Assembly (NCBI RefSeq): GCF_002090115.1
Contig: NZ_BBRK01000004.1
Location: 1,488,001 to 1,552,000 of the forward strand
Direction of reading: 5' to 3'
DNA from: Demequina sp. NBRC 110054
GTDB taxonomy: Bacteria; Actinomycetota; Actinomycetes; Actinomycetales; Demequinaceae
DNA: 64,000 bases
A program made the translations under genes and the position numbers. Positions 1-64,000 of this stretch are shown here, piece after piece. The notes under the pieces were generated by a model. The model was not told the origin of the DNA. It saw nothing but the letters and a program-made list of their open reading frames with translations, and searched no databases. Every line of letters starts with the position of its first letter. Position 1 is the stretch's first letter.

Positions 1-1532
1 TTGGTGCCCTCGTAGAAGTTCGAGTCGAGCAGCAGCCCGTCGTCACCGAACGCGTTGCGCCAGCGACCGGCGAGCGAGGTGAGCTCGCTGACCAGCGGCT
101 TGTCCTCGACCCTGTCGGCGACCTTCGCGGTGCACCAGTAGGCGAAGGCGAGGTCCAGCGTGTGGGAGATGGGGTGCGCGCGCCCGGTGAGCAGGAAGTC
201 CTCGCCATAGGTGCGGCGCAGGTCCGCCTGCATGTTGACCAGCGCCCAGTCCCAGTCGATGCCGGGGATGTCGAGCTGGCACAGATCGGCGAGGAAGGTG
301 TGGGCGAGCGCGGAGGCCTGCCTCGAGAAGCGGTCCGAGCCGCGCGCCATGCGGTAGCCGATGGGCAGGTTGCCCTCCTGCTCGCAGATGGTGAGCAGGG
401 CGTTGGCGAGGTCGATCGCCTTCCCAGGCTGGAGCGCGGTGAGCAGCGGGAGCTGCGTACGGTAGATGTCCCACATCGTCGAGATGTCGAAGACGAAGGG
501 ACCCTCGGTGGGCCAGAAGGGGGACTCGTCGCGCGCGAAGCAGGGCTTCACGAGCGAGTGGTAGAGCGCGGTGTAGAAGACCTCGCGGCGCGAGTCGGAC
601 TCGGTCTCGACCTGGATGCTGTCGAGCAGGTCGGTCCACGTGGAGCGTGTGGTGGACAGCCGCTTCGAGAATCGGTCCTGGCCCGTGCCGCAGTCGCGGC
701 GCAGGTTCTCGCGCGCCTGCTCGACGCCGCGCAGCGAGAAGCCCATGCGCAACTCGATCGTCTGGCCGGCGAGCGACGGGCCGGCCCACATGAGGCCGAA
801 CGGACGCAGCGTCGTCGGGCGGATGTGGTCGAGGTCGAGGCGCGCGCCCGCGGGCATCAGGCGGCGGTCGTACCAGAGCATCTGGCGCCACGACAGAGCG
901 TCGCACTCGAGGTAGACGGACAGGGGAGCGCCCTCGACGACGATCTGGCCCTGGGCCTTGCCGGGCTCGAGGGACTCGAGGTACGCGCGCAGCGGCACGG
1001 TCGCCGAGTAGGGGATCGTGAGCCCGCCGGTCGACATGTCGACGACGACGCGCGCGTCCTTGTGCTCGGGGAACGTGTAGCGGTGCACCGCGGACTTCGG
1101 GCCCACGGTGATCTCCGCGCGCACGCCGTTGTCGAGCGTCGCCGCGTAGTAGCCGGGCGACGCCTCCTCGTCGGTCAGCACGAACTCCTTGCCGAGGCCG
1201 TCGAGCGGCTCGAGCATCGGGGTGACGCGGAAGTAGTTGTAGTACTTGCGGATCGCGCCCGTGCCCGACTGCTGGAAGTGGGTGAAGCCCGAGGCCACGT
1301 ACTCGTCGTGGATCTTCCGGGGGACGCCCTCTGTCGACAGGTCGTAGAGCCCATAGCCGGTGGGGTACGCGCCGGAGAAGGCGCAGGCGCTCACCATGCC
1401 GAGCGGGTGGCACGCGCCCGGGTGGGTGTTTCCTACCTGCGGCTTCGGCCACCACCAGGTGGCGGCGAGGCGCGAGGGCGCGGGCAGATCCGTCACCTCG
1501 GTGCCGTTGAACGGGTCGACATTCTCGAGCAT
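1..1532 (-). CDS. GH92 family alpha-mannosidase, partial (C-terminus beyond left edge)
   Basis: This encodes the first ~510 residues of a glycoside hydrolase family 92 protein; the rest lies left of position 1. GH92 enzymes are calcium-dependent exo-alpha-mannosidases that release mannose from mannans or mannosylated glycoproteins. Support: an N-terminal beta-sandwich-like part with RKYYNYFRVTPM, followed by the family signature TMWDIYRTQLPLLT, then a run of helix-like segments resembling the (alpha/alpha)6 barrel. The ATG at 1532 is preceded by GGGGTGAG. No signal peptide is visible at the N-terminus (MLENVDPFNGTEV), so the enzyme may be cytoplasmic or act on imported oligosaccharides. The catalytic acid and base region is not in the window. 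Family call confident; exact linkage specificity unknown. Confidence 0.85.
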   Translation of the reverse strand, partial: MLENVDPFNGTEVTDLPAPSRLAATWWWPKPQVGNTHPGACHPLGMVSACAFSGAYPTGYGLYDLSTEGVPRKIHDEYVASGFTHFQQSGTGAIRKYYNYFRVTPMLEPLDGLGKEFVLTDEEASPGYYAATLDNGVRAEITVGPKSAVHRYTFPEHKDARVVVDMSTGGLTIPYSATVPLRAYLESLEPGKAQGQIVVEGAPLSVYLECDALSWRQMLWYDRRLMPAGARLDLDHIRPTTLRPFGLMWAGPSLAGQTIELRMGFSLRGVEQARENLRRDCGTGQDRFSKRLSTTRSTWTDLLDSIQVETESDSRREVFYTALYHSLVKPCFARDESPFWPTEGPFVFDISTMWDIYRTQLPLLTALQPGKAIDLANALLTICEQEGNLPIGYRMARGSDRFSRQASALAHTFLADLCQLDIPGIDWDWALVNMQADLRRTYGEDFLLTGRAHPISHTLDLAFAYWCTAKVADRVEDKPLVSELTSLAGRWRNAFGDDGLLLDSNFYEGT

Positions 1533-1819
1533 CTGCTCACCCCCCTCCCGGGGATCCGTCGGCGGGTCTACTGCCCGCATCGTTAAATGAACGGTAAAGG
1601 CCGTCTGTGTTCGGGGTGTTTCGGAGTCGTGTCCGGCATGAAACGGTTCGGCGAGTGTGGGAATCGTCTCGATCCCTTACGGCTCTGCGCGTTTTCGGAG
1701 TTTCGCGTGGCAGGGTCTGTTCCGCGGCCGTTGGTGCGGCGCGTACGCTGGAACCCGGTCTGGACTGCGCGCGTTGCTGCTACAGGCCAGATGCATCCCG
1801 ATCACACACGGAGAACCAC

Positions 1820-2827
1820 GTGAACTTCCGACGTCCCGCCGCCGCTGCGGCGGTCCTCGCTCTGGCCGCTGTCGGCCTCAGCGCCTGCACCAGCGACACC
1901 GAGACCGATGCCACGGCGTCCGCCTCCGCCTCCGCCGACACGTCGGCCGAGACGGTCGCCGCGCTCGAGGGCGTGACCTGGACGGACGGCGAGGACGGCA
2001 TCCCCGTCCTGTCCTACGAGTCCGGCCTCGAGTTCTCCGACACGGGCGCGCTGCTGCACGCGGACGGCGATGGCGACGAGATCACGGACGGCCTCGGCGT
2101 GACCGTGTCGTACGTCATCTACTACGAGCCCACGGACACCGCGAGCGCCTCGGCGACCCCGAGCGCCTCGGCCTCGGCCGACGCGACCGAGGAAGAGTCC
2201 GGCCCGGAGCTGTACTACTCGACGTACGACACCGGCTACCAGGAGGTCCTCACGGTCTCCGAGGACGCCCTCGACCCGAACCTGTACGAGGTCCTGCTCG
2301 GCGCCCACGTCGGCGCCCAGGTGCTGTACGGCACCCTCGACTCGTCGTACGGCTACTCGCTCGTGATGGCCGTGACCGTCGAGGACACCACCCCGCTCCA
2401 GGCCTCGGGTGAGGTCCAGGAGCAGGACGAGAGCCTGCCCCAGGTGACGCTGTCCGACGCCGGCGCCCCGAGCATCGACCTCGAGGACGGCGACTACAAG
2501 AAGCCGAAGGAGCTCGTGTCCGAGATCCTCATCCAGGGCGACGGCGACGAGGTCGAGGAGGGTCAGACCCTCACCGTCCAGTACACCGGCTGGCTGTGGG
2601 ACGGCACGCAGTTCGACTCCTCGTGGGACCGCGGCTACGCCTCGTCCTTCACGCTGTCGGCCTCGTCGCTGATCCAGGGCTGGGTCGACGGCCTCACCGG
2701 CGTCCAGGTCGGCTCCCAGATCATGCTGATCATCCCGCCGGACCTCGCGTACGGCGACGAGGAGAGCGACACGATCCCCGCGGACTCCACGCTCGTGTTC
2801 GTGATCGACATCCTCGACGCGCAGTAG
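1820..2827 (+). CDS. FKBP-type peptidyl-prolyl cis-trans isomerase, lipoprotein
   Basis: A 335-residue secreted lipoprotein that probably assists folding of exported proteins by proline isomerisation. The GTG start at 1820 has GGAGAA upstream and gives a lipoprotein signal peptide with lipobox LSAC near residue 20. A Ser/Ala/Thr-rich linker follows. The C-terminal ~110 residues form an FKBP domain: VQYTGWLWDGTQFDSSW, then LIQGWVDGLTGVQVGSQ, IPPDLAYG and a final FVIDILDA strand. The middle part (residues ~50-220) may be a degenerate second FKBP-like domain (VTVSYVIYYEP ... GAHVGAQVLYG). The longer upstream open frame is rejected because it lacks a signal peptide and RBS. A strong hairpin follows the stop. 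Confidence 0.9.
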   Translation: MNFRRPAAAAAVLALAAVGLSACTSDTETDATASASASADTSAETVAALEGVTWTDGEDGIPVLSYESGLEFSDTGALLHADGDGDEITDGLGVTVSYVIYYEPTDTASASATPSASASADATEEESGPELYYSTYDTGYQEVLTVSEDALDPNLYEVLLGAHVGAQVLYGTLDSSYGYSLVMAVTVEDTTPLQASGEVQEQDESLPQVTLSDAGAPSIDLEDGDYKKPKELVSEILIQGDGDEVEEGQTLTVQYTGWLWDGTQFDSSWDRGYASSFTLSASSLIQGWVDGLTGVQVGSQIMLIIPPDLAYGDEESDTIPADSTLVFVIDILDAQ

Positions 2828-2840
2828 TCGCGTCGCGCTC

Positions 2841-2880
2841 GCGAGGGGCCCGGAAGGATTCGTCCTTCCGGGCCCCTCGC
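2841..2880 (+). terminator. Hairpin terminator after the FKBP gene
   Basis: Near-perfect inverted repeat: GCGAGGGGCCCGGAAGGA, a short loop, then TCCTTCCGGGCCCCTCGC. No T-run follows, as is common in high-GC actinomycetes. Confidence 0.75.
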
Positions 2881-2954
2881 GCGTGCGGACCCAGCACGGG
2901 ATGGACGATGCGGGGGTTGCCTTCGGGTCTCGCGCATCGTCCGGGCCGAGCGGT

Positions 2955-2984
2955 GTGACTTGCACTCAGAACGGGTGCTATCCT
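2955..2984 (+). promoter_or_regulatory. Putative promoter of tRNA-Ala
   Basis: -35-like GTGACT (2955-2960) and -10-like TATCCT (2979-2984) with an 18-nt spacer, 24 nt upstream of the mature tRNA 5' end. Two inverted copies of the GGACGATGCGG motif (2903 and 2933) lie just upstream. Confidence 0.5.
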
Positions 2985-3008
2985 GTTATCCGCTTCGCAA
3001 GAGGCGAT

Positions 3009-3081
3009 GGGGCTGTGGCGCAGTTGGTAGCGCGTCTCGTTCGCAATGAGAAGGTCAGGGGTTCGATTCCCCTCAGCTCCA
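3009..3081 (+). tRNA. tRNA-Ala (anticodon CGC)
   Basis: A 73-nt cloverleaf. The acceptor stem GGGGCTG pairs with CAGCTCC (one G-U pair), the anticodon loop is TTCGCAA giving CGC (codon GCG), and the T arm contains GGTTCGATTCC. Discriminator A is at 3081; a 3' CCA is not encoded. A terminator follows within 10 nt. Confidence 0.95.
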
Positions 3082-3089
3082 CGAGACAG

Positions 3090-3124
3090 GCAAGGCCGGG
3101 TTGATCCCCGGCCTTGCTTTTTTG
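3090..3124 (+). terminator. Rho-independent terminator after tRNA-Ala
   Basis: GC-rich stem GCAAGGCCGGG / CCCCGGCCTTGC followed by a run of T residues (CTTTTTT), a textbook intrinsic terminator. Confidence 0.9.
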
Positions 3125-3209
3125 TTGGGCGACGCCCGGGATGAGGCCGCCCGCGGGTGGCCGATGAGCCCGACGGGGTCGACGCCGTCGTGAGTCCGTG
3201 GACCTCTTC

Positions 3210-4208
3210 TCAGCGCTGCCCGGCGGGAATGCGGAACCTGTCCGCGAGTTTGTCGAAGAGGCGGTCGAACACGGGGTCGATCGCGCGGCGGGACTCGTCG
3301 GCGTCGTGCCAGGCGACGATCTCGTGAGCACCCTCCTCGAAGGACGTGGTGGCGAGGAAGTCGGGCACCACGCTGCGCAGCTTCGAGGTGTCGAAGATGG
3401 CGTTCCATGTCTTGTCGCCCAGGAGCGCCTCGCCCCAGGCGGGATGCACGGCGGCGATCTGGTCCGACGGGACGTGGACGATCCGAGCCTCTGTTCCCGC
3501 AGCGGCTGCCAGGGCATGCGCGATGGCGTCCCAGCTCGGCGCGTCGTGCGACGTGACCGTGTAGGCCTCACCGATCGTCCTGGGGTTGGCGAGCAGGGGG
3601 ACGACGCCACGGGCCACGTCGCGGCTATGGGTGAGGGTCCACATCGACGACCCGTCGCCGTGGACGATCACCTCCTTGCCGGCGCGCATGCGCTCGACGA
3701 AGGTCCATCCCGCATCGAAGGGCACGCACGTCTCGTCGTAGGTGTGCGAGGGGCGCACGACGGTGACCGGGAAGTCGTGGTCGCGGAACTCGCGCATGAG
3801 CAGGTCCTCGCATGCGATCTTGTCGCGTGAGTAGGGCCATGCCGGGTTCTTGAGAGGGGTGGACTCCACGATGGGCATCCGCGCCGGGGGCGTGAGGTAG
3901 GCCGAGGCCGAGCTGATGAAGACGTACTGCCCCGTGCGTCCGGAGAACCGGTCCACGTCCGCCTGCACGTGCTCAGGGGTGAATGCCACCCAGTCGACCA
4001 CCGAGTCGAACTCGCGGGTGCCGAGCGCGGCGCGCACGGCAGCCGGGTCGTGCACGTCGGCGACGAGGGACTCGACCCCCGGCGGGAGCGGCCGCCGCCC
4101 GGAGCCACGGTTCAGCACCGTGAGCTCGATCCCCTGCGCCAGCGCCTCGCGCACGACCGCGGCGCTGATCACGCCGGTACCGCCGATGAAGAGGACTCGT
4201 CGTGTCAT
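3210..4208 (-). CDS. NAD(P)-dependent epimerase/dehydratase (extended SDR)
   Basis: A 332-residue Rossmann-fold protein. The N-terminus has the nucleotide-binding glycine motif GGTGVISAAVV, followed by VFISSASAYLTPP and the catalytic YSRDK (Tyr-x-x-x-Lys), all typical of the extended SDR / nucleoside-diphosphate-sugar epimerase superfamily. The start chosen is ATG 4208, preceded by AAGGTGG at good spacing; an in-frame upstream ATG at 4253 has no RBS and overlaps the divergent promoter. The gene is monocistronic and divergent from the helicase gene. The substrate cannot be read from sequence; CSP41- or isoflavone-reductase-like oxidoreductases are near alternatives. Confidence 0.8.
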   Translation of the reverse strand: MTRRVLFIGGTGVISAAVVREALAQGIELTVLNRGSGRRPLPPGVESLVADVHDPAAVRAALGTREFDSVVDWVAFTPEHVQADVDRFSGRTGQYVFISSASAYLTPPARMPIVESTPLKNPAWPYSRDKIACEDLLMREFRDHDFPVTVVRPSHTYDETCVPFDAGWTFVERMRAGKEVIVHGDGSSMWTLTHSRDVARGVVPLLANPRTIGEAYTVTSHDAPSWDAIAHALAAAAGTEARIVHVPSDQIAAVHPAWGEALLGDKTWNAIFDTSKLRSVVPDFLATTSFEEGAHEIVAWHDADESRRAIDPVFDRLFDKLADRFRIPAGQR

Positions 4209-4318
4209 GGGCCACCTTGCCTCACGTGCTCGAAGTGATGTGCGACATCCCACTGTCGCACGCCCTCGGTAGGCTGGCCGCCTCGTCGCAAGCGTGGCGT
4301 GAAGACGGAGAGGGGATC

Positions 4319-6652
4319 ATGGCCGCCGCCTCCGAGCTCACCTTCACGGAGGACTTCGAGCACGCCCTCGACCTGCTCCACTCGGGTGCGAACCTCTTCC
4401 TCACCGGACGTGCAGGCACGGGAAAGTCGACGCTCATCCGCCACTTCCTGGAGACCACGGGACGACGCGCGGTGACCGTCGCGCCCACCGGCATCGCGGC
4501 GCTCAACGTCGACGGCTACACGATCCACCGCCTCTTCTCCTTCCCCATGGGCGTCAACGAGGAGACGGTGCGGGGCCCCGGCTACTTCCCGGGCCGCTTC
4601 GCCTCCACGCTCGCCGAGCTCGACACCTTGATCATCGACGAGGCCTCGATGGTCCGCGCCGACCTGTTCGACGCCCTCGCGGCCGCGCTCGAGCGCTTCG
4701 GCCCGCGCCACGGCGAGCGGTTCGGGGGTGTGCAGCTGGTCCTCGTCGGCGACCTGCACCAGCTGCCTCCCGTGGTGCGCGACCACGAGGTCGACTACTT
4801 CGACGAGCGCTTCGGGACGCCCTACTTCTTCTCCGCCAAGGCGTTCGACCGCGACACGTTCCCCGTCGTCGAGCTCACCACGGTCTTCCGTCAGATCGGC
4901 GACTCGGGGCTGATCGACATCCTCAACGCGGTGCGTGAGGGGGCGCTGCTCGAGGACGCGCGTGCGGCCCTCAACGCCCGCACCGACCCCGACTTCGAGC
5001 CGCCGGAGGACGAGTTCTGGCTCACGCTCGCGACCACGAACCGGATCGTCGGCGCGCGCAACCGGCGCATGCTCGAGCGCCTGCCCGCGCCGATCCGCTC
5101 GTTCCAGGCACGCCTCGACGGCGACACGGACGGCTTCGAGCACCCCACGGAGGACAGCCTCGACCTCGCGGTCGGCGCCCAGGTGATGCTGCTGAACAAC
5201 GATCCGCTCGACCGCTGGGTCAACGGCACTCTGGGCCGCGTGCTCGCGATCGAGTCCGACCGCGAGGGGCCCGTGGTGCAGGTGGGCCTTCGCGAGGGTG
5301 TCACCGTCGCGGTGCGCCCCCACACGTGGGAGATCGCCCGCCCGGAGATCGCCGGCGGCTCGCTCCAGCGCAAGGTCGTCGGCACGTTCACGCAGCTGCC
5401 CATGAAGCTCGCGTGGGCCATCACGATCCACAAGAGCCAGGGCCAGACCCTTGACCGTGTCGTCGTCGACCTCACTGGCGGCACCTTCGCGAACGGCCAG
5501 CTGTACGTCGCGCTCAGCCGCTGCACGTCACTGGCCGGCCTGGTCCTCAAGCGCGACGTCCTGCCGCGCGACCTCAAGACGGACGGCCGCATCCGGCGCT
5601 TCCTGACCTCGGGAGGAACGGCGCAGACGGACGATGCGGCGGCCGGGCGCATCTATGTCAGCGCGCTCACCGTGGGTCAGGTGGGGGACAGGTATCGCCC
5701 GCGCCCGGTCGAGATCGCCGTCGTCACCGAGGACGGCGACGAGGCGACGACGGTGGTCAACCCGACGAGCGACCTCTACGGCGCGCAGACGGAGTTCGGG
5801 CTCACGACCAGGGATGTGCAGCTCGCGCCCGTGCTCGCCGAGGCGTGGGCGTGCCTGTCGCCGCTGCTCGCCGGGCGGATCCCGGTCGGCGTCGACATCG
5901 ATCGCACCCTCGGGTGGATCGACTTCGAGCTCAAGCGCGGCGGCGCCGTCGAGCCGATGGCGCTCGGCGCCGAGCTGCCCGCGGAGGCGCTCGGCTCGGC
6001 AGCCCGGCAGCGGCTGAGCGCTCCGACTGCTCTCGAGCGCGCCCGTGCCATGAGGGATGCGGGGGAGAGGTGGGTCGGCGAGGCCTACGGCGCGCTCGAG
6101 GCCGGCACTCCGTTCGCCGCCTGGCCCCGCGGGCGCGGCTACCTCGCGGCGCGCACGACCGGTCCCACCGGGATCCCCGGGCCCGAGGGCTTCGTCGTGG
6201 GAGGCAACCTCGAGGACGACGACCCCAGCATCGTCCTGGCGGCTCTGCTGCGCACTGCGTGGGGGCGCGTGATCGACCAGGACGAGCCGTCGCTCGCGCG
6301 CATCCGCGCGGCGGAGCGGCACTTCGGCATGGAGGTGCTGGCCGCCGACGTCGAGATCGCGGCGCAGGCCGACGCGGCCGGCGTGCTGCTCCCCGGCGCG
6401 CGCGTGTGCTTCACGGGCACCGTCGTGAGCGAGTCCCACGGGGTGGTGGACCGCGACCGCATGATGAGGATGGCGAGCGATGCGGGGCTCGTGCCGGTCC
6501 CCACGGTGACGAAGACTCGTACCGACGTGCTCGTCGTCGCCGAGCGCGGCACGCAGTCCGGCAAGGCCCGCAAGGCGGCGGCGTGGGGCAAGCCGGTGCT
6601 GGGTGCCGACGAGTTCCTCGCCTGGGTGGACGCCGCGCCAAGGTCACAGTGA
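4319..6652 (+). CDS. Pif1/RecD-like (SF1B) DNA helicase with degenerate DnaQ-like and BRCT domains
   Basis: 777 residues. Residues ~1-440 form a Pif1/RecD-family SF1B helicase: Walker A GRAGTGKST (30-38), Walker B LIIDEASMV, a QLPPV motif, and C-terminal HKSQGQTLDRVVVDL with YVALSRCTSLAGL. Residues ~444-560 align by eye with a DEDDh exonuclease domain (VEIAVVTEDGDE, VNP, DVQLAPVLAEA, then a WIDFELKR strand), but the catalytic positions read Ser, Leu and Thr instead of Asp, Glu and Asp. Residues ~693-775 look like a BRCT domain (GARVCFTGTVV ... KPVLGADEFLAWV). ATG 4319 with GGAGAGGGG upstream is preferred over the longer frame. Likely role: DNA unwinding in repair or replication restart. Helicase call strong; the inactive-exonuclease reading is inference. 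Confidence 0.85.
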   Translation: MAAASELTFTEDFEHALDLLHSGANLFLTGRAGTGKSTLIRHFLETTGRRAVTVAPTGIAALNVDGYTIHRLFSFPMGVNEETVRGPGYFPGRFASTLAELDTLIIDEASMVRADLFDALAAALERFGPRHGERFGGVQLVLVGDLHQLPPVVRDHEVDYFDERFGTPYFFSAKAFDRDTFPVVELTTVFRQIGDSGLIDILNAVREGALLEDARAALNARTDPDFEPPEDEFWLTLATTNRIVGARNRRMLERLPAPIRSFQARLDGDTDGFEHPTEDSLDLAVGAQVMLLNNDPLDRWVNGTLGRVLAIESDREGPVVQVGLREGVTVAVRPHTWEIARPEIAGGSLQRKVVGTFTQLPMKLAWAITIHKSQGQTLDRVVVDLTGGTFANGQLYVALSRCTSLAGLVLKRDVLPRDLKTDGRIRRFLTSGGTAQTDDAAAGRIYVSALTVGQVGDRYRPRPVEIAVVTEDGDEATTVVNPTSDLYGAQTEFGLTTRDVQLAPVLAEAWACLSPLLAGRIPVGVDIDRTLGWIDFELKRGGAVEPMALGAELPAEALGSAARQRLSAPTALERARAMRDAGERWVGEAYGALEAGTPFAAWPRGRGYLAARTTGPTGIPGPEGFVVGGNLEDDDPSIVLAALLRTAWGRVIDQDEPSLARIRAAERHFGMEVLAADVEIAAQADAAGVLLPGARVCFTGTVVSESHGVVDRDRMMRMASDAGLVPVPTVTKTRTDVLVVAERGTQSGKARKAAAWGKPVLGADEFLAWVDAAPRSQ

Positions 6653-6759
6653 GGCAACGACGAGGCGTTTCGCGGCCCCTGTGGAAGTCGCGGCGCCCCG
6701 CCTGAGGCACACTGACACACGAGGGGACACCTGGCGCGCCGTGCCAGGAAGGCGAAGGA

Positions 6760-8145
6760 ATGGACGGTCAGTCGGTGGACTCACGCATGGACTGGCGGGA
6801 CAGGGTCACCTCTCCCGCGGTGCAGGACGGCATCGCGGTGTGGTCCGTGGTCCTGCTCACGGTGGGTCAGGGAGTCCGCTACCTGACCGGCATGCCCGTG
6901 TTCGTCGCGCTCGCCTTCGCGACCGTCGCTGCGGTCGCGGTGAGCTTCCGCCCCACGCTCGCGACGCTCAGGCTGCCTCTGCCGCTCGGCGCCTACATCG
7001 GCCTCGCGTGCGCGAGCGTGCTGTGGTCCGCGACCCGGGGCGTCACGGCGCTCGCGATCGTCGCACTGCTCGCGACGACGTTCCTCGCGGTCGTGACGGT
7101 GCGCGGCACGAGCAACCGGCGCTTCATGGTGCTGCTCTATCGGGGCTTCCAGATCTCGCTGTTCCTCGGGCTCGCGCTCGAGCTGTACGCGGCGATCATC
7201 GTGCGCGGTCCCATCTACCCGCCGATGACGGACCTCACCGACCTGGTCGACGGCAAGAACGTCGTCGGGCATCAGTTGTCGTGGACCGAGGGGCTGCTGT
7301 TCCAGGGTGGACCGATCCAGGGCTTCGTCGGCAACCGCAACACGTTCGGCTTCGTCGCGCTGCTCACCGCGGTGACCGGCGTGGTCGTCCTGCTCGAGCG
7401 GCTCGTGCGCAAGGCGGATGCGCTCCTCACCCTCGCGGCCGCCGCGGCCGTGCACCTGCTGACGATGTCGGCCACGGTCACGGTGTCCGTGCTCTACTTG
7501 GCCGCGATCACGGTCGCCGCGTTCTGGATCCGTCGTCTCCCGCCGGGCGGGAAGAAGGCCCTGTCGCGCATCGTCCTGGGGGTGACGGCCGTCGCGGGGG
7601 TGCTCACGATCAAGTACAGCGACTTCATCTTCGGGCTCCTGGGTCGCGACTCGGACCTCACGAACCGCACCGCGCTGTGGCGCCAGATCATGGAGTACGC
7701 GACCATGCGGCCCGAGGGCTGGGGGCTCGTCAGCTACTGGCCCGCGTGGCTCGAGCCGTACCGGACGATCGACGAGAACGCGGACCTGCTCGCGACCCAC
7801 GGCCACAATGCCTTCCTCGACACGTGGCTTCAGCTCGGGCTCATCGGCGTGACCCTGCTCATCGCGATCCTGGTCCTCACGTTCGGCTCCGCGTGGCGAC
7901 TCGTCGAGCGCGCCGACAGGGGCGACACGTACATCCCTCTCGGGTGGACGCTGCTGACGGTGACGCTGCTGCTCCAGTCGCTCACCGAGTCGCGGATCCT
8001 CCAGGAGATCGGCTGGTACCTGGTGGTGGCGCTGTTCATGTCGGCGCCGCAGGTGTTCAGGCTCACGATCGTCGACCCGGAGCTGGTCCACCACGGCAGG
8101 TCCGGGGGGCAGGGCGAGGCGCGCCGGGCAGATCTCGACTCGTAG
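6760..8145 (+). CDS. O-antigen ligase-like polytopic membrane protein
   Basis: 461 residues with about ten to twelve hydrophobic helices. The central segment GNRNTFGFVALL and the periplasmic-loop signature HGHNAFLDTWLQLGLIG are characteristic of the O-antigen ligase / Wzy_C family, which transfers or polymerises undecaprenyl-linked glycans on the outer face of the membrane. In a Gram-positive it would act in surface polysaccharide or teichuronic-type polymer assembly. ATG 6760 follows AGGAAGGCGAAGGA. No glycosyltransferase neighbours are seen, so the polymer is unknown. The stop codon abuts the operator of the following GntR operon. Confidence 0.75.
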   Translation: MDGQSVDSRMDWRDRVTSPAVQDGIAVWSVVLLTVGQGVRYLTGMPVFVALAFATVAAVAVSFRPTLATLRLPLPLGAYIGLACASVLWSATRGVTALAIVALLATTFLAVVTVRGTSNRRFMVLLYRGFQISLFLGLALELYAAIIVRGPIYPPMTDLTDLVDGKNVVGHQLSWTEGLLFQGGPIQGFVGNRNTFGFVALLTAVTGVVVLLERLVRKADALLTLAAAAAVHLLTMSATVTVSVLYLAAITVAAFWIRRLPPGGKKALSRIVLGVTAVAGVLTIKYSDFIFGLLGRDSDLTNRTALWRQIMEYATMRPEGWGLVSYWPAWLEPYRTIDENADLLATHGHNAFLDTWLQLGLIGVTLLIAILVLTFGSAWRLVERADRGDTYIPLGWTLLTVTLLLQSLTESRILQEIGWYLVVALFMSAPQVFRLTIVDPELVHHGRSGGQGEARRADLDS

Positions 8146-8146
8146 G

Positions 8147-8167
8147 TGTTATAGTTCTTCTATAACA
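8147..8167. promoter_or_regulatory. Palindromic operator of the GntR (YtrA-type) operon
   Basis: Perfect inverted repeat TGTTATAG-TTCTT-CTATAACA, strikingly AT-rich against its surroundings. It contains a -10-like TATAGT and sits 25 nt before the first gene of the operon that encodes the GntR regulator, so an autoregulatory operator is the simple reading. Confidence 0.7.
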
Positions 8168-8191
8168 GCAACCTTTCGAGGGGAGTAGGCG

Positions 8192-9181
8192 ATGCGTCAG
8201 GACGACGTCGTGCGCCGCGCGATTCAGGTGGGGATGGGCGGACCCGTGCTGCTCGTCGGGCTGGGAATCGTGATCCAGCTCATGTCCCTCGACGGCCTGT
8301 CCGCCGAGGTGGTCACCCACTGGGGCCCCTCCGGCCCCGACGGCTACGGGCCCGCGTGGACGTGGCCCGTGCTCACCCTCCTGGTCGGACTCGGCCTGCC
8401 CGCGCTGCTCATGGCCTCGGCGCTGCCGTCGCTGAGGCGCGGAGAGCGCAGCCCGATGCTGAGGCTGCTGCCGGCGCTCGCGGTCGGGCTGTCGGCGCTC
8501 ATCGCGATCGTGTCGACCGGCTCCGTCGTGATCCAGCGCGACGACGCGTCCGCGCAGAGCGTGGTCCCGGTGATGATCCTCGCCTTCGCGGGAGCGATCC
8601 TCGGCGGCGTGCTCGCGTGGTTCGCGCAGCCCGCCCAGGATGCGATCGTGCCCGCCTCGCGCCCGGTCGCGCCGCTCGAGGCGTCGTCCGGAACCCGCCT
8701 CGTGTGGCTCGGGCGCGCCGAGATGGGGCGCGGGCCCATGCTCGCGCTCGTCGCGGCGTGCGCGCTGCTCGTCGGGCTCGCCGTGTGGATGTGGGTGCTG
8801 GGCGACCTCGCCGCGGCGATCATCGTCACCGCGGTCGCCGTCCTCGTGACAGTGCTCACGAGCATCATGACGGTCTTCCACGTGCGAGCCGACGCGCGGG
8901 GGCTGTCGGTACGCTCGACGGTTGGCTTCCTACGCTTCACGGTGCCCGCCTCGGACATCGCCTCGGCGACCGTCTCCGATGTGTCGGGGCTGACGCAGTT
9001 CGGCGGGTGGGGCGTCCGGTCCATCCCCGGGGCGACGGGGATCATCCTGCGCAACGGGCCCGCGCTCGAGGTCACCCGGCGCTCGGGCCGCCGCCTCGTG
9101 GTGACCCTGGACGATGCGGAGACGGTCGCGGGCGTGCTCGCGGCGGCAGCGGGATCGGGTGCACATGCTGATCAGGATTGA
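8192..9181 (+). CDS. DUF1648-type membrane protein
   Basis: 329 residues with at least six hydrophobic segments. The N-terminal THWGPSGPDGYGP is typical of the DUF1648 domain, found in bacterial multi-pass proteins often paired with small GntR or ArsR regulators. The C-terminal third is soluble and beta-rich (residues ~225-320). GAGGGGAG lies upstream of ATG 8192. The next gene starts 17 nt before this stop, so the two are translationally coupled. Function unknown; the SdpI / YtrA-operon context suggests a role in envelope stress or peptide immunity (inference). Confidence 0.75.
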   Translation: MRQDDVVRRAIQVGMGGPVLLVGLGIVIQLMSLDGLSAEVVTHWGPSGPDGYGPAWTWPVLTLLVGLGLPALLMASALPSLRRGERSPMLRLLPALAVGLSALIAIVSTGSVVIQRDDASAQSVVPVMILAFAGAILGGVLAWFAQPAQDAIVPASRPVAPLEASSGTRLVWLGRAEMGRGPMLALVAACALLVGLAVWMWVLGDLAAAIIVTAVAVLVTVLTSIMTVFHVRADARGLSVRSTVGFLRFTVPASDIASATVSDVSGLTQFGGWGVRSIPGATGIILRNGPALEVTRRSGRRLVVTLDDAETVAGVLAAAAGSGAHADQD

Positions 9182-9524
9182 CGCGGGCTCCGAGGCGCCG
9201 CTCTACGACCAGATCGCCGCGTCGGTGCGCGAGGACGCGGCGGCAGGCCGCGTCGGCCCCGGCGAGCGGCTGCCGTCGGCGCGCGAGGTCGCCGAGGCGC
9301 TCGACGTGAACCTCCACACGGTGCTCAAGGCGTATCAGGAGCTCCGCGACGAGGGCCTGGTCGAGATGCGCCGCGGCCGAGGCGCCGTGCTCACCGACCT
9401 CGCCGGCGCGTACGCGGGGCTCAGCGAGGATGCTCGCGCGCTCCTTGCCCGGGCCCGCGAGCTCGGGCTCGGGGTCGACGCCGTGGTCGCGCTCGTGCGC
9501 GCCGCGGGCGCCGGCGAGCGCTGA
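9165..9524 (+). CDS. GntR family transcriptional regulator, YtrA subfamily
   Basis: 119 residues. The N-terminal winged helix-turn-helix reads LYDQIAASVREDAAAGR, then LPSAREVAEALDVNLHTVLKAYQELRDEGLVE, the classic GntR recognition region. Only ~45 residues follow, so there is no FadR/HutC effector domain; that short C-terminus defines the YtrA subfamily, which regulates neighbouring membrane-protein or ABC operons. The start at ATG 9165 overlaps the upstream DUF1648 gene. It probably binds the palindrome at 8147-8167. Confidence 0.9.
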   Translation: MLIRIDAGSEAPLYDQIAASVREDAAAGRVGPGERLPSAREVAEALDVNLHTVLKAYQELRDEGLVEMRRGRGAVLTDLAGAYAGLSEDARALLARARELGLGVDAVVALVRAAGAGER

Positions 9525-9793
9525 GGAGCACTGTCCGGGCTGCCGACGTGCGCTGCCGCCCAGTTCGGTGAGCCCCAGTGCACACCCTCCGCCGCACTCG
9601 CGCCCGCGCGATAACCCGAACCGTGTGACGCGAGTGTTTCCACTGGCCCTGCCAGCGTGACATGGGCGTCACGCAGGTGACGTCCCTGTGAACGGTGGCC
9701 CCGCGAAGCCGCGGACCGCTGGTGCTTACCGCGGGGACCGTCCTTACGAAGAATCGACATCATCACCACACGTCGATCGAGAAGGACGTCATC

Positions 9794-11467
9794 ATGACCG
9801 AAGCCGTCACCATCCTCACCGCGAAGCTGGTCCGCACGATGGACGACGCGGTGCCCACCGGCACCGCCGTCGCGGTCCGAGACGGCCGCATCCTCGCCGT
9901 CGGGACGCCCGAGGGCCTCACGCAGACCTATCCGGGAGCCGAGGTGGACGACCGGTACGGCGACCGGGTGCTGATGCCCGGATTCGTCGAGGCGCACGCC
10001 CACATGGGAGGCCTCGACACCCCGTACTTCGTGGGCTACTTCCCCCGCACCGCACCCGACGGCACGCCGCTGCCCGGCGCCCAGAGCTTCCAGGGCGTGC
10101 TCGACTCCCTCAAGGCGTGGGACGCCGAGCTGCCCGAGGGGACCCCGCTCATGGCCAACGGCTTCGACTCCCTCTTCTTCCCCGGCGAGACGCTCGACCG
10201 CCACGTGCTCGACTCCGTGAGCACGAGCCGCCGCATCCTCGTGGTCCACGCGAGCGGCCACGTCGCGACCGCCAACAGCGCGATGCTCGACGCCGCCGGC
10301 TACGGCGCGGAGACCGACACTCACGGCGTCGTCAAGGGCGACGACGGGCTTCCCACGGGCGAGCTCCAGGAGCTGGCCGCGATGATGCCCGTCGTCGGCC
10401 TCGCGGGCCTCGACCTGAGCAAGGGCTTCACGACCGAGAAGGGCATGTACAACTACGCCGCGGACGCCCGCAACCACGGCTGTACCACCGCGACCGACCT
10501 CGCGAGCTTCGACACCGTCCGTCCCGGCGGCATGGATCTGCTGGCAGACGTGACCGGCCGCGACGACTTCTCCCTGCGCCTGGTCCCGGCCACCTTCGGG
10601 GCCGTCGCGAAGTCCGCTGAGGAGGCCGAGCAGCTCGCGGCGCTCGTGGCCTCGCTCCAGGGCCTGGCGACCGACAAGCTGCACCTCGGGTCGGTCAAGC
10701 TCATGCTCGACGGCTCGATCCAGCAGTACACCGCGAAGCTGCAGGAGCCCGGCTACGTGTGCGGCCACGACCACAGCATCTGGAACACCGACCGCGAGAC
10801 CTTCCGCGCCCAGGTGAGCGCGTTCCACAAGGCCGGCCTCAAGATCCACGTGCACTGCAACGGCGACGAGGCCACCGAGGTCTTCCTCGACGTCATGGAG
10901 TCGGTGCTCGCGGAGAGCCCGCGCTGGAACCACCGCCACAGCGTCGAGCACAGCCAGCTCACCACTCGCGCGCAGTACAAGCGCATGGCCGAGCTGGGGA
11001 TGTGCGCCAACATCTTCTCCAACCACATCTGGTACTGGGGCGACCAGCACATCGACCTCACCGTCGGCACCGACCGGGTGCAGCGCATGAACGCCGCGCG
11101 CACCGCTATCGACTCCGGCGTGACCATCGGCCTGCACTCCGACTCGGGCGTCACGCCGCTCGACCCGCTGGCCTCGGCGTCGTACGCGGCCGAGCGGCGG
11201 ACGCCCACCGGCCGCTCGTGGGGCGACGCGGAGCGCATCTCGATCAAGGAGGCCCTCGAGGCCATCACGATCGGCCCGGCCTACCTGCTCAAGCTCGACC
11301 ACAAGGTCGGCTCGATCGTTCCGGGCAAGTTCGCGGACTTCGCCGTGCTCGACCGCGACCCGATGGAGGTCGCCGAGCCCAAGGAGCTGCGCGACATCAC
11401 CGTCCTCGGCACCGTCCTCGGCGGCGCCCACTTCCCGACCCCGGTCGCCGAGAACGCGACCGCCTGA
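9794..11467 (+). CDS. Metal-dependent amidohydrolase, YtcJ-like (amidohydrolase family 3)
   Basis: 557 residues. Near the N-terminus MPGFVEAHAHMGG provides the HxH metal ligands; later come VKLMLDGSIQQYTA (the carbamylated-Lys region), HVHCNGDEATE, HRHSVEHSQL and LHSDSGVTPLDPL, all typical of YtcJ-type hydrolases acting on cyclic or acyclic amides. ATG 9794 follows GAGAAGGA. It opens a plus-strand cluster with an aminotransferase 34 nt downstream and an MFS transporter, and likely supplies or processes an amine substrate for that cluster. The ~270-bp region upstream holds small inverted repeats such as CCGCGAAGCCGCGG and ACTGGCCCTGCCAGC, possible regulatory sites. Substrate unknown. Confidence 0.8.
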   Translation: MTEAVTILTAKLVRTMDDAVPTGTAVAVRDGRILAVGTPEGLTQTYPGAEVDDRYGDRVLMPGFVEAHAHMGGLDTPYFVGYFPRTAPDGTPLPGAQSFQGVLDSLKAWDAELPEGTPLMANGFDSLFFPGETLDRHVLDSVSTSRRILVVHASGHVATANSAMLDAAGYGAETDTHGVVKGDDGLPTGELQELAAMMPVVGLAGLDLSKGFTTEKGMYNYAADARNHGCTTATDLASFDTVRPGGMDLLADVTGRDDFSLRLVPATFGAVAKSAEEAEQLAALVASLQGLATDKLHLGSVKLMLDGSIQQYTAKLQEPGYVCGHDHSIWNTDRETFRAQVSAFHKAGLKIHVHCNGDEATEVFLDVMESVLAESPRWNHRHSVEHSQLTTRAQYKRMAELGMCANIFSNHIWYWGDQHIDLTVGTDRVQRMNAARTAIDSGVTIGLHSDSGVTPLDPLASASYAAERRTPTGRSWGDAERISIKEALEAITIGPAYLLKLDHKVGSIVPGKFADFAVLDRDPMEVAEPKELRDITVLGTVLGGAHFPTPVAENATA

Positions 11468-11501
11468 CCCACATCGTCCCTGTGAACTGAAGGAGCAACC
11501 C

Positions 11502-12869
11502 ATGCCCATCCCCGAAAGCGCGGCCGGTCAGGAGATCTACGCGCTCGACCGTGCCCACGTCTTCCACTCCTGGTCCGCGCAGAAGTCGCTCGACCCCATG
11601 GTCATCACCGGCGGTGAGGGCTCGTACCTGTGGGACGCCGACGGCAAGCGCTACCTCGACTTCTCGTCGCAGCTGGTCTACACGAACATCGGCCACCAGC
11701 ACCCCAAGGTCGTCAAGGCGATCCAGGACCAGGCGGCCACCCTCGCCACGATCGCCCCGGCGCACGCGAACGACAAGCGCGCGATGGCGGCGAAGCTCAT
11801 CTCGGACGTCGCCCCCGAGGGCATGAGCAAGGTGTTCTTCACCAACGGCGGCGCGGAGTCGATCGAGAACGCGATCCGCATGGCTCGGCTCCACACGGGT
11901 CGGACCAAGGTCATGTCGCAGTACCGCTCGTATCACGGCTCGACCCACACGGCGATCCAGGCCACGGGCGACCCCCGCCGCTGGCCCAACGAGTTCGTGC
12001 CCGCCGGCACCGTGCACTTCTTCGGGCCCTTCCTGTACCGCTCGGCCTTCCATGCGACCACCGAGCAGGAGGAGTGCGACCGCGCGCTCGAGCACCTCGA
12101 GCAGATGATCCACTTCGAGGGCCCGTCGACCATCGCCGCGATCATCCTCGAGACCGTCCCCGGCACGTCCGGCATCATGCCGCCGCCCGAGGGCTACCTC
12201 GCCGGCGTGCGCGAGCTGTGCGACCGCTTCGGCATCCTCCTCATCTGCGATGAGGTCATGGCCGGCTTCGGCCGCACCGGCGCCTGGTTCGCCGTGGACC
12301 ACTACGGGATCACGCCCGACCTCATCACCTTCGCGAAGGGCGTCAACTCGGGCTACGTCCCGCTGGGCGGAGTGGTGATGCGCGACGAGATCGCCGCCAC
12401 GTGGGACCATACGCCCTACCCGGGCGGGCTCACCTACTCGGGCCACCCCCTCGCGGCCGCGGCCGCGGTCGCGACGATCGAGGCGATGCACGAGGAAGGC
12501 GTCGTCGAGAACGCGGCCCGCATCGGCGCCGAGGTCTTCGGACCCGAGCTGCGCGCGATGCAGGAGCGCCACCCCTCGATCGGCGAGGTGCGCGGTCTCG
12601 GCGTCTTCTGGGCGCTCGACCTGGTCAAGAACCGCGAGACCAAGGAGGAGCTCGCGCCGTACGGCGGGGCGGCCCCCGTGGTCACCGGAGTCCTCGCCGC
12701 CGCCAAGAAGGCCGGACTGCTCCTGTTCAACCAGTACCACCGCATCCACATCGTCCCGCCGTGCAACGTCTCCGACTCCGAGGCGCGCGAGGGGCTCGCG
12801 ATCCTCGACGAGGCGCTCGAGGTCGCCGACGCCGCAGTCCACCATCCCGAGTCGGCCCTGGTCGGCTGA
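11502..12869 (+). CDS. Class III aminotransferase, taurine/omega-amine transaminase-like
   Basis: 455 residues, PLP-dependent fold type I. Seen: FTNGGAESIENAIRMAR (phosphate cup), SYHGSTHTAIQATGDPRRWP, ILETVPGTSGIMPPP, CDEVMAGFGRTGAW, and the Schiff-base lysine K279 in FAKGVNSGYVPLGG. The N-terminal FHSWSAQ and overall layout resemble actinobacterial taurine:2-oxoglutarate or taurine:pyruvate aminotransferases (from memory). Such enzymes convert taurine to sulfoacetaldehyde. A MocR regulator, a TSUP exporter and an SDR reductase nearby support that reading. Alternatives are beta-alanine, GABA or another omega-amine. ATG 11502 follows AAGGAG; the gene is cotranscribed with its flanking genes. 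Confidence 0.8.
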   Translation: MPIPESAAGQEIYALDRAHVFHSWSAQKSLDPMVITGGEGSYLWDADGKRYLDFSSQLVYTNIGHQHPKVVKAIQDQAATLATIAPAHANDKRAMAAKLISDVAPEGMSKVFFTNGGAESIENAIRMARLHTGRTKVMSQYRSYHGSTHTAIQATGDPRRWPNEFVPAGTVHFFGPFLYRSAFHATTEQEECDRALEHLEQMIHFEGPSTIAAIILETVPGTSGIMPPPEGYLAGVRELCDRFGILLICDEVMAGFGRTGAWFAVDHYGITPDLITFAKGVNSGYVPLGGVVMRDEIAATWDHTPYPGGLTYSGHPLAAAAAVATIEAMHEEGVVENAARIGAEVFGPELRAMQERHPSIGEVRGLGVFWALDLVKNRETKEELAPYGGAAPVVTGVLAAAKKAGLLLFNQYHRIHIVPPCNVSDSEAREGLAILDEALEVADAAVHHPESALVG

Positions 12870-12902
12870 CGGCCCACCATCCGAGAGACAAGGAAGATCC
12901 TC

Positions 12903-14366
12903 ATGGGAATGAAGAAATCCGCAGCCGGAGGCGCCGTCGGGCTCCTCGTCGCTACCGAGGTCGGAAGCGGCCTCCTGCAGGGCTGGTACGGGCCGCTGCT
13001 GACCGACATCGGCGAGAAGTACGACGCGAGCGCCGCGTCGCTCAACCTCGTCGCCGTCGCCTATCTGCTCTCGTCCGTCGTGTTCGTCCCGCTGCTCACG
13101 AAGCTCGGTGACAAGCACGGCCACAAGAAGCTGCTGCTCGTCGCGGTCGCGATCACGGCGCTCGGCTCCTTCATGGTGACGTTCGCTCCGAGCTTCGGGG
13201 TGCTGCTGCTCGGGCGAGTGCTCCAGGGCGCGCTCGTCGCCTTCCTGCCGCTCGAGTTCGCGATCGTGCGCCAGCGCTCACCGGAGAAGGTCGACCGCAG
13301 CATCGGGGCGCTCATCGCCTCGCTCGCGATCGGCGCGGTCGTCGGTGCGGTCGGCGCAGGCATCCTCGTCACCGCCGCTGGCCTCTCCGTCGCCCTCGCG
13401 GTCCCCGGCGTCTACTTCGTGGTGTGCTTCGTCCTCATCGCGATGTTCGTGCCCGAGACCGAGACCTCGGGATCCGGCAGCATCGACTGGGCCGGGATCG
13501 GCCTGCTCGGCCTGGGAGTCGCCTCCGTCCTCGGCGGCATCTCGCTCGGCGGCCAGGTCGGCTGGGCCAGCCCGCTCATCGGGGGCCTCATCGCGCTCGG
13601 CCTCGCCGCCCTCGCGGCCTTCGTCGTGGTCGAGCGCCGCGTCGCCGAGCCGTTCATCGACTTCGAGGTCCTGCTGCGCGGAGGCATCGGGCTGCCGATC
13701 GTCATCGGCCTGGTCTTCAGCTCGCAGTCGCTCGGCGCCGCCAGCCTCTCCGCGCTCTACGTCCGTGTCGACCCCGAGGTCTACGGCTTCGGGCTCGGGC
13801 TCGGCGCGAGCCAGGCTGGCCTCCTGCTGTCGGGAATGGCTCTCGCGGGCTTCCTCGGATCGCTGTTCGGCGCGCGCGTCGTCGAGCGCGTGGGCTACCG
13901 GCCCACGATGGTCGCGGGATCGCTGTTCTCCGGCGCCGGGTACCTCATGATGATCCTCGTGCCCGGCTCGGTCGGGCTGTTCGCCGTCTGGCTTATCTTC
14001 GGCGGCATCGGCATCGGCGTCATGACCGCGGTGCTTCCCGCGATCGTCGTGAAGCGCGCCAAGCCCGACGCTGTCGCCGTCGTCTCGGGCCTGTACAACA
14101 CGCTGCGCACCGCGATGGGAGCCGCGGCCGGCGCGGCCTTCACTGCCGTCATGGCGGCCAACCTCGTCGAGGGCACCGGTACCGGCGAGGCCGCCGGCGT
14201 GACCTCGTTCACGGGCTACGCGGTGGTGTGGGGCTGCGCGGTCGTGCTGTCGCTCGTCGCCGTGGCGCTCGTGCTTCGCCTGCCGCGGGACACCCCCGCC
14301 GCGAAGGAGCAGAACGAGCCCGAGGAGCGCGAGCTCAGCGAGGTCGGTGCCGCAGAGAACGCCTGA
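12903..14366 (+). CDS. MFS transporter
   Basis: 487 residues with about twelve or more hydrophobic helices. LTKLGDKHGHKKLLL between helices 2 and 3 is the MFS motif A; LLLGRVLQGALVAFLPLEF follows. It has the drug:H+ antiporter flavour but may import or export the cluster's substrate. It starts 34 nt after the aminotransferase with AAGGA upstream of ATG 12903, so it closes the three-gene operon. The charged C-terminal tail (EEREL) is cytoplasmic. A tandem repeat array lies beyond its stop. Confidence 0.85.
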   Translation: MGMKKSAAGGAVGLLVATEVGSGLLQGWYGPLLTDIGEKYDASAASLNLVAVAYLLSSVVFVPLLTKLGDKHGHKKLLLVAVAITALGSFMVTFAPSFGVLLLGRVLQGALVAFLPLEFAIVRQRSPEKVDRSIGALIASLAIGAVVGAVGAGILVTAAGLSVALAVPGVYFVVCFVLIAMFVPETETSGSGSIDWAGIGLLGLGVASVLGGISLGGQVGWASPLIGGLIALGLAALAAFVVVERRVAEPFIDFEVLLRGGIGLPIVIGLVFSSQSLGAASLSALYVRVDPEVYGFGLGLGASQAGLLLSGMALAGFLGSLFGARVVERVGYRPTMVAGSLFSGAGYLMMILVPGSVGLFAVWLIFGGIGIGVMTAVLPAIVVKRAKPDAVAVVSGLYNTLRTAMGAAAGAAFTAVMAANLVEGTGTGEAAGVTSFTGYAVVWGCAVVLSLVAVALVLRLPRDTPAAKEQNEPEERELSEVGAAENA

Positions 14367-14490
14367 TCCGCGCGCAGGGTGCTGCGGCACCCTCGCGAGG
14401 AGCGTGAGTGGGGCCGGGTCCGTCAGGGCTCGGCTCCTTCCGCGTGCGGGCGGGGCGACGGTGCGGGAGATGGGCGCGAGCCGTTGTTGA

Positions 14491-14571
14491 GGGACGATGC
14501 CAAGGGACGGATGCCAAGGGACGGATGCCAAGGGACGGATGCCAAGGAACGATGCCGAGGGACGATGCTGC
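14491..14571. repeat. Tandem array of six 13-14 bp units
   Basis: Consecutive units of the type GGGACGGATGCCAA: three identical 14-mers at 14504-14545, flanked by 13-bp variants at 14491, 14546 and 14559. The outer units contain GGGACGATGC, the dispersed motif of this window. The array fills the gap between the convergent MFS and MocR genes. No spacers, so not CRISPR. Confidence 0.85.
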
Positions 14572-14625
14572 GGCGCCCCGGGGAAGGCTCCTGGGGAGGA
14601 GGGAAGGGCGACTGAGTGGCCGGTG

Positions 14626-16164
14626 CTACTCGGCCAGCTGTGCGCGCACCGCGTCGCCGAGCAGCGCGATGCCCTCGGGGATGTCGTCGAGCGCGATGGT
14701 GTTGAAGCCCACGCGGATCTGCCGGCGCTGGGTGTCCGCGAGGTAGAAGCGCTCCCCGGCGTCGACGAGGACTCCACGCTCACGGGCGAGCGAGGTCGCG
14801 CGCGTGCCGTCGAACTCGTCGGGCCCCTTGACCCACACGCTGAGCCCGCCCGCCGGCACGGGGCCCAGGTCGAACGGGAGGTGCCTGTCCAGCTCCTCGG
14901 TCACGGCCTCCCACTTGCGCCCCAGGTGGCGGCGGTGCTCGCGCAGCTGCCGGTGGTACTCGCCGGACTCGATGAACAGCCCGAGCGCGCGCTGGAGGTG
15001 GCCGGAGGGGTGCTTGGTGACGTAGCGCCGACGTTCGCGCATGGCTGCGATCAGCGCGCGGTCCGCGACCACGAAGCCGAGGCGGATGCCGGGGGCGACG
15101 AACTTGGAGAAGGTGCCTACGTAGATCACGCGGCCCGTGCGGTCCAGGGACATGAGGCTCGGCGTCGGGCGGCCCTTGAAGCGGACCTCGGAGTCGAAGT
15201 CGTCCTCGATGATGAGCGCGTTCTCCGCCTGCGCGGAGCGCAGCAGCGCGGCGCGTCTCTGGTAGCTCATCGTCACCGAGGTCGGGTGCTGATGGCTGGG
15301 AGTCACGTAAACCATGTCGAGGCCGGAGATCGCCTCGCGCCGAGCGATCATGCCTGCCGCGTCGAGCTCGAGCGGTACGAGGTCGGCCCCGCCGTTGCGC
15401 AGGATATGCCAGGCATCCACGTAGCCCGGGTTCTCGACGCCCACCTTGGTGCCGTCCGTGATGAGAAGGTCGGACAGCAGCGACAGCGCCTGCTGCGCGC
15501 CGGCCGTGATGATCACCTCGTCGGGGGAGACCGACATGCCTCGCGGCGGGAGGATCTCGCGACAGATCGCATTGACGAGCAGCTCGTCGTCGCCGTCGAC
15601 GGAGTCTCGCAGACTCGCCGTGAGGTGCGGTCCGGCGAGCGCATCGTTGAGGCTCCTCAGCCACGCTCGCGCGGGGAAGCGGCTGAGGTCGGGCTGGCCC
15701 GGCAGGAACGGGTACCGGTACTCGGTCCAGTCGGGGTGCGCGGCGGCGTGGTGGAGCTCTCCGTCCAGCGGTCGCGTGAGGCGCGCGGCCCAGTCGACGC
15801 GGCCCGGCTGAGCGCGCCGCGGAGCCGCGGCGTCGCCACTGACGGGACGATGCGCGGGCGCCTTCGCGGGGCGCGGGGCCGCGTGCGTGGCGGAAGGGTA
15901 GAGGCCCGAGCGTGGGCGAGACTCGACGAGCCCGAGCGCGGTCAGCTCCTGATAGGCGGCGCTCACGGTGTTGCGCGAGACCCCGAGGACGCCCGCGAGG
16001 TGGCGTGACGACGGCATCGGCCGGTTGGGGCGGAAGCGTCCGTCATGAAGCGACTGTTCGAGAAAGCGCCGCACCTGGTGCACGAGCGGCTCCGCGCTGG
16101 CAGGGTCGATGTACTGCCGCGCGCGGGACTCGACGGAGTCGTCGCTGGTGGACTGCAGGGTCAT
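14626..16164 (-). CDS. MocR/TauR-type regulator (GntR wHTH fused to class I aminotransferase domain)
   Basis: 512 residues. An N-terminal GntR wHTH (LVHQVRRFLEQSLHDGRF, then SSRHLAGVLGVSRNTVSAAYQEL) is joined by a Pro/Ala-rich linker (~residues 95-130) to a full fold-I aminotransferase-like domain. This has ITAGAQQALSLL, YVTPSHQHPTSVTMSYQRR, IIEDDFDSEV and the PLP lysine in TFSKFVAPGIRLGF. MocR proteins sense PLP adducts of amino compounds and control transport or catabolism genes. ATG 16164 is chosen; a much longer antisense frame is a GC artefact. It lies 32 nt downstream of a TSUP exporter in the same operon, and candidate sites occur in that operon's promoter (17028-17051). Confidence 0.92.
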   Translation of the reverse strand: MTLQSTSDDSVESRARQYIDPASAEPLVHQVRRFLEQSLHDGRFRPNRPMPSSRHLAGVLGVSRNTVSAAYQELTALGLVESRPRSGLYPSATHAAPRPAKAPAHRPVSGDAAAPRRAQPGRVDWAARLTRPLDGELHHAAAHPDWTEYRYPFLPGQPDLSRFPARAWLRSLNDALAGPHLTASLRDSVDGDDELLVNAICREILPPRGMSVSPDEVIITAGAQQALSLLSDLLITDGTKVGVENPGYVDAWHILRNGGADLVPLELDAAGMIARREAISGLDMVYVTPSHQHPTSVTMSYQRRAALLRSAQAENALIIEDDFDSEVRFKGRPTPSLMSLDRTGRVIYVGTFSKFVAPGIRLGFVVADRALIAAMRERRRYVTKHPSGHLQRALGLFIESGEYHRQLREHRRHLGRKWEAVTEELDRHLPFDLGPVPAGGLSVWVKGPDEFDGTRATSLARERGVLVDAGERFYLADTQRRQIRVGFNTIALDDIPEGIALLGDAVRAQLAE

Positions 16165-16196
16165 GGAGCCTCTCGGGTGCGGTCCGGGGGAGTGCG

Positions 16197-16934
16197 TCAC
16201 GTCAGAAGGGCCCTCGCCGCCAGCATCGCTCCGGCAGCGAGAGAGAGGAGGATCGCGCCCATGCGGACCGCTCTCAGCGGGATCCTTCTCGTTACTGGAA
16301 TCGAGATCATAGCCCCGAGAGCGATCGCGGGCGAAAGTGCGAGGCCACGGCCCGCGTCGGCCGCGAGCGATCGGAGCGTGCCGTCGGCTGCCGCTGGCCC
16401 GGCCAGGAAGGCCAATGAGACGAGCGAGGCCACTGCGAAGAATGCCGACAGGGTGGACCGCATCTGGCCCGCATCGTCGGGGCGGTAGGCGATCGCCATC
16501 GGCGGACCGGGGAGCGCGGCGATGGGGGTGAGCACCCCCGCGAGGGCGCCGCCCACCGCGATGCCTCGTCGGGTCACAGGGACGACGGGTGCAAGCAGCG
16601 AGACGACGGAGGCGGCGACGATCACCCCGCCGATGGCCACCTGGGCGATCCTCTCCGGCATCGCCGCCGCCGCGACGACTCCGATCGCGATTCCCGGCAC
16701 CGAGGCGAGCGTTGCGAGCCGCAGCGCGGATCTGCTCAGCGCGTGCCGCTCGAGCCACGCGACGGCGACCATCACCACGATCGTGGCGGTCAGCACCGCG
16801 CCGAGTCCGAGTGCCGGCGCGGCGAGGATCAGCCCTGGCACCGCGACGATCCCGAAGCCCATCCCGGTGGCGGCCTGCACCACGGTGGCGAGCACGACGA
16901 CGGCGCCGGCGAGCGCCCAGGCTGCCGCGGTCAC
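16197..16934 (-). CDS. TSUP (TauE/SafE) family membrane exporter
   Basis: 245 residues, seven to eight hydrophobic helices. The opening VLATVVQAATGMGFGIVAVPGL matches the TSUP/DUF81 signature (Q-x3-G-x-G-x5-P), and a second half repeats it as GGALAGVLTPIAALPGPPMAIAY. Characterised members export sulfite, sulfoacetate or isethionate. The GTG start at 16934 has GGAG at proper distance. It heads the minus-strand operon with the MocR regulator and is divergent from the SDR gene, consistent with an IsfE-like role if the cluster handles taurine (inference). Confidence 0.8.
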   Translation of the reverse strand: MTAAAWALAGAVVVLATVVQAATGMGFGIVAVPGLILAAPALGLGAVLTATIVVMVAVAWLERHALSRSALRLATLASVPGIAIGVVAAAAMPERIAQVAIGGVIVAASVVSLLAPVVPVTRRGIAVGGALAGVLTPIAALPGPPMAIAYRPDDAGQMRSTLSAFFAVASLVSLAFLAGPAAADGTLRSLAADAGRGLALSPAIALGAMISIPVTRRIPLRAVRMGAILLSLAAGAMLAARALLT

Positions 16935-17027
16935 GGGAGGGGCTCCGCGAGCCCGTCGGACGGCTCTCGTGGCGGGAAGGGCATGTTCTCAGTGTTGCGA
17001 TCGGCCGTCGAGGGGAACAGGTCCACC

Positions 17028-17051
17028 GACTGGCCCGACCAGCGGTCCAGT
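17028..17051. promoter_or_regulatory. Candidate MocR/TauR binding sites in the TSUP-SDR divergent region
   Basis: On the minus strand the segment reads ACTGGACC (17051-17044), GCTGGTCG (17043-17036) and, inverted, GGCCAGTC (17035-17028). Two direct half-sites plus one inverted half-site is a layout seen for MocR regulators, and known TauR repeats contain CTGGAC. Assignment is inference. Confidence 0.4.
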
Positions 17052-17190
17052 GGACACACGCGCGAAACAGGGTGGCCCCTAGCATCGACGTGGAACTGGC
17101 GCCGGCCCCTGGCCGGGCCAGTCGGCAACGTAGGAGCCCACCGCATCGGACCCGTCGCACGGGACCGCCGACCCAAGGAGAAACGCAGAC

Positions 17191-17925
17191 ATGACCCAGC
17201 GCACCGCAGTCGTCACCGGAGCCTCGAGCGGCATCGGCGAGGCCACCGCTCGCCAGCTCGCCGCCGACGGCTGGCACGTCGTCCTCGGCGCCCGCCGCGT
17301 CGACCGCCTCGAGGCCCTCGCGGCCGAGATCGGCGGCACCGCCCACGTGCTCGACGTCACCGATGTCGCCTCGGTCGAGGCGTTCTGCGACTCGATCCCC
17401 GAGGTCAGCCTGCTCGTCGCGAACGCGGGCGGCGCCTTCGGCACCACCTCGATGGCAGACGCGGACGACGACGAGTGGCTGCGCATGTACGACGTCAACG
17501 TCATGGGCACCGTGCGCACCGTCCGCGCGCTGCTGCCGAAGCTCATCGCCTCGGGCGACGGTCAGATCGTCACGCTCGGCTCGATCGCAGCCCTCGAGCC
17601 GTACCCCGGCGGCGGCGGCTACAACGCCGCGAAGCACGCGGTGAAGGCGCTCACGCGCGTCCTTCGCCTCGAGCTCAAGGGCCAGCCGGTCCGCATCTCC
17701 GAGATCGACCCCGGCCTCGTCGAGACCGAGTTCTCGATGGTGCGCTTCGAAGGCGACCGGGAGAAGGCGGACAAGGTCTACGCGGGCATGACTCCGCTCG
17801 TCGCCCAGGACATCGCCGAGGCGATCGCGTGGGTCGCGTCCCGCCCGAGCCACGTCAACATCGACTCGATGCTCATCATGCCGCGCGCGCAGGTCTCCGC
17901 GCAGGTCGTGCACCGCGAGGTGTAG
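17191..17925 (+). CDS. Short-chain dehydrogenase/reductase (YdfG/IsfD-like)
   Basis: 244 residues. The cofactor motif TGASSGIG is at residues 9-16, NAG near 78, and catalytic Ser131, Tyr144 and Lys148 (YNAAK). ARRVDRLEAL after strand 2 favours NADP(H). The closest style is YdfG-type 3-hydroxy acid dehydrogenase; sulfoacetaldehyde reductase IsfD is from the same group. Divergent from the TSUP exporter and close to a taurine-transaminase-like gene, it may reduce the aldehyde produced by the aminotransferase. A bidirectional hairpin follows its stop. Fold certain, substrate inferred. Confidence 0.85.
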   Translation: MTQRTAVVTGASSGIGEATARQLAADGWHVVLGARRVDRLEALAAEIGGTAHVLDVTDVASVEAFCDSIPEVSLLVANAGGAFGTTSMADADDDEWLRMYDVNVMGTVRTVRALLPKLIASGDGQIVTLGSIAALEPYPGGGGYNAAKHAVKALTRVLRLELKGQPVRISEIDPGLVETEFSMVRFEGDREKADKVYAGMTPLVAQDIAEAIAWVASRPSHVNIDSMLIMPRAQVSAQVVHREV

Positions 17926-17945
17926 GTCTCGCTTCCGACAGAACT

Positions 17946-17980
17946 AAGGCGGGCCGTCCCTGTGAGGCGCGGCCCGCCTT
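17946..17980. terminator. Bidirectional hairpin between SDR and the AI-2E-family gene
   Basis: Inverted repeat AAGGCGGGCCG / CGGCCCGCCTT with a 13-nt loop, located between convergent genes; the flanking A and T residues allow use on both strands. Confidence 0.75.
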
Positions 17981-18007
17981 CGTCATGTCATGGTCGCGTG
18001 GGGGCGC

Positions 18008-19252
18008 TCAGCGGTTCCAGAACTGCAGGCGCTTCGCGAGGCCCTTGGACTCGCCGTCGTCCTGACCCGCGTCGGGCTCCGGGGCCGGCTCGATCTCCTC
18101 GGGCTCGTCGGGCTCCTCGTCGATCACCGCGTAGGTGCGGCCCGTGTTCTTGATGATCGCGGTGATGAGCGCCGCGATCGGGAGCGCCATGAAGGCGCCC
18201 ATCGGGCCCGCGAGCGCGCCACCGGCGATCGCGCCTCCGAAGGCGACGGCGCCGTTGAGCTCCATGGTCTTGGACGACAGCTTGGGGCTCAGCAGGTAGT
18301 TCTCGATCTGCTGGTAGATGAGGACCCACACGAGCAGGCCGATCGCGTTGCCGATGCCCTCGACGGCGAGCACGATGAGGATCGGCAGCGCCGCACCGAG
18401 GTACGTGCCGATGAACGGGATGAACGTCGACACGAAGCCCATGAAGAACGCCATCGGGAGGGCGTACACGAGATCGAGGCCCACGACGAGCATCGCGACG
18501 AAGCCGAGCCCGCCGCACACCGAGGCGAGCAGCAGCCGCGAGTAGAAGTAGCCGCCGGTCTGCTCGATCGAGGTGACCGCGACCCACTTGAACACGCGCT
18601 GGCGGTGCGGGGGCATCCGCGACATGAGGGCGCGCATCACGCGCGGCCAGTCGGCCGCGAAGTAGAAGGCGAACATCGCGACCGTCATGAGGTCGAACAC
18701 GATGCCGAGCCCCGACGACAGCGCGCCGAGGGCGCCCGAGGCCCAGTTCTGCATGACGTTGGCGATCGCGCTCGTCCCGTCGGCAGCGCCGGTCTGATCG
18801 ATCAGCTCGGTGCCGAACATGTCCTCCCACCAGGTGTTCAGGTGAGCGAACCACCCCGCTGCCGCCGCGCCCACCTCGTTCGCGAAGCGGACGATGCCGG
18901 GGATAAGGACGGCGACCAGGAATCCCACGAGGATCACGGCGGCCAGATAGATGATGCCGACGGCGGCGCCGCGGCGGATCCCGAAGCGTGACGTGAGCGC
19001 CTCGACGCCCGGGATCATCGCGAGCGCGAAGAACAGCGCGATGAACAGCAGGCCGAGGAAGTGGGACAGCTGGCCGAGCGCCCACATGCCGGCGGCGACC
19101 ACGAGGCCGACGGCCACGATCTTCCACAGCACCGACCAGATCAGGCCGTCGACCCAGGCGGGCAGAGAGGCGTCGGGCCGCGTCGCGGCGTCCTTGCGGG
19201 CTGCGGCGACGACCTCGGGTGGGAGATCGGGCTCGGTCGTCTCCGAGCTCAT
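18008..19252 (-). CDS. AI-2E family transporter (PerM/YdiK-like)
   Basis: 414 residues with about eight hydrophobic helices arranged as in the AI-2E family: an early pair, a long extracytoplasmic loop (residues ~125-180), then YALPMAFFMGFVSTFIPFIGTYLGAALP and YQQIENYLLSPKLSSKTMELN, which are signature segments. The acidic C-terminal tail (PDEPEEIEPAPEPD) is cytoplasmic. The ATG at 19252 overlaps the upstream stop as ATGA, so translation is coupled to the DUF308 gene. Family members include TqsA and Na+(Li+)/H+ antiporters, so autoinducer export cannot be assumed even though luxS is 25 kb away. Confidence 0.88.
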   Translation of the reverse strand: MSSETTEPDLPPEVVAAARKDAATRPDASLPAWVDGLIWSVLWKIVAVGLVVAAGMWALGQLSHFLGLLFIALFFALAMIPGVEALTSRFGIRRGAAVGIIYLAAVILVGFLVAVLIPGIVRFANEVGAAAAGWFAHLNTWWEDMFGTELIDQTGAADGTSAIANVMQNWASGALGALSSGLGIVFDLMTVAMFAFYFAADWPRVMRALMSRMPPHRQRVFKWVAVTSIEQTGGYFYSRLLLASVCGGLGFVAMLVVGLDLVYALPMAFFMGFVSTFIPFIGTYLGAALPILIVLAVEGIGNAIGLLVWVLIYQQIENYLLSPKLSSKTMELNGAVAFGGAIAGGALAGPMGAFMALPIAALITAIIKNTGRTYAVIDEEPDEPEEIEPAPEPDAGQDDGESKGLAKRLQFWNR

Positions 19253-19902
19253 GCGCGTGCCGCCTTGAGCGACCTGCGCATCGCGAACGCGCGTAGCAGG
19301 CCGACGATGCCGAGGATGATCAGCGCGATCGCCGTGAACCACAGGAACACGACGGCGGTCCAGCCAGGTACGGCGAGCACGATGATGCCCGCAAGGATCG
19401 ACACTGCGCCGCCGACGAGGCCCCAGGCGCGAGACTTCGCGTCGTCGGAGTCGACGAGCGCCATGACGCCTTCGATGATCCAGCTGAGGCCGACCATGAT
19501 CACGGACACCAGCAGGAGCACCTTGGCGCTCGCCTCGAGGTTGCGCAGGATCACGACGCCGCCGATGACGAGCAGCATGCCGAAGATCAGCATGACCGCG
19601 CGCATCGCCGACGAATAGCCGGTGCGCATCGCGCCGATGACGAGGCGCACCACTCCCGACAGGAGGAAGTTGATCGCGAGCAGAGCGGCGCCGACCTTGA
19701 TCGTGCTGCTCGGCCAGAACGCGAGCGACAGCCCGATGAGCAGCGACACCGCGCTCACGAACCCGATCACCCAGCTCATGGAGCTCACGAGCTGGGGCGG
19801 CGGGGCGCCGTCCTCGAGCGACGACACCACCGCCACGTAGCCGATCCCGTTCGTTGGCCCCTGCTCGGGGGTGTAGCCCTCACCTTGGTCGCCCGCGGTC
19901 AT
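19249..19902 (-). CDS. HdeD-like DUF308 membrane protein
   Basis: 217 residues with six predicted membrane helices in three short hairpins, a layout typical of HdeD/DUF308 proteins (SVSLLIGLSLAFWPSST, VMLIFGMLLVIGGVVIL, AGIIVLAVPGWTAVV). The ATG at 19902 has GAGGAG six bases upstream; an in-frame start 18 nt earlier lacks an RBS. Coupled by ATGA to the AI-2E-family gene. HdeD of enterobacteria contributes to acid resistance, but the role in actinomycetes is unknown. Confidence 0.82.
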   Translation of the reverse strand: MTAGDQGEGYTPEQGPTNGIGYVAVVSSLEDGAPPPQLVSSMSWVIGFVSAVSLLIGLSLAFWPSSTIKVGAALLAINFLLSGVVRLVIGAMRTGYSSAMRAVMLIFGMLLVIGGVVILRNLEASAKVLLLVSVIMVGLSWIIEGVMALVDSDDAKSRAWGLVGGAVSILAGIIVLAVPGWTAVVFLWFTAIALIILGIVGLLRAFAMRRSLKAARA

Positions 19903-19982
19903 CTTCCACTCCTCGCGCACACGCGGGGCGCACCCCCGCCTGGGTCGAACCTACTCGCGTGATGCCGTCGGAGCCAGGGCAA

Positions 19983-21017
19983 TCACCGAGAAGGGACGGT
20001 CCGAACCTCGGTGATCACCGAGAAGAGGTCCTTGGGGTCCGCCGGCTCGGCGACCAGGTCGATCTCCGCCGCGTACGCGGTGCCAGACACGCGGTCGCGC
20101 AGGAACCGCAGCGCCGAGAAGTCGTTGATCGCGAAGCCGACCGAGTCGAAGACCGTGATCTGCTCGGGCGAGACGCGCCCGGGCACCTGGCCGTCGACGA
20201 CCCGCCACAGGTCGATCGTCGGGTGGTCCTCGGGAAGGTTCTGGATCTCGCCCTCGACGAAGGTCTGCGGGTGGAACTCCACGAAGGTGTCCGCGCGCCG
20301 CAGGATGTCCGCGTCGAGCTCGGTCTTGCCGGGGCTGTCGCCGCCGATCGCGTTGAGGTGCATGCCCGGCGCGATCATGTCATCGTGCAGGATCGTCGCG
20401 TTGACCTTGTCGGCGGTGCACGTGGTGATGACGTCGGCGCCGTCGACGGCATCGGCCGCGGAGGTCGCGCGATGGACGACGAAGCCCAGCGCCTCGGCGT
20501 TGCGCTCGAACTTGTCCATCGCGGCCGGGTCGACGTCCCAGATGCGCAGGTCGTTCAGCCCGAGCACTGCACGCATCGCGAGCGCCTGGAACTCCGACTG
20601 CGAGCCGGTGCCGATGAGCGCGTGGACGCGAGAGTCGTGGCGCGCGAGCAGGCGCGCGGCCATCGCCGACGTCGCGGCGGTGCGCAGCGCGGTCAGCAGA
20701 GACATCTCGGCGAGCATGAGCGGGTAGCCGGTCGCCATGTCGGACAGCACGCCGAACGCGGTGACGGTCTGGAGGCCGCGCGAGGGGTTGATCGGGTGGC
20801 CGTTGACGTACTTGAAGCCGTAGAGCTCCGCGTCGGCGGTCGGCATCAGCTCGATCACGCCGTGCTCCGAGTGCGCGGGGATGCGGGCGACCTTGTCGAA
20901 CTCCTCCCAGCGGCGGTAGTCCGACTCGAGGTAGGCGACCAGGTCGGCGATCAGCGTCGCCACGCCCTCGTCGGCCATCCAGCGGCTCATGCCCGCGACA
21001 TCGACGAACTGGACCAT
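19983..21017 (-). CDS. Ornithine cyclodeaminase / mu-crystallin family protein
   Basis: 344 residues. Seen: FKYVNGHPINPSRGLQTVTAFG in the substrate domain, ALIGTGSQSEFQALAM (Rossmann NAD site), and NAIGGDSPGKTELDADILRRADTFVEF, the ornithine cyclodeaminase signature. The enzyme deaminates and cyclises L-ornithine to L-proline using NAD+. Its ATG at 21017 overlaps the upstream stop by one base (TGATG), so it is coupled to the arginine-dihydrolase-like gene and would receive the ornithine made by it. Other family members act on lysine, alanine or imines; the pairing supports ornithine. Confidence 0.88.
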   Translation of the reverse strand: MVQFVDVAGMSRWMADEGVATLIADLVAYLESDYRRWEEFDKVARIPAHSEHGVIELMPTADAELYGFKYVNGHPINPSRGLQTVTAFGVLSDMATGYPLMLAEMSLLTALRTAATSAMAARLLARHDSRVHALIGTGSQSEFQALAMRAVLGLNDLRIWDVDPAAMDKFERNAEALGFVVHRATSAADAVDGADVITTCTADKVNATILHDDMIAPGMHLNAIGGDSPGKTELDADILRRADTFVEFHPQTFVEGEIQNLPEDHPTIDLWRVVDGQVPGRVSPEQITVFDSVGFAINDFSALRFLRDRVSGTAYAAEIDLVAEPADPKDLFSVITEVRTVPSR

Positions 21018-21958
21018 CAGCGGGCCTCCTTGGGGGTGGACGATGCGGGGGAGTGGGGAAGGGACGATGCGGTGGTGGCCTCGGCGTCTCCGGCCACGGG
21101 GGAGGCAGGACGGTCGCGCAGCACGAGCGTGCAGCACTTGGCGCCGCCGCCCGCGAGCAGGAGCTCGGTGAGGTCCACGCCGATGGGCTCGTACCCGGCC
21201 TCGCGCAGCTGGTGCTGGAAGGCGGTGGCGCGCGCGGCGGTGATGACGTGGAGCCCGTCGGAGACCGCGTTGAGGCCGAACGCTTGGGCGTCGTGCTCGT
21301 CCACGAGGATCGCGTCGGGGAAGCGGCGCTCGAGCTCGGCGCGGCTGGCCTCGTCGAAGGCCGAGGGCAGGTAGGCGATGTGCTCCTGGCCCGGCGTGGC
21401 GTCGAGCACGGCGAGCGCGGTGTCGAGGTGGTAGAAGTCGGCGCGCACCAGGCGCAGCGACACGACCTCGCGACCGAAGGTGCGAGCCATCTCCTCGTGC
21501 GAGGAGGTGTCGGTGCGGAAGCCGGTCCCGGCGAACAGGGTGTCGCCGATCAGCAGCACGTCGCCCTCGCCCTCGTTGACCTCCTCGGCGTCGATCACGT
21601 CGAGGCCCGCGCGGCGGAACCAGTCGGCGTACAGGCCGGACTCGGGGGCGCGCTCGGCGTGCGTGAACCTGGCGGTGTAGGCCTTGCCGTCCACGACGAG
21701 GCCGCCGTTGGCCGCGAAGACCATGTCGGGCAGCCCCTCGCCGGGCTCGACCTCCTGGATCGTGAAGCCGAGGCGCACGAAGACGCGGCGCAGCTCGTCC
21801 CACTGGGACAGCGCACGTGCGGTGTCCGTGGGGTTCTCGGGCTGCATCCAGGGGTTGATCGAGTAGGACACGGTGAAGTGCGTCGGACGGCACATCAGCA
21901 CGGTCAGGGGCGTCGCGGTGCGCTCGCGGCGGAGCTGCGCGGTGGCGGTGATGGTCAC
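21017..21958 (-). CDS. Arginine dihydrolase / dimethylargininase-like amidinotransferase-superfamily hydrolase
   Basis: 313 residues of the guanidino-modifying (pentein) superfamily. Candidate active-site residues: Asn84 in VFAANGGL, His177 in YHLDTAL and Cys275 in GGGAKCC. Dimethylargininase uses a His-Cys pair, whereas arginine dihydrolase (ArgZ, or the N-terminal part of cyanobacterial AgrE) adds the Asn and releases ornithine, CO2 and two NH3. Because the next gene is ornithine cyclodeaminase, arginine to ornithine to proline is the best guess. The C-terminal ~25 residues (TTASSLPHSPASSTPKEAR) are a disordered tail coded by two copies of the dispersed GCATCGTCC motif. Divergent from an Lrp-type regulator. 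Confidence 0.75.
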   Translation of the reverse strand: MTITATAQLRRERTATPLTVLMCRPTHFTVSYSINPWMQPENPTDTARALSQWDELRRVFVRLGFTIQEVEPGEGLPDMVFAANGGLVVDGKAYTARFTHAERAPESGLYADWFRRAGLDVIDAEEVNEGEGDVLLIGDTLFAGTGFRTDTSSHEEMARTFGREVVSLRLVRADFYHLDTALAVLDATPGQEHIAYLPSAFDEASRAELERRFPDAILVDEHDAQAFGLNAVSDGLHVITAARATAFQHQLREAGYEPIGVDLTELLLAGGGAKCCTLVLRDRPASPVAGDAEATTASSLPHSPASSTPKEAR

Positions 21959-22086
21959 AGGGAACCTCCTTCGCTCTCAAGCGTGACAGAGATTCCGTGA
22001 CGATTTCGTGACCCTCAATCGTGAATCCAGCGACTTGTCTCTGGTTTACGATGGAAACCTGCGAATGAGTGCAGCAAGGGGGCGGG

Positions 22087-22527
22087 ATGACTATCGACGG
22101 CCTGGATCGCCGGATCCTGGACGAGCTCAAGCTCGATGGACGCATCAGCTATCAGGACATGGGCGAGCGCATCGGCCTGTCGCCGACCGCGGTCAAGCGC
22201 CGCATGGACCGCATGACCGCCGCGGGTGTCATCCGCGGGTACACCGTACTGGTGGATCCGACGGTCGACGGACGCGATACCGAGGCCTTCGTTGAGGTGT
22301 TCTGCCGCGGCACCGTCGGACCCGACGAGCTGCGCCGCATCCTGTCGGGCATCCCCGACGTGATCGAGGCGCAGACCGTCACCGGCGAGGCCGATGCGCT
22401 CGTCCGCCTGCGTGCGAGCAGCATGCCGTCGCTCGAGGAGGCGCTCGAGAAGGTGCGGCTCGCGCCTCAGGTCGACTCGACCCGGTCCGCGATCGTGCTC
22501 TCGCAACTCATCGCCCGCAGGGACTGA
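22087..22527 (+). CDS. Lrp/AsnC family transcriptional regulator
   Basis: 146 residues. N-terminal HTH: LDRRILDELKLDGRISYQDMGERIGLSPTAVKRRMDRM; the C-terminal RAM effector domain has YTVLVDP and AQTVTGEADALVRLRASSM. ATG 22087 is preceded by AAGGGGGCGGG. It is divergent from the arginine/ornithine operon with a 128-bp, relatively AT-rich intergenic region (GACGATTTCGTGACCCTCAA), so it most likely controls that operon in response to arginine, ornithine or a related amino acid. Confidence 0.92.
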   Translation: MTIDGLDRRILDELKLDGRISYQDMGERIGLSPTAVKRRMDRMTAAGVIRGYTVLVDPTVDGRDTEAFVEVFCRGTVGPDELRRILSGIPDVIEAQTVTGEADALVRLRASSMPSLEEALEKVRLAPQVDSTRSAIVLSQLIARRD

Positions 22528-22594
22528 GGCCAGCCGCGCTCGCCGGGCCCCGCGCCGGCGCCTCTGTCTGCGGTGTCGCGGTGATCGGCGCTCG

Positions 22595-24097
22595 TCAGAC
22601 CCAGTTGTCGATGCGCATGTGCATGCGCCAGTAGTCGTACGGGATGGGGTCGCCCGACCACAGCGGCCAGAAGTAGCCGGCCACGATCAGGACGATGCCG
22701 ACGTAGACGCCCACCGCGATCGTGCCCCAGCGCGACCAGGTGCCTGGACCGTCGGGTTGGGCGATCCTCTGCAGCATCCATGCGACGACCATCACGAGGA
22801 ACGGGATGAAGACCACCGAGTAGAAGGTGAAGATCGTGCGGTACGAGTACGGGAGCCACGGGACCCAGCCGGCGAAGACGCCGATGCTCAGGATCAGGCC
22901 CGTCGTGTCGCGGTGGCGGATCAGCCGGTAGAAGACGAAGAGCAGCGCGGCGACGCCCACCCACCAGATCGCGACGTTGCCGATCGAGGAGATCGCCGAC
23001 ACGCACCGGTCCGCCCCGCAGTCCACGTCCTCGACGTCGGTGAAGTGGAACGCGGTCGGACGGAGCTGGAGCATCCATCCCCACGGGTTCGCCTGGTAGT
23101 CGTGCGGCGTCGTGAGCCCCGTGTGGAAGTCCCACATCTGCCGGTGGTACTCGAGGAGGGACCGCAGCGACTCGGGAAGCCACGTGACTCCCTCGCCCGG
23201 GTGGTTCTCCGCCCATTGGCGCGCGTACGAGCCGTCGGTCGCGAACCAGTTCCACCACGTCGCGATGTAGACCGCGGGCGTGAGCACGAGCGTCGCGAAG
23301 AAGGTGGGGATCGCGCGCCCCACGGATCCGAGGAGCCAATGCTCGATCCCGGCGTCGCGGCGCGCGGTGATGTCCCAGATGACGGACAGCACCATGAACG
23401 CGGCGAGGAAGTACCCCCCGGACCACTTCGTCGCGAGCCCGAGGCTGAGGACGACGATCGCCCCGAGGCGCATCCAGCGCACGCCCATGTCGGGGCCGAA
23501 GCCGAGAGTCGGGTCCTTGCCCTCGTCTCTCAGGCGCGCCATCGTCGCGCCCAACCTGCGCCGGAATCTCTCCCTGTCCCACACGATGAGGCCGAAGCCC
23601 GCGACCGCGAAGAAGGCGAGGAAGCCGTCGAGCAGCGCGGTGCGCGACATCGTGATCGCGAGCCCGTCGACCGCGAGCAGCACGCCCGCGATGCCTCCGA
23701 ACAGCGTGGAGCGCAGCATCGTGCGCGCGATGAGCGCGGTGATCACGACGACGGCGACGCCGAAGAGGGCCTCGGTGAAGCGCCACCCGAAGGGCGTGGG
23801 GCCGAAGATCTTCATGCCCGCCGCGATGAGCAGCTTGCCGACCATCGGGTGCACCACATAGTCGCCCTCGGAGGACAGCCCCGAGTAGTCGCCGCGCGCG
23901 AAGGCCTGGTCGGCGCCCTCCCAGTTGCCCTCGTAGCCGTAGACGAGGAGCGAGAACGCGCCGCGCGGGTAGTACACCTCGTCGAACACGAGCTTCGTGG
24001 GGTACCCGAGGTTGGCGAAGCGCAGCAGCGCAGCAAGCGCGCCGACCCCGACAGCCATCAGCTGCACGCGCCAGCGGAAGACCCAGCCCCAGTTCAC
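22595..24097 (-). CDS. pmt: Dolichyl-phosphate-mannose-type protein O-mannosyltransferase (GT39)
   Basis: 500 residues, about ten to eleven membrane helices. After the first helix, LVFDEVYYPRGAFSLL carries the catalytic Asp-Glu of the PMT family; HPMVGKLLIAAGMKIFG and LLAVDGLAITMSRTALLDGFLAFF are also family hallmarks, and YHRQMWDFHTGL lies in the large extracytoplasmic loop. Actinobacterial Pmt transfers mannose from polyprenyl phosphate to Ser/Thr of secreted proteins. The GTG start at 24097 lies only 6 nt after a TAGGCT -10 element, so the mRNA is probably leaderless. Head-to-head with rsmI, as in other actinomycetes. Confidence 0.92.
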   Translation of the reverse strand: MNWGWVFRWRVQLMAVGVGALAALLRFANLGYPTKLVFDEVYYPRGAFSLLVYGYEGNWEGADQAFARGDYSGLSSEGDYVVHPMVGKLLIAAGMKIFGPTPFGWRFTEALFGVAVVVITALIARTMLRSTLFGGIAGVLLAVDGLAITMSRTALLDGFLAFFAVAGFGLIVWDRERFRRRLGATMARLRDEGKDPTLGFGPDMGVRWMRLGAIVVLSLGLATKWSGGYFLAAFMVLSVIWDITARRDAGIEHWLLGSVGRAIPTFFATLVLTPAVYIATWWNWFATDGSYARQWAENHPGEGVTWLPESLRSLLEYHRQMWDFHTGLTTPHDYQANPWGWMLQLRPTAFHFTDVEDVDCGADRCVSAISSIGNVAIWWVGVAALLFVFYRLIRHRDTTGLILSIGVFAGWVPWLPYSYRTIFTFYSVVFIPFLVMVVAWMLQRIAQPDGPGTWSRWGTIAVGVYVGIVLIVAGYFWPLWSGDPIPYDYWRMHMRIDNWV

Positions 24098-24103
24098 ACG
24101 TGA

Positions 24104-24109
24104 AGCCTA
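24104..24109 (-). promoter_or_regulatory. -10 element of pmt (leaderless)
   Basis: TAGGCT on the minus strand, 6 nt from the GTG start, placing the expected transcription start at the initiation codon. Confidence 0.5.
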
Positions 24110-24145
24110 ACCGTGGCACTGAGGGAAGCAGGGCATTCCGTGTGC

Positions 24146-24151
24146 GACTCT
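24146..24151 (+). promoter_or_regulatory. -10 element of rsmI (leaderless)
   Basis: GACTCT six nucleotides before ATG 24158; weak match but the same geometry as several genes here. Confidence 0.35.
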
Positions 24152-24157
24152 GGGGAC

Positions 24158-25030
24158 ATGGAGTCGGGACTCGGTGGCATCGTCATGCTCGCGGCCACCC
24201 CCATCGGCAATACGGACGATGCGTCGGCCAGGCTTCGCCGCGCGCTCGAGACGGCGGATGTGGTCGCGGCAGAGGACACCCGGAGGCTCAGGGATCTCGC
24301 GGGCCGGCTCGGGATCGAGGTCAAGGGGCGCGTGATCGCCGTGCACGACCACAACGAGGGCGAGCGCGCCGCCGACATCGTCAGGGTCGCCGCCGAGGGC
24401 GGGACCGTGCTGGTGGTGTCCGATGCGGGGATGCCCACGGTGTCGGACCCCGGATATCGGGTCGTGTCGGAGGCGGTCGCGACCGACGTGCCGGTGACCG
24501 TGCTGCCCGGCCCGAGCGCGGTCCTGACCGCGCTCGCCCTGTCGGGACTTCCGACGGATCGGTTCTGCTTCGAGGGCTTCGCGCCGCGCAAGGCCGGGGA
24601 GCGCGTACGCACCTTCGGGGCGCTCGCGGCCGAGCCGCGGACCATGGTGTTCTTCGAGGCGCCGCATCGGCTGCTCGACACCCTGAGGGCGATGTCGGAG
24701 GCGTGGGGCGCGGACCGTCCCGGCTCGGTGTCGCGCGAGCTCACCAAGACCTACGAGGAGACGCGTCGGGGCACGCTCGGCGAGCTCGTCGCGTGGGCCG
24801 AGGAGTCCCAGCCGCGCGGCGAGATCGTCGTGTGCATCGCGGGCCGGCCCGCGGAGGCGCTTGGCACCGACGCCGCCGTGAGTGAGGCCCTCGCGCGCAT
24901 CGACGCCGGCGAGCGCGCCAAGGACGCCGTCGCGGATCTTGCCTCGACGACCGGTCTGCCGCGCCGGGAGCTCTACGACGCGGTGCTTCGCGCGCGACAG
25001 GCGAGGGCCGCAGATGAGCCACCTCGCTGA
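24158..25030 (+). CDS. rsmI: 16S rRNA 2'-O-ribose C1402 methyltransferase RsmI
   Basis: 290 residues of the tetrapyrrole-methylase fold. Diagnostic segments: LAATPIGNTDDAS, VVAAEDTRRLRDL, VSDAGMPTVSDPGYR, VLPGPSAVLTALALSGLPTDRFCFEGF and FFEAPHRLLDTL. RsmI methylates C1402 in the decoding centre using SAM. ATG 24158 is chosen on the leaderless-promoter geometry; ATG 24185 (MLAATPIG) is the alternative. The 3' end overlaps the carboxypeptidase gene by 17 nt. Confidence 0.93.
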   Translation: MESGLGGIVMLAATPIGNTDDASARLRRALETADVVAAEDTRRLRDLAGRLGIEVKGRVIAVHDHNEGERAADIVRVAAEGGTVLVVSDAGMPTVSDPGYRVVSEAVATDVPVTVLPGPSAVLTALALSGLPTDRFCFEGFAPRKAGERVRTFGALAAEPRTMVFFEAPHRLLDTLRAMSEAWGADRPGSVSRELTKTYEETRRGTLGELVAWAEESQPRGEIVVCIAGRPAEALGTDAAVSEALARIDAGERAKDAVADLASTTGLPRRELYDAVLRARQARAADEPPR

Positions 25031-25910
25031 TCACGCGCGTCGGTGGCCGCGGCGCGGTGGCCCCACGGTGCTCGCCCTCGCGGCGGGCGTCGTGGTCGGC
25101 GCGCTCCTCGCCTCATCGACGTCGACCAGGGCCGCGCTCGCGGACCTGAGGCCCGATGCCGAGGCGACTGCCGCATCGTCCATGGCCGCCGACGACGTGG
25201 AGGCGACGACCGAGTCGATCCCCGCCGTCACCGCCCCGGCCGAGGCGGTCGAGCTCGACGACGCCGACCAGGTGTCCGATCTCGAGATCGTCGCTGACGG
25301 TCCCTCGCTGACCGACGAGGATCTCGGAGACCCGACGTCGTACCTCGTGCTCGTCAACAAGACACGGCCTCTCGACCCGATCGACTATGCCCCCGAGGAC
25401 CTCGTGCACGTCGACGGCGTCCCGGGCGGCTCCTCGGAGCGGATGCGCTCCGAGGCGGCAGAGGCGCTCGCGGCGATGCGCGACGGGGCCGTCGAGGCCG
25501 GCCTCGACTTCTCGATCACGTCCGGGTACCGCAGCTACTCCGAGCAGGTCTCGCTGCACGCGACCTACTCGGGCAGGCGCGGCGTGACCGTCGCGGAGAA
25601 CTTCTCGGCGCGCGGCGGCTACTCGGAGCATCAGACCGGGTGGGCCGCCGACATCTACGGCTCCGAGAGCTGCCGGGTCAAGCGCTGCTTCGCGCAGGAG
25701 CTCGTCGGCGCGTGGGTCGCCGAGAACGCGTGGGAGTACGGCTGGATCGTCCGGTACCCCGAGGGGGAGTTCGAGACCACCGGCTACTGGTTCGAGCCGT
25801 GGCACGTGCGCTACGTGGGGGTCGAGCTGTCCACGTGGATGCATGAGCAGGGGATCGCGACGTTCGAGGAGGCGGCCGGGCTGCCCGCCGCCCCGGACTA
25901 CGTCGACTGA
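25014..25910 (+). CDS. VanY-type D-alanyl-D-alanine carboxypeptidase
   Basis: 298 residues: an N-terminal membrane anchor (residues ~18-38, VLALAAGVVVGALLAS), an acidic low-complexity linker, and a C-terminal peptidase M15B domain. Zinc ligands appear in SEHQTGWAADIY (SxHxxGxAxD) and EPWHVRYVG, with ITSGYRSYSEQ before them. The enzyme would trim the terminal D-Ala of peptidoglycan stem peptides outside the membrane. It begins inside the end of rsmI, so the two are likely cotranscribed. Confidence 0.92.
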   Translation: MSHLADHARRWPRRGGPTVLALAAGVVVGALLASSTSTRAALADLRPDAEATAASSMAADDVEATTESIPAVTAPAEAVELDDADQVSDLEIVADGPSLTDEDLGDPTSYLVLVNKTRPLDPIDYAPEDLVHVDGVPGGSSERMRSEAAEALAAMRDGAVEAGLDFSITSGYRSYSEQVSLHATYSGRRGVTVAENFSARGGYSEHQTGWAADIYGSESCRVKRCFAQELVGAWVAENAWEYGWIVRYPEGEFETTGYWFEPWHVRYVGVELSTWMHEQGIATFEEAAGLPAAPDYVD

Positions 25911-25968
25911 TCCCGCCCGCGGGGCCGACGCATCGTCCCTTCCCCGCCCGCCGCATCGTCCCCCTGCC

Positions 25969-26065
25969 ATGCACTCCGCACGGATCTCGACACGACACCC
26001 CGACGACACCCCGACGAGCTACGCGACACGCTCGCGTGTCGGCATGGAATCCGTGCGGAGTGCAC
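25969..26065 (+). repeat. 97-bp inverted-repeat element, copy A
   Basis: Bounded by ATGCACTCCGCACGGAT and its complement ATCCGTGCGGAGTGCA(C). Inside are CGACACCCCG repeats and the hairpin CGACACGCTCGCGTGTCG. It occupies the intergenic gap upstream of metG and is preceded by two CGCATCGTCC motifs (from 25929 and 25952). Confidence 0.85.
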
Positions 26066-26103
26066 GGGGAGCTGCGGCCGTGAGGAGCACGCCTCGTCCT
26101 CAG

Positions 26104-26109
26104 TAGGAT
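26104..26109 (+). promoter_or_regulatory. -10 element of metG (leaderless)
   Basis: TAGGAT, 7 nt before ATG 26117; there is no Shine-Dalgarno sequence. Confidence 0.55.
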
Positions 26110-26116
26110 TGGCGGC

Positions 26117-27910
26117 ATGTCGCACATCCTCTCCGCCGTCGCCTGGCCGTACGCCAACGGACCGCGTCACATCGGCCACGTCGCCGGGTTCGGCGTCCCC
26201 TCCGACGTCTTCAGCCGCTACATGCGCATGGCCGGGGAGGACGTGCTCATGGTGTCCGGCACCGACGAGCACGGCACCCCGATCCTCGTGCAGGCCGAGG
26301 GCGAGGGTGTGGACCCGCAGGTGCTCGCCGACCGCTACAACCGCGTGATCGTCGAGGACCTCACCCAGCTGGGCCTCAGCTACGACCTGTTCACCCGCAC
26401 CACCACGGGGAACCACTACAAGGTCGTGCAGGAGATGTTCAAGGCCGTGCACCGCAACGGCTACATGATCGAGCAGACGACGCGCGGCGCGATCTCGCCG
26501 TCGACAGGGCGCACGCTGCCCGACCGCTACATCGAGGGCACGTGCCCCATCTGCGGCACCGACGGCGCTCGCGGCGACCAGTGCGATGCGTGCGGCAACC
26601 AGCTCGACGCGATCGACCTCATCAACCCGGTCAGCCGCATCAACGGCGAGACCCCCAAGTTCATCGAGACCGAGCACTTCTTCCTGGACCTGCCGGCGCT
26701 CACGGACGCGCTCGCGACGTGGCTCGGCTCGCGCCAGGGCTGGCGTCCGAACGTCCTCAACTTCTCGCTCAACCTGCTCGACGACGTGCGCCCGCGCGCG
26801 ATGTCGCGCGACATCGACTGGGGCATCCCGATCCCGCTCGAGGGGTGGGAGAACAACCCCACCAAGCGTCTGTATGTGTGGTTCGACGCCGTCATCGGCT
26901 ACCTGTCGGCCTCGATCGAATGGGCGCGCCGCAGCGGCGACCCCGACGCGTGGCGCAAGTGGTGGAACGACCCCGACGCCCTGTCCTACTACTTCATGGG
27001 CAAGGACAACATCACGTTCCACTCGCAGATCTGGCCCGCCGAGCTCCTCGCGGCCAACGGGCGCGGCGCCAAGGGCGGCGAGCTCGGCCCGTTCGGCGAG
27101 CTGCAGCTGCCGACCGAGGTGGTCTCGAGCGAGTTCCTCACCATGGAGTCCGCGAAGTTCTCGTCCTCGCGCGGCCACGTCATCTACGTGCGCGACATGC
27201 TCGCCCGCTACCAGCCCGACGCGCTGCGCTACTTCATCGCGATGGCCGGCCCCGAGACGGCCGATGCCGACTTCACGTGGTCCGAGTTCAAGCGCCGCAC
27301 GAACACCGAGCTCGTCGCGGGCTGGGGCAACCTGGTCAACCGCACCGCCTCGCTGCTGCACAAGAACGTGGGCGAGATCCCCGCGCTGACCGACCTGCAG
27401 GACGTGGACCGCGCGGCGCTCGACAAGTCCGCGAAGGCCTTCGACGAGGTCGGCGGCCTGGTGCGTCACCACCGCCAGCGCGCCGCGATCTCCGAGGCCA
27501 TGCGCGTGGTCGGCGACGCGAACGCGTACCTCGCCGAGACCGCGCCGTGGAAGCTCAAGAATGAGGACCCCGAGCGCATGAAGACCGTGCTGGGCGTCGC
27601 CTCGCAGCTGGTCAACGACGCGAACACCATGCTCGCGCCGTTCCTCCCGCACTCCGCGCAGCAGGTCCACGAGGCCCTCGGCGGCACCGGCACGCTCGCG
27701 CCCATGCCGCAGATGAACGAGGTCGACGACCTGGACCTGCCGGACCGCTCGTACCCCGTCATCCAGGGCGACTACACCGGCATGCACGACACGTGGGGCC
27801 GTCGCGACGTCGTCGCGGGCACCGCCGTCCCCGCGCCTTCGCCGATCTTCACCAAGCTGGACGACGAGATCGTCGAGGCGGAGCTCGAGCGGATGAAGGG
27901 CGACGACTAG
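26117..27910 (+). CDS. metG: Methionyl-tRNA synthetase
   Basis: 597 residues. The class I signature HIGH is in [17 protein letters not shown]; the zinc knuckle is CPIC...CDAC (~residues 139-160); the KMSKS equivalent is KFSSSRG. Anticodon-binding helices follow. There is no C-terminal tRNA-binding EMAP-like domain, so this is the short form. It charges initiator and elongator tRNA-Met. Start by leaderless geometry. The stop abuts the GTG of tatD. Confidence 0.97.
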
Positions 27911-28762
27911 GTGGCTCGTCCCGGAGTCTGGCCGCCTGCGCCCGAGGCGCTGCCGGCCCCCGTCGTCGACAACCACTGCCACCTCGAGTCGCCCGCGGGC
28001 GATGAGCCCCGGACCGTCGAGGAGCGCCTGGGCGAGGCGGCCTCCGTCGGCGTCGACCGCGTGGTCCAGATCGGCTGCGAGCTCGAGTCCGCCCGATGGA
28101 CCGTGGACGCGGTCGCGCGGCACCCGCAGATGCTGGGCGGGATCGCGCTGCACCCGAACGAGGCGCCGTTGCACGCCAAGGGCGAGCACGCCACGGGCGT
28201 GGGCTACGACGAGGCCTTCGCCGAGATCGCCTCGCTCGCGACCGCTGAGCGCATCCGCATCATCAGCGAGACCGGGCTGGACTATCACTGGACCGAGGAG
28301 CCCGACAGGCCCGCGCAGATCCGGTCGTTCCGCGACCACATCGCGCTCGCGAAGGAGCTGGGTCTCGCGCTCGGCATCCACGACCGCGACGCGCACGGGG
28401 ACGTCCTCGACATCCTGGCCCGCGACGGCGCCCCCGAGCGCACCGTGATGCACTGCTTCTCGGGCGACGCCGCGATGGCCCGGCTGTGCGTCGACCGCGG
28501 CTATCACCTGAGCTTCGCGGGCAACGTGACGTTCAAGAACGCGCACGAGCTGCGCGCGGCACTCGCGGTCACGCCGATCGAGCGGGTCATGGTCGAGACC
28601 GACTCGCCCTACCTCACGCCGCATCCGCACCGCGGCGCGCCCAACTCCCCGGCGCAGGTCACGCACACCGTGCGCGAGGTGGCGCGAGTAAAGGGGCTGC
28701 CGCTCGACGAGGTGTGCCGCGCGCTCGATGTGACGACTGTCACCTTCTATGGTGCCTGGTAG
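27911..28762 (+). CDS. tatD: TatD family metal-dependent DNase
   Basis: 283 residues. The metal site is in VVDNHCHLES (HxH), with HPNEAPLH, ISETGLDYHW, HCFSGDAAMARLC, VMVETDSPYL and HRGAPNSPAQV. TatD proteins are TIM-barrel 3'-5' nucleases linked to repair and apoptosis-like DNA clearing. The GTG start directly follows the metG stop, so expression is coupled. The metG-tatD-wall hydrolase-ksgA-ispE order is a typical actinobacterial locus. Confidence 0.93.
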   Translation: MARPGVWPPAPEALPAPVVDNHCHLESPAGDEPRTVEERLGEAASVGVDRVVQIGCELESARWTVDAVARHPQMLGGIALHPNEAPLHAKGEHATGVGYDEAFAEIASLATAERIRIISETGLDYHWTEEPDRPAQIRSFRDHIALAKELGLALGIHDRDAHGDVLDILARDGAPERTVMHCFSGDAAMARLCVDRGYHLSFAGNVTFKNAHELRAALAVTPIERVMVETDSPYLTPHPHRGAPNSPAQVTHTVREVARVKGLPLDEVCRALDVTTVTFYGAW

Positions 28763-28858
28763 ATTCGCCGGCGTACGCTTCAGTTCGTCAAGACCGTTAC
28801 CGATATGAGATAAATGCGGGAGTGTCTCGCCCCCCGAGACCCGACCACGTTGGCATGA

Positions 28859-29698
28859 ATGACCGTCCCGAAAGGGCACCTCTTGAGCTATCTGCGCACC
28901 ACCCCACGTCCTGGAGGACGCCGTGACACGCGTACCCGGACGGGCGCGCGGGCACGCATGATGCAGCAGCTCGGCGTCTCCGCCGCGCTCATCGCCTTCT
29001 CCGCTGGAGCGTTCGCCTCGACCACCGTCGGCGCCGTGCAGAACGTGCGCGCCGAGGACAGCGAGGTGTCGACCTCGCTCGACGTCGTGGGCGCCGTCGA
29101 GGCAGGCGGCGCGGACGTCGAGGTCGTGACCGAGACGAAGGAGGTGTCGCTCCCCTTCGAGACCGTCGAGGAGGACGACGACTCGATTGACAAGGGCACC
29201 GAAGAGGTCACCACCGAGGGCGAGGAGGGCACCAAGCTCGTCAGCTACGAGGTGACCTACGTGGACGGCGAGGAGGTCTCCCGCGAGAAGACCGTCTCCG
29301 TGATCGTCGCCGAGCCCGTCGACGAGGTCGTCTCGGTCGGCACCTACGAGGAGCCCACCATCTCCGTGCCGAACTCGGTCGCCGCGGCGAACCCGACCGG
29401 GAACCGCGCGATCGGCAAGGAGCTCGCGGAGTCGACCTACGGCTGGACCGGCGACCAGTGGCAGTGCCTCGAGGCCCTCTGGACCCGTGAGTCCGGCTGG
29501 AACCAGAACGCCCACAACAGCTCGTCAGGCGCGCACGGCATCCCGCAGGCGCTGCCCGGCTCCAAGATGGCCGCGTACGGCTCCGACTGGGCGACCAATC
29601 CCGCCACGCAGATCAAGTGGGGCCTGTCTTACGTGAAGGGCCGCTACGGCACCCCCTGCAACGCATGGAACTCGTTCCTGTCCAAGGGCTGGTACTGA
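28859..29698 (+). CDS. Secreted G5-domain protein with lytic-transglycosylase-like C-terminus (occupies the rpfB position)
   Basis: 279 residues. A signal or anchor segment at ~34-58 ([18 protein letters not shown]) is followed by an acidic stretch, a G5 domain (~residues 90-160: [21 protein letters not shown] ... [21 protein letters not shown]) and a C-terminal SLT-like domain. The latter has the putative catalytic Glu in [16 protein letters not shown], then [18 protein letters not shown] and [18 protein letters not shown]. Resuscitation-promoting factor RpfB normally sits here, but the Rpf signature is absent. The role is peptidoglycan cleavage at the cell surface. ATG 28859 lacks an SD; TTG 28883 after AAAGGG is a plausible alternative start. 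The ~95-nt upstream region is AT-rich but shows no recognisable riboswitch. Confidence 0.85.
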
Positions 29699-29703
29699 CC
29701 TCG

Positions 29704-30570
29704 GTGGCCGATCTACTCGGTCCCACCGATGTGCGGGTGCTCGCGGAGTCCCTCGGCACGTCGCCCACCAAGAAGTGGGGACAGAACTTCGTCGTCGACT
29801 CGGGGACCGTGCGTCGCATCGTCCGCGTGGCCGGCGTCCAGCCGGGCGACCACGTCGTCGAGGTCGGACCAGGACTGGGCTCCCTGACCCTCGCGCTGCT
29901 CGAGGCGGGTGCGTGGGTCACCGCCGTGGAGATCGATCCCACGCTCGCCGCAGCGCTGCCCGAGACCGTCGCGCGCCGGGCCCCTGGCGATGCCGACCGC
30001 TTCTCCGTGATCAATGACGATGCGCTCAAGGTCGACGACCTTCCCGGCGCAGGACCCGAGGCCGGGCCCCCCGCGGCGCTCGTCGCGAACCTGCCGTACA
30101 ACGTGTCGGTCCCCGTGATCCTGCACTTCCTCGAGACGTTCCCCGCGCTGAAGCGCGTGCTGGTGATGGTCCAGGCCGAGGTTGCCGACCGCCTCGCCGC
30201 CGACCCCGGCTCGCGCACGTACGGGATCCCGAGCGCCAAGGCCAACTGGTACTGCGACGTGCGCAGGGCTGGCGACGTGGGCCGCGCGGTGTTCTGGCCC
30301 GTGCCGCGCGTCGACTCGGCGCTCGTGCTGATGGAGCGCCGTGAGCCGCCCGTCACGACCGTGAGCCGCGAGCGGGTCTTCGCGGTGGTCGACGCCGCGT
30401 TCGCGCAGCGCCGCAAGGCCCTGCGCGGGGCGCTCTCCGGCATCGCGGGCTCGTCCGCCCGCTCCGAGGAGGCGCTGCGCGCCGCCGGGATCGATCCCCT
30501 CACGCGCGGCGAGCAGCTGCGGATCGAGGACTTCTCCCGCATCGCGGAGCAGCTCGCGGCGCTCGACTGA
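29704..30570 (+). CDS. rsmA: 16S rRNA (A1518/A1519) dimethyltransferase KsgA
   Basis: 288 residues. Family motifs: [37 protein letters not shown] (SAM site), [12 protein letters not shown], and the catalytic [11 protein letters not shown]. It dimethylates two adjacent adenines near the 3' end of 16S rRNA and is a checkpoint in 30S assembly. The GTG at 29704 lies 5 nt after the previous stop. Followed by ispE as usual. Confidence 0.95.
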
Positions 30571-30636
30571 CCGGCTGCTGCGCTCCTGGCCCGGCCCGTC
30601 CGACTCGGCACTGCCAGGCATGGCACGATGGGGCGC

Positions 30637-31572
30637 ATGCCGCGCACCGTGACCGTCCGAGCCCCGGGCAAGGTCAACCTCCAGCTCTCGGTCGGTCCCC
30701 GTCGCGAGGACGGCTACCACCCGCTCGTGACCGTCTTCCAGGCCGTGTCGCTGTTCGAGACGGTCGCCGCGACCGCGCGTGACGACGAGGAGTTCACGCT
30801 CTCCGTGTCGACGGGGCCCTCGCTCATGCTGGATCCCGTCGTCGTGCCGCTCGACGAGACGAACCTCGCCCTCAGGGCGGCGCGCGCCGTCGCGGAGCGC
30901 TATGGCATCACCGACGGCATCGACCTCGAGATCGTCAAGGGCGTGCCCGTGGCCGGCGGGATGGCCGGCGGCAGCGCCGACGCGGCGGCCGCGGTGGTCG
31001 CCTGTGCGGAGGCGTGGGACGTGGGCGCCTCGCGCAAGGAGCTCGAGCGCATCTGCGCGACGCTCGGCGCCGACGTGCCCTTCTGCCTTCACGGTCACAC
31101 GGCCGTCGGCCTCGGCCGAGGCGATGAGCTCTCACCCGCGATGACCCACGGCGAGTTCCATTGGGTCCTCGCGACCCAGCGCATCGGCCTGTCCACGCCC
31201 GGCGTGTTCGCGGAGTTCGACCGCGCCGTCGCGGCGGGGGAGCGGACGGTCGCGAACCCCGCGATCGACGACCGCGTGATGGCGGCGCTCATGGCGGGCG
31301 ACGCGAAGCGTCTCGGCGAGGCGCTCACGAACGATCTCCAGGAGTCGGCGCTCAGGCTCGCGCCGCACCTCGACAGGGTCCTCGCCGCGGCGATGGAGGC
31401 CGAGGCGCTCGGCGCTGTCGTCTCCGGCTCGGGGCCCACTGTGGCCGCGCTCGCGCGGTCGCGGCAGCATGCGCTCGCCATCGCGGCCCACCTCACCGCG
31501 TCGGACGTCGCCGACCACGTGCTCACCGCGAGCGGGCCCGTGGCCGGCGCGACCGTGCTGCTGGAGCAGTAG
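30637..31572 (+). CDS. ispE: 4-diphosphocytidyl-2-C-methyl-D-erythritol kinase
   Basis: 311 residues, GHMP kinase fold. Seen: APGKVNLQLSVGPRREDGYHPL, the ATP-binding PVAGGMAGGSADAAAAVV, GADVPFCLHGHTAVGLGRG and SGSGPTVAAL near the C-terminus. It phosphorylates CDP-ME in the non-mevalonate isoprenoid pathway. The start at 30637 sits 7 nt after a CACGAT -10-like element; an in-frame ATG at 30628 overlaps that element. Convergent with mscL, 5 nt apart. Confidence 0.93.
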   Translation: MPRTVTVRAPGKVNLQLSVGPRREDGYHPLVTVFQAVSLFETVAATARDDEEFTLSVSTGPSLMLDPVVVPLDETNLALRAARAVAERYGITDGIDLEIVKGVPVAGGMAGGSADAAAAVVACAEAWDVGASRKELERICATLGADVPFCLHGHTAVGLGRGDELSPAMTHGEFHWVLATQRIGLSTPGVFAEFDRAVAAGERTVANPAIDDRVMAALMAGDAKRLGEALTNDLQESALRLAPHLDRVLAAAMEAEALGAVVSGSGPTVAALARSRQHALAIAAHLTASDVADHVLTASGPVAGATVLLEQ

Positions 31573-31577
31573 CCCCG

Positions 31578-31997
31578 TCAGTCCTTCTTGGCGAGCGCGT
31601 CCCGGATCTCGGTGAGCAGCTCGATCTCGGTCGGCGAGACCGGCTCGTCGGGCGCGGGCTCGTCCTTCTTGCGCATCTCGGCCAGCTTGTTGAGCGGCAT
31701 CACGATGGCGAAGTACAGGGCGGCGGCGATGATGAGGAAGTTGATGATCGCCGTGATGAATGCACCGATCGCGAGGATCGCGTCGTCCGAGACATCGTCG
31801 GGAGTGCCGCCGTTGTTGAGCGTCCACAGCCACACCGCGGAGAGGTCCGGCTTGCCGAACACCGCGGCGATCAGCGGGTTGATGATGTTGTCGACGAGCG
31901 ACGTGACGACGGCGCTGAACGCGGCGCCGATGACGACCGCGACCGCGAGGTCGATCACGTTGCCCCGCATGATGAAGTCCTTGAAGCCCTTGATCAC
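31578..31997 (-). CDS. mscL: Large-conductance mechanosensitive channel MscL
   Basis: 139 residues, close to the family norm. N-terminal KGFKDFIMRGNVIDLAVAVVIGAAF (TM1, gate), a periplasmic loop containing WLWTLNNGG, TM2 FITAIINFLIIAAALYFAIV, and a C-terminal helix with charged RKKDEPAPDE then TEIELLTEIRDAL. It opens under membrane tension to release solutes on hypo-osmotic shock. The GTG at 31997 is preceded by AAGGGGAG. Confidence 0.96.
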   Translation of the reverse strand: MIKGFKDFIMRGNVIDLAVAVVIGAAFSAVVTSLVDNIINPLIAAVFGKPDLSAVWLWTLNNGGTPDDVSDDAILAIGAFITAIINFLIIAAALYFAIVMPLNKLAEMRKKDEPAPDEPVSPTEIELLTEIRDALAKKD

Positions 31998-32142
31998 GGC
32001 TGCTCCCCTTGGATGTTGCTCCGAGGCGCCCCGGCCCCGGGTGAGCCGACGTCGCCGGGCGTCGACGCCCGAGCCGAATCTATCGAAAGGCGGGCGCGCG
32101 CGCATCAGCACGCGACACCGCGTGCCGCATGGCGTGGCCCTC

Positions 32143-32240
32143 ATGCACTCCGCACGGATTGCGACACGACACGCCAGCGTGTCGTGTCGCAATGCAGCGC
32201 GTCGCCCGGGGTGTCGACTTCAGATCCGTGCGCAGTGCAT
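32143..32240 (-). repeat. 98-bp inverted-repeat element, copy B (inverse orientation)
   Basis: Arms ATGCACTCCGCACGGAT (32143-32159) and ATCCGTGCGCAGTGCAT (32224-32240). Relative to copy A it is inverted; the hairpin is extended to a 14-bp perfect stem (GCGACACGACACGC, CA, then its complement). It lies between mscL and the TetR gene, followed by one GGACGATGCGG at 32260. Confidence 0.85.
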
Positions 32241-32292
32241 GGCGCAGTGCGGTGCACCGGGACGATGCGGTCGTCGCCAGGCGCGCCGAAAC

Positions 32293-32928
32293 TCAGTGGT
32301 CGCTGGGCAGGCCCGGGCGCCGCTCGAGGTCGTGCAGGCCGTTCCACGCGAGGTTCACGAGGTGGCTCGCGACGACCTCCTTGGAAGGCTCGCGCACCTC
32401 GGCCCAGTGCTGGCCCGTGAGGGCGACCATGCCGACGAGCATCTGCGAGTAGATCGGCGCGACCGACGGGTTGAGCCCGCGCTTGCGGAACTGGTCTGCG
32501 AGCAGGCCCTCGACCTGCGCCGACACGTCGCCGAGCAGCGAGGAGAAGGTGCCCGACGTCTGCGCGACGGGCGAGTCGCGCGCGAGGATGCGGAAACCGT
32601 CGGGGGAGTCCTCGATGTAGCCCAGCAGCGCCATCGCGGCGCGCTCGACGAGCTGGCGCGGGTGGGCGACCTGGGCGAGCGCGCCGGTGAGCGCGCCGAG
32701 CAGGGCCTCGACCTCGCGGTCGACGATCACCGCGTAGATGCCCTCCTTGCCGCCGAAGTGCTCGTAGACGACGGGCTTGGACACGTCCGCGCGGGAGGCG
32801 ATCTCCTCGACGGAGGTGCCCTCGAAACCCTTCTCCGCGAAGAGCGCGCGACTGACCGTCAGCAGCTGTTCGCGGCGCTCGCGGGCGGTCATGCGCGAGC
32901 GCGGAGGCTTCCTCGGTTCTTCGGTCAC
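32293..32928 (-). CDS. TetR family transcriptional regulator
   Basis: 211 residues. HTH: RREQLLTVSRALFAEKGFEGTSVEEIASRADVSKPVVYEHFGGKEGIYAVIVDREV, a classic TetR DNA-binding domain; the C-terminal ligand domain is all-helical. TetR proteins of this type commonly sit upstream of glmU in actinomycetes; the target is unknown. The GTG at 32928 lies 6 nt after a CAGACT -10-like element that is one arm of a 26-bp palindrome shared with the divergent tRNA-Gln promoter. Confidence 0.92.
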   Translation of the reverse strand: MTEEPRKPPRSRMTARERREQLLTVSRALFAEKGFEGTSVEEIASRADVSKPVVYEHFGGKEGIYAVIVDREVEALLGALTGALAQVAHPRQLVERAAMALLGYIEDSPDGFRILARDSPVAQTSGTFSSLLGDVSAQVEGLLADQFRKRGLNPSVAPIYSQMLVGMVALTGQHWAEVREPSKEVVASHLVNLAWNGLHDLERRPGLPSDH

Positions 32929-32934
32929 GGTCCC

Positions 32935-32960
32935 AGTCTGCCGTGTCGGGCTGGCAGACT
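32935..32960. promoter_or_regulatory. Palindrome / divergent promoter between tetR and tRNA-Gln
   Basis: AGTCTGCC-(10 nt)-GGCAGACT, perfect 8-bp arms. Each arm contains CAGACT reading outward, a possible -10 for tetR (minus) and tRNA-Gln (plus). It could be a TetR operator, a symmetric divergent promoter, or both. Confidence 0.55.
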
Positions 32961-32988
32961 AGAGCACCCGGGTCCTCTCGGGCCCCAT

Positions 32989-33060
32989 TCCGCCCTGGTG
33001 TAACGGCAGCACGCAGGCCTTTGGAGCCTTGCGGTACAGGTTCGAATCCTGTGGGCGGAG
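32989..33060 (+). tRNA. tRNA-Gln (anticodon TTG)
   Basis: 72 nt. Acceptor TCCGCCC / GGGCGGA, D arm with GGTGTAACGGCAGC, anticodon loop CTTTGGA giving TTG (codon CAA), T arm GGTTCGAATCC. The discriminator base is G; CCA is not encoded. Confidence 0.95.
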
Positions 33061-33095
33061 CCGCCGGTGCGGAGGTCTTCCGGTGTCCTGGCAGG

Positions 33096-33101
33096 TAGAG
33101 T
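33096..33101 (+). promoter_or_regulatory. -10 element of glmU-prs
   Basis: TAGAGT between tRNA-Gln and glmU; the predicted start near 33108 would give a ~40-nt leader with GAAGGGGGA before the GTG. Confidence 0.4.
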
Positions 33102-33147
33102 TGTCCCGACCGACCCGACGCCCGACGAGGGCAGCGAAGGGGGACTG

Positions 33148-34695
33148 GTGGCCCACACCCGACCCGCAGCCGTGATGATCCTCGCGGCAGGCGCAGGTAC
33201 GCGAATGAAGTCGGCCACCCCCAAGGTGCTTCACAGCATCTCGGGTCGCACCCTGCTCTCGCACGCGATCGTCGCGGCGCACGAGCTCGAGCCGCAGCGC
33301 ACCGTTGTGGTGGTCCGTCACGAGCGTGAGGCCGTCGCCTCCCACGTCGCCGAGGTCTCGCCCGACGCGCTCGTCGCCGATCAGGACGACGTCCCCGGCA
33401 CGGGCCGCGCGGTGTGGTGCGGCATGTCCGCGCTCGACGCGACCGCGGTGGCCGCCGCCGTCGCGGGCGGCGACGCCGACCGCGCGCACCTGGACGCGCG
33501 GGTCGAGGGCGCGATCGTCGTCACCTCGGGGGACGTCCCGCTCGTCACCGGCGACCTCCTCGGCACCCTGGTGGACGCGCACGCGGACGCCGGCAACGCC
33601 GTCACCCTGCTCACCGCGAAGGTGCCCGACCCGACCGGCTACGGCCGCATCGTCCGGGATGCCGGAGGCGACGTGACCGCGATCGTCGAGCACCGCGACG
33701 CGACCGACGCCCAGCGCGCGATCGATGAGGTCAACGCCGGCATCTACGTCTTCGACTCGACGGTGCTGCGCGACGCCCTGTCGCGGCTCGGTCGCGACAA
33801 CTCGCAGGGCGAGATGTACCTCACGGACGTCATCGCGCTCGCGCGCGAGGCCGGCGGCCGCGTGGGCGCCCTGATCGCGCCCGACGCCCAGGACGTCGAG
33901 GGCGTCAACGACCGCGTGCAGCTCGCCAAGGCGGGCGCGGCCCTCAACCGCCGCATCGTCGAGGGCTGGATGCGCGCAGGCGTCACGGTGACAGATCCCG
34001 CGACCACGTGGATCGACGCGGACGTGACGCTCGGCGTCGACGCGACGATCCTGCCCGGAGTGCAGCTCCACGGCGACACGATCATCGGCGCGGGAGCGAC
34101 CGTGGGCCCGGACTCGACCCTCACCTCCGTCACGGTGGGCGAGGGCGCGACCGTGACCCGCGTGCACGGCGTGGACGCCGTCATCGGCGACCGCGCGACC
34201 ATCGGACCGTTCACCTACCTGCGTCCCGGCACCGTCGTCGGGGTCAAGGGCAAGGTCGGCGGCTTCGTCGAGACCAAGAACGCGCGCATCGGCGACGGCG
34301 CGAAGGTGCCGCACCTCAGCTACGTCGGCGACGCGGAGATCGGAGAGGGCACCAACGTCGGTGCCGGCACGATCTTCGTCAACTACGACGGCGTGAACAA
34401 GCATCGGACCGTGGTCGGCGCCCAGGTGCGCATCGGTTCCGACAACACCTTGATCGCCCCCGTGACCCTCGGGGACGGCGCCTACACGGGAGCGGGCACC
34501 ACCGTGCGCCACGACGTCCCGTCGGGGGCGCTCGCGATCAACTCGTCCCCTCAGCAGAATGTGGAAGGGTGGGTCGAGCGTCGTCGCCCCGGCACTCCTT
34601 CCGCCGAGGTGGCGGAGCGGGTTCGGCGAGCGGCCGGTTCCCATGAAGGACTATCGTCGGGCTCACAAGGCCAGACGCACGAAGGAGAGTCATGA
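33148..34695 (+). CDS. glmU: Bifunctional GlcNAc-1-P uridyltransferase / GlcN-1-P acetyltransferase
   Basis: 515 residues, full length. The N-terminal pyrophosphorylase domain has LAAGAGTRMKSATPKVLH and TSGDVPLVTGDLL; the C-terminal left-handed beta-helix has repeated hexapeptides, FTYLRPGTVVG, NYDGVNKHRTVVG and DNTLIAPVTLG. It makes UDP-GlcNAc for peptidoglycan. The GTG at 33148 is chosen for its RBS; an upstream in-frame ATG lies too close to the tRNA. The stop overlaps prs as ATGA. Confidence 0.95.
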   Translation: MAHTRPAAVMILAAGAGTRMKSATPKVLHSISGRTLLSHAIVAAHELEPQRTVVVVRHEREAVASHVAEVSPDALVADQDDVPGTGRAVWCGMSALDATAVAAAVAGGDADRAHLDARVEGAIVVTSGDVPLVTGDLLGTLVDAHADAGNAVTLLTAKVPDPTGYGRIVRDAGGDVTAIVEHRDATDAQRAIDEVNAGIYVFDSTVLRDALSRLGRDNSQGEMYLTDVIALAREAGGRVGALIAPDAQDVEGVNDRVQLAKAGAALNRRIVEGWMRAGVTVTDPATTWIDADVTLGVDATILPGVQLHGDTIIGAGATVGPDSTLTSVTVGEGATVTRVHGVDAVIGDRATIGPFTYLRPGTVVGVKGKVGGFVETKNARIGDGAKVPHLSYVGDAEIGEGTNVGAGTIFVNYDGVNKHRTVVGAQVRIGSDNTLIAPVTLGDGAYTGAGTTVRHDVPSGALAINSSPQQNVEGWVERRRPGTPSAEVAERVRRAAGSHEGLSSGSQGQTHEGES

Positions 34696-35672
34696 GCTCG
34701 ATCATCTCGAACCCGTCTGAGCGCCGCATGGTCCTCGCGGGTGGGCGAGCCCACCCCGAGCTGGCCGAGGCCGTCGCCGAGGACATGGGTATCGAGCTGC
34801 TGCCGACCACCGCGTACACCTTCGCGAACGGCGAGCTCTACGTGCGCTTCGGCGAGTCCGTGCGCGGCGCCGACGCGTTCGTGCTGCAGTCGCACGCTGC
34901 GCCGATCAACGAGGCGATCATGGAGCAGCTGATCATGGTCGACGCGATGAAGCGCGCGTCCGCGAAGCGCGTCACGGTGATCATGCCCTGCTACGGCTAC
35001 GCGCGTCAGGACAAGAAGCACAAGGGCCGCGAGCCGATCTCGGCGCGCCTCATGGCGGACCTGTTCAAGACCGCCGGCGCCGACCGCATCATGTCGGTCG
35101 ACCTGCACACCTCGCAGATCCAGGGCTTCTTCGACGGCCCGGTCGACCACCTGTGGGCGATGCCGCTGCTCGCGCAGTACGTCCGCTCGCGTGTCGCGCC
35201 CGACAACATCACCATCGTCTCGCCCGACGCGGGCCGCGTGCGCCTCGCCGACCAGTGGTCCGACCACCTCGGCGCGCCCCTCGCGATCATCCACAAGCGT
35301 CGCGACCCCTCGGTCCCGAACCAGGTCAAGGTCCACGAGCTCGTCGGTGAGGTCGAGGGCCGCACCTGTGTCCTGGTCGACGACATGATCGACACCGGCG
35401 GCACGATCGTCCAGGCCGCGAACGCGCTGTTCGAGAACGGCGCCGCGAGCGTCATCGTCGCCTCGACCCACGGACTGCTGTCCGGCCCCGCGGTCGAGCG
35501 CCTGCGCGACTCGGGCATCTCCGAGGTCGTCGTCACCGACACCCTGCCCATCCCCGAGGACCGCCGCTGGGACGGGCTGACCGTCCTGTCGATCGCCCCG
35601 CTCATCGGCCGCGCGATCCACGAGGTGTTCGAGGACGGCTCGGTCACGAGCCTGTTCAACGGCAACGTCTGA
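34692..35672 (+). CDS. prs: Ribose-phosphate pyrophosphokinase
   Basis: 326 residues, class I PRPP synthase. Motifs: FANGELYVRFGESVRG (flexible loop region), PCYGYARQDKKHKGREPISARL, DLHTSQIQGFF, and the PRPP-binding CVLVDDMIDTGGTIV. It makes PRPP for purine, pyrimidine, His, Trp and NAD synthesis. Coupled to glmU by ATGA; a strong terminator follows, closing the two-gene operon. Confidence 0.97.
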   Translation: MSSIISNPSERRMVLAGGRAHPELAEAVAEDMGIELLPTTAYTFANGELYVRFGESVRGADAFVLQSHAAPINEAIMEQLIMVDAMKRASAKRVTVIMPCYGYARQDKKHKGREPISARLMADLFKTAGADRIMSVDLHTSQIQGFFDGPVDHLWAMPLLAQYVRSRVAPDNITIVSPDAGRVRLADQWSDHLGAPLAIIHKRRDPSVPNQVKVHELVGEVEGRTCVLVDDMIDTGGTIVQAANALFENGAASVIVASTHGLLSGPAVERLRDSGISEVVVTDTLPIPEDRRWDGLTVLSIAPLIGRAIHEVFEDGSVTSLFNGNV

Positions 35673-35698
35673 GCCTGCTCAGCATCTAGACGCACACG

Positions 35699-35730
35699 AG
35701 GCGCGGGCCCCCGGAGAGGGGCCCGCGCCT
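35699..35730. terminator. Hairpin terminator after prs
   Basis: Perfect 13-bp stem AGGCGCGGGCCCC / GGGGCCCGCGCCT with a CGGAGA loop between convergent genes. Confidence 0.8.
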
Positions 35731-35760
35731 CTGTATGTGCAGGGGCTCAGTGAGCGAGCG

Positions 35761-37140
35761 TCACGCGCACTCGTAGACGACCTGCGAGGCGCGGGCATCG
35801 ATGCCGACCACCCACACGCCGTCTCCGCGGTCCCACGTGAGGACGCTGCGCGCCGCGAGGAACTCGTCATAGGAGGCGTAGGCGAAGGCGGCATACGCCT
35901 CGGCGCCCTCGAGGTACCCGCCTTCCTCGGTGTCCAACACCATGAACGAGGACTCTGCGAGTGCGTCGTACACGGCGCGAGCCACGTCGTTGCCTCCGTC
36001 GACTGGCACGTAGACGGTCTGGCCGTCGTCGTTGGTGCCCGAGGCGACCCAGGCCTCCGGATCGTGTCCAGGGTCGATCGTCTCGTTCGGGCGGAAGCAG
36101 CTGCGGGACGCGGGGAGGATCTGGGTGGTCTCCGAAGCCGAGGCAGTGAACGCTGCGATCGCCTCGGCGTAGTCCGAACCCGCGTCCACGGGGAGCTCGA
36201 TGCTCGCACCGAAGGAGGACACGAGGCGGTACCGCACGTCCACGAGCCCGTCGACGAACCCGTCGGACTCGTCCTGCATGAGCGTCCACGGGCCCAGCTC
36301 TGCGACGATCGACCGCTCGCCGTAGCCGAGGAAGTCCGCCCGGTCCTGCGTGAGCGTCGTTCCGGCCGCCTCGTTCCCGGCCAGGTACATGCGGTCCGCA
36401 CTGCTCAGGTCGATCGACCATCCCGCTGCCGGCGTGACGGTGCGCGGCAGCGTGAGGCTGTCGTAGTTGGTGAAGATGTCGTACGTGCGATCGTCGGTCT
36501 CCCAGTAGTCCGAGCTCGGCTCGCACTCGTCGTTCGGCACGACGGAGGGGCACCGGATCCACCGGACGCCCGATCCGTCGACCTCGTACAGCGCGGCGTC
36601 GTACCCGACGTGCTCGTAAAGGTAGTAGTCCGAGACCCACAGGACGATGTCGGCGTCGCCGTGGGTGCCGACGCTGAGGTACGTGCCCTCGGTGTCGGCG
36701 AGGGCGGCGGGTGCCTCGATCTCGACGGGCTCGTGCCAGGTCTCTCCGGTGGTGGGGTTCTCGAGTCGTTCGAGGATCGCGATGTCGTCGCCGGTGACCA
36801 GGGGGGCGGTGGTCTGGGCGGGTTCGGCGCTGGGGGAGGCGCTGGGGGTGGACGACGCGGTGGCCGACGGGGTAGCGCTGGGGGTGGACGATACGGTGTT
36901 TGAGGGGGTGGGGCTGGTGGTGGCGACGGGGGCGTCGCCCTGGCCGGGCAGGAGCAGGAGGACGCCGATCGCGGCGGCGGCGACGCCGGCGGCGGAGGAA
37001 GCCACCGTGGTGAGGGCGCGGGTGCGGCGGCGGCGCTTGACGGCGCCGATGGCGGTGGGCTCGTCGAACTCGGCGGCGTCGCGCATCGACGCGGCGAGGC
37101 GGTCGTGACGGCCCTGGAGGATGTCGCGCAGCTCGCTCAT
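35761..37140 (-). CDS. Membrane-anchored protein partner of the ECF sigma factor (possible anti-sigma)
   Basis: 459 residues. The N-terminal ~45 residues are charged and cytoplasmic (ELRDILQGRHDRLAASM, then RRRRTR), followed by one membrane helix (~46-65, AGVAAAAIGVLLLLPG), a long Ser/Thr/Pro linker, and a ~350-residue extracytoplasmic domain with no recognised family and a few Cys. No zinc-binding HxxxCxxC anti-sigma motif is present. Its ATG overlaps the sigma gene stop (ATGA), and this order is typical for sigma/anti-sigma pairs. Sensing by the external domain is inference. Confidence 0.65.
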   Translation of the reverse strand: MSELRDILQGRHDRLAASMRDAAEFDEPTAIGAVKRRRRTRALTTVASSAAGVAAAAIGVLLLLPGQGDAPVATTSPTPSNTVSSTPSATPSATASSTPSASPSAEPAQTTAPLVTGDDIAILERLENPTTGETWHEPVEIEAPAALADTEGTYLSVGTHGDADIVLWVSDYYLYEHVGYDAALYEVDGSGVRWIRCPSVVPNDECEPSSDYWETDDRTYDIFTNYDSLTLPRTVTPAAGWSIDLSSADRMYLAGNEAAGTTLTQDRADFLGYGERSIVAELGPWTLMQDESDGFVDGLVDVRYRLVSSFGASIELPVDAGSDYAEAIAAFTASASETTQILPASRSCFRPNETIDPGHDPEAWVASGTNDDGQTVYVPVDGGNDVARAVYDALAESSFMVLDTEEGGYLEGAEAYAAFAYASYDEFLAARSVLTWDRGDGVWVVGIDARASQVVYECA

Positions 37141-37682
37141 CGGTTGCCCCCTTCCATGGTGACGACGCGGGTGGTCTCGATGCTGTCGGGGTCCTCGTGG
37201 GTGCCCAGCGCGGCGTTGAGGCGCTTGAGGCCGTCGGAGACGTAGCGCTTGACCGCGCCCTCGGACAGGCCCAGGGCGTGGGCGGTGTCGCGCACGGACA
37301 GGTCCTCGAGGAATCTCAGGGCGACGCATGCGCGCTCCCGTGGTGCCAGGGCGGCCATGGCGGCGTCGATGGCGGCGTCGCCGCCGACCTTCTCGGTGGG
37401 GTCGGGGACGGCCTCGGGTGGGGCGGTGCGTTCCATGCGGGCGCGTTCGGCGCTGCTCTTGCGCACGGAGTCGACGTAGCGGGACGCGATCGCGCGGCGC
37501 ACGTAGCTCTCGGCCTGGGCGGCGGTGTCGAATCCGCGGCGCTTGGAGAAGGTCGCGATGACGGCGTCCTGGACCAGGTCCTCGGCCGCATGCGCGCCTG
37601 CGAGCATCTCGGCGAACGCCAGCAGGCGTCCGCGGCGCGCGCCCGCGACCTCGTGGAGCATCGGCTCCCAGCGTGATGGCAT
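37137..37682 (-). CDS. ECF-type RNA polymerase sigma factor (SigE-like)
   Basis: 181 residues. Region 2: LLAFAEMLAGAHAAEDLVQDAVIATFSKRRGF with AQAESYVRRAIASRYVDSVRK; region 4: LAPRERACVALRFLEDLSVRDTAHALGLSEGAVKRYVSDGLKRLN. These two domains without regions 1 and 3 define an ECF sigma factor. It is translationally coupled to the membrane protein that probably controls it. Targets unknown; no obvious ECF-type -35/-10 was identified upstream. Confidence 0.92.
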   Translation of the reverse strand: MPSRWEPMLHEVAGARRGRLLAFAEMLAGAHAAEDLVQDAVIATFSKRRGFDTAAQAESYVRRAIASRYVDSVRKSSAERARMERTAPPEAVPDPTEKVGGDAAIDAAMAALAPRERACVALRFLEDLSVRDTAHALGLSEGAVKRYVSDGLKRLNAALGTHEDPDSIETTRVVTMEGGNR

Positions 37683-37835
37683 CCCTTGTGGCTCCCCTCA
37701 GTCACCCTCAGGACGAGGCAGGCCTCGAGAAGGGTTGGGGTGCCACGCTAGCGAGCACGAATCAGGCCCGACAGGGGGACACGCGGAGGCTGTGGGGAGA
37801 CGCGCACGGCGAGGGGAGAGCCGTCGCCGGCGGGC

Positions 37836-38510
37836 TCAGGCCGGGCGATCCTCCCGCAGCCAGGTCCAGCCGATCCACGCGCACGTGCCACCGACGACGA
37901 GCCCCGCGAGCACGTCCGTCGGGTGGTGCATGCCGCGGTAGACGCGCGACAGCGCGACGGCGACCGGCACGAGCGCGCAGAGGATGACGACCGTCAGCCG
38001 TGCCCCGCGGTGGGAGATCCGCGTCGCCATGAGCGCGAACGAGAGGTACACGGCCGAGGAGGCACCGGTATGGCCGCTCGGGAAGCTCGAGGTGGGCGGC
38101 GCATCGTCCAGCTGCTCGACCTCGGGCCGGGTGCGGTTCACCACCGCCGTGCTCGCGAGGTGCACCGCGACCTCCGCGGCGAGCGCCACGAGCGGGACCG
38201 TGGCGAACCACCATCGTCCCGATCTCCACCACACCAAGGCGCACACGACGAGGGCGGTGACGAGGATGGTCTTCGTGTCGGCGAGCCCGGACGCGAACGC
38301 GCTGATCGTGTTCATGGTCGGGGTGCGGGCGTCGACGACGGCCTGGCTGATCGCCGACTCGTCGAGCGCGAGCACGTTCCCGATCAGGTAGCCCACACCG
38401 ATCACCGCGGCCCCGAGGGCGACCACGGGGAGCAGCACCCGTCGCAGCGCCGCGGTTCCGACGTCGGAGGGTGAGGGGGCCGTGCCGCGTGGTCCGGCGA
38501 GCACGGTCAC
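37836..38510 (-). CDS. PAP2-family lipid phosphatase
   Basis: 224 residues with about six membrane helices and the three phosphatase motifs: NRTRPE (KxxxxxxRP type), SFPSGHTGASS and SRVYRGMHHPTDV. Likely substrates are undecaprenyl pyrophosphate, phosphatidate or phosphatidylglycerol phosphate. The GTG at 38510 overlaps the DUF1206 stop (GTGA), so it is translated from the same mRNA. Confidence 0.9.
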   Translation of the reverse strand: MTVLAGPRGTAPSPSDVGTAALRRVLLPVVALGAAVIGVGYLIGNVLALDESAISQAVVDARTPTMNTISAFASGLADTKTILVTALVVCALVWWRSGRWWFATVPLVALAAEVAVHLASTAVVNRTRPEVEQLDDAPPTSSFPSGHTGASSAVYLSFALMATRISHRGARLTVVILCALVPVAVALSRVYRGMHHPTDVLAGLVVGGTCAWIGWTWLREDRPA

Positions 38511-39301
38511 ATCCTCGCGTGGCGCGAGCGCGCGAAGGAGTACAGGCCGTATGCCGCGAAGCCGAGTCCGATCAGGACGACGAGCACGGGGCCGGCGGGC
38601 ATCCCGAGCAGCGACTCGACGCCGCCGTCGAAGCCCTTGGCCTGATCGGGGTCGGTCCGGACCGCCGCGATCACGAACAGCACACCGACCGCGCCCAGCG
38701 CGATGCCCTTGGCGATGTAGCCCGCGGTGCCGAGCACCTTCACGCCCGTGCCCGCGCCGCCTGAAGGCAGACCCTTGAGGTCGTCGAGGTACTTCTTGGT
38801 GGCGCCCTTCACCACGTGGTAGACGCCTCCCGCGAGGATGCCCAGGCCGACCGCACCGACGAGGAAAGGACCCGCGGGCCAGCTCATGAGCGTCTGGCTC
38901 GCGCTCTCGGCCTGCTTGTCTCCGTTCGAGCCGCTGGAGCCCATCGCGATCGAGGCCGCGGAGAACGCCAGGGACGCGTACATCACGAACTTCCCGCCCG
39001 CCTTCGCGCGGTCCTTCGCCCCCTGTCCGGAACGGAACGCGTCGAAGAGCTGCCACAGCGCGAGCGCGAGGAACGCCACCGCGGAGGCCCAGAGGATCAC
39101 CGCGCCGAGCGGCGCCTCGCGCAGCTGCGTCATGGCGTTCGACGAGTCCGCTTCCCCGCCGCTGCCGAGGCCGATCTTCACGATCACGAAGCCCAGGATC
39201 AGGTGGATCACCCCCGAGACGGCGTAGCCGGCGCGTGCGAGGGTCTCCCAGATGTCGCCCGAGGTGCCTGTGCGGGCGCTGTGTGCCGCTGAAGTGGTCA
39301 T
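38507..39301 (-). CDS. DUF1206 membrane protein
   Basis: 264 residues with six hydrophobic helices in three repeated pairs, each beginning with a Gly/Tyr-rich segment such as ARAGYAVSGVIHLILGFV, GILAGGVYHVVKG and GTAGYIAKGIALGAVG. This threefold layout is the DUF1206 pattern. Function unknown. Coupled to the PAP2 phosphatase gene downstream. Confidence 0.88.
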   Translation of the reverse strand: MTTSAAHSARTGTSGDIWETLARAGYAVSGVIHLILGFVIVKIGLGSGGEADSSNAMTQLREAPLGAVILWASAVAFLALALWQLFDAFRSGQGAKDRAKAGGKFVMYASLAFSAASIAMGSSGSNGDKQAESASQTLMSWPAGPFLVGAVGLGILAGGVYHVVKGATKKYLDDLKGLPSGGAGTGVKVLGTAGYIAKGIALGAVGVLFVIAAVRTDPDQAKGFDGGVESLLGMPAGPVLVVLIGLGFAAYGLYSFARSRHARM

Positions 39302-39388
39302 GGCAGTGCCAACCGCGTCCGTGCGGCCCGCTATTCCCCGCGTGCGGTGGCCGTGCGGCCCGGGTTAGCGGTTCGCGGCCCCAGCAGG

Positions 39389-39394
39389 TAGACT
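39389..39394 (+). promoter_or_regulatory. -10 element of rplY
   Basis: TAGACT about 125 nt before the start codon; the leader of ~115 nt is long and may carry feedback control, but no known r-protein leader motif was recognised. Confidence 0.4.
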
Positions 39395-39517
39395 GTTCCA
39401 GTTCCTCGGCGAGGCTGCGCCCCTGCAGGGCCCGGCGTGATCGACGCGGCAGATGCATGACGGCTCTGCCTTGCCGTGCAACCGCTATCTGTCCGTTCAT
39501 TCTCGAGGAGAACCCCG

Positions 39518-40120
39518 ATGTCTGATGAGCTGAAGCTCGCCGCCGAGACCCGCACCGAGTTCGGCAAGGGCTTTGCCCGCCGAGCCCGTATGGCCGGCAA
39601 GATCCCCGCCGTCCTCTACGGTCACGGCACCGACCCCGTCCACGTGCTCCTCCCGGGCCACGACACGATGATGGCCCTCAAGCACGCGAACGCGCTGCTC
39701 ACCATCGAGTTCGATGGCAAGTCCGAGACGGCCATCGCGAAGGACATCCAGCGCAACGCCGTCAAGCGCTCGATCGAGCACGTCGACCTGCTGCTCGTGA
39801 AGAAGGGCGAGAAGATCGCCGTCGAGGTCCCGGTCCACGTCGAGGGCGAGACCTTCGGCTCGACCATCCACGTCCAGGAGCTCAACACCCTGCACATCCA
39901 GGCCGAGGCCACGCACCTCCCCGAGACCATCGTCGTCTCGGTCGAGGGCCTCGAGGAGGGCGCGAAGATCGTCGCGTCCCAGGTCGAGCTGCCCAAGGGC
40001 GCCGAGCTCCTCAACGAGCCCGACGCGCTCGTCGTCCACGTGACGCAGCCCCGCACCGCGCCCGAGCCCGACGAGGCCGAGGCCGCCGCCGAGGCTCCCG
40101 CCGAGGCGACCGCGGAGTAA
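39518..40120 (+). CDS. rplY: 50S ribosomal protein L25/general stress protein Ctc
   Basis: 200 residues, the long Ctc form. N-terminal L25 domain: [33 protein letters not shown]-terminal TL5-like beta domain with [24 protein letters not shown]. An acidic Ala/Glu tail ends the protein. It binds 5S rRNA. ATG 39518 follows GAGGAGAA. A strong terminator separates it from pth. Confidence 0.95.
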
Positions 40121-40136
40121 CCTCCCAAGGTATGAC

Positions 40137-40170
40137 AGCGCCCGGACCGCACCTGTGCGGTCCGGGCGCT
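40137..40170 (+). terminator. Intrinsic terminator after rplY
   Basis: Stem AGCGCCCGGACCGCA / TGCGGTCCGGGCGCT with a 4-nt loop followed by TTCCCTTT. Confidence 0.88.
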
Positions 40171-40283
40171 TTCCCTTTGCGACACCTCCGTCGCACCGCG
40201 CGCCGCCCAGGCGTCCGTCGCATCGTCCCGGCGCCCGTGCGCGAAGCCACCGCACACACGCCACCGAGCAGCTGAGGAAACTG

Positions 40284-40856
40284 ATGCCCGCACTCGTCGT
40301 CGGCCTGGGAAACCCGGGTGAGGAGTACGCCGCCACGCGCCACAACATCGGCGCGATGGCCATCGATGAGCTCGCGTCCCGCGCGGCCGTGTCGCTGTCG
40401 GTGCACAAGAAGACCCACACCCGCTCGACGGCCGCGCGCCTCGCGGGTGAGGCGGCCCACCTCGCGGTGCCGATGTCCTATATGAACGTCTCGGGCGGCC
40501 CCGTGAGCTCCCTGGCGAAGTACCTGTCGGTCCCGCCGACCGAGGTCATCGTGATCCACGACGAGCTCGACATCCCCTTCGGCACGGTCAAGCTCAAGCG
40601 CGGCGGAGGCTCGGGCGGCCACAACGGCCTCAAGGACGTCACCAAGGCGCTCGGCACCCCCGACTACATCCGGGTGCGAGTCGGCATCGGGCGCCCGCCT
40701 GGCCGCATGGACGCCGCGACGTTCGTGCTCAAGCCCTTCGGCGCCGCGGAGCGCAAGGAGCTGCCGTTCCTCGTGTCGGACGCGGCCGATGCGGTCGAGG
40801 CGATCCTCGAATCGGGCCTGGAGAAGGCACAGCAGCGCTTCCACAGCCCGTCCTAG
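40284..40856 (+). CDS. pth: Peptidyl-tRNA hydrolase
   Basis: 190 residues. [23 protein letters not shown] contains the catalytic His in [45 protein letters not shown] and FVLKPF complete the signature. It recycles peptidyl-tRNA released from stalled ribosomes. ATG 40284 is preceded by GAGGAAA; the longer upstream frame runs through the terminator and is rejected. rplY-pth is a standard order. Confidence 0.96.
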
Positions 40857-40901
40857 CAGGGTCGAGGCGGGTTTCGGGTTGCCACTGCACCCGTCCGGCT
40901 G

Positions 40902-40918
40902 ACTACTATCGAAGTAGT
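40902..40918. promoter_or_regulatory. Palindrome over the putative promoter of the HAD/GH65 operon
   Basis: ACTACT-ATCGA-AGTAGT, perfect 6-bp arms. It overlaps a -10-like TACTAT (40904-40909) with TTGCCA (40879) upstream. Probably an operator for an unlinked regulator of disaccharide use. Confidence 0.5.
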
Positions 40919-40986
40919 GACCTCGAGGCGGTCGCGGAGCCCCGTCCCGGCAGCCTCTCAGTTCGAGCGCTCGCAGGAGGCACCCC

Positions 40987-41730
40987 ATGCCGTGGCATAT
41001 CCCCCAAGCACCCGCAGGCGAGGGCTTCAAGGCCGCGCTGTTCGATCTGGATGGCGTGCTGACCCCCACCGCTGAGGTTCACATGGCTGCGTGGAAGCGC
41101 ATCTTCGACGACTACTTCTCGTCGCACTCGATCACCCCTGCGTACTCCGACGCCGACTACTTCGCGCACGTGGATGGCGTGCCTCGCTACGACGGCGTCG
41201 CTCGGCTGCTCAAGTCGCGCGGCGTCGAGATCCCGTGGGGCGATCCCACGGACGCTCCCGGAACCGACACGGTGTGCGGGCTCGGGAACGCCAAGAACGA
41301 GGCCTACACCGCCGTCCTCAAGGAGAACGGCGTGACCCCGTACGAGGGCTCGGTGGCGCTTCTCGACCATCTGGGCGAGCTCGACGACTTCCCGATGGCC
41401 GTCGTGTGCAGCTCGCGCAACACCCCCGTGGTGCTCGAGGCCGCGGGCCTCGCGGACAGGTTCGCGACCGTCGTCGACGGGGACACCGCCGCCGCGGAGG
41501 GCCTGCCCGGCAAGCCCGCCCCCGACACCTTCCTCGCCGCCGCGAAGCGGCTCGGCGTCCCCGCGGCGGACTGCGTGGTGCTCGAGGATTCGCTGTCGGG
41601 CGTCGCGGCCGGGCACGCGGGAGGCTTCGGCCTCGTGCTCGGAGTGGATCGCGGCGCGGGCATGGACGCGCTTGAGATCGCCGGCGCCAACGTCGTGGTC
41701 AAGGACCTGAGCGAGCTGGTCGAGCTATGA
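40987..41730 (+). CDS. HAD-family beta-phosphoglucomutase
   Basis: 247 residues. The nucleophile motif LFDLDGVLTPT is near residues 18-28; the cap domain follows; then VVCSSRNTPVVLEAAGL (motif II), GKPAPDTFLAAAKRLG (Lys) and VVLEDSLSGVAAGHAGGF (acidic motif). The enzyme would convert beta-glucose-1-phosphate, released by the adjacent GH65 phosphorylase, to glucose-6-phosphate. The stop overlaps the GH65 start (ATGA). ATG 40987 follows AGGAGG. Confidence 0.9.
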   Translation: MPWHIPQAPAGEGFKAALFDLDGVLTPTAEVHMAAWKRIFDDYFSSHSITPAYSDADYFAHVDGVPRYDGVARLLKSRGVEIPWGDPTDAPGTDTVCGLGNAKNEAYTAVLKENGVTPYEGSVALLDHLGELDDFPMAVVCSSRNTPVVLEAAGLADRFATVVDGDTAAAEGLPGKPAPDTFLAAAKRLGVPAADCVVLEDSLSGVAAGHAGGFGLVLGVDRGAGMDALEIAGANVVVKDLSELVEL

Positions 41731-44252
41731 AGGTGGCCCACCGGCCTCTGCACGACACGAGCGTGCCCGAGTATCTCGACAGGCTCCGCTTCCCGCCCGA
41801 CCCGTGGAAGCTCATGGAGACCTCCTTCGATGCGGACGACCTCGGCACGACCGAGACGCTCTTCGCCGTCGGCAACGGGTACCTCGGCCTGCGAGGCAAC
41901 ATCGAGGAGGGCCACGACGGCCACCAGCACGGCACGTTCATCAACGGCTTCCACGAGACCTGGCCCATCCGGCACGCCGAGGAGGCCTACGGGTTCGCGC
42001 GCACGGGCCAGACGATCGTCAACGTGCCCGACCCGAAGGTCATCCGGCTCTACGTCGACGACGAGCCGCTGCTGCTCTCCGTCGCGGACCTGATCGACTA
42101 CTCGCGCACGCTCGACATGAAGGAGGGCGTCCTCACGAGGGACCTCCTGTGGCGCACGCCGGCGGGAAACCGCGTGCGCGTGCGCTCGTCGCGCATGGTG
42201 TCGCTGAGCCAGCGTCACCTCGCGGTGATGCGCTTCGAGGTCACCCTGCTCGACTACGAGGCGCCGATCGCGATCTCCTCGCAGCTGCTCAACCGCGGCG
42301 CGGGCCTCGACGAGTACCGCGCGAACAAGCAGCCGACGTCGGGCTTCGACCCGCGCAAGGCGGAGAAGCTCGACGAGCGCGTGCTCGAGCCGCGCATCCA
42401 CCACGGAGACGACAACCGCGTCCTGCTCGGCTACCGCACCCGCAACTCGGGCATGACGCTCGCGTGCGCGATGGAGCACCACATCGAGTCGGACGCGGAC
42501 TACACGACCGTCACGGACGTCGCGCCCGACTACGCCAAGCAGGTCTACCGCTCGCGCCTCCAGCCGGGCCAGACCTTCTCGCTGACCAAGGTCGTCAGCT
42601 ATCACACGTCCCGCATGGTGCCGCCGCGCGAGCTCGCCGACCGCTGCAACCGCACGCTCGACCGCGTGCGCGAGGAGGGCGTCGAGAAGCAGTTCCAGGA
42701 TCAGCGCGACTGGCTCGCGGAGTTCTGGGAGCGCTCGGACGTCGAGATCGCCGAGCAGCCCGAGATCCAGCAGGCGGTGCGCTGGAACCTGTTCCAGCTG
42801 CTGCAGGCAGCCGCGCGCGGTGACGGATACGGTGTCCCCGCGAAGGGCGTGACCGGCTCCGGCTACGGCGGCCACTACTTCTGGGACACCGAGATCTACG
42901 CGGTGCCGTTCTTCATCTACACGTCGCCCGTGATCGCGCGCAATGCGCTGCGCTACCGCTACCGGCTGCTCCCCGCGGCCGAGCGGCGCGCGGGCGAGCT
43001 CGCGCAGAACGGCGCGCTGTTCCCGTGGCGCACGATCAACGGCGAGGAGGCGTCGGCCTACTATGCGGCCGGCACCGCGCAGTATCACATCGACGCCGAC
43101 ATCTCGTATGCGATCAACAAGTACGTGCTCGCGACGGGGGACGACGAGTTCCTCGCTCGCGAGGGCATCGACATCCTGGTGCAGACAGCGCGCATGTGGG
43201 CGGACCTGGGGTTCTGGCGTCATTCCCGCGGCGACGGTGAGTCCTTCCGCATCCACGGCGTGACGGGCCCCGACGAGTACACGACCGTCGTGAACGACAA
43301 CCTGTACACGAACGTCATGGCGCGCTTCAACCTGCGCTGCGCCGCCGAGTCTGTGCGCAAGCTGCGCGGGCAGTGGCCGGATCAGTACGCCAAGATGGTC
43401 GCGCGCATGGACCTCGACGACGAGGAGGTCGAGGAGTGGGAGCGCGCCGCCGAGGGCATGGCGATCCTGTGGGACGACCAGCTCGGCATCCATCCGCAGG
43501 ACGCGCTGTTCCACGAGCGCGAGGTGTGGGACCTGGAGAACACGCCGCCCGAGAAGCGGCCCCTGCTCCTGCACTTCCACCCGCTCGTGATCTACCGCTT
43601 CCAGGTCCTCAAGCAGGCCGATGTGGTCCTCGCGCTGTTCCTCCAGGGCGAGCACTTCACGATGGATGAGAAGCGCGCGGACTTCGAGTACTACGACCCG
43701 ATCACGACGGGTGACTCGACTCTGTCAGGCGTGGTCCAGTCGATCATCGCCGCCGAGGTGGGCTACCACCAGCTCGCCCTCCAGTACTTCTGGGACGGGC
43801 TCTTCGTCGACCTCGCGGACCTGCACTCGAACACCGCGGATGGCGTGCACGTCGCGTCGACCGGAGGTGTCTGGTCCGCGCTCGTACACGGCTTCGGCGG
43901 TTTCCGCGACCACGGTGAGGGTCTCAACTTCGACCCGCGTCTGCCCGACTCGTGGCCGTCGCTGACCTACCGGGTCACGGTGCACAACAACCGCCTCAAG
44001 GTCACGGTGCGCCAGGAGTCGATCGAGTTCTCCATCGAGCGCGGTCGTGCGCTGTCGGTCAACGTGCGCGGCGAGCGCTTCCTGGTCACACCCGAGAACG
44101 AGGTGATCGTGCCGCTCGCGGACCAGGGTCCTCGCCTCGACGGCGCCCCGGACCCGTCCGCCTTCCACGGCACCCTCCGCGCGGACGGCTCGGTCATCAC
44201 CGCGTCCCTGCCGGCGATGGTCACCGATGCGGAGGACCAGGTCGTCGATTAG
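41727..44252 (+). CDS. GH65 family disaccharide phosphorylase
   Basis: 841 residues, slightly longer than most GH65 phosphorylases. N-terminal beta-sandwich (ETLFAVGNGYLGLRGNIEEG), then the (alpha/alpha)6 barrel with GYGGHYFWDTEIYAVPFF, LFPWRTINGEEASAYY and the general acid Glu in GVTGPDEYTTVVNDNLYTN. Inverting phosphorolysis of trehalose, maltose, kojibiose or nigerose gives beta-glucose-1-phosphate; which sugar is not resolvable by eye. Co-translated with the beta-phosphoglucomutase. Its stop codon overlaps the likely luxS -10. Confidence 0.92.
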   Translation: MKVAHRPLHDTSVPEYLDRLRFPPDPWKLMETSFDADDLGTTETLFAVGNGYLGLRGNIEEGHDGHQHGTFINGFHETWPIRHAEEAYGFARTGQTIVNVPDPKVIRLYVDDEPLLLSVADLIDYSRTLDMKEGVLTRDLLWRTPAGNRVRVRSSRMVSLSQRHLAVMRFEVTLLDYEAPIAISSQLLNRGAGLDEYRANKQPTSGFDPRKAEKLDERVLEPRIHHGDDNRVLLGYRTRNSGMTLACAMEHHIESDADYTTVTDVAPDYAKQVYRSRLQPGQTFSLTKVVSYHTSRMVPPRELADRCNRTLDRVREEGVEKQFQDQRDWLAEFWERSDVEIAEQPEIQQAVRWNLFQLLQAAARGDGYGVPAKGVTGSGYGGHYFWDTEIYAVPFFIYTSPVIARNALRYRYRLLPAAERRAGELAQNGALFPWRTINGEEASAYYAAGTAQYHIDADISYAINKYVLATGDDEFLAREGIDILVQTARMWADLGFWRHSRGDGESFRIHGVTGPDEYTTVVNDNLYTNVMARFNLRCAAESVRKLRGQWPDQYAKMVARMDLDDEEVEEWERAAEGMAILWDDQLGIHPQDALFHEREVWDLENTPPEKRPLLLHFHPLVIYRFQVLKQADVVLALFLQGEHFTMDEKRADFEYYDPITTGDSTLSGVVQSIIAAEVGYHQLALQYFWDGLFVDLADLHSNTADGVHVASTGGVWSALVHGFGGFRDHGEGLNFDPRLPDSWPSLTYRVTVHNNRLKVTVRQESIEFSIERGRALSVNVRGERFLVTPENEVIVPLADQGPRLDGAPDPSAFHGTLRADGSVITASLPAMVTDAEDQVVD

Positions 44253-44255
44253 GCT
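44250..44255 (+). promoter_or_regulatory. -10 element of luxS-mtnN
   Basis: TAGGCT spanning the GH65 stop codon; leader ~80 nt before luxS with TAGGAGC as RBS. Confidence 0.45.
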
Positions 44256-44339
44256 TGATCAGCCGCGACGGCGGCCGATGGATGAGGTAGCAGCGGTGAG
44301 GTCTCTCCCGCATACCCCGATGCGCTTAGGAGCACCCGC

Positions 44340-44810
44340 ATGACCGAGGCACGCAAGATGAACGTCGAGTCGTTCAATCTGGACCACACGCAGGTCGACG
44401 CGCCCTACATCCGGCTCGCGGACCGCAAGGTCCTCCCGCACGGCGACGTGCTGAGCAAGTTCGATGTGCGCTTCTGCCAGCCGAACAAGGAGCACCTCGA
44501 GATGGTCGCGGTGCACTCGATCGAGCACTCGTTCGCCGAGTGCGTGCGCGACTTCAGCGTGGACGTCATCGACTTCAGCCCGATGGGCTGCCAGACCGGC
44601 TTCTACCTCATCATGAGCGGCGAGCACACGCCGGAGGACGTCAAGAGCCTCGTGCTCAAGACGATGCGGGCGATGCTCGAGCTCGATGAGGTGCCGGCTG
44701 CGAACGAGGTCCAGTGCGGCTGGGGCGCGAACCACTCGCTCGCCGACATGAAGGACGAGGTCCACGCGTTCCTCGAGAACGCGAACTCCCTCCTGGACGT
44801 GATGCAGTGA
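44340..44810 (+). CDS. luxS: S-ribosylhomocysteine lyase LuxS
   Basis: 156 residues, normal length. The metal-binding HSIEH motif ([11 protein letters not shown]) and the Cys of CGWG near 127, with [11 protein letters not shown] between. LuxS cleaves S-ribosylhomocysteine to homocysteine and DPD, the AI-2 precursor. The overlapping nucleosidase gene makes its substrate, so this pair forms a complete SAH detoxification route. Confidence 0.96.
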
Positions 44811-45520
44811 CCGCCGGCGACATGCCCGCGGTCCTCGTGGCGATGCCCGAGGAGGCGCAGGGCTTCCTCGACCTCTCGGACGGTGCGAAGCAGGTCGCCT
44901 CGACCGACGAGGCCTACGTGGTCACGTCGGGCGACGTCACCTACCTGCTCGTCGTCACAGGAATCGGGATGGTGTCCGCGGCGCGCGCGGCGACGATGGT
45001 CGCGTACGGCGTCATCGGCGGCATCACGCCCACGGCCCTCATCTCCGCGGGCACGTGCGGCGGCATCCCCGGGCACGTGACCGTGGGGGACCTCGTCGCG
45101 CCGTGCTGCGCGCTCGACTGGTCGGCCGACTCGACCTCGATCGGCTACGAGTACGGGCAGGTCCCCGGGCACGCGGCCTTCCACGAGTCTGACGACGACC
45201 TCGTGGACCTCGCCGTCAAGCTCGGTGCGAAGAAGGGCTACCTCGCCTCGGCCAACGCCTTCGCGGTCGCCGCGACGGTGGACCTCATCCGCGAGCGCTT
45301 CCCCAAGGTCATCGCGACCGACATGGAGACCGCCGCAGTGAGCCAGGCCGCCGCGCAGGCGGGCGTGCCGTTCCTGTCCCTGCGATGCGTCTCGGACATG
45401 TGCCAGGGCGACGGGGGAGCCGAGTTCGACGAGCACCTGGACGATGCGGCGGCCAGGTCCGCTCGGGCCGTCCTGGATCTCCTGGCCCGGGAGTCCGTGG
45501 CCAACCCCGCGACGGTCTAG
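44807..45520 (+). CDS. mtnN: 5'-methylthioadenosine/S-adenosylhomocysteine nucleosidase
   Basis: 237 residues of the PNP/UDP family. Seen: [75 protein letters not shown]. The Met-Glu and final Asp are the expected catalytic positions. It removes adenine from MTA and SAH. The GTG at 44807 overlaps the luxS stop (GTGA); ATG 44822 is an alternative start. Futalosine hydrolase is a related fold but luxS linkage favours this call. Confidence 0.88.
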
Positions 45521-45526
45521 CGGGAC

Positions 45527-46024
45527 CTAGCCTTCGAGTCCTTCGAACGGCGATCCCGGCCTCTCGGACGCCTCGGCCGAGGTCACCTCGCGGTCTTCGG
45601 TGTAGTAGTCCTTCAGCGGCACTCCCCAGGTGGTGTGCCATGCCTCGCCGTCGGGAAAGGCGATCACGACGGCGTGGAAGTCGAGGAAGTACTGGGTGAG
45701 CGCGACTGTCGAGCCGTCATCGAGCATGTACTCCAGCCCAGTCGCCCGGGCTCCGTCGATCTCCGCCGCAGGATCTGGCGCCTCGCTTCCAGGCATGTCA
45801 GTGAAGGCGTCGACCAGTTCCTCGATGAGACCCGCGTCGTCGATCGTCGTGCGCGTGACGACAGGCTCATCGGCTCCGGACACCTCGTAGAAGTACATGT
45901 CGATGCTCGTCACGTGGGCAGCGTCGAGCTCGATCGAATGCGTCTGGGTGGGTGCGCAGGCGGAGAGTGCGAGCGCCCCGAGCACGAGGGCCACCACGCC
46001 GGCCTTTCCACTCACCCTGCCCAC
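45527..46024 (-). CDS. Hypothetical lipoprotein
   Basis: 165 residues. A signal peptide with lipobox ALSAC (Cys ~23) is followed by a ~140-residue domain with alternating strands (SIDMYFYEVSGADEPVVTRT, TGLEYMLDDGSTVALTQYF, WHTTWGVPLKDYY). No family recognised. GTG start at 46024 with a GGGGGAT region upstream and TAGGGT as possible -10 further up. Convergent with mtnN, 6 nt apart. Confidence 0.7.
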   Translation of the reverse strand: MGRVSGKAGVVALVLGALALSACAPTQTHSIELDAAHVTSIDMYFYEVSGADEPVVTRTTIDDAGLIEELVDAFTDMPGSEAPDPAAEIDGARATGLEYMLDDGSTVALTQYFLDFHAVVIAFPDGEAWHTTWGVPLKDYYTEDREVTSAEASERPGSPFEGLEG

Positions 46025-46055
46025 GGTGATCCCCCGATCCCCTCGGCCTCCGACC

Positions 46056-46826
46056 CTACCGGTGCGTGACGCGCGCCAGGAACTCCTGCGTCGCCGGCTC
46101 CTTCGGGAAGCCGAAGATCTGCTCGGGCGGGCCCTGCTCCAGGATGCGGCCCTGGTGCATGAACACGACGCGGTCGGCGACCGAGCGCGCGAACGACATC
46201 TCGTGCGTCGCCATCAGGATGGTGGAGCCCTGCTCCTTCAGCGAGCGCACGAGGTCGAGCACCTCGCCTACGAGCATCGGGTCCAGCGCGGACGTGATCT
46301 CGTCGAGCAGGAGCAGCTCGGGGTCGGTGAGGATCGCGCGGACGATCGCGACGCGCTGCTGCTGACCGCCTGAGAGGCGGTCGGGGTACTCGTCCACCTT
46401 GTCGCCCAGGCCGAAGCGCGTGAGCAGGTCGACGCCCTTCGCCTTCGCGGTCTCGGCGTCGACGCCGTGGACCTTGCGTGCCGCGAGGGTGACGTTGTCG
46501 ATCACCTTCATGTGCGGGAACAGGTTGAAGTGCTGGAACACGACGCCGATGCGCGCGCGGACCTTGTCCACGTCGATCGCGGGGTCGGTGATGTCGTCTC
46601 CGGACAGGACGATGCGGCCGTCGTCCACGCGCTCGATGAGGTTGATCGTGCGCATGAGGGTCGACTTGCCCGAGCCCGAGGCGCCGATGAGGACGACGAC
46701 CTCGTGCTTGCCGATGCCCAGGTCCACGCCCTTGAGGACGTGGTTGTCGCCGAACAGCTTGTGGACGTCGTGAAGCTCGAGGACGGCGCTTGAGGTGGGG
46801 ACGGCGCCTTGGTCGACGGTGCTCAT
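46056..46826 (-). CDS. Polar amino acid ABC transporter ATP-binding protein (GlnQ-like)
   Basis: 256 residues. Walker A GASGSGKST, Q-loop FQHFNLFPHM, signature LSGGQQQRVAIVRAI, Walker B LLLLDEITSALD, H-loop ATHEMSF. FNLFPH and the short length are typical of the glutamine/polar amino acid importer subfamily. Its ATG overlaps the permease stop (ATGA). The gene order SBP-permease-ATPase is complete for an importer. Confidence 0.93.
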   Translation of the reverse strand: MSTVDQGAVPTSSAVLELHDVHKLFGDNHVLKGVDLGIGKHEVVVLIGASGSGKSTLMRTINLIERVDDGRIVLSGDDITDPAIDVDKVRARIGVVFQHFNLFPHMKVIDNVTLAARKVHGVDAETAKAKGVDLLTRFGLGDKVDEYPDRLSGGQQQRVAIVRAILTDPELLLLDEITSALDPMLVGEVLDLVRSLKEQGSTILMATHEMSFARSVADRVVFMHQGRILEQGPPEQIFGFPKEPATQEFLARVTHR

Positions 46827-47692
46827 ACGGTCCCTCCGATCTGCTCGCGCGCGGCCATTCGGGCCGAGATGCGGTCGGTGAGGCGGATCATCGGGAAGCT
46901 CAGCGCGACGAACAGCAGGCCGGCCACGACGTAGGGCGTGAAGTTGTAGGTGCTCGCCTGGACGATCTGGGCGGCGCGGATCGCGTCGACGGCGCCGAGC
47001 ACGGAGATCAGCCCGACGTCCTTCTGCATCGACACGAAGTCGTTCATGAGCGCGGGGATGACCTTGCGCAGGCCCTGAGGGATGACGACCATGCGCAGCG
47101 TCTGCGCGTGCGACAGGCCGAGCGAGCGGGCCGCGACGCGCTGCGACGGGTGGACGGCCTCCATGCCCGCGCGCAGCACCTCGGCCACGTAGGCGGAGTA
47201 GCACAGCACGATTCCGATGGTGCCGAGCAGCGCGGCGGGGAAGCGGGTGGTGGGGTTCAGCGCGGGGATGCCGAAGCCGACCAGGTACAGCACGATCAGC
47301 ACGGGCAGGCCGCGGAACAGGTCGGTGTACCCGGTGGCGAGTGCGCGCAGCGGGAAGAACACCGGACCGCGCAGCGAGCGCATCACCGCGAGCAGCGTGC
47401 CGATGATCGCGACGCCGATCGTCGCGAAGAACAGGACCTGGATGTTGAGCCACAGGCCCTCGAGGATCTTGGGGAGGCTCTCCCACGCGATCTCGGGGTT
47501 GAAGAAGGCCTGCTGCACGCTCTCCCAGCCGGGGGAGGTGAGGACCAGGGTGCCCGCGACGACGGCGAAGAGCACCGTCGACACGAGCGCGACCAGGACG
47601 GAGCGGCCGGACGCCCGGCGCCGGAATTCGCGTCGCTCGAGCTCGAGCTCGCTGGGCTGCCAGGCGGCCGTGGCCGCTCCGTCGGTGGTCAT
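46823..47692 (-). CDS. Polar amino acid ABC transporter permease
   Basis: 289 residues, HisM/GlnP family. The N-terminal cytoplasmic segment is long (to ~30), then about five to six helices; VAARSLGLSHAQTLRMVVIPQGLRKVIPALMNDFVSM is the EAA loop that docks the ATPase, and LLGTIGIVLCYSAYVAEVLRAGMEAV is a family signature. Coupled to the ATPase by ATGA. Confidence 0.93.
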   Translation of the reverse strand: MTTDGAATAAWQPSELELERREFRRRASGRSVLVALVSTVLFAVVAGTLVLTSPGWESVQQAFFNPEIAWESLPKILEGLWLNIQVLFFATIGVAIIGTLLAVMRSLRGPVFFPLRALATGYTDLFRGLPVLIVLYLVGFGIPALNPTTRFPAALLGTIGIVLCYSAYVAEVLRAGMEAVHPSQRVAARSLGLSHAQTLRMVVIPQGLRKVIPALMNDFVSMQKDVGLISVLGAVDAIRAAQIVQASTYNFTPYVVAGLLFVALSFPMIRLTDRISARMAAREQIGGTV

Positions 47693-47722
47693 CTCAGAGT
47701 GTTCCTCGTTTCAGGACGGTGC

Positions 47723-48607
47723 TTAGTTGAGGACCGGCACGTCGATCGCGTCGGACAGCCACTCGGACTCGAGGTCGGCGAGGGTGCCCTCCGCGGCGAG
47801 GGTGTCGACGGCCTCGGTGACGGGCTCGGTGAGCGCCGAGTCCTTGGGCAGGACCAGGCCGAACTCGTCGCCGCCGGTCGCGTCCGCGAACTGGCCGACG
47901 ACCACGCCGCCATCGAGCTCGACCGCGGCCTGGTACAGGGCGGACGGAAGGTCGGTGACGTAGGCGTCGATCTGGCCGGCGGTGAGCGCGGCGTTCACGT
48001 CGGCCTGGTTGTTGAAGACCTGGACGTTGTCCTCGCCGAGCGCCTCGACGGCGATGTCGTAGGACGTGGTGCCGACGGCGACGCCGACGAGCGCGCCCTC
48101 GAGGTCGGCGGCGCTGGCGGCGTCGGCGTAGTCGTTGCCCTCGACCGAGACGACCGCCTGGGTGGCGGTGTAGTACGCCGAGGAGAAGTCCACGGCCTCC
48201 TTACGCTCCTCGGTGATGGAGAACTGCTGGAGATTGAAGTCCCAGTCCTTGGCGCCGGGCGCGATCGCCTCGTCGAAGCCGGTGCGGACCCAGACGACGT
48301 CCTCGGCGTCGTAGCCGAGCTCCTCGGCGACGGCGTAGGCCACGGCGGCCTCGAAGCCCTCACCGGACTCGGGCTCGTCGCCGACGACCCACGGCTCGTA
48401 GGCGGGCTCGCCAGTCGCGATGGTGAGCTTGCCCTCGGTGACGGTGTCGAGCTCGACGGCGGCCTCGGTGGTCGCGGTGGCGCTCGAGTCGGCGGAGGCC
48501 GACTCGGAGGTCTCGGCGTCGGTCGAGCTCGAGCAGCCCGCGAGCGCGAGCGTCGAGACGGCGAGCAGCGCGACGGAGGCGCGGCGCAGGGTCGGTGCAG
48601 TGAACAT
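47723..48607 (-). CDS. Polar amino acid ABC transporter substrate-binding lipoprotein
   Basis: 294 residues. Lipobox LALAGC near residue 25, a Ser/Thr/Ala linker, then an SBP family 3 fold: GKLTIATGEPAYEPWVV, GFEAAVAYAVAEELGY, WDFNLQQFSITEERKEAVDFSSAYY and VGVAVGTTSYD. The ligand is unknown. AGGAGAG precedes ATG 48607. The leader holds a stem CGAGCGAGATCG / CGATCGCTCG (48636-48661) and a -10 at 48678-48673, so the transporter can be transcribed separately from the upstream SahH-like unit. Confidence 0.92.
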   Translation of the reverse strand: MFTAPTLRRASVALLAVSTLALAGCSSSTDAETSESASADSSATATTEAAVELDTVTEGKLTIATGEPAYEPWVVGDEPESGEGFEAAVAYAVAEELGYDAEDVVWVRTGFDEAIAPGAKDWDFNLQQFSITEERKEAVDFSSAYYTATQAVVSVEGNDYADAASAADLEGALVGVAVGTTSYDIAVEALGEDNVQVFNNQADVNAALTAGQIDAYVTDLPSALYQAAVELDGGVVVGQFADATGGDEFGLVLPKDSALTEPVTEAVDTLAAEGTLADLESEWLSDAIDVPVLN

Positions 48608-48672
48608 AGATCTCTCCTGGGACAGAAAGGGGTTCCGAGCGAGATCGCCATCGATCGCTCGCGGGTGTGGGA

Positions 48673-48678
48673 ATCCTA
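48673..48678 (-). promoter_or_regulatory. -10 element of the ABC transporter operon
   Basis: TAGGAT on the minus strand, overlapping the 3' end of the cupin gene; leader ~60 nt. Confidence 0.45.
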
Positions 48679-49107
48679 CTCGGAGGACTCGGCGAGCCTC
48701 CAATCGGCAAAATCGAAACCTGGTGAGACAACGCACGAGACCAGCGCCTCCGCATCGTCCAGGAGCCGTGCCGACTGCCAGACCCCCGCGGGGACGAGGC
48801 ACTGCTGGACGTCGCCGCCCACCGCGTCGGGGCCAAGTCGGACGGTCGTGACCGAGCCGGGCTCCCCGCCCGAGCCGCCGAGCGACAGCTCGAGCGCGCC
48901 GGGCCCGTGCCATAGCCACACCTCGTCGGACGTGACCACGTGCCACGCGCTGTGCTCGCCTGGCGCGAGGAGGTAGTGGATCATCGTCACGGCCGGGCGG
49001 TCGCCGCCGTCCGTCGAGACGGGGATCGGCGACGTGTAGTAGCGCCGGAACCAGCCGCCCTCGGGGTGCGGCTCGAGGTTCAGGGACGATGCGGTCGCGG
49101 GGATCAT
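48676..49107 (-). CDS. DUF985-type cupin protein
   Basis: 143 residues. LEPHPEGGWFRRYYTS, TMIHYLLAPGEHSAWHVVTSDEVWLWHGPG and PAGVWQSARL are the cupin motifs of the DUF985 family, in which HxW and a later Glu/His may bind metal or a sugar-like ligand. Its ATG overlaps the amidohydrolase stop (ATGA). Function unknown; membership of this unit suggests it acts on a product of the amidohydrolase/SahH-like pair. Confidence 0.85.
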   Translation of the reverse strand: MIPATASSLNLEPHPEGGWFRRYYTSPIPVSTDGGDRPAVTMIHYLLAPGEHSAWHVVTSDEVWLWHGPGALELSLGGSGGEPGSVTTVRLGPDAVGGDVQQCLVPAGVWQSARLLDDAEALVSCVVSPGFDFADWRLAESSE

Positions 49108-50423
49108 CTGTGGTCCTCCTGGACTCCGGTGGTCGCGGTGAAGGCGGCGGTCGCGTAGCGCACGCGTCCCGCGGTGACGGTCGCGGCGGCCCTGCCCTCG
49201 CCCGACTCGGCGAGCGTGGTGAGCGTCTCGGTGACGTCGGTGACGGGCACGTCGAAGAAGGCGAGGTCGGCGTTGGTGCCGACCGCGAGATACCCGGTGC
49301 GGCCCACGCCCTCGTCGATGCCCATCGCGTGCGCGCCGCCCAGGGTCGCGGCGCGCAGCAGCCGCTCGGCGAGGTCGTCGTGCGAGTAGCCCTGGTTCCT
49401 TGCGATGCGGAAGAGCGAGGCGACATCGGCCATCGGGTCGAGCGACGGGGACGACGACAGCGAGTCCGTGCCGACAGCGATCGGGCTGCCCTCGCGCAGG
49501 TATGCGGCGACGGGCGGGGCGTCGAGGCCGATCACCTCGTTCGAGCGCGGGCACAGTGCGACGGTCGTGCCGCGGGCGCGCAGGATCGCGCGGTCGGACT
49601 CGCTCATGTAGACGCCGTGCGCGATGTGGCAGTCGGGGCCGAGCACGCCGAGGTGGTCCACGTACTCGGTGGCCGACGTGCCGAAGCCCGCTTGGCGCAG
49701 CTCGAGCAGGCTGCCGAGCTCGAGGTTCTGCCACGGCTCGTTGCGGTCGTGGTCGAACTCGCGCTCGATGCCCGACTCGCCCAGGTGGATGTGGATGCGG
49801 CTGCCGCGCTCGCGCACGATGTCGGGGATCTCGAGCAGCGGCATGATCTCGAGCGAGTACGGCGCGTGCGGCGACAGGCCGGTGCCGGGGCGCGTGGGGA
49901 GCGAGTCGAGCGCGGCCTCGACCTCGGCGCGGCCCTGGGTGCGCCACTCGTCGTTGGTCCAGTCGATGACCTCCCAATACGTGATGCCCGCGAGACCCGC
50001 GTCGTGCAGGGCCCTCGCCGCCTCGGGGTCGGTCACGATGTCGGCGGCCGCCGTGACGCCCGCGCCGATCATCTGCTCCGCGCCGAGCTTGGCGTCGGCT
50101 GCCCAGTCGTGCGGCTCGTCGTACACGGGGTTGAAGGCCTTGGCCCAGTCCTCGAAGCCCTTGTACTGGCCTCGACCGACCTCGGACATGCCCGTGTACT
50201 GGAGGTGCGTGTGCGCGTTGACGAGGCCCGGCGTGAGCACGCCGTCCCAGCGGACGTGCGTGAAGGGCAGGCCGCGCTCCTCGAGCGACTGCTCGACCCA
50301 CGTGCGCGAGCCGACGTGCAGGATGCGCTCCCCGCGCACGGCGATCGCGCCGTCCAGGATGGGAGGTGCGGTCACGGGCAGCACGAGGGCCGCCGAGTAC
50401 AGGGTGACCGGGAACGCGGTCAT
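49104..50423 (-). CDS. Amidohydrolase, MTA/SAH-deaminase-like
   Basis: 439 residues. The metal-binding HTH is at 71-73 in PGLVNAHTHLQYTG; SPHAPYSLEI, HIHLGESGIER, HIAHGVYMSESD, LCPRSNEVIGL and VGTDSLSSSPSLDPM follow, the pattern of the ATZ/TRZ and nucleoside-deaminase subgroup (MtaD, SsnA, aminodeoxyfutalosine deaminase). The upstream overlapping gene encodes an SahH homologue, so deamination of SAH or a related adenosyl compound is a reasonable inference. Both stop and start overlap neighbours by 4 nt, so stoichiometry is fixed by coupling. The substrate is unproven. Confidence 0.82.
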   Translation of the reverse strand: MTAFPVTLYSAALVLPVTAPPILDGAIAVRGERILHVGSRTWVEQSLEERGLPFTHVRWDGVLTPGLVNAHTHLQYTGMSEVGRGQYKGFEDWAKAFNPVYDEPHDWAADAKLGAEQMIGAGVTAAADIVTDPEAARALHDAGLAGITYWEVIDWTNDEWRTQGRAEVEAALDSLPTRPGTGLSPHAPYSLEIMPLLEIPDIVRERGSRIHIHLGESGIEREFDHDRNEPWQNLELGSLLELRQAGFGTSATEYVDHLGVLGPDCHIAHGVYMSESDRAILRARGTTVALCPRSNEVIGLDAPPVAAYLREGSPIAVGTDSLSSSPSLDPMADVASLFRIARNQGYSHDDLAERLLRAATLGGAHAMGIDEGVGRTGYLAVGTNADLAFFDVPVTDVTETLTTLAESGEGRAAATVTAGRVRYATAAFTATTGVQEDHR

Positions 50424-51940
50424 GCAGTCTCCTTGGGGGTCTTGCTCGCGGACGATGGGGTGGCGGGCCGGGCGGCGGCGTAGCGGGGCGAGCGCCAGTC
50501 GGTCTCGGCCCCATACGATGCGTCGGTCGCCGGGGTGAGTTCGAGGCCGCGGGCCTCGGCGGCCGCCTTGCCGACCGTGGCGACCGCGGCGTCGGACAGC
50601 GCGTGGACTCCCACGCCGGGGCGGGTGCGCACCAGCTCCGCGACCGCGGCGAGCTGGGTCGCGAACGACAGGTCCATGATCTCGATCGGGTTGCCCTCGG
50701 CGGCGGTGACGTTGATGCAGCCGCCGCGGTCCAGGACCAGGGTGTGGGCGGGCTCCGCGACGTCGAGGGCGCGCGCGACCGCGCCGGCCACGATGAGCGG
50801 CTCGAGGTGAGCGCCGTCGAGCATCACCTCGCCGGGCACGCCTCCTGCGACCGCGACCACGGTCGCGGCGGCGAGGATCTCGGGCGTGACGGTCGCGGGG
50901 GCGCCCGTGCACGAGACGACGAGCGCGCCCTGGGCGAGCTCCTCCGACGGGCCGACGTCGAAGCCGTCGTGGACGGCGAGCAGCGCGCGGACCGGGTCGA
51001 TCTCCGAGACGCGCACCTCCGCGCCGAGAGCGTTGAGATGCGCGGCGACGCCGACGCCGACGGGGCCGTAGCCGATCACGAGCACGGGGAGGTCGCGGAC
51101 GGTCATGTCGACCTGCTCGAGCAGGTCCGCGATCGCGAACACGCACGACTGGCCCGTGCCGTAGCGGTTGTCGAAGCCGGTCTTGGTGGCCGCGTCGTTC
51201 ACCGCGACGACGGGGGTCTTGAGCGCGCCCTGCGCGGCCATGCGGCGCAGCGGGGTAAGGCCCGAGGTGGTCTCCTCGGTCACGCCGATCCAGCCCTCGA
51301 CCAGCTCCGGGGCGGCCTCGTGCGCGAGGCGGACCACGTGAGAGCCGTCGTCGACCACGACGTCGAAGCCGCGGCGCAGCCACGCGAGGGCGGCCTCGCG
51401 CTCGGCGTCGCCCGAGAGGGTCGCGTCGGCATCGACCGGCACACCGCGGTCCCTGAGCGCCTGCGCGACCTCGAGGTCGGTCTCGTCGGGGTGCGCGTAG
51501 ACGGCCACGTCGGCGCCCGCGTCGCGCAGCATGAGTGCGAGGTTCGCGGTCTTGGGCTCGAGGGTCATCGAGACGCCGATGCACAGGCCGCTCACGGTGC
51601 CGGCCGCCTTGAGCTCGGCTGCGAGCGTCGCAGACACGGGCATGTGCGCGCGGGCGAAGTCGAGTCGCCCGCCCGCGTCTCCCCGCGAGGTCAGGGGCTT
51701 CCCGCCCAAGGCGAGCGCGCCATCGTCCGCGCTCGCGTCGATGTCGAGCACGTCCGGGCCCGTCGCATCGTCCTCGACGAGGCGTGCGCCGAGGGCGCGG
51801 GCCATGCCGGCGACGGCGAGCGCCGCCTGGGTGTCCTCCTCGTCGGCGCTGACGCGGATGGGGCGTCCGGCGATGAGGAGGTTGGTCTCGCGGGCGAAGC
51901 GGCGCAGCAGGCGCTCGGCCTCAAGCACGGGATGTGGCAT
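50420..51940 (-). CDS. Divergent adenosylhomocysteinase (SahH)-like protein
   Basis: 506 residues. The S-adenosylhomocysteine hydrolase fold is clear: MTLEPKTANLAL (~125-136), VVVDDGSHVV (~194-203), EETTSGLTPL (222-231), NDAATKTGFDNRYG (248-261), the NAD motif GYGPVGVG (290-297), and NVTAAEGNPIEIMDLSF near 410-426. Equivalents of human Lys186, Asp190 and Asn191 are kept (K253, D257, N258), but the His55, His301 and His353 positions appear to be Ser124, Gly and Asn417, and the usual C-terminal KPDHYRY tail is missing. It is therefore probably not a standard SAH hydrolase; S-inosylhomocysteine or another nucleoside thioether is possible. Leaderless ATG at 51940, first gene of the unit. Confidence 0.78.
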   Translation of the reverse strand: MPHPVLEAERLLRRFARETNLLIAGRPIRVSADEEDTQAALAVAGMARALGARLVEDDATGPDVLDIDASADDGALALGGKPLTSRGDAGGRLDFARAHMPVSATLAAELKAAGTVSGLCIGVSMTLEPKTANLALMLRDAGADVAVYAHPDETDLEVAQALRDRGVPVDADATLSGDAEREAALAWLRRGFDVVVDDGSHVVRLAHEAAPELVEGWIGVTEETTSGLTPLRRMAAQGALKTPVVAVNDAATKTGFDNRYGTGQSCVFAIADLLEQVDMTVRDLPVLVIGYGPVGVGVAAHLNALGAEVRVSEIDPVRALLAVHDGFDVGPSEELAQGALVVSCTGAPATVTPEILAAATVVAVAGGVPGEVMLDGAHLEPLIVAGAVARALDVAEPAHTLVLDRGGCINVTAAEGNPIEIMDLSFATQLAAVAELVRTRPGVGVHALSDAAVATVGKAAAEARGLELTPATDASYGAETDWRSPRYAAARPATPSSASKTPKETA

Positions 51941-51947
51941 GGCCTCA

Positions 51948-51953
51948 ATTCTA
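51948..51953 (-). promoter_or_regulatory. -10 element of the SahH-like operon (leaderless)
   Basis: TAGAAT on the minus strand, near-consensus, 7 nt before the ATG; no Shine-Dalgarno. Confidence 0.6.
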
Positions 51954-52087
51954 GGGACGGCGGCCTGGGACCGACGCCGTCGAGAGCGGCCACAGGTCCC
52001 GGGGCCCGCCTGTCGGACCGCGCGCCTACGATGGGGGAGTGCACCGGAAGGAATTCCGGCGCTTCGTCGTGCCTGGAGGAACCCCCG

Positions 52088-55000
52088 TTGTCTGCTGCCG
52101 CCGCATCGTCCGTGTCTGCATCGTCCGTCGCCCCCGCGTCGTCCGTCGCCACCGCGCCGCTCGCGGCCGCGCTCGCGTCGCTGCCGACCGTCGACCTGTC
52201 CGAGGGCGGCCACCTGCTCGGCGCGTCCTCCGCCGCCCCCGCGATCGTCGCGAAGGCCGTCGAGGCCGATGACACGCACCCCGTGCTCGTGCTGACGGCC
52301 ACCGAGCAGGACGCCGAGGCGCTCGCGGCCGCGGTCGGCGCGTACATCGACGCGCGCCGCGTGACCGTCTTCCCGTCATGGGAGACGCTCCCGCACGAGC
52401 GGCTGAGTCCCCGCTCCGACACCGTCGCGCGCCGCCTTGCCGCGCTGCGCCGGCTCGTGCACCCCGAGGAGGCGGAGTCCGAGACGGGCCTGCCTCGACT
52501 TGCTGTCGTCGTGGCGCCGCTGCGCGCGGTGCTCCAGCCGCTCGTCCCCGGGCTCGCGGACCTTGTGCCCGTGCGGGTGCACTCGGCGGACAGGATCGAC
52601 CTCACCGAGCTCGTCGAGGCGCTCGCGGGCGCCGCGTACACGCGCGTCGACATGGTCGAGCGGCGCGGCGAGTTCGCGGTGCGCGGCGGCATCGTCGACG
52701 TGTTCGCGCCCACCGACCCGCACCCCGTGCGCATCGAGTTCTTCGGCGACGAGGTCGACTCGCTGCGCTCCTTCTCGGTCGCCGACCAGCGTTCTTTGGA
52801 GGACGTGCCGCTGCTGTGGGCGCCGCCGTGCCGCGAGCTGCTGCTCACGGCCGACGTGAAGGCCCGCGCTGCCGCAGCGGTCGACGAGTATCCGGCCGCC
52901 GCCGACATGCTCACCCGCATCGCCGACGGCCACGCGGTCGAGGGCATGGAGTCGCTCATCCCCGTGCTGCTCGATCGGCTCGAGCCGCTTTCCGAGGTGC
53001 TGCCGCGCGAGACTCGCGTCCTCGCGGTCTCGCCCGAGCGCCTCGCCCGTCGCGCCGAGGACCTGCAGCGCACCGCGCAGGAGTTCCTGGCCGCCGCGTG
53101 GGTGTCGGCGAGCGCCGGCGCCGAGGCCCCTGTCGAGGCCGACGCGGTGTTCCTCTCGCTCGCGGAGCTCGAGGAGGTCGTCGAGTCGCGCGGCATCGCC
53201 TGGACCACGCTGGGCACGTTCGGCGCGCATGGCGCCCTTGAGACGGGGCTCACTCCGGCGGAGGAGTTCCGGGGGCGCCTGCGCGAGGGGCTCGCGTGGC
53301 TGCGCACCCGCACCGCCGACGGCTGGACAGTGGTGCTCGCCGCGGCCTCGACCGGCTCCGCGCACCGCATCGCCGAGCAGCTCGGCGAGGCGGATGTGCC
53401 CGCGCGCGTCATGCCCTCCCTGGACGATGCGCCGTCCGGCATCGTCGCCGTCGTCCCCAACATCACGGGCCGAGGATTCGAGTACGCCGAGGGGCGCATC
53501 GTCCTCCTTCACGAGAGCGACCTCACCGGCCGCGCCGTCTCCGCCGCCGGACCCAAGGTGAAGGTCGCGAGCCGGCGCCGCGCCCAGGTGGACCCGCTCC
53601 AGCTGCGCAAGGGCGACTTCGTGGTCCACGACGCGCACGGCGTCGGCCGCTTCGTCGAGCTGTCCAAGCGCAACGTCCGCGGCGTCGAGCGCGAGTACCT
53701 CGTGATCGAGTACGCGCCCTCCAAGAAGGGCGGGCCGGGGGACCGGCTCTCCGTGCCGACCGACCAGCTCGACCAGGTCACCAAGTACGTGGGCGGCGAG
53801 ACGCCGTCCGTGAACAAGATGGGTGGCGCCGACTGGCAGAAGACCAAGGGCAAGGCGCGCAAGGCGGTCAAGGAGATCGCCGCCGAGCTCATCAGGCTCT
53901 ACAGCGCGCGCATGGCGACGAGCGGCCGCGAGTTCGGGCAGGACACCCCGTGGCAGCGCGAGCTCGAGGAGTCGTTCCCGTTCGTCGAGACGCCCGACCA
54001 GCTCACCACGGTCGACGAGATCAAGGCCGACATGGAGCGGTCCGTGCCCATGGACCGCCTCGTGTGCGGCGACGTCGGCTTCGGCAAGACCGAGGTCGCG
54101 GTGCGCGCGGCGTTCAAGGCGATCCAGGAGGGCACGCAGGTCGCGCTGCTGTGCCCCACGACCCTGCTCGTGAAGCAGCACCTCGACACGTTCACCGAGC
54201 GGTTCGCGCAGTTCCCCGTGAAGGTCGCAGCGCTGTCGCGCTTCCAGACCGACAAGGAGGCCAAGGAGATCCTCGAGGGGCTGAGCGACGGAACCATCGA
54301 CATGGTCATCGGCACGCACCGCATCATCACCGGTCGCGTGCGCTTCAAGGACCTGGGGCTGCTCATCATCGACGAGGAGCAGCGTTTCGGCGTCGAGCAC
54401 AAGGAGACGCTCAAGGCGATGCGCACCAACGTGGACGTCCTCGCGATGTCCGCGACGCCGATCCCGCGCACGCTCGAGATGGCGGTCACCGGCATCCGCG
54501 AGATGTCGACGCTCGCGACCCCGCCTGAGGAGCGCCACCCGATCCTCACGTACGTCGGCCCGCACGAGGACGCGCAGGTCACCGCCGCGATCCGCCGCGA
54601 GCTGCTGCGCGACGGCCAGGTCTTCTACATCCACAACTCGGTGAAGACCATCAACTCGGCGGCCCGCCACCTGGGCGAGCTCGTGCCCGAGGCCCGTGTG
54701 GCCGTCGCGCACGGCCAGATGAGCGAGAAGCAGCTCGAGCAGGTGATCGTCGACTACTACGACAAGAAGTACGACGTGCTCGTGTGCACGACGATCGTCG
54801 AGACCGGCCTGGATATCTCGAACGCGAACACGCTGATCGTGGAGAGGGCGGACGCGTTCGGCCTGTCGCAGCTCCACCAGCTGCGTGGCCGCGTGGGCCG
54901 CGCCCGCGAGAGGGCGTACGCGTACTTCCTGTACCCGCCGAGCAAGGCGCTCACCGAGACCGCGCACGACCGGCTTCAGACCATCGCCGCGAACACGGAC

Positions 55001-55627
55001 CTGGGCTCGGGCATGGCGGTCGCGCTCAAGGATCTTGAGATCCGCGGCGCGGGCAACCTGCTCGGCGGCGAGCAGTCTGGTCACATCGAGGGCGTCGGCT
55101 TCGACCTGTACATCCGCATGGTCGGCGAGGCGGTGGCCGGCTTCAGAGGAGAGGCCGAGGAGAAGGCGCCGATGACGGTCGAACTCCCGATCGACGCGCA
55201 CATCCCGACCAAGTACATCGAGCACGAGCGGCTGCGACTGGAGGCGTATCGCAAGATCGCGGATGCCGCTTCGGGGGAGACCCTCGCCGAGATCCAGGAG
55301 GAGCTCGACGACCGCTACGGCACGGTGCCCGAGCCCGTGCAGAACCTCATCGCGGTCGCGAGGCTGCGCCTGATGCTGCGCGAGCATGGCATCACCGACG
55401 TGGTGAACCAGGGCAAGTTCGTGCGCCTGTCGCCGGTCGAGCTGCCCGACTCCGCGTCGATGAGGCTCACGCGCCTGTACCCCGGGACGATGATCAAGCC
55501 CGCGGTCCGGCAGATCCTCGTGCCGACGCCCATGACCGCGCGAGTCGGTGGCAAGCCCGTCGAGGGGCTTGCCGTGCTCGACTGGGTGCGCGAGCTCGTC
55601 GAGGTGATCATGCCCGCGAAGGCGTGA
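52088..55627 (+). CDS. mfd: Transcription-repair coupling factor Mfd
   Basis: 1179 residues. Domain order: UvrB-like D1 (TVFPSWETLPHERLSPRSD), D2-D3, the RNA polymerase-interacting D4 (LRKGDFVVHDAHGVGRFVEL), the SF2 translocase (Walker A GDVGFGKTE, DEEQRF box, QLRGRVGR) and the C-terminal D7. It releases stalled RNA polymerase and recruits UvrA. The TTG start at 52088 has TGGAGGAA upstream; the far longer upstream frame is antisense to the SahH-like gene and is rejected. The N-terminal ~20 residues (AAAASSVSASSV) come from inserted copies of GCATCGTCC. Confidence 0.96.
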   Translation: MSAAAASSVSASSVAPASSVATAPLAAALASLPTVDLSEGGHLLGASSAAPAIVAKAVEADDTHPVLVLTATEQDAEALAAAVGAYIDARRVTVFPSWETLPHERLSPRSDTVARRLAALRRLVHPEEAESETGLPRLAVVVAPLRAVLQPLVPGLADLVPVRVHSADRIDLTELVEALAGAAYTRVDMVERRGEFAVRGGIVDVFAPTDPHPVRIEFFGDEVDSLRSFSVADQRSLEDVPLLWAPPCRELLLTADVKARAAAAVDEYPAAADMLTRIADGHAVEGMESLIPVLLDRLEPLSEVLPRETRVLAVSPERLARRAEDLQRTAQEFLAAAWVSASAGAEAPVEADAVFLSLAELEEVVESRGIAWTTLGTFGAHGALETGLTPAEEFRGRLREGLAWLRTRTADGWTVVLAAASTGSAHRIAEQLGEADVPARVMPSLDDAPSGIVAVVPNITGRGFEYAEGRIVLLHESDLTGRAVSAAGPKVKVASRRRAQVDPLQLRKGDFVVHDAHGVGRFVELSKRNVRGVEREYLVIEYAPSKKGGPGDRLSVPTDQLDQVTKYVGGETPSVNKMGGADWQKTKGKARKAVKEIAAELIRLYSARMATSGREFGQDTPWQRELEESFPFVETPDQLTTVDEIKADMERSVPMDRLVCGDVGFGKTEVAVRAAFKAIQEGTQVALLCPTTLLVKQHLDTFTERFAQFPVKVAALSRFQTDKEAKEILEGLSDGTIDMVIGTHRIITGRVRFKDLGLLIIDEEQRFGVEHKETLKAMRTNVDVLAMSATPIPRTLEMAVTGIREMSTLATPPEERHPILTYVGPHEDAQVTAAIRRELLRDGQVFYIHNSVKTINSAARHLGELVPEARVAVAHGQMSEKQLEQVIVDYYDKKYDVLVCTTIVETGLDISNANTLIVERADAFGLSQLHQLRGRVGRARERAYAYFLYPPSKALTETAHDRLQTIAANTDLGSGMAVALKDLEIRGAGNLLGGEQSGHIEGVGFDLYIRMVGEAVAGFRGEAEEKAPMTVELPIDAHIPTKYIEHERLRLEAYRKIADAASGETLAEIQEELDDRYGTVPEPVQNLIAVARLRLMLREHGITDVVNQGKFVRLSPVELPDSASMRLTRLYPGTMIKPAVRQILVPTPMTARVGGKPVEGLAVLDWVRELVEVIMPAKA

Positions 55628-55777
55628 ACCTGCCGCTTGCGTGACGCGGGCCGTCGCGACTGGTAGAACGGTTCCAGCCCACGAGCGAGTGCCGGCGACG
55701 GCGGCTACTGGGCAGCGGACGGCGCCGTGCCGGCTCCGCTGTGTCGAGGGCCGTGGGGTGCGGCCGCGGGGGTGAGG

Positions 55778-56326
55778 ATGGGGAAGCGCGGCGAACCTGC
55801 GTCTCGGTGGGACAAGTTCTGGATCGGGATCGTCATCCCCGTCGTCACCTGTGCCGGTGCCTACGTGGTGTGGACCTGGGAGGCGAGCCTCTTCGATTCC
55901 TACTCGTTCGTGCGGTTCCTCTTCCTCGAACTCCCACTTACCTGGGTTCTCCTCGGGTTCATCGGATTCTCGATCGATCGAGCGCGCAAGGTTTGGCGCG
56001 GCGAGGCGCCCACCAAGCCCTCTCGCGCGGGTGTTCTCGCCCTTCCCCTCGACGGCGGGTACACCGACGGCTGGTGCGTGGCCTTCCTCGCGGCTCCCGG
56101 TCGCCGACTCGATGTGCTGTCGTGTTTGTCGGCCCGCGGAGTCGACCCCTCCGCCGCGGTCGAGGCGGCCTACGAGCCCACCCGGCCCGTCGTCGCCGGG
56201 ATCTGCATGGCTGAAGCCGATGCCCGTGCGCTCGCAACCGAGCTCGGCGAGGCGGGCGCCATGGTCGCCGTCATCCGCGGCGAGCGGTACGCGGCGCGAT
56301 CAGCGGTCGTCCCCAGGCTCGATTGA
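55778..56326 (+). CDS. Membrane protein with ribosomal L7/L12 C-terminal-like domain
   Basis: 182 residues. Two membrane helices (~residues 12-30 and 42-62) are followed by a cytoplasmic domain whose second half, DVLSCLSARGVDPSAAV then ADARALATELGEAGAMVAV, resembles the L7/L12 C-terminal fold (helix-helix-strand with E-A-G-A). Such domains elsewhere bind translation factors. ATG 55778 follows GGGGGTGAGG. Function unknown. It lies between mfd and mazG, where actinomycetes usually have nothing conserved. The resemblance is by eye. Confidence 0.65.
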   Translation: MGKRGEPASRWDKFWIGIVIPVVTCAGAYVVWTWEASLFDSYSFVRFLFLELPLTWVLLGFIGFSIDRARKVWRGEAPTKPSRAGVLALPLDGGYTDGWCVAFLAAPGRRLDVLSCLSARGVDPSAAVEAAYEPTRPVVAGICMAEADARALATELGEAGAMVAVIRGERYAARSAVVPRLD

Positions 56327-56353
56327 CCCGCCCGTCGTCCACACCTACCCTCT

Positions 56354-56370
56354 ATGTACATCATGTACAT
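56354..56370. promoter_or_regulatory. Toxin-antitoxin operator with two TGTACA cores
   Basis: ATGTACAT-C-ATGTACAT: two perfect 8-bp palindromes 9 bp apart, ~40 nt upstream of the antitoxin. YefM/Phd-type antitoxins are known to bind TGTACA-core palindromes, so this is very likely the autoregulatory site. Confidence 0.75.
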
Positions 56371-56412
56371 GTCGCGATGCGTGTGTGCTGAGAACAGCGG
56401 ACGGAGGCGAGC

Positions 56413-56826
56413 ATGACGGCGACGAGCGACTACCCATCGATGGCCGACGCGCGCGCCTCCCTCGCGGCCGTGCTCGACGCTGCTGCGGCGGGCGGTGCTG
56501 TGACCATCGGACGTCGGGGGCGACCGGCGTCAGCGGTGGTCGGCGCCGAACAGCTGCGCGCGTTCCTCGCGCGATCGGTTCCGTCGCGCGCACAGGTGCT
56601 CGTCGAGGACGACGGCTTCGTCCTGCTCCTCGAGGGCTCGCCGTTCGTGTCCGAGGGGGAGACCCTGGACGATGCGGTCACGGAAATGATCCTGGCGTTG
56701 CGCGAGTACGCCGAGGACTGGGTCGACCACCTCCACGCCGCGTCCAACCACGAGCAGAGCTGGGGTCTCGTGAACCTCGTCAGGCTCTCCGACGACGGCC
56801 AGCTCGCCGGCTGGCTCACAGCGTGA
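56413..56826 (+). CDS. Phd/YefM-like antitoxin
   Basis: 137 residues. The N-terminal ~50 residues follow the Phd/YefM pattern (MADARASLAAVLDAAAAGGAVTIGRRGRPASAVVGAEQLRAFL). The C-terminal ~85 residues are a longer extension rich in acidic residues, ending with EDWVDHLHAASNHEQSWGLVNLVRL. It presumably neutralises the co-encoded toxin and represses the operon at the TGTACA palindromes upstream. The stop overlaps the toxin start (GTGA). Confidence 0.78.
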   Translation: MTATSDYPSMADARASLAAVLDAAAAGGAVTIGRRGRPASAVVGAEQLRAFLARSVPSRAQVLVEDDGFVLLLEGSPFVSEGETLDDAVTEMILALREYAEDWVDHLHAASNHEQSWGLVNLVRLSDDGQLAGWLTA

Positions 56827-57266
56827 GCCGCGGCCGCACGCCTCCGGCCCCGACGCGCGAGCACCACGACGACTTCTGCGTCACCGAGGAGTGGACGCTC
56901 GCGCGAGTCGCCTCGGGACAGCCGGTGAGACATCAACGGACCTACGAGCTGCCGCTGTGGGATGGGCGCACGCTGCGCACGCGCATCTCGCGGCCCGTGG
57001 ACTCGACGACCTATCGGAGCTCGATGTGGTCGCACATCCTGCGCGAGCAGCTCGAGGTCTCGTCCGACGAGTTCTGGCGGTGTGCGCTCGACGGAGTGAC
57101 ACCGGATCGGGGAGGTCCCGCGACGCGCGACGTGTCCAAGGCTCTTCCGCTGTATCTGGTGCGCGAGCTCACCGCACGAGGAGTCACGCGGACGGAGTTG
57201 AAGGCGATGGACGCCGCTGCCGCAGCATCGCGCCTCGCCGAGTTGATCGCGGGCGAGAATCACTGA
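56823..57266 (+). CDS. Putative toxin, actinobacterial cytotoxic translational-repressor-like family
   Basis: 147 residues. HHDDFCVTEEWTLARVASGQ, YELPLWDGRTLRTRISRP and LREQLEVSSDEFWRCAL resemble actinobacterial proteins annotated as cytotoxic translational repressors of TA systems (recall of family pattern, not a search). The C-terminal helices (ALPLYLVRELTARGVTRTELKAMDAAAAASRL) are conserved in them. The GTG start overlaps the antitoxin stop. The mechanism is unknown; no RelE/ParE catalytic pattern is obvious, so toxicity is inferred from context. Confidence 0.62.
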   Translation: MSRGRTPPAPTREHHDDFCVTEEWTLARVASGQPVRHQRTYELPLWDGRTLRTRISRPVDSTTYRSSMWSHILREQLEVSSDEFWRCALDGVTPDRGGPATRDVSKALPLYLVRELTARGVTRTELKAMDAAAAASRLAELIAGENH

Positions 57267-57316
57267 GCGGCTCCTGGTTCGCAAAGAGCCCTGTCAGAGC
57301 ACCTTCCGAGCGTGGC

Positions 57317-57322
57317 TAGGAT
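57317..57322 (+). promoter_or_regulatory. -10 element of the lipoprotein gene (leaderless)
   Basis: TAGGAT, 7 nt before ATG 57330; supports that start over two upstream in-frame candidates. Confidence 0.5.
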
Positions 57323-57329
57323 GAGGCTC

Positions 57330-58037
57330 ATGGTCTCGCTGAAGCGACGTTTCGTCCCCGGCCTCGTCGCGGCTGCCGCCGCGCTCACCCTCGCGGGCTG
57401 TGCCTTGCCCGGACAGGGCTCACCAGGAGTTGCCGCGGAGACTCCCGAGGTCACCGTCACACTCGACGAGGTCCAGGAGTACTGCGACGGTCTCCTCGAC
57501 GTCGGCATCTCCTGCCAGTCGGACTGGGCGCTCACGCTCGCGCTCGTCCACGACTCCGCGATCGAGAAGTCGTCCGAGCTCGACGGCGCGTGGAGCGACG
57601 ACGAGATCACCGCCGACATCGACGAGTGGCTCGAGACCATCGGATACACCGACGGCTCGGCCACCCCCGAGGCCATCGACGTGATCCGCACCGCGAAGGC
57701 CGTGAGCAACCTCGCGACCACCGAGGAGGGCGCGACCTTCCTCAGCGACACCGCGGTCTCGCTCGAGGAGGACGTCGTCTCCTCGTCCCGCTTCGGCGAC
57801 TTCACCGCGGATACCTTCATCGCCTCGATCGCGGCAGCGGCAGACACCGCGACCAACAACGCGAGCTCGATCGGCGACACGGTCTACGTCGTCTTCGCCG
57901 CGATCACCGGTTTTGCGGACGCGGGCACCGATCCCGAGTGGCTCGGTGACTCCGAGGATGTCGTGGCGTCTGCTGAGGCCGAGGCGAGCGCCTCAGCTTC
58001 GCCGAGCGCGTCGGCCTCGGCGACCGCCGGAGAGTAG
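57330..58037 (+). CDS. Hypothetical lipoprotein
   Basis: 235 residues. Signal peptide RRFVPGLVAAAAALTLAGC with lipobox LAGC; the mature part is mainly helical and acidic, with two Cys (YCDGLLDVGISC) that could form a disulfide. It ends in a Ser/Ala-rich low-complexity tail (EAEASASASPSASASATAGE). No family recognised. 4 nt before mazG, so possibly cotranscribed with it. Confidence 0.7.
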   Translation: MVSLKRRFVPGLVAAAAALTLAGCALPGQGSPGVAAETPEVTVTLDEVQEYCDGLLDVGISCQSDWALTLALVHDSAIEKSSELDGAWSDDEITADIDEWLETIGYTDGSATPEAIDVIRTAKAVSNLATTEEGATFLSDTAVSLEEDVVSSSRFGDFTADTFIASIAAAADTATNNASSIGDTVYVVFAAITGFADAGTDPEWLGDSEDVVASAEAEASASASPSASASATAGE

Positions 58038-58041
58038 GCGT

Positions 58042-58698
58042 ATGCCGGAGACCCAGGTGGACCGCCTCGTGGCGGTCATGGACCGCCTTCGCTCCGATGG
58101 CGGCTGCCCCTGGGACGCCGAGCAGACCCATGAGACGCTCGCGCCCTACGCGATCGAGGAGGCGCATGAGCTCGCCGAGGCGATCGAGTCCGGCGACCGC
58201 GGCGAGATGCTCGGCGAGCTCGGCGACGTGCTGCTCCAGGTGGTCTTCCATGCGCGGGTCGCGCAGGAGCACCCCGACGAGCCGTTCGGCATCGAGGAGA
58301 TCGCGAAGGCCTGCGCCGATAAGCTCGTGGAGCGACACCCCCACGTGTTCGCCGACGTGATCGCTGAGGACGCCGAGGCGGTCAACGCCAACTGGCACGC
58401 GATCAAGGCGCGGACGATGGGCCGCGAGTCCGTGATGGACGGCGTGCCCGCCGCGCTGCCCGCGCTCCAGCGCGCGCAGAAGATGCTGTCCCGTGCCGAC
58501 CGCGCGGGACTGGACGTCCCCGCATCGTCCGGTGCCGCATCGTCCGGCAACAGCATCGGCGAGAGACTGCTGGCGCTGGCCGCCGAGGCGAGCGCGCAGG
58601 GCGTGGACGCCGAGGCCGCGCTGCGCGAGGCGGTGAGGTCCTTCGAGACCGCCGCCCGCGAGACAGAACGCGCTGGTGCGCGCAGGATAGGTGAGTGA
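58042..58698 (+). CDS. mazG: MazG-type nucleoside triphosphate pyrophosphohydrolase
   Basis: 218 residues. CPWDAEQTHETLAPYAIEEAHELAEAI and ELGDVLLQVVFHARVAQE carry the ExxE and ExxD magnesium ligands of all-alpha NTP pyrophosphatases; HPHVFAD follows. The inter-domain linker VPASSGAASSGNS contains two copies of the GCATCGTCC motif. It hydrolyses non-canonical NTPs and modulates ppGpp responses in other bacteria. Upstream of eno as in most actinomycetes. Confidence 0.92.
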   Translation: MPETQVDRLVAVMDRLRSDGGCPWDAEQTHETLAPYAIEEAHELAEAIESGDRGEMLGELGDVLLQVVFHARVAQEHPDEPFGIEEIAKACADKLVERHPHVFADVIAEDAEAVNANWHAIKARTMGRESVMDGVPAALPALQRAQKMLSRADRAGLDVPASSGAASSGNSIGERLLALAAEASAQGVDAEAALREAVRSFETAARETERAGARRIGE

Positions 58699-58769
58699 CG
58701 ACGGTGAAGTGTCACCGGACGTTCACCCCATAGGACCTAGGACCGCGAGAGTCAAGCGCTGTCCGTCGA

Positions 58770-60110
<1,341 letters not shown>

Positions 60111-60130
60111 GACGCGCTGAGTCGCCTCTG

Positions 60131-60166
60131 ACGGCGGGTGTGCCCCTTCGGGGGCGCACCCGCCGT
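60131..60166 (+). terminator. Hairpin terminator after eno
   Basis: ACGGCGGGTGTGCCCC / GGGGGCGCACCCGCCGT around a short TTC loop, followed by TTCGCTTTCC. Confidence 0.85.
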
Positions 60167-60216
60167 TCGCTTTCCCCCCGGGGACGGCCGCATCGTCCCT
60201 GTCCCGCCGTCCTGCC

Positions 60217-60313
60217 GACAGTTCGAACCAATCCGAGTGCCGACACCCCGGCGACGCGCCGCACGCGCCCGCGACACGCCCGCGTGTCGCAGTCGAGATT
60301 GGTTCAGACTGTC
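60217..60313 (+). repeat. 97-bp inverted-repeat element, copy D (different terminal arms)
   Basis: Same length and core as the other copies (CGACACCCCGGCGAC, then GCGACACGCCCGCGTGTCGC), but the arms are GACAGTTCGAACCAATC and GATTGGTTCAGACTGTC, unrelated to the ATGCACTCCGCAC arms. Lies between eno and yaeQ with GGACGATGC motifs on both sides (60189, 60322, 60356, 60373). Confidence 0.85.
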
Positions 60314-60406
60314 CCGGGCAGGGACGATGCGGGGGCGACGACGATTCGGTGGCCGGGACGATGCCGGGGCCGGGACGATGCGGCACAGATCGGTCTTCGA
60401 CGGGCC

Positions 60407-60412
60407 TAGGCT
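60407..60412 (+). promoter_or_regulatory. -10 element of yaeQ (leaderless)
   Basis: TAGGCT, 8 nt before ATG 60421; no Shine-Dalgarno. Confidence 0.5.
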
Positions 60413-60420
60413 TGTCGGTC

Positions 60421-60960
60421 ATGGCTATCGGCGCGACCATGCACACGTTCGAGATCGAGCTCGCGGACGTCGACCGCGGCGTCTACGAGTCCCTCTCGCT
60501 GCGCGTCGCCCGCCACCCGTCTGAGACCGCGCCCTACATGGTGACGCGCGTCCTCGCGTACTGCCTCGAGCACGAGGAGGGCATCGACTTCGGCGAGGGG
60601 ATCTCCGGGACCGAGGAGCCGGCGGTCATGGTCAAGGACCTCACGGGGCGGATCGTGACCTGGATCGAGATCGGCCAGCCCGAGGCCGAACGGCTGCACC
60701 GCGGCAGCCGCCTCGCCGACCGCACTGCGGTCTACACGCATCGCGAGCCCGAGAAGGTGCTCGCGCGGTGGGAGGGCAAGAAGATCCACCGACGCGAGGA
60801 CATCGTGCTCACGTCCTTCGACCCCGGCTTTGTCGAGGCCGCCGCCGCGCTCGTCGAGCGCCGCAACACCCTCACGGTCTCCGTCACGGAGGGGCACCTG
60901 TACCTCGAGCTCAACGGGGAGTCGCTCGACTCCGACCTCCACCGTCATCCGCTCGGCTGA
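60421..60960 (+). CDS. yaeQ: YaeQ family protein
   Basis: 179 residues, the usual size. MHTFEIELADVDRGVYESLSLRVARHPSET, LAYCLEHEEGIDFGEGIS, PAVMVKDLTGRIVTWIEIGQPEAERLHR and YTHREPEKVLARWEGKKI follow the YaeQ pattern; the family has a PD-(D/E)xK nuclease-like fold and an unsettled cellular role (linked to transcription elongation suppression in enterobacteria). It is best known from Proteobacteria. Here it is bracketed by two copies of the inverted-repeat element, 8 bp from its stop and ~110 bp from its start. Confidence 0.88.
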   Translation: MAIGATMHTFEIELADVDRGVYESLSLRVARHPSETAPYMVTRVLAYCLEHEEGIDFGEGISGTEEPAVMVKDLTGRIVTWIEIGQPEAERLHRGSRLADRTAVYTHREPEKVLARWEGKKIHRREDIVLTSFDPGFVEAAAALVERRNTLTVSVTEGHLYLELNGESLDSDLHRHPLG

Positions 60961-60968
60961 CCGCCGCC

Positions 60969-61066
60969 ATGCACTGGGCACGGAACCGAATCCGACACCC
61001 CGGCGACACTCCGACGTCGCAGGGCGACACGCTGGCGTGTCGCCGCGGAATCCGTGCGGAGTGCAT
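60969..61066 (+). repeat. 98-bp inverted-repeat element, copy C
   Basis: Arms ATGCACTGGGCACGGAA and ATCCGTGCGGAGTGCAT; core CGACACCCCGGCGACAC and hairpin GCGACACGCTGGCGTGTCGC. Begins 8 bp after the yaeQ stop, same orientation as copies A and D. Confidence 0.85.
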
Positions 61067-61144
61067 GGAGCGTGAGTGTCCGATTCGTGCGACTCGCGGC
61101 CGCGAGGTGCAGGCGCGATGTCTCTCGGCGGCGACAATGAGCGC

Positions 61145-61864
61145 ATGAGCGCGTCCAACCGTCCCGGCGCGCCCCGCACTGGGGCGCGCGCGACATCGGC
61201 GCGCTCGGCATCGTCCAGGTCGTCGGCCGCGCCCCGATCGTCGTCGGGCCGGACGGCCGCGCCCAGGTCTGGCGCGGCCCCGAGGTCCGGCACCGCGCGC
61301 ACCGTCAAGGGTCGACCCGCCGCCTCGGCCAAGCCGCGGCCCTCCGGCTCCAAGGGCACGTCCGTCTTCTCACGGAAGCCCGCGACCGCATCGTCCACGC
61401 GACCCGGCGGGCCGACCGCCGCGGCCCCCACCGCATCGTCCCGAAGGATCGAGCCCACGGGCCGTCGCGGGTCCTTCGCGTGGATGTTCACGTGGCGCGC
61501 GGGCGTCCTCGCGTTGGTGATCGCCCTCGGCATCGCGGTCGTCGTGCCGAGCGTGCGCGTGTACATGGAGCAGCAGGCGACGCTCTCCGAGCTCGCGGCC
61601 GAGCGCGACGCCGCGCAGGACGAGGTCGACGAGCTGCAGGCGGACGTCGAGCGCTGGGACGACGACGCGTACGTGATCGCGCAGGCGCGCGAGCGTCTCC
61701 AGATGGTCTTCCCTGGTGAGACGGCCTACAAGGTCACCGACCCCGACACCGCGGAGGAGCATGCGGACGGTTCGCCCGCGGCGTCGCGGCAGCCCGAGAA
61801 CACCACCGAGGTCGCCTGGTACGACCAGATCTGGGAATCGGTCGAGGAGGCCGGGACGGAGTAG
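61145..61864 (+). CDS. FtsB/DivIC-type septum formation initiator protein
   Basis: 239 residues. A long basic Ser/Ala/Arg-rich cytoplasmic N-terminus (~115 residues) precedes one membrane helix (AGVLALVIALGIAVVVPSV) and a coiled coil (ATLSELAAERDAAQDEVDELQADVERW) ending in AQARERLQMVFPGET, the DivIC/FtsB signature. It acts in the FtsQLB divisome subcomplex. ATG 61145 follows a GACAAT -10-like element by 6 nt; ATG 61118 with GAGGTG upstream is the alternative start. The N-terminus contains several ASS motifs coded by GCATCGTCC. eno-ftsB-DUF501-ppx is a conserved block. Confidence 0.88.
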   Translation: MSASNRPGAPRTGARATSARSASSRSSAAPRSSSGRTAAPRSGAAPRSGTARTVKGRPAASAKPRPSGSKGTSVFSRKPATASSTRPGGPTAAAPTASSRRIEPTGRRGSFAWMFTWRAGVLALVIALGIAVVVPSVRVYMEQQATLSELAAERDAAQDEVDELQADVERWDDDAYVIAQARERLQMVFPGETAYKVTDPDTAEEHADGSPAASRQPENTTEVAWYDQIWESVEEAGTE

Positions 61865-61877
61865 TCCTCAGCGCACG

Positions 61878-61883
61878 TAGAAT
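61878..61883 (+). promoter_or_regulatory. -10 element of the DUF501 gene (leaderless)
   Basis: TAGAAT, near-consensus, 7 nt before GTG 61891. Confidence 0.6.
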
Positions 61884-61890
61884 TGTGCGG

Positions 61891-62397
61891 GTGAGAACCG
61901 AGGTCGACGAGCGAGATGTTGCCGTGCTGCGTGCCCAGCTGGGTCGTGAGCCACGGGGTCTTGCCGCGATCGCCGCGCGCTGCGTGTGCGGCAACCCCAC
62001 CGTCGTCAAGACGCGTCCGCGCCTCGACGACGGCACCCCGTTCCCCACGCTGTACTACCTGACTCATCCCGATGCGGTCGGCGCCGTCTCCACCCTCGAG
62101 GCGGTCGGCACCATGCGGACGATGCAGGAGCGGCTGGGGGAGGACCCCGAGCTCGCGGCTGCCTACAGGGCGGCCCACGAGCGGTATCTCGCGGAGCGCG
62201 CCGAGCTCGGTGACGTGCCCGAGATCGCGGGGATCTCCGCGGGAGGCATGCCTGATCGCGTGAAGTGCCTTCACGTGCTCGTCGGGCACGCGCTCGCGGC
62301 CGGGCCGGGGGTCAATCCCTTCGGGGACGAGGCCTTGGAGCTCATCGCGGACTCGTGGCGGCCGGACCGCTGCGCGTGCGCACCGGTGGAGGACTGA
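61891..62397 (+). CDS. DUF501 family protein
   Basis: 168 residues. VAVLRAQLGREPRGLAAIAARCVCGNPTVVKTRPRLDDGTPFPTLYYLTHP and GISAGGMPDRVKCLHVLVGHALAAGPGVNPFGDEAL are the DUF501 pattern, including the conserved Cys pair and the CLH-x8-A motif. Function unknown; nearly always located between ftsB and ppx in actinomycetes. GTG 61891 is preferred over GTG 61885 by promoter geometry. Confidence 0.92.
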   Translation: MRTEVDERDVAVLRAQLGREPRGLAAIAARCVCGNPTVVKTRPRLDDGTPFPTLYYLTHPDAVGAVSTLEAVGTMRTMQERLGEDPELAAAYRAAHERYLAERAELGDVPEIAGISAGGMPDRVKCLHVLVGHALAAGPGVNPFGDEALELIADSWRPDRCACAPVED

Positions 62398-62569
62398 CGC
62401 ACACGCTTGGGACAAACGTCCAAGAGTGCGCTCGGGGGCTTCCGCGGGCCGTGCGTCCGCGCTAACGTAGCCAATCGAACGGCCCTTCCCCGGTGTCGGT
62501 CTGCATCGATTACGTGGATTTTTCGTCAGGTGCCTGAGAGCACCGAGTAGATGTGAGAAGGATGGTTCG

Positions 62570-63298
62570 ATGGCCTCGTCACGTGCGACGGTCCTCCATC
62601 ACGGCGGCAGCATGCGCCCCGTGGCAATGCTTGCGGGTGTAGTGCTGTTCCTGCTGGTATCCCTGCTGCCCGCCTACGGGCTGTTCCGGGTGTTCGCGTA
62701 CGGCGACGCCCTGCAGACCTCCGAGATGGTGCTTGTCGGCGCGTGCCTCGCAGGGCTCGTCGCCGCTGTGTGGATCGGCGCGACGGTATCGCGGCGGTTC
62801 GACGGCCCCGCCCCCGGGCCCGTCGAGCTCGACCGCCTTCCCGAGGTGCTCGTCCTGTCGCTCACGCCGTCGTCGTCCTCGCGGGCCCGGCTCGTGAGCG
62901 CCACCTGGCGCCTCGAGGTGCCCGCGGGCGGGCTGCTCGAGCTCGACGCCGACTCGCGCGCCCAGGGCGACTATCCGGTGCGCCACCACCGCTGGCACTG
63001 CAACGGTGAGGTGATGGAGTTCTCGATGCCGCTCGACTCGACCACGATGTCGCTCGAGCCGCTCGTCGAGGCGTGCGCCAAGCTCGACATCCGCCTCACG
63101 ATCGCCGGCGACTGGATCGCGGGTCTCGCGACCGATGCCGACGACCAGCTCGCGGCGGAGAGTGCCGCCGAGTCGTCGGCCGCCACGATCTCGCCTGCCC
63201 GCGGGGACAAGGACGATGCTCCCGTCGCCGAGATCCGTGAGGCCCAGCCGACGCCCGGCGCAGGATTCCCCGAGCCGCTCTGGCCGCAGGACCGCTGA
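62570..63298 (+). CDS. Hypothetical two-helix membrane protein
   Basis: 242 residues. Two membrane helices (~20-40 and 50-70) are followed by a ~110-residue soluble domain (VLVLSLTPSSSSRARLVSATWRL ... HHRWHCNGEVMEFSMPL) and an acidic disordered tail. No family recognised. GAAGGA before ATG 62570. The 172-bp upstream region has a short hairpin GGTGC-CTGAGA-GCACC (from ~62530) and an inverted repeat TTGGGAC-AAAC-GTCCAAG near 62407; neither matches a known regulator. Confidence 0.65.
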   Translation: MASSRATVLHHGGSMRPVAMLAGVVLFLLVSLLPAYGLFRVFAYGDALQTSEMVLVGACLAGLVAAVWIGATVSRRFDGPAPGPVELDRLPEVLVLSLTPSSSSRARLVSATWRLEVPAGGLLELDADSRAQGDYPVRHHRWHCNGEVMEFSMPLDSTTMSLEPLVEACAKLDIRLTIAGDWIAGLATDADDQLAAESAAESSAATISPARGDKDDAPVAEIREAQPTPGAGFPEPLWPQDR

Positions 63299-63387
63299 AC
63301 CGCACCGACTGATCCGGTTTGCCACGGAGGCTCGGTCTCCGTGTCCACCGACCAGGACCCGCGCGCCGCATCGTCCCGCTCCCCGGC

Positions 63388-63393
63388 TACCCT
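63388..63393 (+). promoter_or_regulatory. -10 element of ppx (leaderless)
   Basis: TACCCT, 6 nt before ATG 63400. Confidence 0.4.
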
Positions 63394-63399
63394 GGGGGC

Positions 63400-64000
63400 A
63401 TGACTCGCGTCGCCGCCATCGACTGTGGAACCAACTCCATCCGCCTGCTGATCGCAGACGTCGACACCGCCTCCGGGACCCTCACCGATCTCTCCCGCAC
63501 CATGACCGTGGTGCGGCTCGGGCAGGGGGTCGACCGCACGGGTGAGTTCGCCGAGGAGGCGCTGACTCGCACGTTCGCCGCGACCGACGAGATCGCCGTG
63601 GCCTGCCGCGAGGCCGGCGTCGAGGCGATCCGCTTCGTCGCGACCTCGGCGACGCGCGATGCACGCAACCGCGACGTATTCCTCGACGGCGTGCGCGAGC
63701 GCCTCGGCGTCACCCCCGAGGTCATCTCGGGAGACGAGGAGGCGCGGCTGAGCTTCCGCGGGGCCACCTCGGTGCTCGACGCGAGCCACGACGCCCCCTA
63801 CCTGGTCGTCGACCTCGGCGGCGGATCGACCGAGGTGGTGCTCGGCACCGGCACGCCCGAGGCCGCCCACTCGATGGACGTCGGCTGCGTGCGGATGACG
63901 GAGCGCCACCTGGTGAGCGACCCGCCCGAGCCCGATGAGATCGCCGGAGCGACCGCCGACATCCACGACGCGATCGACAAGGCCTTCGAGGGCGTGCCGA
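63400..64000 (+). CDS. ppx: Ppx/GppA family phosphatase, partial (C-terminus beyond right edge)
   Basis: 200 residues visible of a family of ~310-320. VAAIDCGTNSIRLLIADV (phosphate 1), RFVATSATRDARNRDVFL, ISGDEEARLSFRGAT and VVDLGGGSTEVVLG (phosphate 2) are the ASKHA-fold exopolyphosphatase/pppGpp phosphatase motifs. Cleaves inorganic polyphosphate or pppGpp; actinobacterial short forms differ in preference. Follows DUF501 and the membrane protein. Confidence 0.92.
   Translation, partial: MTRVAAIDCGTNSIRLLIADVDTASGTLTDLSRTMTVVRLGQGVDRTGEFAEEALTRTFAATDEIAVACREAGVEAIRFVATSATRDARNRDVFLDGVRERLGVTPEVISGDEEARLSFRGATSVLDASHDAPYLVVDLGGGSTEVVLGTGTPEAAHSMDVGCVRMTERHLVSDPPEPDEIAGATADIHDAIDKAFEGVP

Follow-up and report, generated by a model that had tools for sequence, protein, structure and literature searches.

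The DNA analyzed (the window) is a stretch of 64,000 nucleotides from Demequina sp. NBRC 110054 (assembly GCF_002090115.1, contig NZ_BBRK01000004.1, positions 1,488,001-1,552,000); gene coordinates are given as window positions. On its reverse strand, a gene coding for a SahH-like NAD-binding protein (S1; P0002) is followed by genes for an amidohydrolase and a DUF985 cupin (Table 1). The S1 and amidohydrolase genes share a 4-nt ATGA overlap, as do the amidohydrolase and cupin genes, and the three products matched their Pfam profiles (PF05221/PF00670, PF01979 and PF06172, respectively) above cut-off. An earlier note, made from the sequence alone, had described a unit of these three genes. The open reading frames confirmed its coordinates, its gene content and the S1/amidohydrolase overlap, but not its extent: the note overlooked an ABC transporter located downstream from the cupin gene, which extends the unit to about position 46056. 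Also overlooked were the taxonomic breadth, the gene fusion and the weakness of the arguments from the C-terminal tail and from His353, described below.

Table 1. Genes and features of the S1 region (window positions).
Feature	Position	Strand	Remarks
S1, SahH-like NAD-binding protein, 506 aa	50420..51940	-	ATG at 51940, stop ends 50420
Amidohydrolase, probable deaminase of adenosine derivative, 439 aa	49104..50423	-	family and structure matches
DUF985 cupin (PF06172), 143 aa	48676..49107	-	Pfam match
ABC transporter solute-binding protein (SBP_bac_3), conserved Arg R135	47723..48607	-	Pfam match
ABC transporter permease (BPD_transp_1)	46823..47692	-	Pfam match
ABC transporter ATPase	46056..46826	-	start set one codon upstream of scanned stretch 46059-46823
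TAGAAT, -10-like box	51948..51953	-	7 nt before S1 ATG
luxS (context, SAH route of this genome)	44340..44810	+	confirmed
mtnN-like nucleosidase (context, SAH route of this genome)	about 44807..45520	+	

TAGACT or TAGAAT was found at the matching -10 position in 19 of the 21 other Demequina loci displayed, and the S1 transcript is probably leaderless. No riboswitch was detected by Rfam at gathering scores, which identified only two tRNAs in the window and gave no match in 8 loci.

Active-site residues of S1 and of the amidohydrolase

S1 belongs to the SAHH superfamily: it scored 57.6 and 55 bits with PF05221 and PF00670 (cut-offs 25 and 27), and its AlphaFold model (pLDDT 92.6) matched SAHH structures, with a TM-score of 0.90, by target, for 3x2f_B. 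It remained below the NCBIfam equivalog cut-offs for adenosylhomocysteinase (EC 3.3.1.1), the best score being 259.8 bits for PRK05476.2-3 (cut-off 275), and TIGR00936 gave 226.5 bits (cut-off 497.6). The N-terminal 89 residues yielded a single match, with an E value of 0.32, among the sequences of solved structures.

Residues were compared in an alignment of 93 S1 rows, some of them near-identical (e.g. L031 and L092), so that they do not represent 93 independent sequences. Repeats of genomes already included (L032, L033, L035, L037, L040, L066 and L113) and L089, in which S1 is split over three frames, were dropped; L097 and L103 were kept outside the 93. The columns of His55, His301 and His353 of human SahH correspond to T126, G367 and N417 of S1, and pairwise alignments gave the same placement for T126 and N417. 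The three histidines were absent in all 93 rows; L103, the deepest member, counted apart, retains one. The His55 column was occupied by V (57 rows), T (23), I (11) or F (2), and no His was found in the His301 column. K253, D257, N258, D198, T224, E128 and K130 were invariant (93/93), the first four corresponding to Lys186, Asp190, Asn191 and Asp131 of canonical SahH. Of the residues that define an adenosylhomocysteinase, these four are thus present and the catalytic His55 and His301 are not. The HxExK motif is given as the mark of S-inosylhomocysteine-preferring enzymes in the available part of PMC10978960; S1 keeps its Glu and Lys (E128 and K130), and its His is replaced (T126). In all but one of the 93 rows the D134 column has lost its acidic residue, six rows have Gln in the Glu156 column, and R204 is a new invariant Arg of the S1 clade.

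These results bear out the earlier claim that S1 retains K253, D257 and N258 and lacks the three histidines. Conservation of the histidines at shifted positions, which would have overturned that claim, was ruled out: the only histidines of P0002 are at positions 3, 99, 150, 201, 207, 301, 324, 378, 399 and 446, and none of the alignment columns holds His in every one of the 93 rows (best, 80/93). The C-terminal tail is missing, as had been claimed, but its absence does not indicate loss of function, and the idea that a cut tail means an inactive protein was rejected, since a shortened C-terminus is described for archaeal SAHHs in the same portion of PMC10978960. Similarly, N417 need not harm base binding, because it is the main chain of His353 that contacts the base, as stated in the section of PMC4647836 available. 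On the alignment, the base-reading and 3'-oxidation residues of S1 stay and the 5'-side histidines are gone.

The best solved matches of the amidohydrolase were the MTA-deaminase-type structures 4gbd, 4dyk and 4f0r (Z 43.5 for 4gbd_A), with 22-24% identity to 4gbd, 4f0r and TM0936. H71, H73, H186, H213, E216, H269 and D320 were invariant across 32 amidohydrolase rows; these metal- and base-contact motifs, together with the fold, are those expected of an MTA/SAH deaminase. None of the 25 NCBIfam families shown reached its cut-off (PRK15493, 56 bits against 779; PRK07228, 105.9 against 522). Triazine hydrolases and AtzC were also among the structural matches. The protein is probably a deaminase of an adenosine derivative. 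A link to aminofutalosine and menaquinone was rejected, because none of the 13 genomes tried, of which 11 carry S1, gave a PF02621 (MqnA/MqnD-type) match; the control of this search gave a signal in 4 of 14.

Distribution, SAH routes and neighboring genes

Among 297 genomes of the order, searched at E<=1e-60, S1 and the amidohydrolase were found in an identical set of 34, and neither in the other 263. In 68 of the 72 S1 loci the two genes share a strand and lie within 6 kb of each other; with starts placed by script, 35 of these 68 have the 4-nt overlap. In two loci (L059 and L023) the genes are fused into one ORF. Three loci (L073, L093 and L103) carry S1 with no amidohydrolase of the paired type nearby. 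The 72 loci belong to Actinomycetota (67), Pseudomonadota (3), Bacillota (1) and Dormibacterota (1). The PF05221 profile overlooked S1 in 1 of 18 genomes searched (that of L057) and, used alone, undercounts it; a phylum-wide search did not separate S1 from other archaeal-type enzymes and did not enter the counts.

In a tree of 71 rows the S1 sequences formed one clade. A His-bearing SahH copy (S2) precedes S1 in 7 loci, and five Bacillota proteins (L101, L104, L105, L106 and L108) are histidine-retaining enzymes, which seem to be a His-keeping bacterial version of the methanogen SAH-to-SIH route. By sequence, S1 is a separate, rewired clade, distinct from S2 and from these Bacillota copies.

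Of the 34 genomes with S1, 15 have LuxS and the other 19 a second SahH-type match; S1, judged by this distribution, is therefore not the housekeeping SAH route, and its occurrence is independent of the route used. In the genome of Demequina sp. NBRC 110054 no second SahH was found by PF05221; luxS and the mtnN-like gene lie near S1 in the four luxS-bearing Demequina seen.

The earlier note fared well on several of these points. The coupling to an MTA/SAH-deaminase-type gene proved real and conserved, the second SAH pathway was located where the note had placed it (Table 1), and a non-housekeeping role is backed by all 34 genomes. The genome survey that it proposed, once run, upheld co-occurrence of the S1-amidohydrolase pair, with LuxS alongside in 15 of the 34. 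Of its bacterial deaminate-first pair, the order of steps is supported by the conserved pairing and by the Glu and Lys of HxExK, but a plain copy of the methanogen SAH-to-SIH route is not: S1 forms its own rewired clade, the His-keeping version seems to exist in Bacillota, and S2 is a His-bearing copy.

Uptake systems near S1 are varied. An SBP_bac_3-type protein was assigned in 47 of the 72 loci by sequence cluster, the Pfam run covering L073 and the window. An SBP_bac_1/TOBE ABC system occurs in L077 and, by cluster, in L064, L067 and L087; ECF transporter parts occur in L069 and L075, and in L103 a Bmp/PnrA-like system adjoins tandem SahH genes. Arg R135 of the solute-binding protein was conserved in 48 of 48 rows; an Arg of this kind is in keeping with a ligand that bears a carboxylate, such as SAH. 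That the ligand is an amino acid is less sure, since 4 of 7 Bifidobacterium rows, and L094, carry another residue in place of the Asp normally found at the amine site. The DUF985 cupin was found in 46 loci; by clustering, SBP_bac_3 was missing in 25 and the cupin in 26, some of these cases arising from contig ends or merged ORF calls. Nucleosidases of the IU_nuc_hydro type (L077, L080, L086, L091, L095 and L098) and of the PNP_UDP_1 type (L078, L081, L092, L093 and L102) were found within 10 kb of S1, in a raw tally of neighboring genes.

Possible functions of the S1 unit

The S1 operon probably helps the cell to consume an adenosine-like compound, since a deaminase accompanies S1 in nearly all cases and an uptake system does so frequently. 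Our leading reading, to which we give somewhat less than an even chance, is that the unit serves the auxiliary import and salvage of an exogenous 5'-substituted adenosine derivative, which would be deaminated to an inosyl product whose ribose then undergoes NAD+-dependent chemistry. The ABC system would import the compound, and the amidohydrolase, to judge from its family, fold and gene pairing, would convert adenine to hypoxanthine. S1 would then bind the inosyl compound, E128 contacting N1 and K130 contacting O6; bound NAD+ would oxidize the ribose 3'-OH with K253, D257, N258 and T224; D198 would remove the C4' proton, the 5' substituent would be expelled, and NADH would re-reduce the ribose. 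In some lineages a neighboring nucleosidase may release the base. The leaving group or its fate should differ from homocysteine and water, because S1 lacks the two histidines by which the 5' group and the attacking water are held and protonated; it could be a carboxylate-bearing thioether or sulfonium, perhaps bound, given its position, by R204.

In favor of this pathway are the single clade with uniform histidine losses and kept oxidation and base-reading residues, the co-occurrence and fusions with the amidohydrolase, the varied uptake systems, the nucleosidases, the MTA-deaminase-like structures, SBP R135 and the independence from SAH route. Against it are the six Glu156 to Gln rows, the Asp replacements in the SBP, the loci devoid of SBP_bac_3 or cupin and the three with unpaired S1. 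In addition, Ala at the equivalent of either His55 or His301 abolished activity in AgmF, in the results available from PMC8599513, so that 5' elimination in their absence has no precedent that we are aware of.

A more specific version, possible but doubtful, is that S1 catalyzes an NAD+-dependent reaction new to the SahH scaffold, in which a 5' group is eliminated, with no His acid/base pair, from an adenosyl compound that has been imported and deaminated. The substrate could be, e.g., a SAM-derived inosyl sulfonium, from which the leaving group would depart neutral and would not have to be protonated. If true, tandem S2-S1 operons would serve the parallel salvage of two related adenosyl compounds.

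Ordinary bacterial SAH salvage, in which the amidohydrolase produces S-inosylhomocysteine and S1 releases inosine and homocysteine with other groups replacing the histidines, is unlikely. The retained Glu and Lys, R135 and the adjoining luxS and mtnN genes in Demequina would suit it, but His55, His301 and, in 92 of 93 rows, the D134-column acidic residue are lost, and in each of the 34 S1 genomes there is a further SAH route or SahH-type match. Moreover, where S2 adjoins S1 the two should act differently, because S2 keeps the histidines that S1 lacks.

It is quite unlikely that S1 oxidizes the 3'-OH and then performs other sugar chemistry, either base loss via a 3'-keto intermediate or C4' inversion through D198, with the keto sugar as substrate of the cupin. 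The intact oxidation residues beside a stripped 5' site and the frequency of the cupin (46/72) fit this, but base removal by S1 would leave no need for the separate nucleosidases found nearby in several lineages, and no precedent was found in a search of open-licence PMC papers.

Very improbable is removal of an N6 substituent by the amidohydrolase (e.g. from tRNA-derived N6-modified adenosine or cytokinin riboside), leaving plain inosine to S1: the superfamily includes substituted-amine hydrolases such as its triazine hydrolase and AtzC matches, the SBP Arg is conserved and IU_nuc_hydro adjoins some pairs, but inosine requires no SahH-like step ahead of a nucleosidase and the best-scoring solved relatives are of the MTA-deaminase type. 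A catalytically dead SahH fold regulating or scaffolding the deaminase, as the lost histidines and the fusion in two genomes might suggest, has little chance, seven invariant active-site residues being unexpected for a pseudoenzyme.

SahH is usually regarded as catalyzing a single reaction. The S1 clade keeps its base-reading and 3'-oxidation parts, discards the 5' chemistry and sits in a usually catabolic-looking operon; if our reading is right, some genes annotated as adenosylhomocysteinase do not code for SAH hydrolases, and the S1 proteins are probably misnamed in databases. In a published metabolic model of Bifidobacterium longum BB-46, an adenosylhomocysteinase-type gene is proposed for the SAH-to-homocysteine step, as outlined in the portion of PMC8660834 available; the comparison made here covered six Bifidobacterium proteins (L084, L085, L088, L090, L092 and L102), which are of the S1 type. 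The S1-amidohydrolase pair provides defined candidates, simple to assay, for nucleoside use in soil, plant and gut settings.

Comparison with known systems

The search of open-licence PMC papers yielded no description of the S1 operon or of a histidine-less SahH relative, and none of an S1-type operon appears in the accessible part of the 2'-O-methyl nucleoside paper PMC12709175. Canonical SahH/AHCY (EC 3.3.1.1) is homologous to P0002 over about residues 92-474; unlike S1, the canonical Demequina SahH has an HMTTQ or HMTVQ base motif as well as the three histidines, and its C-terminal tail ends in HYRY. The amidohydrolase shares fold and the HxH, PHAPY, HxxE, His and Asp motifs with MTA/SAH and 5'-deoxyadenosine deaminases (4gbd, 4f0r, TM0936, DadD), but has its own conserved motif around NAHTHLQYTGM and falls below the NCBIfam cut-offs of the named deaminases.

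With AgmF, the SahH-like dehydratase of angustmycin biosynthesis, S1 shares homology to SahH; AgmF carries out a different nucleoside reaction and has no SAH activity, but it is biosynthetic and keeps and needs the 5' histidines H56 and H299, according to the part of PMC8599513 available. Archaeal and archaeal-type S-inosyl-L-homocysteine hydrolases (HxExK; 7R37, 7R38, 7R3A) share with S1 the fold, the K/D/N residues, the base-motif Glu and Lys, the short C-terminus and the link to a deaminase. S1 differs from them in lacking the His of HxExK, of the GHF gate and of GHP, in its invariant R204, and in its location mostly in an uptake operon rather than in a housekeeping setting.

Operon anatomy and pairing of S1 with an amidohydrolase

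The histidine-less SahH homologue S1 (P0002, 506 aa) adds a new variant to the SahH/SIHH enzymes (SIHH, S-inosylhomocysteine hydrolase) and belongs to a conserved operon. The anatomy of this unit in the window was established as listed in the table; the divergent gene upstream from S1 is presumably mfd. A TAGAAT box precedes the S1 ATG; of 21 other Demequina loci inspected, 19 have TAGACT or TAGAAT at about this position, which points to a leaderless transcript. The ORF between mtnN and the ATPase gene has a lipoprotein-like start; a Pfam search with it gave zero match.

Features of the S1 region in the window
Feature	Position	Strand	Remark
S1	51940-50420	-	SahH-like, first gene of the unit
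N-terminal segment of S1 (P0002 residues 1-89)	51674-51940		additional alpha/beta segment, predicted with high confidence
TAGAAT box	7 nt before S1 ATG	-	-10-like position
Amidohydrolase	50423-49104	-	ATGA overlap with S1
DUF985 cupin	49107-48676	-	ATGA overlap with amidohydrolase
SBP_bac_3 solute-binding protein, permease, ATPase	down to about 46056	-	after cupin
ORF	45527-46024		between mtnN and ATPase gene
luxS-mtnN	44340-45520		downstream of the S1 operon

Across the order, 34 of 297 genomes carry S1 at E<=1e-60, the best match outside this set being at 2.5e-34, and exactly these 34 also carry the amidohydrolase at E<=1e-60. The wider locus set comprised the best 80 genome-contig loci of at least 547 and is biased to near relatives; 8 were His-bearing outgroup and the remaining 72 (Actinomycetota 67, Pseudomonadota 3, Bacillota 1, Dormibacterota 1) were used for counting. 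The pairing is established: in 68 of the 72 the amidohydrolase is either fused to S1 or lies no more than 6 kb from it in the same orientation, and a 4-nt overlap occurred in 35 loci, with starts as placed by script. No such gene within 6 kb or fused was found at loci L073, L087, L093 and L103; L087 is truncated at a contig end and L103 has an amidohydrolase of a different cluster. Both proteins form one ORF in Rarobacter faecitabidus (L059, S1 from about 9001) and in a second fusion (L023/L113, genome G242; 74% identical over 912 residues). The S1 of Demequina litorisediminis (L089) is broken over three frames, which would reflect either a pseudogene or an assembly error.

The metal and base motifs of the amidohydrolase are complete. 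Its profile search returned 4dyk (1.6e-63), 4gbd (1.8e-63) and 4f0r (1.8e-60), and its structure match was 4gbd_A (Z 43.5, several relatives being tied within 1; rmsd 2.7 over 397 residues), the title of which names methylthio-coformycin. Its scores stayed below the cut-off of each of the 25 NCBIfam families listed. The cupin was present in 46 of the 72 loci; a solved DUF985 member, 3LZZ, is listed with GDP in PMC11594714, which gives only a hint that the cupin may bind a purine nucleotide.

SAH route and uptake systems around S1

Among the 34 S1 genomes, 15 had LuxS and a single SahH-type match, namely S1, and 19 had a second SahH-type match with LuxS absent; the two second matches that were read (L112, L114) carry canonical motifs. 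The two genomes of the same genus without S1 (G284, G293) had a SahH match and no LuxS. S1 presence is independent of the SAH route used and, judging from this gene content, S1 is not the housekeeping SAH route. The four luxS-bearing Demequina seen (the window genome, G028, G173 and L041) all have luxS and mtnN no further than about 6 kb from S1; in the last three (loci L006, L007/L033 and L041) luxS is divergent and less than 0.2 kb from S1.

The SahH-like proteins of Bifidobacterium at L084, L085, L088, L090, L092 and L102 were all of the His-less S1 type. A published metabolic model (PMC8660834) proposes a B. longum adenosylhomocysteinase for the conversion of SAH to homocysteine; the model gene is not among these six proteins.

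S1 loci are linked to varied uptake systems. A protein of the SBP_bac_3 cluster was present in at least 47 of the 72 loci, a lower bound because some genes were merged during ORF calling. The Arg that sits where such proteins usually bind a carboxylate was conserved in 48/48 rows. The Asp found at their usual amine site was replaced at L094 and in 4 of the 7 rows from Bifidobacterium. Other loci had an SBP_bac_1/TOBE ABC system (L077, and by cluster L064, L067 and L087; accompanied at L064 by a LacI regulator), ECF parts (L069, L075), an SBP_bac_8 protein (L080) or a Bmp/PnrA-like system (L103). Within 10 kb, IU_nuc_hydro-type proteins were found at L077, L080, L086, L091, L095 and L098, and PNP_UDP_1-type proteins at L078, L081, L092, L093 and L102; these calls rest on Pfam for L077, L080, L092 and L093 and on tblastn or cluster match for the others.

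Tandem SahH genes

A tree of 71 rows, made by a quick method with canonical SahH as outgroup, established S1 as a single clade (SH-aLRT 98); S2, a His-bearing SahH copy, formed another (99). S2 stands before S1 at L064, L067, L073, L077, L087, L093 and L103, an arrangement that suggests that the gene was duplicated and that the copies either share out the work or join in a mixed complex. The S1 of L103, the deepest S1 branch, is by its residues an intermediate state, because P126 and A367 coexist with a retained H417. In the Bacillota loci L101, L104, L105, L106 and L108, a His-bearing archaeal-type SahH lies near amidohydrolases and PNP-type genes, apparently the textbook deaminate-then-hydrolyse arrangement and possibly a true bacterial SAH-deamination route. 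SpeD was seen at L101 and an IF-2B/MtnA-like gene at L105.

Residues of S1 and comparison with known enzymes

Pfam assigns S1 to AdoHcyase, and it falls below the adenosylhomocysteinase equivalog cut-offs. Among solved sequences it is nearest to SAHHs from thermophiles and of the archaeal type, 7R3A among them, and the predicted model (pLDDT 92.6) matches 3x2f_B with TM 0.90 by target length. Residues 1-89 gave a single weak match to solved sequences (E 0.32). The tandem loci, as well as L069, L075 and L080, have a shorter S1 that lacks this segment.

The losses and retentions were established over 93 S1 rows. The His55 column (human numbering) held V 57, T 23, I 11 and F 2, and the His301 and His353 columns were G and N in 93/93. 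An invariant His column was sought across the S1 rows and none was found. D198, T224, K253, D257, N258, N410, M422, E128 and K130 (P0002 numbering) were retained in every row; the Glu156 column was E in 87 and Q in 6, the Phe362 column F in 87 and L in 6. R204 was present in all S1 rows and in at most 2 of 15 His-bearing archaeal-type relatives. The D134 column was acidic in 15/15 of these relatives and in 1/93 S1 rows (H 66, S 18).

In mouse SAHH (PMC4647836), His55, Asp131 and His301 hold the 5'-OH and the attacking water, Thr157 and Lys186 contact the 3'-OH, Glu156 and Asp190 contact the 2'-OH, and the His353 main chain touches the base. A review (PMC13406329) assigns, for the lupin enzyme, 3'-OH deprotonation to Lys, the C4' proton to Asp and protonation of the leaving sulfur to His; it also describes the His-Phe pair of GHF as a gate. 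The HxExK enzymes tested in PMC10978960 preferred S-inosylhomocysteine, their Glu contacting N1 and their Lys contacting O6. Read against these roles, S1 retains the residues for hypoxanthine reading, 3' oxidation and the C4' base and has lost the 5' side. In the proposed scheme a substrate would be imported and deaminated, and NAD+ chemistry would act with removal of a 5' group.

Compared with mouse SAHH, S1 lacks the histidines that hold the 5' side, His55 and His301. With the HxExK enzymes it shares the Glu (E128) and the Lys (K130), but the His of the motif is absent from S1.
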